From Aldrovandia affinis (Eukaryota; Chordata; Actinopteri; Notacanthiformes; Halosauridae): a DNA stretch of 64,000 nt. The notes beneath the pieces were generated by a model. That model worked only from the letters and a program-made list of their open reading frames with translations. It did not search any database and was not told the origin of the DNA. Location: positions 2,984,675 through 3,048,674 of the forward strand of contig JAINUG010000047.1 in assembly GCA_029706075.1 (NCBI GenBank). The letters are read 5' to 3'. The translations under genes and the position numbers were made by a program. This document shows, piece by piece, positions 1-64,000 of this stretch. The first letter of the stretch is position 1; the number at the start of each line of letters is the position of its first letter.

Positions 1-284
1 ATATCTGGAAATCTAAGAAGATGGTTATTGTGCGCTAATCTAGTATTATGTACACTGTTGTAAAGCTGGATATGTACTCAAACTGACACGGTAAGAACAT
101 TTCCATACCACGCTTTCTTTTTAAATACAAATTACAAATTGCTATAAAGAAAGTTATATAGAGCCATGCTATGTATAGTCACCAGGAATGGATATGTTAC
201 CATCTTGTGACTCAGTAATAAATGTCCTACTGAGCTAGACAAAACATCTCATCTGTGTGGTATTCAAACAACAAGGTGGCATAC

Positions 285-362
285 CTGTTGCAAGGCATGT
301 TGGGTTGTGTAGTCCCCCTGATTACCCTGCATCTTCTCATTGTGATTGGCAATACAGATTTC
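285..362 (-). CDS. jmy: JMY coding exon 7 (residues 566-591)
   Basis: 78 bp, phase 0 to phase 0; acceptor CTGTTCATCAG, donor CAG|GTATGCC. It encodes [12 protein letters not shown], which follows YLRNKK exactly as in JMY, and then a diverged stretch ([14 protein letters not shown]). The next exon, and with it the proline-rich and WH2 region, is off the window. Positions 1-284 show no further exon I can support. Confidence 0.85.
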
Positions 363-1105
363 CTGATGAACAGAAGATTTCCTGTGTCAGAGGTTGATGC
401 TAAATGATACACAACACTAAATGTAGATCATTTTCACATGCAAATACAGTGAATCTGTTCAATAAGTGCTGCTTCTCAACCATGATAAAATATAAAATAG
501 ATATATTTTATGTAAGTACAGAAGTATTCAAAGGGGCTGGACATCACTGGCAACTCTACATGCAAAAAATGCCTTAAAGACTATATTCCATTGTTTAGAT
601 TTTTCAGTAATTTGCCACAGAAAATATGACATATTAATTATAACATTAATGTGCATTTTGATTAATAAGCCAGTCACTTGACATCCCAAATATATTTGAA
701 AACAAATGTTGGCATTGAACTAATTATTGTAAGCATTCAAAGTGAATCTTTTTCCACTTGGAAAACGCAGCCGAGAGTATTAACAGAAAAAGATACCGCA
801 CTGCTGTAAAATTTTATGAGGTTCCTACAAGACTACAAATACTGACAGTCATGTTATATCACTCAAAAATAATGACAATTTATACACAATTATGTTGCCA
901 AAGAATGAAAAAACAACTCGCTTCTACTGCTTTTTTCAGCTTAATGACCCAAAACCATTTTCATGCTGGATCCAGAAAACACTGTGGCTTGTGTGACAGT
1001 TAATTTCTCATACCATACAGTGGTACCAAGGCAAGAACAGATTTATATTAACTCTTCACAGTCGTTCAAATTGTGGCATCCTATAAACACTATTCCACTT
1101 TCATC

Positions 1106-1172
<67 letters not shown>

Positions 1173-4100
1173 AAACACACACACACACACATACAAAGCT
1201 GTAGGTAGAAAAGAAACATAGCATAGAAAAAACGCTCTGTTGATTTGAAACACGTTCAATGTAGCGCAGGTCCTGTTATGCATGACACATATTGCCATGT
1301 GGATCATCATGACCACTCTAACACACAGGCCACCATTGTGTCCAAGGATGACCGTGGTTCTGTGTGGCTCAGTTGGTAGAGCATGGCGTTGGCAACGCTT
1401 AGGTTGTGGGTTCAATTCCCACTGGGACCACATATACTGAAAAATGTATGCATTCACTACTGTAAGTCGCTTTGGATAAAAGCGTCTGCTAAATGACATA
1501 TATTTGACGGACTGGAGTGGAGTTTGCTGTGTGGAGAGTAAGTAAGTGGAGAGTAACTATCTGGTGACTATCTTCACGAAGCAATATAATAGTCAGACTC
1601 CAACAGACTCAATGCCTGGAGCATGACTTCCAATTTGGGGTGCACGTGACGTCTCCAAATAAAATAAAATGTACTTATTTTTTTATATACCTATCATGGC
1701 ACACTATTTCAAACTATCCATTTCAATGGATCATTTAACCATCATTTAAGCCCTTCAAATAATTTTATTATGATGTGTCAGCAAGGGAACACAAAATGTT
1801 TTCTTCTGTGAATTGGGGAATTTTTACTTACTTGCACCCCCCAATTCAATGCTACTGTAATGGACCCTGTTGTGGGATTGGGTAGCCTCTTCATATGGAA
1901 AATATTGACAGTATCACTGTACCTTTTTGTTTCTGAGGTAGACCTTTTTGGCGGTAATGCGCCCCCTCCTCGCCTCGAGCTGCCTGGTCCTCTGTTGAAG
2001 CCTGACCATCTCTTCTATTTGTGGGGCTGCGTCCTCCGTGTCTCGCATGGCGTCCGTGCTCTCATAGCTGTCGTAATACACCACCTCGTCCTGCCTCTCT
2101 GTACAGATGCACAGATGCACAGATGCACAGACAGACAGACACAGACACACAGACACAGACACAGACACACACACACACACACACACACACACATTGGTAG
2201 CAGAGTTTGAGCATTAACATTTACATGTTCAACACTTTTATTAACCCCTCAGTAAACTGGTATTGCCCCTCTATCTTATCATTTTGCTTTATGTTTGGTC
2301 CTTGAATATGCTGTTATGCTTGGTTGGTCATCTAGCTTGGACGGATGGCCTGATCTAGGCATGGTCCTGGTGGTGCCATGCACCTTCCACTTAATTTTGG
2401 TCTTGACTGTGCTCCAAGGGATATTTAAGGCCTTCAATATCTTTCTATACCCATTTCCTCATACGTGCCTTTCCACAACTTTATCCCAGAGTTATTTTGA
2501 AAGCTCCTTGTTGCTCATGGTGGATTCTTCACTCAAATGCACTACTCAGCAGTGGAATTCTCTAGAAACAGCTGATTTTATTCTGAAGTAATCAGAATCA
2601 CTATAATTGAACACAGGTGGAGGCCAATTAGTTTGTGTGTGATCTGGAATGTGATTGGTTACCCCTGAGCTAGTTTACAATTGGTATGATAAGTGGGGTG
2701 TAGACTTATCAATCCAAGTTATTCTAGTTTTTTAAAAGTTTTTTTATTATTGTTCAGATGTTTTATTAATGCTATTTTCCACTTGGAAATTGTAGGGTAA
2801 AATGTGTAAATAAAGACAGAAAAAGGCACCTGGGATAATATCCTTTGCCAAGCAAATAAATAAAAAGCTTAATTTTAACCTATAGTCAAGAATATTGATG
2901 CTAAGTAGGGTACAAATACATATATAAAACATTGGCATCTATGTACTGGTTCAATCGGAATCATTACATTATATGTGAGTGGAAGAAGATCAGTTGTGAG
3001 GATTTAAGCTGCTTACTGCCCACTGTGAGAGTCCCTGAGAGGACGTTTGGCAGAGGGCTGTTTTTATCTGAGATGTAATGCAGTGTAATCACGCAGCTGT
3101 TAGTCAGAGACGAAGCCCTCACTCCTACGATAAAATGGTTGGCTCATTTCCTCAGAGACTTGCCTCTCTGTTTCTGATCTAGCAAATTGTTACCTTGTTT
3201 CCAATATTAGAAAACGGAAGACGACGGTCATGGCATACATATTTAGTTGATGTATTTTACCAACTGTATTCTACTACAAAATAGAATAGGGAAAATGGGA
3301 AATAGATATCCCACTCAACCCACAATGTATATGCAGAATGCAAACACAGAAAGGAAGGAAGTCAGAGGTTTAAACATCCAGTCTTCAGAGAAAGGAGCAG
3401 GAAGCGTCTGATTTAGAGTTTCCCAGCTGATCTCCTCCGTAAGTGGCCGCAGGCCCTGGCAAAAACCCCCATGAGAGCGATAAGAATGGCCAGCCCCAGG
3501 CCCTGGCAGAAAAACCGATGCTGGCGGTTACGGTTTAGCTGGGCTGAGAACCACGAATTACCCTTTAAGCTGGGCCCGTTCACCAGCATGCACCTTGTTC
3601 CGCTGAATGGCTGTGAGTGGAACGGTATGCACAGTGGGTGGGCGCTGAGAGGCTCCATATGCTGCATGGTCACAGAACGTGGATCTACCAAAGGAGCCGT
3701 TCTCGATGACTTAAACAGGCTGGTCCCATGGATTTCAGCCTTAACATTGGTTTAGGACTGGGAGTCGTGATCAGGGGATCGTTAGCTTCCCCTCACTCAC
3801 CTGTCATGTGCCTTCTGGTGCTCTCCAGCTGCGCAGTCAGCAGCAGCTCCTCGTACTTGAGGATCTCGAACTGTATCTCATACAGCTGCAGCTGCAGTTT
3901 GTAATATAGTGCCTCCAGCTGGTCCAGCCGTGTCATGGCATCCTCTCCATTCTGAAGGCCCTGCATCTTTGAGACAGAGTGCAGATGCGCATTAAAGACG
4001 GAGAACAGGCCAGACGGTCTGATGAACAGTCGAAATACACGCTGGTACCGCTACAGCCACATTAGCAATGTTAATTCCATAATTTCTTTGAATGCTATGT

Positions 4101-5859
4101 AAGAGGGGCAATAATACAATGTTATATTATACGTGCAACAGATATTAACTAGACACAGCTGAAAAGGTTTTGAGGGAATATTGCAAACCATGTGAATGAA
4201 CGAGAGGAAAAGTTTTGAACACTGTGAGAATGTGGAATATTTATGAGGTGTGTCCTGGTGAACTGTGGCTACCTCCTCCCGCAACGTGTGCTTCCTCTGC
4301 TCCAGGCAGATTTCTTTTGCTCTCATCAGCTGCAGCGTCTCCTTGGACATGGTGTACTGCACCTTCTCCATGCGCTCCATCGCCACGGCCCATGCTGCCT
4401 TGCCAAACTTCTTCTGGTCCACGCGCATGCGCTCGTACACCACTGGGGAGAGGGGTGTCGCAGGCGCTTAATCAGAGAACATACTGGCTGTCTCATAAAC
4501 ACACACGCACATATTTGCCATGCACTAGTTTACAGAAACACACACTGTTAGAATGCCTCGTCTCTCACTCTTGCACTTACACACACACACACACACACAC
4601 ATACACTGCCCATCCAAAAAAAAAAAGTCACACTCTCTATTATTTAGTCGGACCGCCTTTAGCTTTGATTACGGCACGCATTCGCCATGGCATCGTTTCG
4701 GTAAGCTTCTGCAATGTCACAACATTTATTTCCGTCCAGAGTTGCATAAATTTTTCGCCAAGATCTTGTATTGGTGATGGGAGAGTCGGACCACTGAGCA
4801 AAGTCTTCTCCAGCACATCCCAAAGATTCTCAATGGGGTTAAGGTCTGGACTCCATGTGTGAAAATGATGTCTCATGCTCCCTGAACCACTCTTTCACAA
4901 TTTGAGCCCGATGAATTGTGGCATTGTCATCTTGGAATATGCCCGTGCCAGAAAAAATCCATTGATGGAAAAACCTGGTCATGCAGTATATTCAGGTAGT
5001 CAGCTGACCTCATTCTTTGGGCACATAACGTTGCTGAACCTAGACCTGACCAACTGCAGCAACCCCAGATGCCTCCACAGGCTTGTACGGTAGGCACTAG
5101 GCATGATGGGTGCATCACTTAATCCGCCTCTCTTCTTACCCTGATGCGCTCATCACTCTGGAACAGGGTAAATCTGGACTCATCAGACCACATGACCTTC
5201 TTCCATTGCTCCAGAGTCCAATCTTTATGCTCCCTAGCAAATTGAAGCCTTTTTTCCGATTAGCCTCACTGACAAGTGGTTTTCTTAAGGCTACACAGCT
5301 GTTTAGTCCCAATCCCTTGAGTTCCCTTCGCATTGTGCGTGTGGAAATGCTCTTACTTTCACTATTAAACATAGCCGTGAGTTCTACTGTTGATTTTTAC
5401 GATATGATTTCACAAACGTTTAAGTGATCGCCGATCACGATCATTCAAGATTTTTTACGACCACATTTCTTCCTCAAAGATGATGGTTCACCACTATCCT
5501 TCCAGGTTTTAATAATGCGTTGGACAGTTCTTAACCCAATTTTAGTAGTTTCAGCAATCTCCTTAGTTGTTTTCTTTGCTTGATGCAGGCCAATAATTTG
5601 ACCCTTCTGAAACAGATTAACATCTTTTCCACGACCACAGGATATGTCTTCCGATATGGTTGTTTAGGAAATGAGAAGCTACTCACTGCATCAGTTAGGG
5701 TTAAATAACGTGTTGCCAGCTAAAACATATTAATCACTGCAGTAATTATCCAATGGAAGGCTCTTACTTATTTGCTTACCCAGGTTCCTTTTTTTTGGGT
5801 CAGGCAGTGTATATCCACACACACACACAAAAAATTGTATCCTTCTGCATTAGTGTAAG

Positions 5860-5907
<48 letters not shown>

Positions 5908-8900
5908 GGATCTGATTTTGTGTGTGTAAGACCACTAGTATACACATATGCACAGAACTACAAATCACAGCTTAAACGTATATTTAGGTGTTTGTGTAAA
6001 ATATGAGGGATTTGTGAGTATGACAATAAGATACCTACCCAAGAGAAATTAATTCAACCCAGACACACAGAGACACCTGGTGGTATTACTGCATTATTAC
6101 AAGACCTGCCTTCAGTGTGAGAATGCTTTAGAAATAATTATTTTTCTTTTGCAACAGTGCAAATGTACCATTCTGTTTCAAAGACCCAATGAACAGTGCT
6201 TGTATTTTAGCATCAAACCATTGCTTTCTTTTGTATTTGGTTTGTGAATGAACCAAATGCAAAAAAAAGAAACTGCTTAAACAAAAAAAGAAAAAAAATG
6301 CTAGAAGACAGAGAAAATCAATAGCGCAAATCAATGCTCTCCTAAATAAATTCTTAATATTGCATACTGCGTTTAGAACCATCAGGCTCCGACAAACGTT
6401 GATTGATGTAGTCCCGCACTATGACGCACCTATTAAGAGTAAACATGTTTACGGTTTATAAACTCACAGAGCTTATAAACTTATAAAGCTTATAAAGAAC
6501 ACCAATTTCTTGGATAAACTTGCATTTATGTTGTTATCTGCCGTTACTGCAGTACATATGTGTAGTAGTATATCCATTTCTCCCCACACTACTTGAAAAT
6601 TATGAACTGTATTGCATTTTGCAGCTAGCTTTGTCTTAACTAAAAAAAACTACAATTCCCAGTTTCCTGTTGCCTGGCTCTGTGGGCATGGAATAAGGCT
6701 GGACTGCTTGGCCTGAGGGGCCAACCATGTATAGCTGTATACTGAATACTGTATAGCCTCTTCATCAAATAAAGTTGAGTGGTTTACTGGTGCAGCTGCC
6801 ATATTATTGCAGATAACTAGCAGAACTAGCTTGTGTTGAGTGGTTTATTATAGTAATCAGAGTAGACAGGGTTTCAAATGACTTTTAGAATACACAAGTC
6901 TACCTCAGACAGCTAGGTGTGTGAATTAAATATTGGTAATGTCTATGCAACATAAATGGATCAATGTAGACAGGACAAGTGTGCGTTTATGTTTTAGGAC
7001 TCGCATCGCAAATGGGACTGTCACATGCCACGTGACAAACCCTGAACGGGAACATAGCAGCCAGGAGACACGGAGTGGAGTTTATTTATTCATTTTTCTG
7101 TCTCTCCCCCCAGACATGGGAGAGAGACAGTGGGAGTAGCAGGTTAACATAACAAAGACCAACACAAACACAGACACAAAATCTTCACCCTACTCGCCGC
7201 GAAGCTTTCGGGTAAAAACAACAAACTAAAATAACAAGTTAAAATAACCAAACTTACGGGACACCGCGCCTCTTCCTCCGGAGTTCCCCTGGAACCTCCT
7301 CAGGCACACACATATCCAGTGACCTTTCAAGTGCTTCCCACCCATTCATACTGAGACCCTCAAACTTTTCAGTTCGAGTTCTCTTACTCATTCATCCAGA
7401 GACACTCGCCACTCCCCACAGTGAGAGGTCTGGCAACCAGCCCCAAGACACTCCACTCTTTCAGTGAGTTCTTGGGCTGTTGCTCAGAAACACTCTCCAC
7501 TGTCGAGTGCGAGCTCTCTTTTACTAAAACCGAGGGCAAGAGGCAGACCCTCTTCCAGGGCACCCTCTCGCTCCTCCATAATCACACAGAGGGAGAGAGG
7601 CGGACACTCTTAGTGCAGCCCCTCTCCCTCTTCCCCACTCACGCAGGAAGCACTCTACTCAGTCACCTTCGACAAACGCACACAAAACTCCACAAACATA
7701 AAACATTAAACATCCAACATTCAACATCAAACATTCCACAACATACGTGCACGCGCACTCATACACACATCAAGACAAGACTGACTGATTCCCCACTCGC
7801 CCCAACTGCTCTTAAATAGGCTTAGTTTCTGCCTGGCTCAGGTGGGACTCATGAGGCAATCACCCAATCACAATCACTCAACTCACATTCTCACCCAGAC
7901 ACCCAATCAGCCAATTGACTTCCATATCAATTGACTGATTGACACCAATTAAATAAGTAAATAATAATTAAACCAATGATGGCCTTTGGAGCTCCCTTCC
8001 GGGCGACAGTTCACTCTCACACCCTGTGAGAGTGCCAAACCTGCCCCCGGAAAGTCTCACTGCTCCAAAGGCCTCCACAACATGTAAAACACAGACAACC
8101 ATGCAACTCCCACGTGGCCGAGAGCGACGTCCTCCACAGGGACATTTCAGAATAATATAGGATGAAGCAAGTTTTCTACCATTTATTCTCTGATATCTGT
8201 GCTTCAGTTGTGCCTGCTAATGACACATTTAGCATCATTGGCATCATGTTTTAGGGCTTTGAAAAGCAGATCTCTATGGTACATGTTCTTTTCGCAAAAC
8301 AACCAAACTGCAAATCTCTAGATAGCGTTGTGGGTCAGAAATCATGAGATATTTTATTTATATTTTCCCAAGCACTGGATATAAATGTGAGAACATTAAA
8401 CCCTAAACATGGGAGAGCTTCAGAGAGCCAAGTTTGTGGCCATGGTCAGAGCACTGGACAATGGCCAAAGCTATGGTTAGGGCAATGTCATTGTAAAGGA
8501 CAGTAAGACAATTAGGCCTTTATTCAATATGCTTTATCTATAAATCTGAGTAATACACTTAAACAAGATGTATGTGTTTTCATTTGATACCAAATATTTT
8601 TAATCATTTCAGTGAATGGCAAACTGAAAATGTTGCATAAGAAAGGAAAAATGTAAATGCCCCTCAAAGTTCAGGACCAAGAGGAATAACAGATTTAAAG
8701 GAGACCTTAGCCTCATTTGCTTCAGTGGCTGTCCACTAGGGCAGTGGTTCTCAAACTCGGTCCTGGGGACCCCCTGTATATGCTGGTTTTCATTCCAAGT
8801 GCAACCTCTGAATCGTAACTAGCTGTTAATTGTACTTAATTAGACACTTTGCATTTCTATGAAAGCATGATTTACTCTGTTAAGGCCATATTGTTTCAAA

Positions 8901-11900
8901 AATAGCTATGTATACCATGAACAATAACTCTCCCATGCCAGAACGTTTAATCAGTTAGATAAACTAATGGTCTCATTTTCTTTAAAGTGATATATGACAC
9001 ATGATGCCTTTAGAAAGAGGTTACCTTTTTAATGATTCAATTATAGACTGGCAGGTGAAATCAGTGGGGGTCTTACTGTTGAAAGTGTGGACACCTGGTC
9101 ACTGAAACTAAAGTTCAATAATATAGTAAATTGCAATGAGCCAAACCTGAATTATGTCAAAATAAGTTTAAGGAAAAAATGATGGTAGAACTTACACACG
9201 TTTTCAACAACTTTAATTGGTCAAGAGATCGGCTGTAACAAAAACCAGCATACACAGTGGGTCCCCAGGACCGAGTTTGACAACCACTGCACTAGACCAA
9301 AGTACCCTTATGATTCAAATGTACGGGGCTTACCTTTCTGTGCCCTGGCTGTGATCTCAAAGTACTTGACAGTGAAGTCCTGGATGGAGAGCACAGCCTC
9401 ATGGGCCTTCCTCTGCCAGTCCATGTCCTCCTTCCTCAATCCCTCCGTCCTGCGAGGGCCCAGGTAGTCATTCTCCAGGGAGATCTGAGGGACAGGGTGG
9501 AGGGTTGTGGTTAAGGCTGTGGACTGGGTGGGGAAGTGTGCTCAATCCCCACACTGGAAATGTGGAAGTTGTGTAGGGAGAAGCAATTCACCTGGATTAC
9601 CCTGGTAAGAGACAGAGATTCCCTTGCAACAACCATACTGTGAGTTTATAGCAGAATAGATTTAATTAATTAATTAATTTGTTTTGGGCGGGGGGTTGGT
9701 CTGTAAGCGCTTATGATTTGTATGTTGGCTGAAATCAGCATGCTGTGCAGCTGAAACAACAGGAAAACATGCGGTCATGTAGCAGTGAGGCAGTCGCCAA
9801 AACACCATTGATTATAATGAAATGTATTTCTTAATTTTGTAAAGCCAAGAGAAGAACACAAATAAAAGCGATGCTCGGCATTAAAGCTGGAACAAAACGG
9901 TAAACTGCCAGCGGCATTGAACCTGTTCACATGCCCATGAAAATCATACTCACGTTCTAATATCCGTGCTAAATCACAAACAGATGTCACCTCGTACACA
10001 AAGCGGCCGCTCATAGTTTGACAAAAACAGATGAATTCCTCTGTAATCGGTTAATCTTTTGGGTGGTTTTTCAGCGGTCTTCTGGAGGCCCGCGTCGACT
10101 GCACTGCGGGACAGATGCATCTCATCTCCCTACATCTCATTGTGGTTCTGTGTGGCTCAGTAGGTAGAGCATGGCATTGGGAACGCTTAGGTTGTGGGTT
10201 CAATTCGCACTGGGACCAGATATACTTAAAAATGTATTCATTCACTATTGTAAGTCGCTTTGGATAAATGCGTCTGCTAAATGGCATATATATATCTCGA
10301 GAGTGACTAGTGCAAGACTGTCCTCTCTCAATTTGGTGCCACTAGCTCTCAAGGGTTTCAGACATGATCTCGCATGATCTGGAAATATGCCTTAAACAGG
10401 GTTGGTGGAACCCAAAAACACTTTACCTAAGTCTCTTAGAAATAACATGCATAATGTTTTGGCCAGAATGGCAGACTTGTTCCCAATTCCAAATGGGATG
10501 AAAAAGAGAATGGATAGGCCTACAGTCAATAATCTTTAGCTTGTAACACTTTGTGGTGAATTAACTTTTTTCTCATGTAAAATGCAATTATAATAGTGGT
10601 GAAAATCTAAACATCTTCAGGGTTTTGAAAGGCTTTCTTCACTGGGTAAAAATCCCTAATAATGAAGGGTGTTTACAAAGCAAAGGATTGAAGCTCTACT
10701 GCATATGATGGATATCACCACCCATATCTTTAGCATTTCACTTTAAAACAATCATTTTAAAAACAGAAAACCACCCTACAGAAACCACAGCCTTCTTAAC
10801 AGTCCCTGGTCTTTAGAGCAAGGATTCAGTCTTTGTACATAGGCAGTTTCACTACTGAACACACAATTATTAGCCTATACAACAAATAGGCTGCTCCAGT
10901 TTAACATTTCACAAGTTAAACTGGTTTTCTCTAAGAGCAAACAGAGATTATTGCATTTCTGAGAGACTGTAAATGATCATTCACATGGAACATAACCAAA
11001 ATGCATGTAGGTATTACACAAGCTCCACTAGCAGGGCCCTCCACAATGGAGTTAAACACAGGAATTCATACCACTTATGAGCACATGGCCTCCTAAATTC
11101 AGACACGGTTGGATTATCTGTTCTGGATTCAACTATAACAATGTTTCTCTCCTCCTGGGTCAATCTAGTGTACCTCACCAGAGAAGAGAATTATAATGTG
11201 AAACCACCATGACAGTCAGATTCTGGAAAAGGGGTAGTGTTACTGTAGGTAGGTGTACAATGAGCTTGTCTTGTCTTGGGGGATCATATGCAGGTTTGGT
11301 CACTACAAAATTAAAAATAATGACCATTTCCAAAATTGCTGTTAAAAGAACAGTAATTTGTTCTTTTGTCTTTAGCCATATGAATTGTAAGGTATACGTT
11401 TTCCAAGCAAGCCATGTTTGTTGTGTCTGGTCTCCAAGGCCCGCTCTGATTATGGCCAAGGGCCAGGCTGAGGGGCCCGCAGCCTTCCGCCCATAAACCC
11501 AAAACCGCTTCCACAGGGAACCTCCTGAGATTGGGCTATTCTGGTCAGAGCGTCTTGTGAAAGCCTGTGAAACAGCTGTGAAAGAGTGCTGAGTGCTGAG
11601 GGGAACAGGAAAGACCAAACCAGGACAAGTTAAAAAAAACAGTGCGGAGGTGACAGAGGCAGTACTGACTACAGAGGACCCTATTACCATACTAACTAAT
11701 AACATTAAAACCTCTTTCAGTTATTGGGTCCTGGTATTTAACCTAGGAGACAGGTCCTCTACCAGTCTGAGTCACACAGCTTCAGAGTACATGCCCAGTA
11801 GGGGGCGCTAAGAGCCTATTATTCACACAGCCCTGACTACACACTGGGGAACATTCTCAGTAGAGCATAGAGTTCATTGTCCTCTCTGAGAGATTGTCTC

Positions 11901-14900
11901 CAGGGATAGGGATTGCAGCTTGGGTTGCCTTTGGATACTTTAAAAATGTACCTCTCTGTGTCTTCTTCAACAAGTGAGAGCAGTTTCAAATAGTCCTGTG
12001 GCAGCATACAGCTCTGCAGCATTTCTCAGTGTAGTGAGGGGAAATTAGTTTGGTGAAATTACCCTGCTGTCACCCCATTCAGTGCCTGAAGTTTGAACAA
12101 TATTGTACATTAAAAATAAATTGACGGCCATTTGCTTTTTCCAGTCTGGTTCAGACAAGGTCCATACAGACAAGCGTACACACACACTCAGAAAACATTC
12201 TATGATAAGTTAAGGAATGCAAACATAACCAAATCACACGCCACTTTTACTCAGAACATCATATGGGCAATTATATTATGATTACCCAGGCCTGTCCACT
12301 TTGCATGCTACTGATTTACCATCAAGAAAAAAATACTTCATTCCTCCCTGCATTACAGTGTGTTGTGTGTAAGACTTAATTTTAATGGCACTCTACACTA
12401 GTTCAAACTGTTACCTTCACAAATCTTTACAGAGACAATCAACTGACCCTGGAGTAAGTGTCTTCATTTGTCGGTTTTGACAACACAAAGACATTATGTA
12501 GTACATGAGAGGTATGTTGCTACCAGCAGTAGGGGAAAAAAGAGTGCATTTTTCAGAATAGTAGAGAATGAGTCACTAGAAAATGTACCAGATGACCCAT
12601 GGTGAAGTAGGGAGTTTCTATTTGATTTTAATACAACAGTTTCTCAGGCTTTGGCTGTTGGCTGAGAGCGAGGCTTGAGAGAGGTCCAGGCCCAAAATAG
12701 AAAGATGGGGGAAATTACGTGAAACAGGACCAATAGATAAACTAAACCTTTGGCCTAAAGGGAACACCAAGGCACTCCACTCTGCAATCTACATTACTGA
12801 TACCCTGATATGCAGCTCCTGAACCCAGTTCTTTCCCACACCCAGTGAATACCGCCAGATAAGTTATCTGGGTGAGTCAATCCATCCATGTCCATAGACA
12901 TATAACTGAATAAACCAAAGGTGTTTTATCATGGCCAAATCATGAAGTCTGTTTTTATGGATAATGGTTACTTACCCACTATCTTTTAATGGAAACGGAG
13001 AGGGAAGCCAATGCATTTGTATAGTGGCAAACCTCAAGGTACGCCTTAATGGTTCAGTTTTCTTGAAACTCAATTAAGAGAAGAATGGAAACCTTTTATG
13101 AGGATGTTCCCCAGTGATTAATACTCCCTAACACTGACTGGATCTGTAGCAGCATAGGCTCTTCTTCATGGAAACAGATCTCAATTTGAAAGTGGCTTAC
13201 AACTCCTAAATGACTACACAGTGCTTGTACAGCAACAAGCTATGATGAACAACAGCAACTTTTAGTTAATCAATAACTTTCTGATTTGTAAACACTTTAA
13301 GTGGTAAGAAAAAGGCTTCATACCAGTGTGCCAATCTAGATCGAGGAATAAGGTCAAGTTTTGCTGCATTGTCAACACGCAGCTTTTGTTCATTTACACT
13401 AAATAAATAAAACTACACTAAACTGCTCTAGGTTCATAATTACCATAGACAAAAGCGTTCATAAATATGCAAATCAAATGTTTTAGCAGACTTCAAAATT
13501 CTTGCCCTATTCAGTCCAACAGCAGTCATCCACACAAGGAATAGCAAATACAACCTCTCTGGCACCAAATTCAATTCCCAAGGTACTACACTGTTCTGCC
13601 CTGTATCTGATATACTTGATATGCTGGCTATATAATGGAGATACAAGCCATTGAAGCAGTACAGAAGAGTGGCCTGTACTGGGTGTAAACCTATGAGCAG
13701 AAAAGACTGCATGACTTATTCATGTTCCTCTCAAACTGGCTGTAACAAGAGCCTTACTCTGACACTGCAGCACTCAAAGCTCACAATGGACCAGTCCACA
13801 ATGTTTCATTCATATCAACGCAGGCACCTCTAACGCCATGTCCCATAATCCCTCGCATTCTGCCCATTCATTTGCCGGGAACTACGCCATGTGTCGTGAG
13901 AGCTGCTCTTTTACAATGTCCTCTTTAATTGCACGATCCAGCTTAGGGAGCAGTCACGTTTGAATTATTGAATTATTATTTTTGCAGAGGTTTAAACAGG
14001 CTTCTGTTACAATGAAATGACAAGCTGCTGTCAAGAAGAAATAATCATGTTGCACTTTCAATCAGTCTGTCAAACATTGTGACATCACTTGCCTACAATA
14101 CCAGGATCACGACCAGAGTCTGTATACTAATCAGATGGTCAGCTCTGCATTTTTTTTATATTGAAAGTTCCACCATTACTGCAGCTCAAAGTGTCCTGAA
14201 TTGAGTGCAATATTCATGAAGAGGGGTGGCTGAAGACAACATATTCACAGCTAGCATAGCAATGGAGACAGCAATGGAGACAGCACTGGAACCTCTTGAT
14301 ACCATCTGGAACCTCCTAGAATAATAAAGTAAAGAGGACAGAAGGAACGACAGAGCTGACTTGTATCTGACTTGTATTTGTATATAGAATGCCTGTGTGA
14401 TTGCTGAGGAAGAATCAGACCCTGCCTCCACAAGAGAAAAAATGAGAAGAGAAATTGCCTCAAGGTCTTATCAATACCCACTCCCAGTGAAACAGAATGA
14501 CTCACACAAGCATGGCAAAGAAGTAGTCTGCAGAGTGTCAATGCACAGAGGAGAGGATGTGACACTACTTTGGACCTATCTGCATTTTCCTGAAGAAGCC
14601 TCCTAAGCATTCTATCACCTTTAGAGCATCACATCCTGACGCAATAACACAGAGTAACAAAAAACTGGGAGGTGCAATTGGAGAGGACGTCACAGGATGC
14701 CTGTCGAAAACAGGCATGTTACCTCAAACCTGTAAAAACTATAGCCCTGAGCCCTCAGCCCTCATTATAGAGACTTTGACTTCAGTTCATCACCCCAAAA
14801 TTACATTTTACAACTTTGGCGCTTGCCAAGGGCCTCAAAATCCATACATTCCCCTAACCTGATTTCAAATGTGGGTAAATGATAAGGATGAGCCTACTTT

Positions 14901-17825
14901 CCATAATCATTTTATTATAGCAATGCTCGTCATAACACCGGCTTAGATGGAGCAGCCCTGCTCCCCAATTAAACAATCTAATTGTAGTATAAATTAACTA
15001 GCTACAGACTTCCTCACTGGCTCGGAAGGAGGAAGCCATCCAAATAACTACTCTGGAAGTCTGGAGAATTATTTGAAAATTCTGAGAGGCCAAGTAGGTC
15101 TGGTTTCAGTTACTAGATTCCAGAGGTGGCCCCTGTTCCAAGTGTGGTGGTGAATGTGTTTTCAGTTGAAGCGCTAAAGACCGGTCGACTGTTTACTATA
15201 CCTAGACAAGCTCTATCAGTGACGGTCGCCCACATGACCTATCCATGGTGTAGAAGCTTTGAGTGGATAGATTTACACCGTGACAGAGAGCTGCTGTTCT
15301 GGTAAACATGAGAGACCACGTCCTCCACAAACGGTAGCTCTAAATATAAAGGTTGTGTTCTAACTCATTCATTGTCTATAATTATAGCCTGCATTTTTTT
15401 TTTTTTTTTTTTTGGGGGGGGTTGTTTTTCTAGAAAAATGAAACCAGATGGCTTTTTTGTCTTTTTTCTTCAATCAATAAAACACCAGATTAGAGCAACA
15501 TGTGGTACAACATTTCAAACGTGCAATATGAATTTTGATTCCAAAGTGTGTACTAAGTCCTACATTAATACTGAAACCCTTTGGTTTACTGTTGGTGTGC
15601 AAAAACAATAGGGAACAAGTAACAATATAGCCTATACAAGGGCACACAATCAGTAAGTTTTAGAGGGAAAAGAACACCAGCAATAGGGCACTATTATTGG
15701 GGCACACACAACATGGTGTTCCTGTATATTTTTAATAATGCATTCCAAAGTATATTTATTCATTAAGTACGTTTATTAATAATATAGATACAACACCAGA
15801 ACATTTTTGGTTGTGTTATTCTTGTTTTAATCAGTGCATAACAAGAAAAACATTCTTGACAAGAGACATGCATCACAGCCAACGATGCTATCCATATCAA
15901 CAGTTCAACAGGCTAAAAATAAGCAATAATGAGACCTGAAAAATGTATTAGAGTCGAGAAACCTCTTTTGTGACAGAGCTAACATAGGGCAAGGTGTGGA
16001 ATGATGTAGAGATTGTTGCTATTGTTTGTTGCCTTGCCATTTCTTGTTATTGCTATTACAATGGCCTAACTAAAGTACCTTAATATATTGCACATTTCCC
16101 ATGAGGCTAATTCAAATGGATTACTAAAGGTTAAACAGCTACTAAGATTTAGTTAGTAATAATCTGTTAGTTAGCAACAATAAGCAACAATCAGCAGGAG
16201 ATACCTCACCAATGGAGTTCCATCCTTAACAAACAATGGCAACTGTTGGTTCTATTTAATCTAACTTTGGAAATCTATTTTTTCATTTTCTACTTCATTC
16301 AATTTTTTGATAATACAGTCCCTGGGGTAGTATTACAACATGCTGCTATACCATAAAGCATGGGCCTAATTTGGAGCACTCTTTAAAATCTTGCTTTTAT
16401 GTGGATAGTAGAATCCTGAAGTGACACATGTCAGTAGCACAGGAAGGGTTTGGTTCTGTGGCAGACTGACCCCCAAATCCAAACCTTTGATGTGCCAGTG
16501 TTTCGGAACTCCCTGAACCTTTGTTCTTCTTGCTTTTCACATGCCAGAGTCGTTTGTTTCCACTTGAACATTCAGTTTCACTGCAGGGCAGAAACAAACT
16601 GAATTCAAATCAGATACAAATATCCTGCCTTCCCTTTCATTGTGTCTGATCCAGATGCCTTGCACAGCTCCTGTCCCTAGCAAGTGGAATAAACCACTCA
16701 AGTCTGAAATCCTGTTTGCTCTTTGTGTTTGCATAAAGTTTTGAATGTTTTTTTTTTTTTACCTGTAGTAATGGGAGGGGTGCTTTAAATAAAGCATAAC
16801 CCCTATTGTGCTTTGTAGAGAAAAGGGAACACTGACAGTGACAGTGATGAATGATTAGTACAATCTGGGTTAATGTTGCTGCTCCCCACCCCCTCCCCCC
16901 CAATAACTTTTAAATACATATTACCTAATTTTCTCTGTTGGAAATGTGTCAGTAATCGTCCAGTAATGTGCTCGAAAGTCGCATATACTTAGATTTGATG
17001 ACGTAAATATGTAGCAGCCTACCAAAAGGTGTCAGAATAAGTGTCACCTCTCCCCTACCCCGAACGTCTGACTATGCTGTTTACCTTGAGATTTTAATGG
17101 CATATTGTTATACATTTTGCTTGATATTCGCTGATGGGGGCCATGGGGGGCCTTTCACTCACTCACTCCTTCACTCAGTAGTACAGAACTCTGCATTGTC
17201 TCAGCAAAGCCCTTGGGAAGAATGGAACAAAAGAAAACCATCTGATGCATGTAAAGACCGCCGTGTCTATCCCTCTCACAAAGAATCAAAGCAGAGCCTA
17301 TTTTAAGGGGTCTGAGAGCACCCCTATAGCGGCAGTTATGTGCGTGTGGTGCGTGGTTGAAATAGCTCTGAGAGTGCTGCGTCGGCCCACCTGCACACAC
17401 TGGCCTTTCAGCAGGGACTCTGAAGCTAGATAGGGGACACAGAGGCACTGAGCGCTGCAGATCGTGCTCCTCTCCACACAGTAAACCTTTTAACATGGCC
17501 AGGCACCAGTGGTTTTGCCAGCATTAAAAAGCTGCCTTCACCCTCAGGTCAAGAGTGTGCTACCATTCACATTGCATCAGGCAAAGCTGCCCTGCACCCT
17601 CTCGTGCATTTTATACACTTGCATTGTATTGTAGTGTATTACAACCTTTTGATTTTTAAATGTGTTGCAAACAGTCTCCCCTGGGCCCGGATAGTGAGCT
17701 ATAATGCAATGAAACCAACAGATTAATTAAATGAATACAATAGGTACAAACAAAATTCCACTTTTGTACATTCTTCAGACCTAAACAAGATGAGAAAAAA
17801 TAAATTTGAAGCCATTGCATTTTTC

Positions 17826-17874
<49 letters not shown>

Positions 17875-20800
17875 GGAAGCGCATGCTCCTGAATCGTGAT
17901 GGCCGTGCATTAGTTCGAATTGCAAGGCTAAACAGGCGAGCAACTCAAAATCAATTGACTGCAATTCAATCAAGGGTGTGAGCAAGCAGTTTAATCAAGA
18001 ACAGTCTGTCGAGACCTCTACATAACATTACATACCATAGTCATATCATATTGGTGTTTCCACCTTTTTGGCCAATACCTATATAAATATATATTATTAC
18101 AACAGCATAAATTAAAAGTGCAAGTGCAGGAAATGCAGGGACTGTTTTCGATATGTTATAGAGGAGTCAGAGAATGTTAGAAGCTGTGAGAAAAACCTCA
18201 GCTAAATAGAATACTGGCAGCTAAGTACAAAACCTTTTCAAACACAACACCTTAGATTTACCAGCTGTTTACAATGCACACCAGCACGGAGGCAGTGATA
18301 AACTAGATTTAGGGTGGACCCTTTTCACACTGAAGGGAAGACACTGTAGCTCAAAAACTATGGCAAGCCGACAAAACAACAGCTTTTTCTGCCATGGGAT
18401 GAATGCCTCTTGATTCAGATCTACAAATGCTATACATACCCTTACCAGCACAAACACAAAATGGATGCTAGTACCAAATTAACTTGAGGAGGATAAAGCT
18501 GAAATGAGTTGCAATTACGTACAAAGTTTTAACTCAAGTATACAGGCACTATATACGCATATGGTGTTCTCTTTCATTAAGTTTTGACTAACTAATGAGG
18601 CTATTATAAGTAGTACTAAATTACCAAATAGCACATATAGAAATAATTAATAGAAAAACGAATGAGTTAGGCAAAAAAATAGTTTTTATCTAAAAATGTA
18701 TTTATTCTTTAAATATCCCTTAGGGGTGAGGGTACTCCAGGTCTTGGAAACCAGTGAGCTGACACATTTTGCCGTTTAATCTTTGCCTCTACAATGTGCA
18801 TCATTCTGTGTCCTATGCACCTTTCTCATCGTTATCTGACTTACTTAAGATGAGGCTGCTCCATTTAAAAACTTGGCTGCTAAAAAATAATCTAATTGAT
18901 TTCTCCCCTCCTGAAAAGGTGTCAAACATTTTAAAAAGTGTAAAACAACAGACTTCACATGTGTCCAGGTTGTGTGGTGTAAAGGTTGTCTTAACCAATT
19001 TATTTTATTTTATTGGTTTATTTGTACAGGGACAATGCACATTAATTAACATAATGAAGTCTCAGAGTCAAATGTTCATAATTTTAGGCATCTATGAGCG
19101 ATCTCAAGTCATGTATTAAAACAAGATATGAAATTCACAGGTTGTGCACAAAACAAAACGACACCGTAATTTAAAGAACCCATCAACAAGACGTTTCAAA
19201 AGAAGCACTGTGCAGTGTGCAAGCAAGAGACTGACAAGGAATTATAGCCTTCTGATCCTATTAATAGCAGTGTGTTGGGCAAAAAAAAAAAAAAATAGCT
19301 TGGTAATAATAGTTTCAAGAGTTATTTTGTATACTGAAATGCTTATTACAAGGGCCCATCCCTGCCATACACTCGTAATCTTACACTGTCCTTGGAGCTC
19401 AGAGTCGATGAGGGTACGTTATTCTGTGTTGCAGCTGTTTTTGTGTTTGTTTGAGATGGTAAAAGCAGACTGCAGCCTGCAGGGGAGGGAATGTGGTTTT
19501 CAGCAATGAAAACACTGTAATTGTGCTCCCTGCCTCAGAGGTCCATGGAGGATGTCCATGCCAAGAGATCACAAAAATAACCAACCCCAAGGGAACGAAC
19601 ACCCACAAAGTGTGGGATTAGACAAACGTTGCTTCTACATTTGGGAGCATGAAGGAATGTAGCATAGAACCGGTCTTTTGAGATGGGACTCCGCAATAAG
19701 AACAATGAGATCCACAACAATTATGACAAACATCAGTAAGGTGCTTTGTCTATATTTGACCAAAAAGGAGTCTTGGGCTGCAATAACAGTCATGTGCTTT
19801 TTGCATGGTATGCAATCTGTACATTCAATTCCGTACAGATTATGGGAGCATGAGGAACAAAGACTAGCCAAGATTAAACCTCTTGACAATCTTAATGCTC
19901 AGGCCACCAAACATACAGTAGCATTAGACTTCTGATGGATCAGGCTCACAATATAATTTTTGGTATTTGCCTAATTAATTAGGCAGATATGGTAGGTGGT
20001 GCTTTAAAATAGCTACACTGTTTAAATAGACTGCAGCACTTGCGCAAGATGTAAATTTAAAACAATCTGCTATAATGGATGCAGGTGCCTGTAACGCTAG
20101 CTAAAAGAGGTCTCAAACGCCCTCAGTGTTATAGATGTCCAGGAGCAAAATCATCACCACTGATCTACAGTAGCATTCTTGCATACACTTCATAGGATCA
20201 AACAGTTCAAACAGTGCTCAAATCTAGACCCATCTTCACATTAATGTACATATTGTAAAACATCACAAATTTGAGCAGGAGAGACACTGTTGTGGTCTCA
20301 TAAACAGGAAAAAAAAAGGCTATAAAGTTCTCTAGACTTGCTTCCGTAGTGAATATGAAAATATTTACAATTATATTTTCTTATATTCCTTATTAAAGTT
20401 TTTCCATTTAAATATATACAGCTTCTGGTGTTCTCTTTTGATATGAGGTAAAGTAAAGTTTGCATAGCTACAGCTTTTATACATTTATTACTAGAGGACA
20501 TGTATATGTTTTTTTTTTAAAGAAGCATGCTGCAGGATAATTTGAACACTTGGACAATGTTTGCATAACTTAATTAATAGTATAGCTACACTTGACAGAA
20601 TATTGATATAAGCCTTGTGAAATATTTCCACCTTCCCGATACCTTTGTAGTTGACTGATGTCCAGTTGGCATGTTTGTATACAGGCCAGAACTAGAAATG
20701 TATTTTTCAGCAACAAAAAGATAATGTATAAGTATCCAGAACCTGAACTTAGCCAGTCATCATGTCAGTGCACTGAAATACATGTAAACCCAGTACACCT

Positions 20801-21272
20801 TTTCTTAATATTAGTATCTCCAACCACCTTATATCACCATCCATCCATCCTTTATTCCTTTTCTTAATATTAGTATCTCCAACCACCTTATATCATGTCT
20901 TTGACTGTGCATAATGCGGACACGGGAGAACATGCAAACTGTTAATATTCCCAAATGTGTGCCCCACCTTATATCACTTCTGCACCACAATGGGGATGGG
21001 GATAATAACAGGGTTCATCTATGTGTTCTCTGTTATAGATTTGTGCCCCAATGACTGCTCCAGGATTAGTTTACCGAACCAGAATATTTGCCCAAGCCAT
21101 TGTGTGAAAAAAGAGAACGGGCCATTCAGCCCATCGAGGCTCGTCATGTCCTAACCTAAAGAGGTACTGCATCGAGCCTGGACTTGAATAGCCCAAGTGT
21201 TTCTGCCTGTTCCAGGCATTGACAACTCTCTGTGTAAAGAAAAACTTCCTAATACTTGGGGCAGAAGCCATC

Positions 21273-21319
<47 letters not shown>

Positions 21320-24300
21320 CATTTAATTTAAAGTGCCTTTTCAGGAACCCAAGGATGCTGTACAGTATAAAAAGAGCAAAAAATAAAAGTAAAAGCATTT
21401 GACACCATTAAAAACAAGCACAAAGTCTCTCTCACCTTGATCTGCTGTTTGCGCAGCATTGCCAGCTCCCTCATGTCTCTGAAGGGCTGCAGCAGGTACT
21501 GGTAGAGCTGGGTGGTGGCCTCCACTAGCACCCCATAAGCCTCGTCCTCCTCCTGGTAGACCTCCAGCAGCTCCACCATGCTGTCCATGCCCTTGTGCTT
21601 CTCTATGAGCTGTGAGGTGGGGGTGGGGGGCACAGAGGAGCAGGGTGAGGTGACATCAGCAACCCACTTCATTCTCACGCGTATCAAAATAAGGAAACAT
21701 AGGGAATATGTATAGATCAATACACAAATTAACTCTTTACACCGTGAACTCCAACTCCGTGTCTTGGAGAGCTGCAGGGTCTGCTGATTTTCGTTGTTAC
21801 TTCTTTTTAGTCAATTAAAGCAGTTGTTACATAGTTAACTTACCTCACCTTGTTACTTGGGTATAAATGTATTGCTGATTTTAGGTAAAAACTAAAAACA
21901 GCAAACCCTGTGTCTCTCCAGGGCCAGAGCTAGCCACCATTATTCTAATATAATGCATTTACATAAGAACATAAGAACATAAGAATACATAATGACGATA
22001 ACGGGATGTTCAGCCCACCTAGGCTCATCATGTCCTAATCTAAAGAGCATCTAGCACTGCATCTAGCCTCGACTTGAATAGCCCAAGTGTTTATACCTCT
22101 ACTACCCGATTGCCAGGTCCCAGGCATTGACAACTCTCTGTGTAAAGAAAAACTTTCTAATATCTGTGCGGAATTTGCCTTTAACTAATTTCCACTTGTG
22201 GCCTCTTGTTCTGCTGACCCCACTTATCTTAAAAAATCTTTGGTAGTTCACTTTGTTAATCCCTTTTAGGAATTTAAAAACCTCAATCAAATTCCCATTT
22301 GCTCAACTTAAATAGATTGAGTGCTTTAAGTCTATCCTCATAACTTTTACCTTTCATAACAGGTATCAATTTAGTTGCCCTTATTTTAACTTTTTCAAGA
22401 GCTGCTATAGCCTTCTTACAGTGCACACAGTACTCTAAGTGAGGTCTGACAAAGGCATTATATAACATTAATATAACCTCCTTTGATTTATACTCAATAC
22501 TTTTTGCTATGTATCCCAGCATCCTGTTGGCCTTTTTCACTGCTGTAGCACACTGCTTTGATGCAGATAGGAATTGTAGATCAAAGTCTAAGTCTTTTTC
22601 AAATTTAACACCTAATTTTTATCCTCACATAAAATACTCCTGTCTTATGTTTTTATTTCCCACATGCATAACTTTACATTTAGCAATATTAAATGTAATC
22701 TGCCACGTTTCTGCCCATTCTTGAAGTTTAGTATCATCTGCAAATGTAACTATTTTGCTACTAAAGTCCCTAGATCATTTATATAAATAAGGAAGAGCAG
22801 AGGTCCCAGCGCCAATCCCTGCGGGACACCACTGCCCACAGCACCTAGGTCAGATACGGCCCCACCTACTGTTACTCTTTGTATTCACCCTTGCAGCCAA
22901 TTATGAACCCACTCTGAAACAACTCCTGGAATTCCTACTGAATTCATTTGAACAATGAGCCTCTCATGTGGTATCTTGTCAAATGCTTTTTGAAAGTTCA
23001 AATATATAATATCATAAGCCTGGTTCAGGTCAACACACCTTTAATCAGCTTGGATAAATTACAAGAAGAAACAACCTTGAACATTGTTTTCACAAGTGCG
23101 GCAAAATTAGGAATGTGAATTGCAAACATGGGAAAATGCAAGTTTTGCATGAAAATAAGTTTTGGCCCACCAGGGGGATTGCACTGTAACAATCCTGTCC
23201 TCAGAGAGGTTATCACAGATACGTTTCTGCAATGTCTTCTTTTTTAAATTTTATTTTTATACATTTGTTTCAGATTTTTTCTTGTTTTTCTCCCAATCAG
23301 CTTGGGCTGACGACCAGGGCCGGTCTGGTAGAGACGCAGGTTTCGAACCGCGTCCCTGACAAGCAGCGCACACCACACAGGACCAGCCAAAGTGTGGTGC
23401 GTTAGATCGCTACGCTATCCGCTAGCCCCGTTTCTGCAATGTCTTTAACACCGCTTCATAATATGCTTATTTTATGGAAGGTAATGCGTGGTGCATGTCT
23501 GAGCAAAGAAGACAATCTGAGCAGTTTTAAAAAGCTGTGTAAGGAAACAGAAAACTTCTAAACTTGAAACAATTAATTTTAAAACATCACTATTGTACAA
23601 GCCAAACAAAAGGAAATCCAATCGAAATCTAAACCAAGGGGACAGACACTGCTGTGGTCCCTCACCTCTGTGTCGATCTCCTAGCAACTTGGCCCATACA
23701 AAGCTTCCATGCAAGAGGTGAAATTACCTGAGCAAATAGGAAATGGAGCTTGGGGTAATGTGGTCCTACTGTACCGCAGATTGAGACTATGATGGAAACC
23801 ATCTTCATTACCCATTCTTCATTGTTTTTCCAATGATCTTTTATAGGCCTATGGCCAGCACACTAAAACTTAACAGAATGTTGCTCAATGTGTATTTTTT
23901 TTATGACCTTCCTCCAGCATAAATAGCAACATGATGAGAGGTTGTTATTTTCCAGTTACAACTATGGTTGCTTTGTTTCAGACCTGCAGTAAGCATTTCA
24001 CTTAGAAGTGTCTTGTGGTACCATGGTGCACTGCCAGGCCTTTAAAAGACCCTACCAGGCAAGAGTCAACACATTTTTAAAACCGAAAGATTTGCCATTT
24101 TTCATTTAAATAGTACATTTTACACATTATTTTTCTTCTTTTGTCTTCTGTATATTTTAGGACATGCATTGACTTAGATCATAGTCACAGACAAACAAGG
24201 TAATTTTGTGTTTTATCAGCACATTTTGTCATTGGCTGGACATTTAAAGATATGCTAAACAATTTGATGTTATCACGTGGGGCGACTTCCTAAACAAACA

Positions 24301-27300
24301 TGCTGGAACGCATACAAACTGCAATCCATCCATTAGCCACACCGGCCACTGGTGCTAGTTGTTCTTGTCCACCGACTAGTTTGTTAGAAGAAGAAAAAGC
24401 AAAAAATAACACTTGCGATCTATGGAACCTAAAAGCAAAAAACTAAACATTGCACACAAAAGGTACTTAGACAGATGTAGAAAATGGGTAAACAGTGAAG
24501 AGGCATTTTCGAGATAAGACCTGAAAGTGGGTCAGCTTCTTAGCCCCGATCCGAAGATGGCATCTTAATTTCCTCCGTGGCAAGTGAGCAAGGTGGGTTA
24601 GCATTTGCTAGGATAGCTATGACCTGTAGCAAGCCTAACTCGCCACGTTTCTACAGTTGCAATGGCTATGACCAAACATTGGCTGATGGGCACACTTGCC
24701 ACAGTTGATCAGGTCTAGCTATGGTAGATTGTATGGGTCCACAAATTAGTGAATGCCTAAATACTAGGGGTGTAACGGTACACGTATTCATACCGAACCG
24801 TTCGGTACAGGACTTTCGGTTTGGTACGCGCTATGAACCGAACAAAGGCAATCTTGCTTTAACCACTTTTTTATATCTATGGCACACCACTGAAACAGAG
24901 AGATCAATTTAGCACAACCTAGCTCCGTAGTCAGTATGGCGAATGCAAATGAGAAGCCAGAGCTTGAAGATCCTCCCATATCATTCAATCTCCTGTTTCC
25001 CAGTGAACTATAGTAGCAATGCACAAAGACAGGTGGATCGGACGAATGCAGCGTGTCGGCATTGTTCAACTGAGACTGGGTATGCCGCTGGCAGTACGTC
25101 GAACTTGATTACTCATTTGAGACGAATGTGACTATCACTGGTACAAGAAAAAAAACAGAGTGCAAACCCTGCTCCCCATTGCATTTAAGCAGCCTCTCGC
25201 TGATAATTCACACCCAGCCAAAGCAATAAAAAAACACTGCAGGTGTATTTATAGCAGCGGATCTGCGACCATACTCCATTGTCGAGAACATGGGTTTTAG
25301 GCATATGTTGAAAGCAGTGGCGGGCCGTGCATTTCACACCTAGGCCTTCAGTAGTGCTCTGCCCAATGGCGTAGCGCAGTAACGTAACGCTGCCCAACCT
25401 TTCACCGTTCACCGGTTTCATTTTCTGCGGACCGGGGGGTGGGGGTTACACGCGACAAAAAGCTGAGACCAGTTTATTTATTTCACGGCCCGGGGGTAGC
25501 ACCCCACGCTACGCCTATGGCTCCGTCTGAATCGATCCACCCCTCAATAACTATTTTATGGCTATAAAAACCATCTTATTCTTATTATGCAGAAATGCAG
25601 TATAGGGTGGGGATAGGGACAGGACATAACAGAGGAAGACGGGGGGGGTCACTGTCCCCTCTCACAGACCCAGGCCTGCCTCATCACAGCGGGTGAGAAT
25701 CTGTGCTTACAGAAAGACAACTCACTGCTGCCACCAGAGAGACACGGTTCTCTTCTCACCGCGAGACCGGATCGGCAGAAACAGAACCAGCCTGTGTTCA
25801 GTGTGGGATAGTTATGCTATCTATAACATTTTGTAATGCAGCCTGCCGTGCCATGTTATTATCTGCCTTGCATGCTGGCTAGCTTGTTATTAAAAATGGA
25901 ATGATACAAAGTTAATGTTAAAGACTAAGGTGGTTAGCTATAATAAGTTAGCCACTTCATTAAATCATACAAACACACTGATCATAATAAGAAAAAAGCT
26001 GACCTGTTTTATGATCGCTATTTTTATTCGAGTCACAGCTCATGTTTATTACATAAACTTAGCTGGTTAGATAGCTAGCTAAACAAGATCGTAACATGAA
26101 ACATCAATAATAACCTCATAAAATTGCAATATTATTTAGGAAAATAGCAACATTTTACTCACCAAAAATCCTTATTATTTGTACACAAAATCCATCCTCC
26201 TTTCTTTCTATCGCCATCGAAGCTAATGCTGAAAGTCGAGCCTGCCTTGTCGTATTTCTGGCATAAGTTTTAATTCGCTTTAGGCTGAAAATGTCCGCTC
26301 AAATGTCTGAATCACAGACTGATGTTAATTATATTTTGTCCATGAATACTTATTAAATAATTCCAAATGGTCTGTCCGCTTCCTTTCATAGCTTTTCCCT
26401 GGCTGCGCTCCTTCCAGACGTGTATTTTCATATTAAAGCATTTAACCAATCACATTACATCATAGTCAGACACTCTCTGACTATCCAATCAAAGGGTGTG
26501 AATACGCTGACGTACCTAGGCCTTCTAGAAGGCCTTGGTGTCTCCAACTCAAAATTTGATTGGTTGAAGCAACAGTTTGATCAACACTTATTTTATGCTA
26601 CAGGGCCTTCAGAATTGATTGTGAAGGCCTCCAGGCAGATTTCTTTGACCGTGGCAACAAATGATGGCTGAAATGTGATTGGTTAAATGCTTTAATATGA
26701 AAATACACGTCTGGATGCAGCGCAACCAGGGGAAAAGCTATGAAAGGAAGCGGACAGACCATTTGGAATTATTTAATAAGTATTCATGGACAAAATATAA
26801 TTAACATCAGTCTGTGATTCAGATATTTTTTAGGCCAGCAGAGAAGGCCTTGCAGGCCCTGACGGCCCACCACTGGTTGAAAGTGATTGAGCCCTGCTAC
26901 GAAGTTCCCTTTCGTCCGCATTTCAATACTTTGTTCAGTAAATTATGGCCAATTAGCCACTCTTCACAAAGTTCATAATAAATGAAAAGCAATTTTGTGT
27001 TTTGCATTTCTTTTTTTCTATCAGCAATGAATGCCTAATCTGACAGCTTGCACCATACAGAAAATTGTCCTCGTGCCCATGCATAACCTTTGTAGGATTG
27101 GCAAACTGCTTACCATCTGACAGAGATTACGACTACATTTGAACTTTCATACTCACCCTCCAAAAAGAAAATAAAAGCCATGACAGCCGATTTGCCAAGG
27201 GCTTCTAATACTGAGCTGCTGATTCAGTAGCTGGCAGACATAAGATTACTGCTGCAGACTGCAAAACATGGCAAAATGTAGGCCTTGTCTTTCTCAAAAA

Positions 27301-29905
27301 CTAAAGCAATAGCATGCAAGTTGCTTTTCAGGACATCAAAGAATCATCAGACACAAAACAGCTGGAAGAAGGAAAATAAAGTGGTCGTCAAGTAGTGGCA
27401 AAATAACATGAGACCTGTGGGACTGAGTGAAGATGATGAAGTTGAGCATTCAATCCACTTTCTCCCTAATAACCTAGATCTCTGTTCTTGAGATCAAATG
27501 TATCCACAGAATTAATAGTAAAACACAAGGCACACCCTGTTTTAAACTTCGCTAGAATAAATAAAAGGATATTCCTCAATGAAGGAATCGCTCAGATGGG
27601 AGAAAATTTGGGGTCATTGTTGTAAATTCTCTATGAGTGTTCCATGACTTAAAAGAGCACTTCCCTCTCCCAGGTGTCCTGAATCGAAGGCTGAGATCTG
27701 TCCTATACGTTTATGGGGTTCCCTGGAACTCAAAGTTTGACACTCACCCTTTGGCTGACTGGATTAACACAAAACATGTTTGGAGCAATTAAATTCATAT
27801 ATGGATGTCTCTTGGCAAATACTCCTACAGCTCTTTGCCAGAAACTTTAATATGAGAAACATTTATATGTGAAGTGGAACAATTTGAAATTAAATAATAA
27901 TAATATATGCCATTTATCCAAAGCGACTTACAGTAGTGAATGCATAAATTTTTCAGTATATGTGGTCCCAGTGGGGATTGAACCCACAACCTAAGCGTTG
28001 CTAACGCCATGCACCTACCAACTGAGCCACAGAAAACCTAATAAAAATTAGAAAATAATTTGGGGTAGTACTCATTCAATTGGAAAATAATTTATGCACA
28101 ATATATATTGTACATGAAATAAAAAAATAAAAAAAGGCTTGTGATCCAATGCATTTGTGTGATAGGAACATATTAATATATGCTTTGGGAGTAGGGGTGT
28201 GACGGTATACCGGTATGACGGTATACCACAATATTAAAATATGAAATAGCACGATCATAAACTTAACATAATACTGTGATAGTAAATCACGTGGCAAAAG
28301 CTATTATCACGCGTGGAAAAAACTATTTAAACCATTACCCTATTAAAATGTCTAAATAACCCATATTAAGTAATATAACACTGCTAATGTAATTTAATCC
28401 CACCACCTCTTTGGCTGTTCTTGCATTTTGTTTTGTTTACAACGCAATTGTGCACGTGCAGACAGCTCCCTCACATTTCCCATACCTGGTAGGTAGCGGT
28501 TATTAGCTAGCTAGCTACACGGCATAAATTCCCGTTTGCAACACTGATTCCGATGCCGAGGTGGTCTGTATATTATTTGTACCTTTGTTTGATAAGTAAA
28601 ATGTTCACCACAGAAAAAACTCAATGTATCTGTCAAAAAACATTCCTCATCTAATATGAATTCAAAATGAAGTTCAGTGTAAATGATTTTCCTCCTTTGC
28701 ATTGACAATCACAAACATATGTAATTCATCATTTGATGCGTACAGCAAAAAAGAGCATATTCACATGTGCACCATTGTCCAACTTATAATGAATAAACTA
28801 ATTGACCAGGTCTGACTATCTTCGAAACACTTAGGCTAGATCAGACCGCAAAACATCTCACAATGTGAAAATTAACATTAAAAACCACAGTAAAATGAAG
28901 GTAAAAAGGAAAATTATACTGTGGTGTCCGAAACACGGACCGGGGGTTGCTTTCAGTTAGGCACGGGTTGTGTGTGCCACATACAGCACTGCAAATCCCA
29001 AAATGTAGGATAAGGCTTTTGTAAAAACCCTCTTACAAAAGACGACCGTAAATAGGCACTCCATGTCAGCTTAGAGCAGGAGATTTTGCAGTACCACCCT
29101 AATGAACAGGCATTTGCATTTGCATTTAGTTTGCCAGGTCCCATATACACTGGCCAGCCTTTTATCTGCTACTTCTGGTGCCACACGGCACATACCAGAG
29201 CGGTACAGTAAGCCATGATATCAGTTTCATAATGGGCCTGATTTTTAAGCATTCAAGCTATGCTATGGCATCTTGTCCTTATCTTGAGTTGGTCAAATTA
29301 ATTTATGCAGGTCTTTTTTTTTACTGTGTTTTTAATTCCTATACATCATTACAAGTCCAGCAGTCACTGAAATTAGTAAAGAATATTGTCTAAAAATAAA
29401 CAAGTGCAAATGAATACTGAAAGCTTAAATTCATAACTCAAAGGTAGGACAATGTTATATTGAACACACCCTTCCTGTTGACCCATTACCTGCAAGTAAT
29501 TGCTAAATGTGTATTTTATTGATCTTTTATATATTATGTAAGCATTTAATGGGTATGCCAAAATTTGTGGAAAACTAGCTTTAATTCCCAATGAATTACA
29601 AAATAACTGCATTTTGCACCTTGCACATTTGATCTGATGCAGATGAAAGACCATTTATGGTACAAACCTTTTAACTCTGAAATCGGTATCAGAGTGAACA
29701 TTAAACAATATACAGGACCAACAATAATAAATAAAATTGACACTGGAAATATCTCTTTTTTTATTAACAGAATGAGCTATCAACAACATATTGAGGACAA
29801 GCAGCAAATTCCAGCACAATATGAGCATGAATAATATTACCCACAACTAAGCGATACATCAAGCCCACCAATTCACAGTTCACCTTCAAACCGCATGCTT
29901 ATTTT

Positions 29906-29948
<43 letters not shown>

Positions 29949-32900
29949 CGCCCTGTGCGTTAAGGGTGTGTGGCTCAGCAGTCCACATGAAAAAATAACA
30001 GAAAAAGTACCAAGTGCATCAGAGGCCTACGGAAAAATCGAATGCACATTTTGGAGTTGTGTGAAATAAAAGCCGATTAGCTTGACTGTGGGAACGATTT
30101 TGTTTGTCAGCTAATTTGCTAATCCTGGACAGTAGCAGAAGGCACCCATGGACTGACTGTAAACCACTCACTTACCGTAACTAATGTAATGTAATCAATG
30201 GTCCAGTGGAGGCCCAGCAGGATTAAATCTTGTTGGAAATCTAGGCCAAAGGGACTTGAGTGGTCAGGGAGGACTGCACTAGCTAGGTTCAGGCTTAAAT
30301 CCAAGACATTCTTTGCCTCTTGTTGGAACTGGGCGGTCATTGTTTAATGCTATAATTACAAATAAAACGCAAAAATAACACTTATTTCCTAACATATTAA
30401 AGACAATTCATACTACAAAGATACTTCTACACTGTCTTACAAATGCAGCATACAAAGACAGACATTGTGTGTTAAGGGGGAAAATTGTGGTTTTAAATTT
30501 GAGTGCTACCTGTTTAGCACTGTTTGTGAAGGCCCTGTTATATGGATCTACATATTCTGTGCTATAGTTATATTCCTCCTGGCTTAAAGAGCTCAAAAAA
30601 TTGAGGGCTTCGGGAATTTCATCCTTAGCCAACCCAAAACCCCCTAAATTCAGGTTTAATTGTAAAAGCCTGGCTGGCTTACAAATGGGGCACTACCAGC
30701 TTACGTGCAAACTATTCCAATGTGTTGGGTACACCTGCAACACATTGTTTCACAAGCGAAGGACCGACAGAAACAGGGCTGGGGATCCTGGATGTCCATC
30801 TCACACCTAGCATTAAAGAATGGAAAATCCCCTTCACCTGGTGCAGTCATCCCCCTGCTCCATACCGACAGGAAGTTTACACAAGACTACAGATTTTCTT
30901 TTTCTCTTCAAAGTGTCCAGGAAGGGAGACCTCTGCTATTTGACTGTGCAAACTGGACCTAAACCAAACCCACCCTTTTAGCATAGCCTTGTTGTTTTAC
31001 AATTCCTAAAAAGGTGTGATATAAGGGGTGTTGTTTCAATACCATGTTTAAAAATACACTGCAGTACACATTCTTATGTCAGAATACTCAAGATATGCAA
31101 GCACTTTAACGCTATTGATGCCGGCACCAATATCATTAAGAATGTTCTGTGTTTCGGACCTTCACACAGAGAGGCCTGAGACTTTGTTCTTAGTCTGCAG
31201 TGCTTTGATGTTTTGAGATTACTGGCTGGCAGTCAGCAAAGTGGATGTTACGGTATAAAAATGGCAGCCTGCAGCCAACAATCTCACCAATTGTTCTTGG
31301 TTCTGCACCCACATTCCCACAGCATTTTGGATTTTTTTTCATTTTGCTTCCTGTGATTCTGGACTGAAGGTTATTTATATCCCAGATGTAATAAATTAAC
31401 TTTTGGTTAGTGGGGTTCTCCCTCTCTCTCCAGCTTTTGTATGTTATGTTCCAGGACAGTCCAGTAAGACCTGCTAATTGTTTGGTAAACTTGCAGACCA
31501 TCACAGTACTGAATTCATATTTGCTGCTCTAAAACTATGCAGTTACAGTAAACAAACTTGAGCTCCTCATATAAAAATCTCATTTTCCAGTGCAAGAAAA
31601 GCACAACTAAGAAAGGAGTGGAAGTGACTGAATTTGTGGAAGACGTTGAACTGTGGTGCCTACTCGGCTGGAAAAGCAAATTTACTGTTATTACTGGCCA
31701 TTACTTTTCCAGACTGTCAATAGAAAATACGGTTATTAAAATACACACCTCCAACATTAGATGGTGCTGTGTCTCTTTATGGAAAATATGTCCAAAACAC
31801 CATCATTGTGTATTAGACAGGAAGTGAATTTTGATTTCCGACATCAAAAAGAGTTTTAGAACACCCACATTTTTCCAGTTTTTACTGAAATTTAAGCAGT
31901 TCAAGTCCAGTGAATAGCCTGAAATGGCACAAAGGTAAGAGGTTTAAAAAAGTTTAGGTTACCAAAAACTGAAAAATAATGTACATTTCTGAGTTATAAA
32001 AAAAGGCCCTTTTCAGGGAACAAGTAATGGGTTAAGGTGGGTTAACAGTCACAATGCAAGTCACCGACTCTGGATCCAGCAAAAGAGCCCAAGACCACAC
32101 CATCATCACCATGTTTGACAGTTGGTGTCACACACTGAGGAACCATCCTTTCGCCTACTCAACAGCGTATAAAAACCCTGCGTGATGAACCCTGTTTTGA
32201 TTCATCGGTCCATTAGACCTTTTTCCAGTCTTCTGGCAGTGCTTCATGGCCCAGGCAAGCCTCTTTTTCTTATTTTGCCATCTTAGCAATGGCTTTCTTA
32301 CTGCCACTCGACCTGTCAAACCTGCAGCACGAATTCTTCTCTTCGCAGTTGAAACTGAGACTTCCTTACTTCGACCAGTGTTAAGCTGTGCTTGAAGCTG
32401 TTGTCCTGTGAGCTGCCTATCACGCAAGCTGTTGACTCTCAGAAACTTGTCTTCTGATTTTGTTGTGGCTTTGGGTCTGCCAGGCCTCTTCCTGTCAGAG
32501 TTTCCTCCAGTTCCCAAGTGCCTTTTGATGGTGTAGGAAACTACTCACTGCCAAAAAATTAACATTATTTTTACATTTTTGGTAACCTAAACTTTTTTTT
32601 AATTTGACCTCTGGCAGTTTACCGCAGTTTACCATTTCAAGTTATTCATTGGACTTGAACTGCTTAAATTTAAGTAAAAACTGGAAAATGGGGGTGTTCT
32701 AAATCTTTTGACGGGTAGTGTATGTAGCTTGATAAAGAAATTAGTTTTGCACAAAAGGTGCATGGACTGCTTAGACCCAGGGAGAGGTCATCATACAGAT
32801 CTGTGAATAATTAACCTCTCACAGTATCGAGGTACATCTCCATAACAACACAACTGGAACTGTAAACAAAACATTTCTCTTGAATGTCATTCAGTCAATG

Positions 32901-35900
32901 AGTCAGTCTTACCAAATCATTCTGAAATTTTAAATAAAAAGCCTGGGTTAAATAAAAAGTATTAGTAATTTGAATTATTTTCCTCATTCTCTTACTGGCT
33001 AGCCAAATTACAAAGAAGAGGTGCATTACATTTCACCTAGCTATTATTACAACAAATGTAGATAGCTAATCACTATGATATATAATTTGCTTAGTTGAAT
33101 GCAGTGAATGAATATACTGAAGACTGAATACTACTATTATAGCCAGCAACTCTTCTTTCAATATAGAAAGCACAAGGTAAACAAACGTTTTTGGTTGCCA
33201 TGCTTATGGCATCACATCTTAAAGGTTAACTCAACTGAGAGAAATAAACAAAATGGCCCAGGAGATTCGTCTGTGAATAGTTTGCTTCAAGCCCTGTAGC
33301 AGTTGGTTGTGGATTCTGAAGGTAGCACCAGGGTGTGAATTTTTACCTGCCACTGTTTGTGAGCAAAAACTCAACCACTACTCAATTAAGATGCGGCGTG
33401 ATACGATTACCTCACACATCTTCAGAGTCAGAGCTACCTATTAGAGGGATAGTAATCACCATTTTATGTTCACATATGCCACAAAATTTGTAAAAAGCAA
33501 GAGCAATCGTTGCTCTGTCTGAATTCTAAGCACATGTGTGAACACAAGAAACCCTCAGAGACAATACTCCACCTAGTCCACCGACAGACAGGAGATAATG
33601 TGGCCCGGGGTCTGGTTTCAGCTCTGAACAGAAGATGACTACAGTATCCCTCCCCTCCACGGCCACTGCACACCGTGAGTAATACAATTGATTAACCAGC
33701 CACTTACAGTGTGGTCCTCAAATTCTCAGATATGTCCCCTGAAGCAATATCAGATAATGTTCCCATCCCTGCATGGTTGGAAGACTGCCTTTGTGTTTTC
33801 AGTACTTTTCAGTGGTTATTTATATAATAACTCATTGATAATGCAAATACCTCAAATCTTATGACAACCCATTCATATACTTTTGTCACTTAAAATGGAA
33901 TTTTATTTGTATCCCCCAACAAACAAAAGAAAAGCACTGTGCACTGTATTTTTAACAAGGAGTAGGCCTACTTTTGAAAATGTGCATTACAAGACAGCTT
34001 AGAGGAAAATGAAAAAAGCCAAGTTGATTTGCAGACAGATTACAGTGAACCCCAATGTGTCAATATGTACAGATATACTGCACCAATTTGCCCTTCTTTT
34101 GGGGGGATGGTGATTGGGGGGGGGGGGTTCAGCATGGATCAGCTGGGACAGCCAAGCAGCTGATGGGCACGCTGGAAATAACAAATCGGGACTAATCCTG
34201 GCTGGCACAAGAGCAGAACCTAGGAGAGCCTCACCCCCTGTACCCCCACACAACCCTATTAGTCGTCAACATGCCCTACAGCAGCTGCCCCGGAGCATTT
34301 TACAGTCTTATGTTCATACATGATGTCTGAGAGAACAAATAACCAAACTGTCATCACAGTATCAAGACCCACAGGAACATTATGTTATGAATACAGTGAT
34401 TACCCAGGCACTCCACTGTTAGTAATTCCAATTCCACTATTTACCTTGATTCTACTGAGTCTGAATGGGTCTATCGGATCTATGTACATTTACATGGCGA
34501 CATAGTGCTGCTTCTGGTCGATGGTCGTTTTAGTTCTTTTACATCTGCTTTCAACAAATATAGCAATTATAACATAACATTTCATTCATTGTTTTCTATT
34601 CACATCATTATTTTGTCTTATGTGTTTATACATGCATAGTACATTTAAAAGATTATGTTCCAAAAAGTAAACATCCTTCTCTAGGACTGGGCTACTGGCA
34701 CAATGGAAATCCTGTCCTCCAGGTTACACGTGGAACAAATTTGTAGTTCCTAAATATGCCATGTGGAATTCTTCCACATTGCACAACCCCCACACCAATC
34801 CAAACAACTAGCCAACTGCCCTGCTGTCAACTCCAACACTGGACTTGGCCCAAGCTCTGGGTGAGGCAATGCAGGCAGTAATACAAACTGTAATCTGCAC
34901 TCTTACATAATGGCCACATTGGTTTGAATTAGACAAACTCCAACCCCATCCACTAATCACCGGTTAAAGCCCTTGTGTTTTTGACAGTACCTTTATTATA
35001 CATGGAGCATGATTATGCATTTTTAATCGTGGTTCAAGGGCCTTTAATCCAGCTCCTGTGTTTCACTTTCAGCCTGCATTAAATTTGCCTGGGGGGGAAC
35101 TCTCCCGTCTAAGTGAGGCACTGCAGGCATTCTCTCCCAACCAGAGGAAGCTCTGCCTGTGCAGAGAAGAATGTATGAATCAGGATGAAGAAGTACACCC
35201 TTTCCTGGACAAAAATAAATAAATGCACTGCAAATGCTCCAAGGTTACCTGATGCAAAGAATAAAAAAAATCAGTGGTAGCCACAACAATGCTAATCGAT
35301 ACAATTCTGATGAATGAGCAGCTTTTCTGGAGGAAAAGTTAACTTTTGAAATCTGCCCGAGAAATAATATGCCATTTTGTTGTTAAATTAACACTCATGG
35401 ACATGTAATGTGGGATGGATTACTTAATGCTGAGCAAGGTATTCGGTGCCAGTTTAAAGCTAATTGCTAATTACAATTGCAACTATCATTATTTATCAAA
35501 AACAGTGAAAACCATGATTACGAAAGCACAATGTGACATTGCTTAACTTGTATTATTGGGGTGGGACAACCAACACAATGGATGACGATAAGGATAATCT
35601 ATGTCAAAAGACTTGACTGAAATAAGGGCAGGATTAAAGCTACACACTGGCCTGTAACCACAGATCAAACAGAACATATCCGATACAAACTGCAGTTCCT
35701 GACAGATCAAAAGTTTAAATTCAACTTTAAGAAAACTCATGATTATTTGTGACACCCACAGAGAAATACTTTAAATAATATAGGTTAAATTAAATAAGTA
35801 ATTACAATGAATAGTAAGTAGTTGATTAATTTATCCATCACCTTGGTGTGAACTTTACAAAAAAATGTTTTTAGGAGGTGGGACACCAGCTTTCATTATT

Positions 35901-36182
35901 GCCCAGCTGCTCGCTCTCCTGGTCTGGCTGGTCGAGCATTTGGGAAAAAGAAAGTCAAATGTATATTTGCATTCACGTCTTCTGAAACAATATGACAATT
36001 GTATCACTGTTGAGGTATATTTTACTCTTAATAGGCTGTAGGCTAGCAATAATTGTGGCTCAGTAGGTAGAGCATGGCATTAACAACGCTTACGTTGTGG
36101 GTTCAATTCCCATTGGGACCACATGTACTGAAAAATGTATGCATTCACTACTTTAAGTCGCTTTGGATAAAAAAGCGTCTGC

Positions 36183-36223
<41 letters not shown>

Positions 36224-39200
36224 TACAAGGCAAGATAAATAATACTGTTGGTGATTTGACCTTTAAATGAGCCACTTAAAAATACAATTAATACAAAGTG
36301 AAAGTGTTTACCAAACACACAACAAGTAAACGGTCCTTCAGCCATAAAGGTTTTGCCTAGTACGTCCAAACGTTTGTCTTCTCTGGGTTTAAGCTACTCC
36401 CCCAAAACATTAAACTGGTCTTTTAACACCACAAATAACATGCAGATGGGCCACCTCCACCTGAAATATGGGAATTCTGATGGTCACACTACATCCCATC
36501 CACTGCAACTCAAAGGCATTGTTTGGAGGATCCTCTAAGAAACGTGGAGGGCTGTGTCAGCTGTGCTGGGATAACCACTGTTAGCGGAGGTGCCTGTGTG
36601 GCAGGAGCCAGTGACAGATGCTCTCCCTCCTGTCCGGGTGTGGTGGTATCACATACCACACGGCTGTCAGCAGACATCTGGTGGTCTCGGGTGGACCTCC
36701 GTGACGCTCTTTTCATCACAAAGGCACTTGTGTCTCACGGCTCATCGAAGAGCTGGGGATCCTATCTCCCTCCACGGATTGCTACGCAAAACCATGGCCT
36801 GCCCTGTTGTTCCAAGTGCCATCTGTGGTGCTTGCTCTAAGCAGTGAGGTCTTAGTTCTTTCCGGAGGGTGGCTTGAAAGCAGCAATGGTGTTCAACTGC
36901 AAACTTAGCATAAGAAAGCATCAACCTCAATATTTCTGGTATATGACAAAGGTTAATTACACCAGAATGTGGCTGTACGTCTCCTCTCATAAAATGTTGT
37001 TGAGCTACAACTGCTCTTCTGAACTGGAATCTCCACCTAGTTTTAGATACAGAATTCGGGATCTGTGTGAAGTGATGCCATGGAATTAAGCAACTGTATG
37101 AGTGCCAATACAACATGTAGCTAATGCTACAGTAAACTATATCTCAACCTAAGCATATTCCAGATAACAGTGATAAAAAATGCAAAAAGTAGGCTAATAA
37201 ATATGTGCAATATGTGCATTCAAAATTGAATTCAGAACATTAGCTTCCAGCACTGATATTATTGCAGTAATGAGCTGAATTCAACACACACTAACATATT
37301 TTATCCCAATGAGACCGAAGTTCTGTCTATGAAGGGTACACGTAGGGCCTCAGTCAGACTCGAGGGCATTACTCTCCCAGACTGAATATAGAACTTTGTA
37401 TGGAACCTCATGAATTGGGCCTTGTCTCCTTTAATGTGAGACCACTGGAGTTATGGAACTGAACATCAAACACACACAGAGCCACTGCCTCCTCAGTTCC
37501 CCTTCCTTTGGCTGCAGCTCAGTGTACACGTTTCAGGAAGTGGCCTCTGCCCTCCAGATCACATTTCTCTGAATGTAAAGCAACAGATGGCAGCTTTCTG
37601 GCTTTTTCAAAAACAAAAAAATGCAAAGGCACATGTGCTTGAATGTTTGGATAGTTATGTCACTTGTCTGTCCCCTCCCACCCCCGTTTCTGTCTCTCTC
37701 TATTTTATGTACAGTAGGAAAAGAGCTAAAAGCTATTTTGAGAGGCAATCCAAGAGCCGATCCTGGATCAGGTTTCCAATCATTACCATAACCCCAATTA
37801 TTATGTGAAAAGATTATCTGCTCAAGAATCAGTGCTGGGCAGAATCGAACTACACCTTATGATGCCAGGGCAGTAGATCTATCACCACAACCTTTCAGGT
37901 TTGATCTTTTTCAACATTAAATTAACTGACAAAAGAGGTCTTATAACAGATGAATTGGCCAATTAACATTGTCCGATTGTTTCACAAAGACAATCAAATG
38001 TGCATTTTTTCCCCTGTAACAAAACACCAGTCAGACATCAAAATAGAATCCCATCATATTGTAAACGGTGTAAATAAGTTCAGTAGTAATGAATGTTAGC
38101 TTAGCCACATCGTATGCTAAGTAAGCTTGGGGGTTGCCATTATTGTTGCCGTTAATTGTTATGTGTTCAGTCTCCCATAATTCCTTGTGTCATTGAGTGG
38201 ATTAGTGTTGTAACCACATATATGTTTCCTTTTGTAAGCATGACTGTGTTTGTACGTCTAAGAAGTGACCCCCGTGAGTTTCTCGTGTTCTTGGTTGTGC
38301 CCTGCGTCTATAAGCTTTATTGCAGTCAATCTGGTAGCGCAATCATGGAAAAGCATACTTTTGAAGTATGTTTCTTAGTAGGAGTCTTCCTTCAGCAGTT
38401 GCCGTTAAATACAGTATGTGTTGATTTACATCCATGCAACTTCGCCCCGTGTGCCCCACCTTCTGTCCCGTATTTGGATGATAGAAAGTTAGCAACCCTA
38501 ATCAAAACAGGCGTCAGAATTAGCATACTTGAATCGGACTAGCCTATATTTATTTACTTTCATTATATGTATACACAAACCATAATTCATTATGCTACTG
38601 GCTACTTCTGGGGTCAGATAAGGTGAAGTGAAGTTCTTACCCGAGGTGAATGTGTGCCCATAGTGAATTACAAATGAAGCTTAAATTTGTTTACAGAAAA
38701 ACGTATAATGTAGAAACAGCTCGGACAATATTTGTCTAATATTTTGAAAAAGGCTATATCACATGATGTATTTACATTTTAAACCACATACACTACTGTG
38801 CATATAAAGGTTATAGAATGCCTCAGTATTAAGTGATTGGCCCGATGTTAAATTAGATGTAGGCGATTGGTTACGTGTAAATGTCAAGGAAAACTACTGG
38901 ATTGCATATTTTAACAACGTAACTGGTACTGATATTATCTTATACCAATTGAAAGACAAACTTCCAATGACGAGTGAGTAAGTAACAGAAAAAGATTGCC
39001 ATTAAAAATGCTAAGTAAACATTTAGGTACATAATTGGACTCAAAATAACAAAGTTACCCATATGCTGTCTTTTGTTTTTGACTGTCTCTTCTCTGGAAG
39101 AGGATTCGTTTCTTTGTTACCCAGGTGATGGCGGGAGAGAAGCAAACGAGTGATGAAAACATCACTCGCTGCACTGGCTTTGTCTTACCTCGTGCAGGCG

Positions 39201-40046
39201 CTTCTTGGCTCTCTGGAGCGCGTCCTCGTATCCCTTTTGTCTTAGCTCGCTCAAACTCTGGTAGTACTCCTCCGGGTCGTCGCTCTCGGTGAATAGTACT
39301 TGGGAAAGAATCTTCCATCCGCAAGTGTCCAGTGCGTGACTTAGGTAGACCTGTAGCTGGTAGCAAAGTGTATCCATCTCCGTTTGAGTCACCTCCGGAG
39401 GTCCAAACAACACCGTCCACATCCCCGAGGGCTCCTCTGGGAGAGGAGGCAAGCATGGTTCCAGGTCCGAATTTACGGAGCACATCTGAAGATGAATTAC
39501 TCTCAAGTCCTGGAAGGAGAAAAGTCCAGCCCAGCTACAGTCCTCTCTGGAGTTGTGCTCAAAGTCTTCGGAATCTGAGTTTTCGCCTAGTTCTGCGGCG
39601 TTGTGCTCACCTTTTATTAGATCCAAAATCTCAATGTCCATCACTCTGGTGGGGCTTTTGACCCTTGATCCCGCAACCTTACTGACACTTTTAACTGAAC
39701 TCGAGACCCCTGCTGCGGTTCCTCGCGTGTGACTTTTTTCGTCGCGTTGTCGACCTTTGGTCCTGTTTTGACTGCCACCATCATCCTTTTCTTTTACGGA
39801 ACTTTTTAAACTTTTGTGTTTACCCTCTGTCGCTCCGACCCCAGCCGCTGATGTGCCCTCTGCTCCAGGGTCCATGGCAACGCTCCGTCTCTGCACGGTT
39901 CTGTTGTGACATGTGATCGCAAACTTCCCTTCCACCTCATTCCAAGCCACAATAAAAACGAATTTGTGCCTTTCCTTTTCCTCAAAAACATTTGGTCGAA
40001 CGGCAACCCATCCCAACTCCAAGTTATCTTCCATTGTGAAGGACAT
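285..40046 (-). CDS. jmy: JMY, junction-mediating and regulatory protein; 5' part of gene (coding exons 1-7)
   Basis: Span of seven coding exons: 40046-39189, 21609-21436, 9484-9334, 4442-4273, 3966-3801, 2098-1923, 362-285. All introns are GT-AG and all phases match, giving 591 codons. JMY is a p300/p53 cofactor that nucleates actin through C-terminal tandem WH2 motifs plus an Arp2/3-binding tail and shuttles between nucleus and cytoplasm; that part lies left of the window. Seen here are the conserved N-terminal region ([34 protein letters not shown]) and the long helical, coiled-coil middle ([45 protein letters not shown]). The related WHAMM shares this architecture, but local residues ([13 protein letters not shown]) and the neighbouring BHMT gene favour JMY. 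Introns 1 and 2 (17.6 and 12 kb) hold most of the repeats. Confidence 0.93.
1108..1191. repeat. (CA)n microsatellite
   Basis: About 80 bp of uninterrupted then slightly interrupted CA dinucleotides in JMY intron 6. Apparent reading frames over it are low-complexity artefacts. Confidence 0.98.
1354..1500 (+). mobile_element. tRNA-derived SINE with L2-type tail, copy 1
   Basis: The tRNA-like head has an A box (TGGCTCAGTTGGTAGAGCA) and B box (GGGTTCAATTCCC), followed by a body and the tail GTCGCTTTGGATAAAAGCG, TCTGCTAAATG. The tail can fold as CGCTTT/AAAGCG around a GGATA loop. Three more copies lie at 10143, 27900 (minus) and 36053. Confidence 0.9.
1923..2098 (-). CDS. jmy: JMY coding exon 6 (residues 507-565)
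   Basis: 176 bp; the donor is AAG|GTACAG. Encodes [14 protein letters not shown], a divergent acidic stretch, then [14 protein letters not shown] and YLRNKK. In the gene's sense the acceptor (GTACAG|AG) directly follows a TG/TCTG repeat and three TGTGCATC units rather than a pyrimidine tract. That is unusual and could weaken recognition. Skipping this exon would shift the frame, since 176 is not a multiple of 3. Confidence 0.93.
2102..2192. repeat. Compound CA/CAGA microsatellite abutting a JMY acceptor
   Basis: Three ACAGATGC units, then CAGA and ACAGAC units, then ~(CA)16. In JMY sense it reads (TG)n-TCTG-TGTGCATC x3 and ends at the exon 6 acceptor CAG. Confidence 0.95.
3801..3966 (-). CDS. 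jmy: JMY coding exon 5 (residues 452-506)
   Basis: 166 bp; acceptor CTGTCTCAAAG, donor ACAG|GTGAGTG, phase 1 out. Encodes [20 protein letters not shown], then [20 protein letters not shown] and [13 protein letters not shown]. Strong heptad periodicity fits the central coiled coil. Confidence 0.95.
4273..4442 (-). CDS. jmy: JMY coding exon 4 (residues 395-451)
   Basis: 170 bp; acceptor CTCTCCCCAG, donor GAG|GTAGCC. Encodes [19 protein letters not shown] and [20 protein letters not shown], ending HTLREE. This is core coiled-coil sequence, with [10 protein letters not shown] near-identical across JMY proteins. The intron to exon 5 is only 306 bp, the shortest in the gene. Confidence 0.95.
4604..5809 (-). 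mobile_element. Tc1-like DNA transposon in JMY intron 3, inactive
   Basis: About 1.2 kb flanked by TA, with imperfect terminal inverted repeats (CACTGCCCATCCAAAAA left; CAGGCAGTG right end). The transposase lies on the minus strand, with the C-terminal catalytic block [12 protein letters not shown] near 4,840 and helix-turn-helix remnants near 5,140-5,650. Frameshifts and stops break it. A CA repeat (4,580-4,601) abuts its left end. Confidence 0.85.
5862..5904. repeat. (CA)n microsatellite
   Basis: Perfect CA run just outside the right end of the Tc1-like element in JMY intron 3. Confidence 0.97.
5905..8741. other. JMY intron 3 interior, no gene seen
   Basis: No exon-like ORF with splice sites. 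The part 7,020-8,145 is less AT-rich, has TTTATTTATT near its start and a strong nested hairpin near its end, and looks like a single inserted repeat of unknown class. The ~130-residue open frame near 7,421-7,819 (+) resembles no family I know. Confidence 0.5.
7981..8073. repeat. Triply nested inverted repeat (possible cruciform/RNA hairpin)
   Basis: Three concentric perfect arm pairs: GGCCTTTGGAGC (7981-7992) with 8062-8073; TTCCGGG (7997-8003) with 8046-8052; CACTCTCACA (8012-8021) with 8025-8034 around a 3-nt CCC loop. No gene is associated; function unknown. Confidence 0.85.
8742..9289. mobile_element. Non-autonomous hAT-type MITE
   Basis: Ends CAGTGGTTCTCAAACTCGGT and its inverse, with ~50-bp matching termini (both contain the TGGGGACC and ACCAGCAT segments in inverted order). 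The flanking 8 bp, CACTAGGG and CACTAGAC, agree at six positions, consistent with an aged hAT target duplication. It sits 45 bp from JMY exon 3. Confidence 0.85.
9334..9484 (-). CDS. jmy: JMY coding exon 3 (residues 345-394)
   Basis: 151 bp; acceptor TGTCCCTCAG, donor AAAG|GTAAGCC, leaving phase 1. Encodes [12 protein letters not shown], then [19 protein letters not shown] and [14 protein letters not shown]. This is the JMY segment in which Leu-Gly-Pro-Arg-Arg and the (V/I)QD(L/F)TVKYFEIT block are invariant. The split codon joins exon 4 as Val. Confidence 0.94.
10143..10291 (+). mobile_element. tRNA-derived SINE, copy 2
   Basis: Same head (A box TGGCTCAGTAGGTAGAGCA) and tail as copy 1. One arm of the tail hairpin is mutated (GGATAAATGCG). 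Confidence 0.88.
10300..17829. other. JMY intron 2 interior, no gene or clear repeat seen
   Basis: 7.5 kb of AT-rich sequence with short open frames only, none with a recognisable domain. There is a T20-G8 run at ~15,395-15,421. Repeats too old to see by eye are likely. Confidence 0.5.
17831..17870. repeat. (TA)n microsatellite
   Basis: About 20 TA units, directly followed by a Tc1 transposase fragment. Confidence 0.97.
17871..18020 (+). pseudogene. Tc1-like transposase fragment
   Basis: Open frame ...[19 protein letters not shown] then [10 protein letters not shown], resembling the second helix-turn-helix region of Tc1-like transposases (RxxRxNRRAT). It ends at a stop and no inverted ends are seen. 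Too short for more than a family-level call. Confidence 0.6.
18021..21090. other. JMY intron 2, no gene seen
   Basis: AT-rich with scattered short frames. A 38-bp segment is duplicated at 59-bp spacing (20,799-20,836 and 20,858-20,895). Right after it, 20,896-20,940 carries a degraded minus-strand piece of the fish repeat described at 51,752. Confidence 0.5.
21091..21275 (-). mobile_element. CR1-like LINE 3' fragment
   Basis: The minus-strand frame contains [14 protein letters not shown], the C-terminal motif of CR1 reverse transcriptases, matching the larger fragment at 21,965-23,030. It is severely 5'-truncated and followed by an (AAT)n run. Confidence 0.75.
21276..21319. repeat. (AAT)n microsatellite
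   Basis: About 14 AAT units at the end of the CR1 fragment, ~115 bp from JMY exon 2. Confidence 0.97.
21436..21609 (-). CDS. jmy: JMY coding exon 2 (residues 287-344)
   Basis: 174 bp, phase 0 at both ends. The acceptor is CCACCTCACAG and the donor AAG|GTGAGAG. It encodes [19 protein letters not shown] and then the highly conserved [20 protein letters not shown], ending RKQQIK. This begins the helical region that in JMY/WHAMM forms the coiled coil. Confidence 0.95.
21965..23030 (-). mobile_element. CR1-like LINE, 5'-truncated reverse transcriptase
   Basis: The minus strand encodes pieces of a CR1-type RT in order: [61 protein letters not shown], then [20 protein letters not shown]. Stops and frame breaks make it dead. 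The 3' end reads GTTCTTATGTTCTTATGT, a short repeat tail. Confidence 0.85.
23240..23430 (-). mobile_element. tRNA-derived SINE (second family)
   Basis: Minus-strand head GGGGCTAGCGGATAGCG with B box GGTTCGAAACC, a spacer, and a tail containing GATTGGGAGAAAAA. The tail is shared with the SINE at 56,790-57,198, whose head differs. Confidence 0.7.
23431..24763. other. JMY intron 1 segment, no gene seen
   Basis: No recognised repeat or exon; short frames only. Confidence 0.45.
24764..25300 (+). mobile_element. hAT element 5' part with BED zinc-finger remnant
   Basis: Begins CTAGGGGTGTAACGGTACA, a hAT-type terminus. Downstream (25,029-25,131, +) the frame reads [19 protein letters not shown] then ITHLRRM and stop: a BED-type finger (C-x2-C ... 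H) that ends where the second His is expected. No right end is found. Confidence 0.65.
25315..26875. mobile_element. Non-autonomous hAT element with long internal inverted arms
   Basis: Termini CAGTGGCGGGCCGT and its inverse (ACGGCCCACCACTG), flanked by a perfect 8-bp target duplication GTTGAAAG (25,307-25,314 and 26,876-26,883). Inside are two nearly identical inverted arms, 26,307-26,456 and 26,672-26,822, separated by 215 bp. No transposase seen. A small nested MITE occupies 25,364-25,519. Confidence 0.92.
25364..25519. mobile_element. Small hAT-like MITE nested in the larger hAT element
   Basis: Ends CAATGGCGTAGCG and CGCTACGCCTATG; flanking 8-mers GCTCTGCC and GCTCCGTC agree at six positions. 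Same family as 62,477-62,826, with which it shares GCTGAGACCAG and GGTTTCAT segments. Confidence 0.75.
27900..28037 (-). mobile_element. tRNA-derived SINE, copy 3 (minus)
   Basis: Minus strand: A box TGGCTCAGTTGGTAGGTGC, B box GGGTTCAATCCCC, then the common body. The tail lost the second hairpin arm (GTCGCTTTGGATAAATGGC). Confidence 0.87.
28193..28560. mobile_element. Probable hAT element 5' end
   Basis: Starts TAGGGGTGTGACGGTATACC with an immediate partial repeat (GGTATGACGGTATACC), typical of fish hAT termini. The other end is not identified, so the boundary is a guess. Confidence 0.4.
28561..31830. other. JMY intron 1 segment, no gene seen
   Basis: Contains a (TG)n run at ~29,908-29,938 and otherwise only short frames without recognisable domains. 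Confidence 0.45.
31832..32720 (-). mobile_element. Tc1-like transposon with internal deletion
   Basis: Long (~80 bp or more) terminal inverted repeats: TTTAGAACACCC and CAGTTCAAGTCC recur inverted at both ends, and the right end is followed by TA. The minus-strand transposase N-terminus is present ([38 protein letters not shown]), but the catalytic half is missing. Confidence 0.85.
32723..36050. other. JMY intron 1 segment, no gene seen
   Basis: AT-rich. A G-run cluster sits at 34,100-34,130. No exon or repeat that I can name. Confidence 0.45.
36053..36192 (+). mobile_element. tRNA-derived SINE, copy 4
   Basis: A box TGGCTCAGTAGGTAGAGCA, B box GGGTTCAATTCCC, tail GTCGCTTTGGATAAAAAAGC with two extra A; runs into a (TA)n repeat. 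Confidence 0.9.
36187..36220. repeat. (TA)n microsatellite at SINE end
   Basis: About 17 TA units forming the simple tail of SINE copy 4. Confidence 0.95.
36225..39188. other. JMY intron 1 proximal segment, no gene seen
   Basis: Frames at 36,523-37,116 (both strands) and 38,156-38,542 (+, 128 codons) have no recognisable domain and no splice context. The tRNA-like minus-strand stretch at ~37,835-37,900 (GTAGTTCGATTCTG) may be an old SINE head. Confidence 0.4.
39189..40046 (-). CDS. jmy: JMY coding exon 1 (residues 1-286)
   Basis: Starts at ATG 40046 ([10 protein letters not shown]), matching the family N-terminus. An in-frame ATG eight codons upstream (40070) gives an extension not expected in JMY, so I prefer 40046. 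The first ~55 residues are the conserved WHAMM/JMY N-terminal block. Residues ~60-150 are a low-complexity Ser/Lys/Gly-rich linker ([17 protein letters not shown]), and an acidic stretch ([12 protein letters not shown]) precedes the helical part. The exon ends KKRLHE with donor GAG|GTAAGAC, phase 0, the position where JMY continues with L-(I/L)-(E/D)-KH. Confidence 0.93.
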
Positions 40047-40850
40047 CGTTTCACATCGGCAAACTTGCAAACTACTAACTCTCTTTTAGCTGTTCCGAAA
40101 ATTAAATAAACTACAAATGGATTAGCTTACTATCTGGCTAACTTAACGTTGCCTGGTAAAATTGGCCGGCCAACTTGAGCTAGCTTTACGTTTTACAATT
40201 GTAAACGAGTCCGATTAATTAAAACAGCAGTTAGCCAGCTGCATCACCAAGCCAATATCATACAATATCCACAATTGCCTTTCTCTTGCAAATCAAAACG
40301 AATATTTTAAACTGGTCCCGCAGTTGCCATCTCTTCCCCACCAGCGTATCCTTATCATCCAAACTATTTAGCTAGGTCGCTTGCTAGCTACCTGATATAA
40401 CCACAGAAGGCCCTTTTGTGCTCTCATTAAAACCCTTCAGGCTCCAGACAATGCGGACGGTTATCGTCACGTGTGTGGGTCTGTTTACACGACACAGAGT
40501 GAGCAGCTTGCAAGAGCCCTGCTGTCAAATGGTTTGTCTTTTCTTCATCCCTCTCAACTGCAGTGTCTCCGTTGCTTGAATCCTTCATAAACTTTAAATA
40601 ACCGGACCTTCCAGTCGCCTGGATATCCTATTTAAATCGGTCGAATTCTCTGCCAAACGTTGCCACATCATTGTTTTGCTTTTGTTCCCCAAATTTTACC
40701 GAATATTTTTTGGTTTTCTTGGTCATGTATTTCGCTCCACATCTCTCCCTACCAATGTTTTCATCTGACGAGCTTTGCTGACGTAGTAAGCATGTGCATG
40801 TAGGATAACGCAGTGAACGTGGTGACGTAACGAACGTGGCAGAGGCTGGG
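40047..40850 (-). promoter_or_regulatory. JMY 5' flank, probable promoter and 5' UTR region
   Basis: About 800 bp upstream of the JMY start codon is free of recognisable repeats, unlike the rest of the intergenic DNA. It contains two cAMP-response-like TGACGTA motifs (around 40780 and 40823). No TATA box is obvious. The transcription start cannot be placed. This is inference from position plus motifs. Confidence 0.3.
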
Positions 40851-41549
40851 ACACATCACGATATAACCACAAGAGGACCGCTCTTGGAACAGACAGAAAA
40901 GAGCAAACCAGACGCCAAAAATGTGACTGTCAGCGCTTCTTGTTTATATATGATGTAGCCTAAAATATAACACTGCTGAATACAGCTTATCGATTTTGTA
41001 GTATTGCAATGGAACAATGGAAATTAGAAGCAAGTGTTAGCTAAAACAGTTCCCGCATCCTGGGGACTATGTACTTGATTTCAGGAAATTATGGAAAACA
41101 TTTACATCCTAAAGCTTTTTTCCATTGTGGTTCATTTGGTTTGCTAAATTTTTAGCATTCTTCAGCACCTTTGTGAAATTTTGCGTGCCATCTTTGCCTA
41201 TTGAGTCCACCCTGGTTCAGGAGGGTGTTACAGAACTATGTTAATGCAGTTTTGAGGGGTGAAAAGAATAATGGGAGATAATATATAACAATTAAAATAA
41301 TATTTTACTTGTTGTGGGCATGGGACTGGATGTGGGACTGATATGCAAAAACCCACCACTAGTTTGCATTGCTGTAAAACTTAATTTTGGTCTCATCTGA
41401 CCATAACAATCAGAGTTGGATTTTGCATCAGAAGAAGGACGCTTATGTTGAAAATAAGCTATATCTATGGTGAAATATGGTGGTGGATCTTTGGTGTTAT
41501 GGGGTTGTTTCACATTCACTGGTCCTGGGACTCTTGTTAAAGTCAATGG

Positions 41550-42495
41550 AAACATTTACATTTTACATTTTAAGCATTTAGCAGACGCTCTTATCCAGAG
41601 CGACTTACAAGATGTGCATCAATACATGGTAGGAACAATCACAGTTAGCGCACGAGATCAGTGCAGGAATACAGCAATAGACATCATTGCAGGCATCTGC
41701 GTACCATACCTGTAACACCGGGAAGGAAAAGGTATTTTACATTTAATTTTTTATTTTTTTTATTTAATTTTTTTATTTTTATAAAGAGTAGTGTTGAACA
41801 AGTGAACAGTGGTGAAGACAATTTAGCTAGATGGACAGAGATCAGGGGTAGTGGAGTCTGAAGAGGTGGGTTTTGAGTCTCTTGCGGAAGATTGGAAGTG
41901 ATTCCGCAGTCCTGACCGACTGCGGGAGGTCGTTCCACCAACGAGGGACCAGGACAGAGAAGAGGCGAGACCGCGAGGAGCGGCTGCCAGGCGCCCGGAG
42001 GGATGGGGCAGTCAGTCTGCCAGCAGAGGCGGAGCGGAGGGGTCTGGACGGGGTGTAGGGCGTGATGAGTGACTGGAGGTATGGGGGAGCAGTACCTCTG
42101 GCCGCTTGAAAAGCAAGCACCAGTGACTTGAATCTGATGCGTGCTGCGATGGGGAGCCAGTGCAGAGAGGAGAGTAGAGGGGTGACGTGGGTGAACTTCG
42201 GCTGGTTGAACACCAGGCGAGCAGCAGCGTTCTGGACTAGTTGCAGTGGCTTGATGGCACAGGCCGGAAGGCCTGCCAGCAAGGAATTGCAGTAGTCCAG
42301 ACGTGAGATCACCAGGGCCTGGACCAGGAGTTGAGTGGCCTCTTGGGTGAGGAACGGTCGGATCCTCCGGATGTTGTGGAGGGAGAAACGGCAGGTCCGA
42401 GTGATCGCTGCAATATGGCTCGAGAAGCACAGCTGGTTGTCCAGGGTTACCCCAAGACTCCTGGCAGACTGGGACGGAGACACTATGGAGCCTTG
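41550..42495 (-). mobile_element. L2-type LINE, 5'-truncated, copy A
   Basis: Minus frame of ~220 codons: SARSLGVTLDNQLCFSSHI, LDYCNSLLAGLP, LQLVQNAAARLVFNQP, SSLHWLPIAARIRFK, ending [17 protein letters not shown]. This is the C-terminal part of an L2-type reverse transcriptase polyprotein, left open. The 3' tail (41,550-41,610, minus) reads GTCGCTCTGGATAAGAGCG, then TCTGCTAAATG and (ATGTAAA)n. Inserted into Tc1 between VNGN and NSNKYQ. Confidence 0.9.
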
Positions 42496-42736
42496 AACTC
42501 CAACAAGTACCAATACATTTTGTCCAAAAATCTGGTTCCCTCTGCCAGGAAGCTGAAACTTGGGATCATTGCCTTGTTAAAAGATCAATTTGCAGTCAGG
42601 CATACCTCAAAATCAACAGAGAAATAGTTAATTGACCACAAAATTATTGTTTTCCAATGGCCATCTCAGCCTCCAGACTTGAACCTGATTTAAAATGTGT
42701 GATTTGAATTGAAATGGGCAGGATATATGCAGGTGG

Positions 42737-42963
42737 TATATGCCTCCCTGGCATATTTCTGCATGTCCCATGTGATAATAGCTCTTGTTTCTAATGCTAC
42801 AGAAGAATTGTAGTGTATTATCACCGACATGAATGTTTTAAACCAGGGGTGTCCAATCTTATCCAAAAAGGACTGGTGTGGGTGCAGGCTTTTGTTTTAG
42901 CCCAGCACTAAAACACTAATTCAACTAATCAAAGTCTTGATTGATTCCATGATTCATTGATCA
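42737..42963 (-). pseudogene. Copied BHMT exon-7/intron-6/MITE segment inside a Tc1
   Basis: Colinear with 56,071-56,292, roughly 90% identical by eye. It contains the first ~60 bp of BHMT exon 7 ([20 protein letters not shown] against [20 protein letters not shown]), the acceptor (CTGTAG here), ~45 bp of intron 6 and the left half of a MITE. The flanks are Tc1 transposase sequence on both sides. No other BHMT exon is nearby, so this is a fragment, not a second gene. Confidence 0.88.
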
Positions 42964-43760
42964 AGTATCTGAAGGATCTTGAAAGATTCTGTATGGAGGA
43001 ATGGTCAAAGATCCCCTCAATATGCTCACCAATCTTGTAAAACACTTTAGAAGATGAAATGGCATATATTATATTGACATGTGTTGGGAATCTTCTCCCT
43101 TTGTGGAACCAAGTCGGGACCGGCGAAGTAACTCACTGGTGACCACTTTACAATTGAAAAGGTTTTATTACAATGCACAAAGGCAAATCTCAACTCAGTA
43201 ACTGTTTAAGTACCCTTGTCCGAGGTGTTGCAGTTGCCCAGTGTGCACATCCCCGGCAGGGAATACACATCACACCCAGACGTCCTGGAGGCCCTCATTT
43301 GGTATACTGCTTTTACATATCCTTACAGTTAACAATTGAACCCTGTATGTGACCATTTGTCCCTAACAATGTGATGGGTGCTGCGGAGAGTGTGTGTGTA
43401 AATGTGTACGAGGAATGAAGATAAAACAAAAACAATTTAAATAGAATAAAACAATCTATCAATCTGAGGGTTATACTAATTCTAAATTTCATAACTCAAA
43501 CCTATCATGTTAATGCAGATTGTTGTTTATTATTATTATTTAGGGGTGTTAATAATTGTGACACATTTTTGGGGGAAAAATATATTACTTGTTTAAAAAA
43601 TATAAATTTTTTCTGAGGAACTGAATTAGTATAAAATAATATTATTTTTGGATTTGTTTTGAGCATACAATACAGCACATTACCCGTATTGCTTATTTTA
43701 TTCAGCCTTTTTTGCTCAGCTTTATCAAGGGTGTGAATCATTTTAGAGTTGACTGTATAT

Positions 43761-44870
43761 AAGAACATTTTCACCAACCAGGAATTCAGTTTCTAAAATT
43801 AGTAATGGGTGGCATAATAGAGATACATTAGTATCCATATTGCTTTGGGAAAATGTTATATAGACTCTGTAGTGGTGAGAGATTAAGCTACAGAGGAGGG
43901 TGACTCAATTTAATTATGTTTAGCCTCATCAAGACAGTTTGGAGTTTTTCTGAAGGATTCAAAATGACAAGTGCAGCTAAATACATTTGTCAAAATATTA
44001 TTTGATCCATCACTAAATTACTGCTTTAACCTGCAATGTGGTGTGATGAGGCATAGAATATTCAGTTAAATGTGATGCTGAAAGAATATGAAAGGTGCAC
44101 CTCCATAGCAAAAACACAATACTTGAATGGGCCACACAATAGAACTCGTTGACAATGCAATGCAGCTTTTGACTGAGCTTCAATGTGTGGTCAGCCTCAT
44201 ATGGTGTGAATGCTAATGACTGAATTGTATTTTTTCCTCCTTCAAAGAAACTAAAAATCCCAACCATAATTGAAATTAATTTACCCATTTTACATTTAAA
44301 AAGGTGGAAAATGTTTTTGGAATTGATCAATATTGGCAGTAACTGAATGTTTCATATCAGGAAGTTGTCATTTTGGCCACAAGGTGGCATTCTTTGGCCA
44401 TGGTATCCGCGATTTTCATTCACATTATACAATAACAAATTAAGCTAGGCTTTCTTATCTTGTATTCCCATGCATTCACACTGATTGTAAAGGAAAAAGC
44501 AATAACCCTGTATTAACATTTTATCAAGCTGTGATATTCTTAACCTCCAGAGTTAATTGGCGTTAAAAAATGATCGCTTGTATTAGCCCCATCTGCTCCA
44601 CTCCCCTTTTCCCCAACATTCCATCCTAGTACATATGCACATAATTTGATCAATTAAATCGCCTTTAACTTTTCAAGTATGAGGGGCACATACATGAACT
44701 TGGTATCAAATGGAAGGGGGAGAACTGAGAGATTATGTGATAGCATCCTAGTCTGAGTATACATTTCTTACCCCATGTTAGTGTTAACTAAATTATAGAA
44801 GACATAAGCGTTTCATATAAAACAAAATATTTAAATATCTATTTAAAAAAATATGTAAATAATAATAATG
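43761..44870. other. Intergenic, no gene seen
   Basis: AT-rich single-copy-looking sequence; only short frames. Confidence 0.45.
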
Positions 44871-47132
44871 TAGCGAAGATGCGCGATGAGGTGTAACAAG
44901 AAGGCGACTTCAGGCAAGAAGGCAAGCAGTAAGGAAAATGTGGCTATGTGCGTCATACACCGCAAAGCCCCAATAGCCACTTTATTAAAAACAAACAACA
45001 TGGGCGATACTGTGTCCCATACACCGCACGACCCCAAATGTCGCCTTTGGTTCTATCTTTTCAACGGGCGCTCCCCGAACGGCTCACGCAGGGCGCACAT
45101 TGGCCAACATGGAAAACGTCACACAGGAAGTAGGGGAGACCGGGGTAAGATGTGCCACAAGGTAAGATGAGACACTCCTTGTTTCTAAGCAACCATACAC
45201 AAAATAAAGCATGTGACAGCATTTTCAGGAAGAAGCAACCATTTAATTCAATATATGGTAAAGGGGAGCACATGGAGAAAGTGGTAAGCAATTTATGTCC
45301 AAAAATGTGATTTGACCCTTTATACATGAATTCCAAAGAAGTCCACTGTTATGATGATTTTGAGAAAACTGAAGTAGGAGAATTTTCTGATACATTATAG
45401 TTCAGTTGGTGCTCTTATAAGCTATGATATGACAGCTGAACAAAAGCATATAAGTTAGTCTTAGCTGTTGTTTGAAGCCACTTTTTCAAAATGGTGGGGG
45501 TGGGGAAAGATGAGGCACCAGGCCTGGGGTAAGTTGAGCCATTGGCTCAACTTACCCCATACATATGACACATACAGTATTTGTATTTATTGTCAGAATG
45601 ATCTGCATAAATGGCATACATGTATTCCTTATGTAAAAATACAGAGAATGCATATGGTAGTCATTTATGAGAAAGTACATATACCATGTATTTAGAGAAC
45701 ATATAAATCATGAAAAGTACAGAAGAATTGGTGCCTTTTCATGATACAAAATATAATATATAAATGCATGCACACAAATGGCCCGCGGCTGCGGTGGGCA
45801 ACTTGTGAATGCTTAGAACCGAGATAGCATCAAAGTCAACAGAAAGAATAACTATTCTGTGTCAATGGCAGGAAAACCACAGAATTCGCTCTAACAAACG
45901 TGTCAAGATTAAGTACGTAGGAGAAAAAATATATATTGGTTGCACGATTGGCTTGAACTAAGTTACTTCCAAATTGCCATGTACTGGATGTCTGATATCC
46001 TTTACCAGTAGGCTCTCGTGGAATTGGTAGTGCCAATGCCATAGGGCCACACTGCCATGAGATTTTAAATTGGTAAGTAATAGCATTTTTTAATAATTTG
46101 GCTTCAGTGATGGATGAATATTTATTTTATTCTTCACAAAAAAACTGCCCATTTATGATGTGTTTAACTAAATATATTACTTTTCATTTTAGATTCAAGT
46201 TCCTGCCAAACATGATCTATAACATGAATGAGAGTGGCATCAAAAATGTGCAGTCTCCAAAACAAATAGTGACGGAGAAGGGGAGAAAACAAGTTGGTTC
46301 AGTGACATCAGGAGAAAGAGGGGAGCTAGTTACACTTGTTTGTGCAGTCAGTGGGGAATGTGATTCCACCAATGTTCATCTTCCCACGTGTCCGTTACCA
46401 TGATCATTTCATCAGAGTATCTCCCATAGGCTCTATTGGTTGTTCCACCAAGTCTGGTTGGACAAATGAGAACGCATTTGTCCAATTCTTAGAGCATGTA
46501 ATCAGGCACACCAACTGCTCTAGAAGTAACCCCCTGTTGCTCATCCTGGATAACCACAAGTCTCACATCACATTGAAGGCTGTCAAGTTAGCAAAGGAGA
46601 ATGGCATTGTGATGCTCACTCTGCCAAATACTATGTATTTTGTCCACTCACAAAAATTAAATGTCTTAATTTGTTTTTATTTGCACCAATTCAACAGATA
46701 GAAGAAATGTCTCAGACTGGCTCAACTTACCCCACTCCTTGGCTCATCTTACCCCATGCATGGGGTAAGTTGAGCCAAAAGATAAACTTTTTTTCAGACA
46801 GCATATCTATGAAGAGGCATATCTATCTTCCAAAGAGGCACAACACCTTAATATTGCAAAGAAAAAACTATTTGACTCAGCAACATAATGAAAAAAGTAA
46901 AAAATGGCACATCTTACCCTGGTCTCCCCTACAATGAATGCTGAACCCGTTCTGCATAGTAAAACAGGCAACCGCAGTATACAGCAAATAGCTATCGGTT
47001 TAACACACACCGAAACAGGGGAAAACACACACAACATTACTTACAGGCATGCAACAATAACCAACACACAACAATGTTCCCCCACAATGCCCTGCACACA
47101 TATTTACAATAGCGACCATGGTGGATCGCTAC
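44871..47132 (-). mobile_element. Candidate solo LTR interrupted by a pogo-like element
   Basis: Outer ends TGTAGCGA and TCGCTACA. Without the 1.8-kb insert the unit is ~460 bp. On the minus strand it carries TTTTTAATAAAGTGG, an LTR-like poly(A) signal. A clear target duplication is not visible, so an LTR origin is inference. Confidence 0.35.
45133..46929 (+). mobile_element. pogo/Tigger-like DNA transposon, copy A
   Basis: 1,797 bp flanked by TA, with terminal inverted repeats GGGGAGACCGGGGTAAGATG and its near-exact inverse. Transposase DDE part on plus: IYNMNESGIKNVQSPKQIV, QVGSVTSGERGELVTLVC, then after a frameshift SGWTNENAFVQFLEHVI and LLLILDNHKSH. It lacks the helix-turn-helix N-terminus that copy B has and stops before the third catalytic residue. 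The first catalytic Asp (usual NMDETG) is Asn. Confidence 0.9.
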
Positions 47133-47990
47133 AATATGGATAGCGAAACTATATAACACTTGGATTTGTGTCTATGGGATGTCATGAACTCCTGTAAAGA
47201 ATTGTAGTTAGAACAAATTACTCAAAAGCTACAAGAGTTTTTGTAATAATAGACAGGCATTTTTTGATACCCAAATTTCCCCTAGTTTTCCCCTATATGC
47301 ATATTGCCCAATGAAATATATATTTTTTTCACAGCATACATCAATAATTAGATTACCTAGTAGCATATAAATACCTCAGAGTGTATGTTTGTGATGTTCA
47401 TAAACCCTGGGGAAAAGAATGGAGAAGACTGAACAAATTATTCCAAGGCCAAATAGGTATTTGTAATCATAGTGTCAGGCATACTAGTGTCAATACAGCT
47501 AAAGGAATGCGTGAAGTCCAGTTGAATCCCAGGTGCACGCTTCACCTGTGCTGGTTGTGCAGCCTTCGGTCTCATCTCGTGCAAAATCCCAAAACAGAAT
47601 CATTTGCATTATTATATGCATAATTACACTGCATAAAAAATGCGTATAAAAAGTATATGTATGTAAATACGATGTGCTACTGTTCTTATCTGTAAGCCAA
47701 GAAGATTATGTTTTTTACCATCATAGCTGCGTTTAGAAGCATGCAATCCAATATCAGCTAGCAATTAAACTATATTAGCATTGAAAATACAACTAAAAAC
47801 ATTACACACATACTTTGGTATGTAAGCTAGCTAGCACAAGACTGAATAGGAGTGAATATAAACATGGATTTACCGGCAAATGAACATGTTCGCTACCAGA
47901 ATGAAATAGCTTCTGACTTCAATAGTTTTCTGCAGATTCAGTAAACAAACCTCCATGTCTTTTCAATGTAACTTCTGGGGATTTATTCTG
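47133..47990. other. Intergenic, no gene seen
   Basis: No exon or repeat recognised between the candidate LTR and the Gypsy remnant. Confidence 0.45.
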
Positions 47991-47999
47991 CAACTTTAC

Positions 48000-49990
48000 A
48001 AAGCAATGTAGCCTACATATTTTAGCGGTGGACACCACGGAATCAAGAGGGAATTAGCAGTGATGAGAGCCTTGCATAGGTGGTCGAAGGCGTTTTGGCT
48101 TGCTGGTGACCATGTGAATCGTTGCCCTTTTTCAGTGAGCTGGTGCAGGGGCCGGGCGATGTTAGCAAACCCCACGATGAACCTTCGATAGTACGAGGCT
48201 AGGCCCCGGAAGCTGCGCACCTCACCCTTTGACGTTGGCGACGGCCATTTTTCCACCGCCTCTACTTTCGCTGGGTCTGTCGACACTCCCCTCTCACTCA
48301 CGACGTGTCCCAGGAAACTGGTCTGTCAGCAGAAGAGGCTGCACTTTGTCGGGTTCAGGTGTAGGTTTGCTTTGGCGATGAGTTGGAACACAGTGCGCAG
48401 GTTGGTTAGCGCAACTGCGTAGGGGGAGAGGGGGACCTGCCAATAGCCGCTGTGGAGATCTAGCGCGCTGAACTACGTGGAGTCGGACACAGAGTCGAGA
48501 GCCTCATCAATATGCGGCAGCGGATACGAGTCTTTTCTTGTGATGTCATTTAGGTGCTGGTAGTCGACGCAGAACTGCAGGGAGCCGTCTTTCTTCCTAC
48601 CAGCATGGCAGGGGAGACCCAGGGGCTCTCAGAGGGCTGGGTGATGCCTGCAGCCGCCCTTTTGCGGATCATGGCCTCTGCTTCTTCCCATTTGGCCAGG
48701 GGCAGCCGTCTCGCTCTCTGTCGGATGGGGACCGCCGCACCATTCTTGATGTGGTGCTGAGTGATGGTGGTGCGTGTGCAGTCTCTATCTTTTGTGGCGA
48801 ACAAATAGCGGAACTCAGTTAGGAGAGCACGGAGCTGGTTGCACTCTTGTTCGATGAGTCCCTCACTGCTGCGCTGGCACAGCTGTTCCACCATGTCATC
48901 GGCCTCGTCGTCTGGCATCAGTGGTGCCTCAGGTCGCGGAAGCACTCTTCGGACTTTGTGGCTGTGTTCTTTTTTTGGTTGGCGTAATAGTCGCCTGTTG
49001 ACCAAAATGCAACAAGCGGTCATGTCGATGACGGCTCCCGCAGCCGCAAGAGCATCGAGGCCCAGGATGCAGGTGTCGGCGATGTTAGCCTGTAAGAAGT
49101 GCGCTACTGTTTTCCCGCGTAGCTGTAAGAACAGCTTTTTCAGCCCATTATGTGCGCTGTTTGTCCCGTGACCGTCTCGAGCCTGGTGCTTGTGTGAGCC
49201 CAGTCCGTCACGTGGGGCAGCACGTCTTTCTGGATCAGGCTGATGGTGGAGCCTGTGTCGATTAGCGCATCGACTCGCTCCCCCTCAATGTAGCATAGCA
49301 CGAACATGCTACCGACTGCTGCTTCCCAAGCGGGCCACTCTCGATGCTGCAGGGCTTGGCGATGTACAGGCTGGGGTCGCCCCGGCTAGGCCAGCCTGTT
49401 TTCGTTTCCCGCCGTTTGCCGTTTTGCCTCGTGCCGCATCTTCCTCCTGCAGTCCCTTGCGAAGTGGCCTTGCTTGCCGCAGTACGAACAGGAGGTATTG
49501 GAGCGGTGTGCTGCTGCTCGGGTCAGCTTGACTTCTCCCGGTTGCTGTGGGTACCACCGATGTGCCAGGTGTTGTACATCGGCAGCGAGTAGTCCGATGC
49601 TTTTGCCTGTTCATCTCTCCAGTCTGTGTAGCTCTTGTTTGAGCGCGAGGAGTGATGTCCCGAACTGTCTCTTCAGCGCCGTGCAGAGGAGCTGGTAGGT
49701 GGGTGTGGTGTCGGGACCCAGGTCCAAGGGAGCTTTCAGGGCCGCCGCCTTCTCTGTATCACTCCACTCTGCTGCTTCTGCTATGAAGCGGAACTGGGTG
49801 GTATACGCTTCCCAGTCGCCTTTCCCATCGTAGCGGCTTACTTTGAGCCCCAGTGGAACACGCTCCCCCACCTGAGGTGGTCTTGGGAAGCTCCACCGAG
49901 CTGGTCAGGAGAAGCGATCGTTCGGCCGCCGGAACTAGATCCGCCCGCCGCGTGTGCTATCGAGTCGATAGCTCCCAATAGGAAAACACT
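48000..49990 (-). mobile_element. Ty3/Gypsy-type retrotransposon, gag-protease-RT remnant
   Basis: Minus strand, in order: gag (DGKGDWEAYTTQFRFIAEAA, 49,611-49,871); CCHC zinc knuckle CSYCGKQGHFARDC (~49,449-49,490); aspartic protease VDALIDTGSTISLI (~49,245-49,270); RT start PIRQRARRLPLAKWEEAE and [19 protein letters not shown] end SERGVSTDPAKVEAVEKWP with SFRGLASYYRRFI. Frameshifts and stops occur, and the RT core is internally deleted. RNase H is cut off at ~48,000 and there is no integrase. Confidence 0.9.
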
Positions 49991-50739
49991 GACTATTGGG
50001 GAAGTAGTAGCCTGGTGACCACTCTACTCGCGTAGCCATTTTTGCAACGCAGCTGGACTCTGTGTGACTTGTTGATACATCACCTCGTGCATGCTCACTA
50101 CAATATGCTGGCTGGAAAAAAAATATTTGGGCTCAATTTACCCCATAAGCCAGTCTGAGACATTTATTCTATCTGTTGAATTGGTGCAAATAAAAACAAA
50201 TTAAGACATTTAATTTTTTTGAGTGGACAAAATGCAGATTTGTCCAATGGCTGCAAGTGCTGTGATGTGTGGGGAGGCAGAGTGAGCATCACAATGCCAT
50301 TCTCCTTTGCTAACTTGACAGCCTTCAATGTGACTCATGGTTATCCAGGATGAGCAACAGAGGGTTACTTCTAGAACAGTTGGTGTGCCTGATTACATGC
50401 TCTAAGAATTGGACAAATGCATTCTCATTTGTCCAACCAGACTTGGTGGAACAACCAATAGAGCCTCATGGTAACGGACACGCGGGAGGAGGAACATTGG
50501 TGGAATCACATTCCCCACTGACTGCACAAACAAGTGTAACTAGCTGCCCTCTTTCTCCTGATGTCACTGAACCAACTTGTTTTCTCCCCTTCTCCGTCAC
50601 TATTTGTTTTGGAGACTGCACATTTGTGATGGCACTGTCATTCATGTTATAGATCATGTTTGGTGGGAACTTGAATCTAAATTGAAAAGTAATACAGTAC
50701 CAGTCAAAAGTTTGAGTACACCTGCTGGAAACTAGGTTT

Positions 50740-52127
<1,388 letters not shown>

Positions 52128-53115
52128 TACGTTTCTTTCAATACTTGAAAATTACAAAAAACATATGTAACGATAAACAAAAGGAACATCAAAGCAATGT
52201 TCAATCAAATTTAATTGAAAATGGAATCTTGGATTCCTCAAAATAGCCACCCTTTGCTGTGATAACAGCCTCACAAACACGGGCCATTTGGTTAATAAGT
52301 TTCAGCCGGAAATCACCCAATATGTCTTCCCAGCTCTCCTGCAGCAATTCCCAGAGGCACTTGTGGGTTGCTTTGCTTTGACTGTTCTGTCCAGTTCATC
52401 CCATACAAGTTCTATGGGATATATGAGGTCTGGACACTGGGCAGGCCAGGTCCTTAGTTTGAGTTGTCCTTCACGTTCCCCCTTCACCAGATAGTTCTTG
52501 CACAACTTCAAGGTGTGTTTCGGGTCGTTATCTTGCTGAAGAATGAAGGAGTGCCCACTTAGCCGTAGTCCAGGTGGAAGGTGTACTCAAACTTTTGACT
52601 GGTACTGTATATTTAGTTAAACACATCATAAATGGGCAGTTTTTTTGTGAAGAATAAAATAACTATTCATCCATCACTGAAGCAAAATTATTTAAAAATG
52701 CTTATTAAAAGCTGTGGCCCTTCCCAGTGATGTTGCCTGTGGTGTACGGCTTGACAACTATTGTACGGCTGTCAATAGCAGTTGACTTAGGTTAGTATCA
52801 TGGAAATGTCTGGTTTTGTCAATTAAATACTGCCTTTTCATTCAATTACTTCTAAAACTGACCTGCTTTCATCTCTGGACCAGCTTTCTGGCATTTTCAC
52901 TCTGTTTTGCTTTGCATATTCATAAGCCAGCTCTCTACATTTCAGAGGACTTAGCCCATGGAACTGGTTAGACAGCTTCTTAATATGGCAGGCAAGCTCT
53001 AGCTCCATGGTAGCGTCAAACACCATATGCAATGTTGAAAGTCTTGCATATCCTACAGATGCTGACTCTCCATCCTTTCTTTTCTGAATGAATTGTTTCA
53101 GAGTCACAAGAAATG

Positions 53116-53165
53116 TAAAACTGGATAAGAGTGTCTGCTAAATGCCTATGTAAATGTAAAATGTA
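53116..53165 (+). mobile_element. Extremely truncated L2 tail
   Basis: About 45 bp matching only the last part of the L2 tail (GGATAAGAGTGTCTGCTAAA then TGTAAATGTAAAATGTAA). Inserted in the first transposase exon of pogo copy B between KIDQ and MTLKQF. Confidence 0.75.
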
Positions 53166-53825
53166 ATTTGGTCAATCTTAAACTGTTTTGCAACTGATCT
53201 TATTGATCTCCCTTGCCCTACTTCTTCATTTGCTCTTTTCAGATCATCAAGGGAGTTTGATGCTCTCTCTGTTGTCCGTTTATAAGACCGTGGCATCCTG
53301 AAATCTGCTCTGTAATAATAGGGGGGAAAGCAGAACTTAACTTTAGAGTTGTATGCCATTCATGCAGATAATTTTGACAATAAATACAAATACTGTGTGT
53401 CATATGTATGGGGCTCAACCTACCCCAGGCCTGGTGGCTCATCTTTCCCCACCCCCACCATTTTTAAAAAGTGGCTTCACACAACAGCTAAGACTAACTT
53501 CTATGCTTTTGTTCAGCTGTCATATCATAGCTTATAAGAGCACCAACTGAACTATAATGTATCTGAAAATTCTCCTACTTCAGTTTTCTCAAAATCATCA
53601 ACACTGGACTTCTTTGGAATTCATGTATAAAGGGTAAAATCACATTTTTGGGCATAAATTACTTACCACATTCTCCATTTACCACATGTCCCCTTTACCA
53701 CATATTGAATTAAATGGTTGCTTCTTCCTGAAAATGCTGTCACATGCTTTATTTTGTGTATGGTTGCTTAGAAACAAGGGGAGTCTCATCTTACCTTGTG
53801 GCACATCTTACCCCGGTCTCCCCTA

Positions 53826-54400
53826 TGCCAATGTAGATGTGTTTATACTGATTTTCACGTGAACAAGTTTATCTTTTACAATCTAACAGTATTTAGGTGT
53901 TTTACTTTCTCAGTATTTAGTGTATTGCGAGTGAAATTTATTTAGGTTTTTGCGAACTAACAGCAGTTCGCCTTGTTGAAAGTCAATGGGAAATGCATGT
54001 AAAACTCATCATAACTTTGGCAATTTGTATGTAAAACAGGCAACTTCGGTCTTATCCTTACTAGAATATTTTGTATTTAGCTTTTTGTCCATTATAATTA
54101 AAATGTCTTAATACACTTAAAAACAAAAATCCCCATAAATGGATATATTATATGTAGGTATTGTGCGACATGTGGAGAAGAATATACTTATTAATATTCC
54201 AAAACCATATGGTGAAAACATTTCTTCTTATATTTTATATTTTACATTACTGTACTAATTACTGGCTAATTTCTAATCATGTACTGTATGTCTCTAACCA
54301 GAAACGTGTCCTATATTAAATAACTAAACATAGAGCTCTTAGAACATGTAATCAGTGCTGACAAAATTTTAACACTTACACAAAGAATGCTGTGCCATTA
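53826..54400. other. Intergenic, no gene seen
   Basis: AT-rich; lies between pogo copy B and the BHMT 3' UTR. Confidence 0.45.
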
Positions 54401-54495
54401 TGAGATTTTTATTATTCAATGTATAAACCACCAACACATAATTGGTATATAATCATATTAGAACAATCTTGTACCCTGGTTTAACAGATTGGTAG

Positions 54496-54501
54496 TTTAT
54501 T
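54496..54501 (-). terminator. Candidate poly(A) signal of the BHMT-family gene
   Basis: AATAAA in the gene's sense, ~180 bp after the stop codon and clear of the L2 and pogo insertions. There is no transcript evidence; a second AATAAA at 54413-54408 is equally possible. Confidence 0.3.
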
Positions 54502-54680
54502 CAGTTAATATCTTGCTGAAATGTATGTCAGGGCAACACCTAATTACTGAAATGATCATAGCAAATAACAATGTGTTCAGAACAGAACAAATCCATTTTA
54601 ATTTTTATATTTTTTTAAACAATTTTCCCCAGGAATATGAAAATCAAAAAGGTCTGTAAAATAAAAATAAAAAAACATTT

Positions 54681-54762
54681 TCACTTCTCTGGGGTTGCCA
54701 TGGAGGGACACTTTGGCCGCCCTGATGCAGGCAGTAGCTTCTCCCAGTAGTCACGAGAAGCC
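54681..54762 (-). CDS. bhmt: BHMT-family last coding exon 8 (residues 341-367 and stop)
   Basis: 82 bp; acceptor TTCTCTTTTCACCAAG. Encodes [27 protein letters not shown], then TGA at 54683-54681. Joining WIRLR|ASRDYW restores the family sequence. In BHMT the protein runs on with a D-G-W-G-V-T-K tail that mediates dimer/tetramer contacts; here it ends as in BHMT2 (LLPASGRP, then a short tail). AATAAA on the minus strand at 54501-54496, 180 bp past the stop, is the nearest candidate poly(A) signal; another is at 54413-54408. Confidence 0.9.
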
Positions 54763-57700
54763 CTTGGTGAAAAGAGAAGGTGGACTATTACTTGGCACAT
54801 TCCAGCCAATGAGGAAAATCTTGACCATGAAGACAAAAGTCACAGGCAATTCTTTATTAAAGTACTTTCAATCAACTATTCTAGAAATCATAAATACTTT
54901 ACATTTTACATTTACATTTGAAGCATTTAGCAGACGCTCTTATCCAGAGCGACTTACAATATGTGCATTAACACATGGTAGGAACAATCATAGTTCGCGC
55001 AAGAGATCAGTGCAGTAATACAGCGATAGACATCGTTGTAGGCAGCTGCATACCATATCTGTAACACTGGGAAGGAAAAGGTTAGTCTTTTATTTTTATT
55101 TTTATGAGGAGTCAGCAGGTATATATAAACAAAAAGTATTGAACAAGTAGGCAGTGGTGATAACAATCGGCTAGATGTACAGAATTCAGTGGTAGTGGGT
55201 TTTGAGTCTCTTGCGGAATATCGCAGACAGAGTGACTGAGAAGAGGCGAGACTGCGAGGAGTGGCTGCCGGGTGCACGGAGGGATGGGACAGTCAGTTTG
55301 CCAGAGTAGGCGGCGGAGGGGTCTGGCAGGGGTGTAGGGTGTGATGAGTGTATAAACTTTATAAATGTATTTTTTCAGTGTTCATTCAGTTTAAATAAAA
55401 GTATTCCTGGATCATTCCCAGCATGCGTTCTATCACCCACATCGCCAATCCACAGCACACACACCATTCACTATATATAGTTTAGACTCTTTGCCTAGTC
55501 TGTCTTTGATGGGTCATGACACGGGAGAACATGCAAAGTGAGTTCAAAGACCTTCTTGCTGTACTTTCCACTGCACCACCGGTAATCACACATATACAGT
55601 AAAAGTTTCAGTCTGTGATGGGTCTGTTATCTTTATCAGGGCATCTGTGATGAAAAATCTAAATGGATGAAACCTTTGTTCTTTATTTACGATAGGACAA
55701 TGACATTTTATTGGAGTTCCAGGGTCATTTTTTTTAAAAAGAACTACTATATTAGATCAAATAAATAAAAGTATCTAACAGGGGTGACCAAGTTAAGATG
55801 CTAAGGGACGTAAGAATACGTCCACCCCTGATCTTCATCATTGTCTGGCCTGATTCCAATCTGCTCAGTCAAAAAAGGACCTTCTTTGCAAAGGATCTCA
55901 CCTCAATCTGATCCAGGGCTTTGGGTGATGTTCCAGGGCGCCCCCCCACGGTGCATGCTTCTCTGATGCTGGAGGTAAGAAGCCCCTCTCAGGTGCCAAC
56001 TCCTCTGCCAAAGCACGGATGTGGTAGGGCTCGAACCCGCAGCAGCCACCAATATAGCGGATTCCCGCATTATATGCCTCCCTGGCATATTTCTGCATGT
56101 CCCATCTGGTGATAGCTCTTGATTCCAATGCTATAGAAGAATTGTAGTGTATTATCATGAATGTCTTAAACCAGGGGTGTCCAATCTTATCCAAAAGGAC
56201 TGGTGTGGGTGCAGGTTTTTGTTGTAGCCCAGCACTAAAACACCTGATTCAAGTAATCAAAGTCTTGATTTAATGCCATGATTCATTGATCAGTTCAATA
56301 AGGTGTTGTCAGGCTACAACAAAAACCTGCACCCACCCTGACCCTTCTCCGATAAGATTGCCCATCCCTCTTCTAAACATATTAAAAGTATAATAGGTTT
56401 GGAATATTTTATTGTGGGGATATGTTTATGCTTATCTCAAATCAATGGGTCCTGTCTTGCTTCTTACCAAAGGGGAATTCTGGGAGGCTGATGTACCCTC
56501 CGTGATTGCACTCGGGAGTGTGGAAGCCCAAGGGCTGGACCATCAGGTGAGCTTTCAGTTTTGCAGCCTCCAGACCCTCCTTCATAAGCTTCACCGTCTT
56601 CACGCCACACATGGGGTCCAAGTGGCAGTTGACCCCAACAATGTTGGCACCTGGTCCACACAAAGTCTCATGCTGAAATTCAGTTTTACCTCATTGCATT
56701 TTGTCTTTTTGCCTTTATCTCTGAGTGATTCATTTCAGCAAGAAGTATCTTCTTTGTTTCGTACATATATATATATTTTTTTAAAGATTTTGTTTCTGAT
56801 TTTCTCCAATTTTCTCCCAATTTAGTAGCCAATTAAACCCGCTGTTTTTATGTCAATCCCCCCCAGTAATGTGAGTTTGCTGCCGTAGTCCTGCGACCGG
56901 TAGTGACGAACGCGAAGTAACATCTCCTCCGAGATGGAGGAGTTACTCCGAGATGGAGTTACTCCGAGATCTCCTTCCGAGATGCGAAGTAACACCTCCT
57001 CCTCCTCCTCCACCGAACGTAACCCGGTACTACAGGGCCACTTTTATGCACAGCGAACGTCATGTCGCCTTCCCTCCCAATCGCAATCGCCGCCCCTGCT
57101 GCCACTCCCAGCCAGAGCCGACTCTGGTGAGACGGGGAATCGAACCCCGGTCTCCGTGGCCAGTGTCGAATGTTGTAACCACTGGACCACACGGGAGGCC
57201 GTTTCGTACATATTTTGTGTTCATTTCAGTGACTATAATACTCATAATGTTTTGCAAGACAAAGTGAGGACCAAGTGCTTCATGGTTAGACTTAATCTGA
57301 GCTCCAGGAACCTGAACTATGCTACCTTTTTTCTGTTTAACAGCAACATTGAGGTTTTGAGTTTTCAGTCTGGCCATAACACAATGGGAAAGAAAACCAC
57401 ACTAAGGAGGGAAAATATTCCTAAAACTCTACAATCACCCTTTTTTGGAACCAACTTTAACCCAGATGTTTTCTATTTATCTCATAATTATAAATATTGT
57501 ACTTATAGGATTGTCTAATTGCTGCAAAAGCATTCATAAATTCAGGAGAGTGCAGACAAGCATGCAAAGCTCCTCCAAAGCATATTCTACCAGCTGCTGC
57601 TTCTTTTCACACCTCAGTCCACTAGCTGAGCTGTGCAGTCACTGCATGGGGGAGTACACTACACATACAACTGGCACAGGCAGACCACAGGCACCCAATC

Positions 57701-60700
57701 GACCAGAGGAGTCACTTGTGCATGATGACTGAGATGAAGATAATCCTGCCAACCACATCACTCCCTCCCTGGGTGGCACTATGGCCAATTATGCACCATC
57801 CTGCAGGACTGTTGGCCACAATCAATACTGGCACAACCAAAATATCATTCCAGACTGTGGGGCAAATGCACAGACACAGGAACCCAGTGCTTACGCAGGA
57901 TTAGCCACCCAACAGCTATGATCACTTTTCATGTTACATTAAGAACACAAAAATGTGACACTGGACCGTTTTTTTGCAAAGTACATTCCTAAGCACTGAC
58001 CTATGTCCTACAGGCAAAGTAAATGTGGTAAATCAGGAGCACGTACCGGCCTTGACCAGCCTGACAGCACAGTCTCCAGGACTGACACCATGCCTGTCTC
58101 CCTCCGGTGACATGCACAGTGTGGCCGCAACTGGCTTCCCACTGGTCTGCAGAACCTGGATGGCCCACTCTGCCTCCTCCACATGTTCAAAGAACTGGAC
58201 AACAAAGACATCAGTGTTCACAAGGTGGAGACAGATGAGGAACAGAGGTCATCTGTCAGATAGCATTTGCAGAGAGGGAGAATATGATTTTCAGTGATGG
58301 CATAAGTTGACACATTTTACATTGATACTGTACTGGAAAGTCTGTAGACCAGCAAATTGTTCATTTCATGCAAATTCCACAATCCACACAGATATCACTA
58401 TTATATTTAAACCAACTTAATTACTTACTTACTTACTTTGGTCTAACAAATGTTGTGTTAATAATTTTTTTGATGAAGAAAACAAATACACATACTTCCA
58501 CAATCAAAAAGTCCACGTCCTTCTCAAGAAAAACATCCAACTGTTTCTTGAAGATGGCTTTCACTTCACTTTCATTCGTTGTGTTGAAATAGCAGGGGGT
58601 CTGAGAGATGCAGCCTGCCACCAAGGCATCTCCCTCATTGGCTACTTCCCTGGCCAGGTCACAGGCGGCCTCGTTGATTTGCCGGCCCTGGGATCAATTA
58701 AAATGTGATCTTTTGCAATCAAAGGAATACAACTATTAAGCACAGACATAAACCAGAACAAAGCTTACTTGTGTTGAATGACATTGTGATGTTTGAACAA
58801 GAAAAATAAGGCAAGAATTAGGACACATTAGGTCCCACAGGCACCTCCCACCTCTGAAACATAACCCTGCTCAATGCTCAGCTCTCTGGTTGTGTAATGA
58901 TGAGTACAGTGACTCTACAGGGAGCAGTATTGTATCCAGCCATATATAAATGCATTAATCATAATGAATTATCTTTAAAAAGCAGCTGCTGCACTGGGTG
59001 ATCCATACTGTCAGGCTTTTTTTAAAAGAACTAACAGTATTTAAATGCTAAGAACACCTTGAGTGGTCTCTCGCTGGTTTATGGATCAAAAGATCTTGTG
59101 CTTTGTCCTTTGCCTTGTTTTCTTTTTTTTCTTTTGTCTTTATTTTTTACTTTTCTTCAATAAATTATATCACTGCACTGAATCTCCTGGACATTACTTT
59201 TCCTTATGGATTTTAATCCAGGGATGCGACACACTTTATCTGAACCTGACTGGCATCTGGCAGTTTAACACTGAATGTGTTTAGTGTAGAATAGTAGAGT
59301 GCAGAATAGTAGAGAATCGTGGATCCATTTTAGAGTCCATCTCTAGATTACTCACAGTGATGTTAACAATGCTGTCGCTGATTTTCAGTTTCTCATCACT
59401 ACAGTAGAATGTAAAAGTCTGCAGGACACTGGCCCCTGCTCTCAGGAATTCCCTATGCAGCTGCCGAACTGGAAAAAAAGGAAAAATTAAATCTAAATTC
59501 TTTAGCAACACATGGACTCTTAACCCTTAGAAACTGAAATAGGAGAAGAAAATCCAGGGCACGAAACTAAAATGCCTCGGGTATTTTCAATGCAATTACA
59601 TAAGTGCAATACATAGGTACATAATTACACAATCATTCCATTTCAATTACATTAAGTACTGTAGACATTGTTACTCAAGAACTGATCTCAGTAAACCAGC
59701 CCTCCCCAACCCAGCTCTAACCCTAAATCAAAGTCTTTTCAAATTATACTGTAATACAAGTATCTTTAATTAAAGATATTTAATTACAAAAGCATGCACT
59801 TACTAACATTATACATAGCAGTAAGACTGTGTTTTCTTGGAGTAAATATAGTGTGCTTGCTACTACTGACTATAATACAAAACAATACCAAAATGTAAGT
59901 TCAGAACCAAGTTAATTGATTATGAGTTTTGGCTGAATGTATATAGCAAATATTAAATTCATGTAACAGTGACACACTACAGTGGTATGCACATGGAATT
60001 GGATAGACACTGATATTTTCCTTGCCAAGTAGTTGCATTAAATTATATAGCAGTGAATATAACAAATATTCACATTTGGGATTTCTTGCTAATAAACACA
60101 AAATACCCTATAATGGCAAATAAAAATAAATATTTTTATTAATTTCTTAGCTCTTAATTAATTAGAACTAAAAAACAGACAATAATTGATTCCATAAGTA
60201 TTTACCCCCCTTGACTCATTACATGGTAGAAGGAAGTACCGTGCAATTTAGCTGCAATCACAGCTGTGAGACTATTTGAGTAAGTGTGTACCAGTCTTGC
60301 ATATCTGGACATTTTCACCGATTCTTCTTTATAAAATTGCTAAAGCTCCATCAGATTGAATGGGGAGCATTATTGAACAGTAATTTTCAAATCTTTCCAC
60401 AAATTCTCAAAGTCCTAACCTAACTCTGAATAATGTTGAGTGCTCTTTTGCTTGTTATTGTTTTGGAGACATAGCATTCTTTGAAACCAATAGTTAGGTA
60501 TGTTACACAATTTTGAGATGTTACTTATCCCACCAGATAGAGCATGAAAATACCTTTAATTTGATACCTCATTCACTCTCATATCTTAAGTTTTAAGGAA
60601 GTTATGGTAATTTTTACTCGGAAATTTGCATATTGACTCCTATTGTTTTTCAATGATCTTGAAACAAAAGCTGTGATTCAATAACATAAATGCCCATAAC

Positions 60701-63535
60701 TTTCTTAAAAATTAAGATAATTGCATGAAATTACTTCATCCGTACAATCCCCCACGTTCACTTCGCTCACAAGATGCAGGCAACTTGGTAGTCCCTAGAA
60801 TATCAAAAAATACAGCAGGTGGCAGAGCTTTCTCCTATAGAGCTCCTTTACTGTGGAACAGTCTACCCGTCTCTGTGAAGGAGTCAGACACGGTCTCAAT
60901 TTTCAAGTCTAGGTTAAAAACACATCTCTTTAGTCTCTCTTATAGTCACTAGGTGCAGATGTGGAGGGGGCGTAGCAATAGAGCCTTCTGGTGCAATGAC
61001 CTGTCCTTACTGTCACCAATCATAAGTGATGATCCGCCCCTATCAGGACTGCTGATGATGTGGTGGGATGGACTCTGAGTGCCCTCATGGCTGCGTGCTC
61101 CCTGTGCCACTCACCTAATTAGTTATGCTGCCCTAGATTACTTCTGCTGGTGCAAAAGTGTTATCACTACTCTTTCCCCTGATCTGGTGTGATATTTATC
61201 ATAGTCATAATTGCACCTTTCCTCTTTTCTCCCGGCCGTGGCACCTGCCCGGAGCTCACCTGCCCCAGAGTCAACCCCCCACCCCTGTCATGTGTTAGCC
61301 GGATGCCGCTGGCCCAGACCCTAGCTGCTGGTTCCATCCCCCGCCCTGCCCTGGTATCTGGAGGGATGAGGTCCACCCCACTCCTACACTTAGAATGCCC
61401 TTCCGGTGCTCTGTTAAGCCTCATGAGCCTCAAGGACTATTTGTGTTGTTTTTCTCTGTATCCCACCATTTTCCAGGAGTTCATCTCAACCGCCTTTTAA
61501 GGGGTCAGGGAATAATTTTCCAGTCTCCCACATTGGCTCCAATGGTTTTCTGTTTTTTTGATTCCCTCTGGAAAATGCCAATTGTGAAGCGCTGTGTGAC
61601 AACCTATTTGTAAATGGCGCTATACAAAAATAAAGATTGATTGATTGATTGATGAAATTTCCAGTAATTACAGATTGAAGCATTCTAAAAAATATATGAT
61701 TTATCTTAATTTAAATGATCTGAAATTGCATTACATAATCAATTAATCACATAATTACATGTTGCGCACACGCCGCGACACGGCAAAAACCACGGCAAGC
61801 AGCGAGCATTTGGGAAAAGATATCTCACATTCCGGGGCAAAAATATCGCATTTCGCATCCACAGATTTAAATGAAGTTTCACCAGAAACAAGATAAAATT
61901 TTAAATTAACGTCCTGGATCCCTTTTATTTAGTCCTGACCTGAACCCGAGTCGGACTCTGAAGTGTAGCGTATGACCAAAACAAGCAATGCTTAATCAAA
62001 TTTCGGAAACAAGATGGAGGATCGAATTTTCAACTACGTTATATCGCAGACATATGGTGAAAAAACCCTGACAGCCTTTGAAAGGCCTGCATTTTTGGGG
62101 TACGGTCATAGTCTATCGCAGGGTTTCTCAAACTTTTTTACTCCATGACCCCATTTCATGGGTGGGAAAAAATCGCGACCCCATACATAAATGATAGTGC
62201 AATTATAACGCTGAAAAACTTTAGTCCAGTCCGTCATGCTCATATCGAATGTATGTTAATAGCTGCGCATCAGAAGAAACATCAGTCGTTTCGTCAAGTT
62301 GAATGGCAAATAATGGGCTTTTTTATTAAAAAACGTAACTTTAGCAATTACCTGGCACATAACATCCTCAGCCATGCTATCAATTCGCCTCGAAATTGTG
62401 TCGTTTGAGAGCAGTATTGTACTCATCTGATCTGCGGCGCTTTGTCCCAATACAACAGAAACCACTTCCTTGGCACCAGCGGCGTAGCGTGGGTTGCCAG
62501 CACCCGGGGCGAGGCACGTAACGTTGCCCAACCACGGACCGGTTTCATGCAAGACCATTTTCTGTGGACGGAGGGGGGGGGGAGGTGGTACACGCGAAAA
62601 AAAGCTGAGACCAGTTCATTTATTTCGCGGACCAGGGGGTGCAAGAGGAAAACTTATTTTCACCCCTCGGAATTTTACACCCGGTGCATGAAACCGGTCC
62701 GTGGTGCAAAAAAGGTTGGGGACCGCTGCCCTAACTGTGTTTTTTTCGTCTTCTGAAATTCTGCGCCCCTCGCAATTTTGCGCCCGGTGCAACCGCACCG
62801 GTTCCACAGCGCACGCTACGCCTCTGCTTGGCACAGGAAGGAAAAACTGTTCTCCTATGGTTAATTTTTTTTTACATTTATTTTTTGGCCCATAGTTTGA
62901 GAACCCCTGGTCTATCGTAATCGCTCGCACAGGGACACAGGCATATCTAGACCGCCGCTGCGCACTGGAATTGTAACATACCTACAAGTTATTTTCCAAA
63001 TAATTTACAAACGTACTTACCTGCCTCGGGGTGTTCAACTGCGGCTTCTGGGGTCCATTGACCAGCCTTGACGTAGCCTCTCCTCTCAAGAGCAATGACA
63101 TATCCCCCATCTCCAATGACTACTTCGCCTGCATCCAAGCGATCCAGTATTCCCTAGAAAAATGTTCAGTCTCACGCAGGTATCTTCAAAATCACGTGTG
63201 ACATCTTATATTTTACGTTAATTAAGAAATTCAGTTTTCCTTACTGCCCCGTATGTTTTCCTGTGAGTTAAATTAAATATTACCATTTAGTGCCCAGTTG
63301 CCAAGTAATCAAAGATAAAGGATGTGTTGCTATCGCGTAAAGAAATAAACAATAATATCAGCTACTATTCCAATAATTCCACACTTAAATAATACAGGAG
63401 GGCTACAATCACTTCCATGTACGCAATTGGATGTTTCCTGAATTTAATTGGTAAATGCAGACACATGCATCGTTAAATATTGGTATTTTAAACAAAAATA
63501 AATACTTCAACCTTTTTCCTCCCAAGTAACGCCAT
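54681..63535 (-). CDS. bhmt: BHMT-family homocysteine S-methyltransferase, complete gene, 367 aa, BHMT2-like C-terminus
   Basis: Eight exons: 63535-63512, 63153-63021, 59468-59356, 58687-58496, 58194-58047, 56650-56468, 56130-55902, 54762-54681, all GT-AG and in phase. The family moves a methyl group from betaine (BHMT) or S-methylmethionine (BHMT2) to homocysteine in the cytosol, using zinc held by three cysteines. Those are present: Cys212 in VGVNC, and Cys294-Cys295 in [10 protein letters not shown]. Human Asp26, Trp44, Tyr77 and Glu159 correspond to Asp23, Trp41, Tyr74 and Glu154; human Tyr160 is Phe155. The protein stops after [18 protein letters not shown], lacking the ~40-residue tail of 406-aa BHMT, like 363-aa human BHMT2. 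Whether it is a BHMT2 orthologue or a separately shortened BHMT cannot be told here. Confidence 0.93.
54899..55350 (-). mobile_element. L2-type LINE 3' end, copy B
   Basis: Tail and 3' part as in copy A (GTCGCTCTGGATAAGAGCG on minus). The coding part is corrupted. It lies in BHMT intron 7. Confidence 0.88.
55420..55570 (-). repeat. Degraded fish interspersed repeat
   Basis: Minus-strand remnants (TTTGCATGTTCTCCCGTGTC; CGCATGCTGGGAATGATCC) match the element at 51,752-52,048. In BHMT intron 7. Confidence 0.6.
55902..56130 (-). CDS. bhmt: BHMT-family coding exon 7 (residues 265-340)
   Basis: 229 bp; acceptor TTCTTCTATAG, donor TGAG|GTGAGATC. Encodes [40 protein letters not shown] (zinc ligands Cys294 and Cys295), [18 protein letters not shown] and HHPKPWIRL. 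The first 60 bp of this exon with part of intron 6 recur as a diverged copy near 42,737-42,963. Confidence 0.95.
56172..56370. mobile_element. Palindromic MITE in BHMT intron 6
   Basis: Termini CAGGGGTGTCCAATCTTATC and the inverse of AGGGATGGGCAATCTTATC, with GGTGTGGGTGCAGG and CCTGCACCCACCC inside. Flanks TCTTAAAC and TTCTAAAC agree at six of eight positions (hAT-like). Its left half was carried into the copy at 42,737. Confidence 0.8.
56468..56650 (-). CDS. bhmt: BHMT-family coding exon 6 (residues 204-264)
   Basis: 183 bp; acceptor TGGACCAG, donor TTTG|GTAAGAAG. Encodes [12 protein letters not shown] with zinc ligand Cys212, [20 protein letters not shown] and [11 protein letters not shown]. 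The VQPLGFH wording matches human BHMT2 more closely than BHMT (SQPLAYH). Confidence 0.95.
56790..57198 (-). mobile_element. tRNA-derived SINE with tRNA-Glu-like head
   Basis: The minus-strand head has GTGGTCCAGTGGTTACAAC and a perfect T stem around the B box (CGGGGTTCGATTCCCCG). The tail contains AATTGGGAGAAAATTGGAG, the same tail type as 23,240-23,430. The middle carries CTC and GGAGTTACTCC repeats. The acceptor stem does not pair, so it is not a functional tRNA gene. Confidence 0.75.
57199..58046. other. BHMT intron 5 distal part, no gene seen
   Basis: Only short frames; no repeat recognised. Confidence 0.45.
58047..58194 (-). CDS. bhmt: BHMT-family coding exon 5 (residues 155-203)
   Basis: 148 bp; acceptor GTTGTCCAG, donor GCCG|GTACGTG. 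Encodes [31 protein letters not shown], and [11 protein letters not shown]. The first residue is Phe where mammalian BHMT and BHMT2 have Tyr160. Confidence 0.95.
58496..58687 (-). CDS. bhmt: BHMT-family coding exon 4 (residues 91-154)
   Basis: 192 bp, phase 0 at both ends; acceptor GATCCCAG, donor GAA|GTATGTG. Encodes [34 protein letters not shown] and [11 protein letters not shown]. Glu154 matches the homocysteine-binding Glu159. BHMT usually has AGG(V/I)SQTPSY; here it reads [10 protein letters not shown], with two extra cysteines. Confidence 0.95.
59356..59468 (-). CDS. bhmt: BHMT-family coding exon 3 (residues 53-90)
   Basis: 113 bp; acceptor CTTTTTTTCCAG, donor ACT|GTGAGTAA. Encodes [30 protein letters not shown] and SDSIVNIT. 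Tyr74 matches human Tyr77. The loop before the junction is two residues shorter than in human BHMT. Confidence 0.95.
59470..60720. other. BHMT intron 2 segment, no gene seen
   Basis: AT-rich. The stretch 60,180-60,480 (TATTTACCCCCCTTGA, CCATCAGATTGAATGGGGA) resembles degraded Tc1 flanks but is too eroded to call. Confidence 0.4.
60725..61655 (+). mobile_element. Non-LTR retrotransposon 3' end (L2/Rex1-like)
   Basis: The plus frame ends [34 protein letters not shown] and stop, the C-terminus typical of L2-like polyproteins. A ~650-bp 3' UTR follows, ending GCGCTATACAAAAATAAAG then (ATTG)n. The tail differs from copies A-C, so it is another family. Confidence 0.82.
62119..62909 (-). mobile_element. 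hAT element with transposase remnant
   Basis: Ends CAGGGTTTCTCAAAC and GTTTGAGAACCCCTG, flanked by a perfect 8-bp duplication GTCTATCG (62,111-62,118; 62,910-62,917). The minus frame ...[20 protein letters not shown] is a hAT transposase motif. Deleted, and carrying a nested MITE. In BHMT intron 2, ~110 bp from exon 2. Confidence 0.92.
62477..62826. mobile_element. hAT-like MITE nested in the hAT element
   Basis: Ends CAGCGGCGTAGCGT and ACGCTACGCCTCTG, with a perfect 8-bp duplication CTTGGCAC (62,469-62,476; 62,827-62,834). Internally it repeats GGACCGGTTTCATGCA-like segments in direct and inverted order. Relative of 25,364-25,519. Confidence 0.9.
63021..63153 (-). CDS. bhmt: BHMT-family coding exon 2 (residues 9-52)
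   Basis: 133 bp; acceptor TTTTTCTAG, donor GCAG|GTAAGTACG. Encodes [20 protein letters not shown] and [19 protein letters not shown]. It holds the barrel-start motif GDGG with Asp23 and the substrate-contact Trp41. Confidence 0.95.
63512..63535 (-). CDS. bhmt: BHMT-family coding exon 1 (residues 1-8)
   Basis: A 24-bp coding exon, MALLGRKK, with donor AAG|GTTGAAG (T at +3, weaker than consensus). BHMT genes have a tiny first coding exon ending in a Lys-rich run before GIL(E/D)RL, which fits. An upstream in-frame ATG (63673) would add ~46 residues not expected in the family. Confidence 0.8.
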
Positions 63536-63892
63536 ATTACGCACAGAAACCCAGTTCGCAGACCCTTCAGATGCACCTTGAATGAGAGCTCGGTGAAGCT
63601 GGAAGTGACGAAGTGAAGTGTTACTGACTGCAGTCCCCCTGCAAAAGGTTTCGTTTAACTTGCAAACAAGCACGCGCGCGCGTACATAGGACCCTATCCC
63701 ACCGTTGCAACGGCCTTATTAACGAACTCAAAGTGCAAAATCAGAGCACCAGACGATTAACACACAAGTGAGTGTCAAGCCATGTCAAATAATAGGCCTA
63801 TGTAATTTAACGTATGAAACTAACAATGTGATCCTTACTCAATATATTAATGCAGTCATCCATACTACGGTTTCATGTAAAAACAAAAACAT

Positions 63893-64000
63893 TACATTTA
63901 CATTTTAAGCATTTAGCAGACTCTCTTATCCAGAGCGACATACAAGATGTACATTTATACATGGTAGGAACAATCAGTTTGCGCAAGAGATCAGTGCAGT
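63893..64000 (-). mobile_element. L2-type LINE 3' end, copy C (cut by window edge)
   Basis: Tail GTCGCTCTGGATAAGAGAG on minus followed by TCTGCTAAATGCTTAAAATG; the same family as copies A and B, upstream of the BHMT-family gene. Confidence 0.88.

Follow-up and report, generated by a model that had tools for sequence, protein, structure and literature searches.

A BHMT exon–intron segment within a decayed Tc1 element of Aldrovandia affinis, probably copied during repair of a break

Helitrons and Pack-type/Pack-TIR elements capture gene fragments, and gene pieces lodged within transposons can also be viewed against a background of DNA repair. The closest described case comes from the human genome, where Pace et al. 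(2009, PLoS Genet; PMC2671141) counted 1,136 repair-mediated duplications in interrupted transposons, 824 of them with a donor within 5 kb. The breakpoints inspected in that study carried deletions of 1–15 nt, filler of 1–68 nt, and microhomology of 2–9 nt. Four human donors were partial exon/intron sequences, and 80 such duplications were counted in zebrafish. Of 29 inter-chromosomal pairs examined there, 17 resembled retrotransposition products, carrying poly(A)/T; no inspection as a class was made of the 58 pairs that share a chromosome but lie more than 5 kb apart.

Two other systems are relevant. At Tc1 breaks in Caenorhabditis elegans, polymerase theta makes templated inserts with single-nucleotide homology (PMC4490562). 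Human templated sequence insertions have been divided into class 1, attributed to LINE-1, and class 2, which are break-repair patches (PMC5110952). A limited literature search returned no fish study of repair-mediated duplication in transposable elements beyond PMC2671141, and others may exist.

Here we describe a locus in a 64,000-nt stretch of a contig from the fish A. affinis (hereafter the window), in which a short piece of the gene BHMT interrupts a Tc1 transposon 13 kb away from that gene.

The copied segment and its BHMT donor

Positions 42737–42963 (227 bp) are a colinear, same-strand (plus/plus) match of positions 56071–56292, with 207 of 229 columns identical (E = 8e-85; blastn within the 64-kb window), which confirms the match proposed in the first-pass annotation of this DNA. 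In a global alignment, the copy and the donor differ by 13 substitutions in 220 aligned bases (5.9%; K2P 0.062) and by nine gap columns, six of which form a single stretch in the intron. The two segments lie 13,107 bp apart on one contig and on the same strand. As judged from blastn, the BHMT translation match, and a genome search, the donor, whose gene is read from the minus strand, holds a BHMT exon start, the splice acceptor, intron sequence, and 121 bases from the beginning of a MITE.

The copy reproduces this arrangement, as the first-pass annotation had described it. Translation and alignments place the truncated exon start at 42737–42796 (minus strand), followed by the acceptor AG and by intron to about 42843. 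The MITE part (42844–42963, plus strand) corresponds to the MITE of the BHMT intron from its left arm through most of its loop region, and genomic MITE copies match about 42837–42954. Differences between copy and donor amount to 5 of 63 positions on the exon side (60 exon and 3 intron bases), 2 of 38 in the intron, and 6 of 119 in the MITE. The earlier statement that the exon and intron parts are equally diverged is therefore fair within such small numbers (5/63 versus 2/38).

The donor gene is identified as BHMT because the joined translation of the two exons flanking the intron matches solved BHMT chains (E = 3e-75). A further exon was found at 54687–54761 (minus) with a BHMT C-terminus as the query, and the remainder of that C-terminus was not found within the window. 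Thus, as far as can be seen from the exons found, the copy sits downstream of the BHMT gene. This last exon (54684–54761, minus) reaches a stop codon soon after the residues SMATPEK, earlier than in the query C-terminus. Elsewhere in the window, a long open reading frame at 39162–40085 (minus) resembles exon 1 of JMY, which is the usual vertebrate neighbour of BHMT.

A query spanning 42700–42845, which covers the Tc1 edge, the exon, and the intron but almost no MITE, had two candidates in the 1.22-Gb genome, and both matched: the copy itself and its donor. Unlike this exon/intron part, the MITE part of the copy is by nature repeated in the genome. A search of the genome with BHMT protein placed exons at the donor gene and at two places on another contig, C58 (6 matches from 7 candidates), none of these matches being the short stretch of exon in the copy. 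Neither the protein search nor the 42700–42845 nucleotide search found further BHMT exons around the copy. A tandem second BHMT gene surrounding the site, which the first-pass annotation had named as a finding that would count against its reading, was looked for in this way and not found; the only paralogs detected are those on C58.

These paralogs are 76–77% identical at the exon studied. At two exon positions, both agree with the donor (ACCAGATGG) against the copy (ATCACATGG), and this shared state indicates that the two differences arose in the copy, not in the donor. The C58 region itself (1036884–1049500) carries two further BHMT-like exon sets about 9 kb apart, and one match in the first set has an in-frame TAA within the aligned stretch.

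The interrupted Tc1 element

Both sides of the copied segment are recognizable as parts of a Tc1 transposase coding sequence. The left flank (42496–42721, plus) is decayed, with stops in frame (its translation ends ...QWPSQPPDLNLI*NV*FELKWA), and aligns by tblastn to positions 51111–50887 of a Tc1 open reading frame located at 50746–51698 (minus). The right flank (42963–43061, plus) is a colinear continuation that overlaps the copy by one nucleotide (A) and is translated in a frame other than that of the left flank (LKDLERFCMEEWSKIP). Its alignment to 50862–50815 of the same reading frame covers 16 residues (E = 5e-4), and it also has matches elsewhere in the genome. The two flanks thereby align consecutively to the reading frame, 24 nt apart.

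A more upstream part of the same element (VKYGGGSLVLWGCFTFTGPGTLVKVNGN; 41470–41553, plus) also aligns to this reading frame by tblastn and is severed from the left flank by a repeat inserted at about 41550–42490. This second repeat, which we take to be LINE/SINE-like, has relatives at 54905–55350 and 63887–63999. Given this additional insert, the same Tc1 has been broken at least twice.

Profile searches with Pfam contributed little. The left flank gave a weak DDE_3 match (E = 0.07, below the cut-off for that family), the short right flank gave no match, and the upstream piece hit an unrelated repeat, PATR, below threshold (E = 0.023). Because these matches are weak, sub-threshold, or absent, we base the Tc1 identity of the flanks on the alignments and on familiar Tc1 motifs rather than on Pfam. 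Pattern scans for the Tc1 in a collection of viral contigs and in one of genome contigs returned 0 places each.

The genome itself was more informative. A search of the 1.22 Gb with positions 42600–43100, in which 40 of 5,666 first-look candidates were scored and very common words were skipped, returned at least 74 matches. At least 24 of these are other copies of the later part of the left Tc1 flank, and in 20 of the 24 among the matches listed the right flank follows close behind. The other four (L018, L025, L036, and L038), which have no right-flank match, leave or shorten the Tc1 at this site, and several more of the 24 have small deletions there. When fetched and aligned, all 24 listed copies lack the BHMT segment and carry 0–30 bases between the alignment columns of GGGCAG and ATCTGAAGG.

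Since the Tc1 flanks are contiguous and the segment is absent from the 24 listed copies, the alignments indicate that the segment entered a Tc1, rather than a Tc1 having entered a BHMT gene. The flanks had been called Tc1 transposase sequence from recognizable peptides, and both the consecutive alignment within the window and the genomic copies bear this out. The possibility that the flanks were not contiguous Tc1, which would have spoken against an insertion, can likewise be set aside on the evidence of the reading frame and of 20 of the 24 listed copies. The search for other Tc1 copies carrying the same segment, as had been suggested, yielded none among the 24.

Junctions of the insert

The column majority of the 24 listed Tc1 copies reads GGGCAG-TCCACAAGCGCAGACCG-AAGG-ATCTG, and the corresponding sequence in the window reads GGGCAG-GATATATGCAGGTGG-(copy)-AGTATCTG. 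At the right junction, the single nucleotide of overlap is the last base of the copy, an A that also fits the first A of AAGG.

The left junction is less simple. Between the recognizable Tc1 and the copy lie 15 nt (42722–42736, plus) that probably represent junction filler, replacing about 17 nt of Tc1; if so, the non-Tc1 stretch may start at 42722 rather than at 42737. These 15 nt are 10 edits away from the 17-base column majority of the Tc1, a distance that 48% of random 15-mers from the window also reach. They are six edits away from the nearest of the 17 listed copies that keep this stretch (L019), which is reached by 7% of random 15-mers, and six changes in 15 positions would have a probability of 0.002 at an assumed divergence of 10%. 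Somewhat less probably, 42722–42736 is unusually diverged Tc1, in which case the insertion occurred nearly without loss; the site is variable in this Tc1 family.

The first-pass annotation had noted a short TATATG identity at the left junction. The identity is real, but we dropped its reading as plain junction microhomology, because the word TATATGC forms a 7-nt direct repeat (42724–42730 and 42737–42743) whose second unit opens the copied donor sequence and whose first unit lies within the putative filler. TATATGC, a word picked after the fact, occurs at 54 of the 63,853 15-mer positions of the window, and 1,850 of the 63,853 window 15-mers (2.9%) have at least one 7-mer in common with the 60 nt surrounding the start of the donor. 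The filler also contains ATATATGC, which recurs on the minus strand within the 301 nt (42964–43264) to the right of the copy, and TGCAGGT, which recurs in the donor region; these two likenesses make the template of the filler ambiguous. A mismatch search of the window with the whole filler gave two matches, including itself, against 1.99 expected, and hence nothing beyond chance.

Origin of the insert

The explanation that we strongly favor is that the segment is templated filler, copied from BHMT when a break in the Tc1 was repaired. The same mechanism was put forward in the first-pass annotation and is strengthened by the single occurrence found, by the lack of retroposition marks, and by the results on the flanks and on a second BHMT gene. 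According to this model, a double-strand break would have occurred in a Tc1 copy already inserted, and would have been mended by error-prone, template-copying repair, which could have been synthesis-dependent strand annealing or a polymerase-theta-like end joining that drew on a distant template. With the BHMT locus, 13.1 kb away, as that template, one of the broken ends would have gained about 227 nt, with limits inside the exon and inside the MITE, after which the new strand would have been released and joined to the other Tc1 end at 0–1 nt of homology. The left junction probably lost about 17 nt of Tc1 and gained about 15 nt of filler, in which TATATGC may be the trace of an earlier, aborted attempt to copy the same template. 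The break and its repair pathway, the direction in which synthesis ran, the filler, and the present drift of the piece without function are inferences. Polymerase theta is a plausible enzyme, and the sequence cannot tell its action from strand-annealing repair.

Several other origins were weighed. Retroposition, including a processed retrocopy, is rejected: the copy keeps the BHMT intron, and neither a poly(A) nor a target-site duplication is seen in the sequence or in its alignment to the Tc1 copies, in agreement with the earlier reading. The same features, together with ends that do not fall at transcript ends as far as seen, weigh against a patch made by reverse transcription of an unspliced or antisense BHMT transcript into the break. 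The donor is genic, and the human class 2 insertions, which show the features of break-repair patches, are reported to be derived from RNA (PMC5110952), but DNA templating from a linked locus takes fewer steps and we consider the RNA route unlikely. A broken-off piece of BHMT DNA ligated into the Tc1 break without copying would look much the same, as a short insert with little junction homology; the intact donor means that such a fragment would need a sister or homologous chromosome as its source, which renders this origin very improbable.

Residence on the same strand and contig as BHMT could also be expected if BHMT had once been duplicated, in tandem or segmentally, and Tc1 had later invaded what was left of the second copy. 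Yet it is the segment that interrupts the Tc1 and not the reverse, the Tc1 resumes in register behind it, and the searches turned up no further BHMT exon at the site and located the other BHMT-like genes on C58. We therefore regard a duplication remnant as extremely improbable, and a tandem BHMT gene at the site is rejected on the colinear Tc1 flanks and the lack of further BHMT exons found there. The first-pass annotation had kept one alternative of its own, gene-fragment capture by the transposon, and the segment does lie wholly within Tc1 sequence, as it would if a mobile Tc1 had captured it and could have carried it. This idea gained no support. A single copy of the segment was found in the genome and none in the 24 listed Tc1 copies, the host element has in-frame stops and another repeat inside it, and with the donor 13 kb away on the same contig nothing needs to have moved. 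Capture is thus highly unlikely, and a mobile gene-carrying Tc1 is rejected within the reach of the genome searches, in which 40 of 5,666 first-look candidates were scored for the Tc1 query and one chimera was found. Because retroposition, tandem duplication, and a mobile chimera each fail their test, what remains is that a break was filled by copying from a nearby template.

The distance between template and break may have been shorter when the copying took place. Two elements between donor and acceptor (45131–46722 and 50148–53825), which we take to be Tigger-like, lie in opposite orientation and are 3.0–4.0% apart in substitutions, less than the 5.9% that separates donor and copy. This is only a hint, drawn from one region. 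The second Tigger-like element is itself interrupted by an insert with exact 32-bp inverted repeat ends (50692–50723 and 52579–52610), inside which the Tc1 open reading frame is found.

The right end of the copied tract falls in an unusual place. The MITE in the BHMT intron (56172–56370) is palindromic, with a predicted DNA fold of −53.6 kcal/mol compared to −20.2 for shuffled sequences (z = −11.2). The pair map predicts a long stem whose outermost pair is 56173–56369 and whose innermost pair is 56245–56301, enclosing a loop region (56246–56300) with small predicted hairpins of its own. The MITE end, CAGGGGTG, looks hAT-like to us. The copied tract ends at 56292, in the loop region and 8 nt before the second arm. 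It is conceivable, but in our judgment doubtful, that folding of the MITE stem ended use of the template after one arm and most of the loop, so that the palindrome set the tract end. A single case cannot show such a cause.

Comparison with known repair-mediated duplications

Much of this locus resembles the human duplications of PMC2671141. There, the inserts are at least 50 bp long and interrupt a transposable element whose parts are contiguous; here, 227 bp interrupt a Tc1 whose parts are contiguous in 20 of 24 listed copies. The inserted sequence has exactly one other place in the genome, as determined for 42700–42845 (2 of 2 candidates), and poly(A)/T and other marks of retrotransposition are lacking. 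In both settings a short copy from one donor sits in a transposon on the same chromosome, and partial exon/intron donors are known among the human cases. In contrast, the probable 17-nt deletion slightly exceeds the 1–15 nt of the inspected human breakpoints, although this deletion and the 15-nt filler are uncertain, and the right overlap of 1 nt falls short of their 2–9 nt. With 13,107 bp between donor and acceptor, the locus is of the same kind but lies outside the confident proximal class drawn at 5 kb.

The polymerase theta products of C. elegans (PMC4490562) share with this locus the single-nucleotide homology, a small deletion, a templated insert, and a Tc1 context. Their templates lie near the break and their breaks are Tc1 excision sites, whereas here the break is inside the Tc1 and the template of 227 nt lies 13 kb off. 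Like the human class 2 insertions of PMC5110952, the segment appears to be a patch templated from elsewhere and distinct from LINE-1 products; those are polymorphic in human and have distant donors, whereas this copy is old (5.9% substitutions) and shares a chromosome with its donor. As with Helitron or Pack-type capture, exon and intron pieces lie inside a transposon, but here one decayed copy was found and no multiplication was seen.

On these comparisons, we regard the locus as a new instance of repair-mediated duplication, a process already known in human, zebrafish, and other species. Its odd points are the 13-kb distance, the 1 nt of homology on the right, and a right end that falls in the loop region of a palindromic MITE. 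Because the mechanism has been described before, a single case is an added example rather than a principle. The MITE-loop endpoint offers a testable extra: if the palindrome did end synthesis, MITEs would act as brakes on repair synthesis and would leave chimeras of gene fragments and half-MITEs across genomes. More broadly, this one vertebrate genome illustrates how exon ends and splice sites can be dispersed by break repair among neighbouring repeats, where they would add modestly to the raw material for new exons and to false gene annotations.
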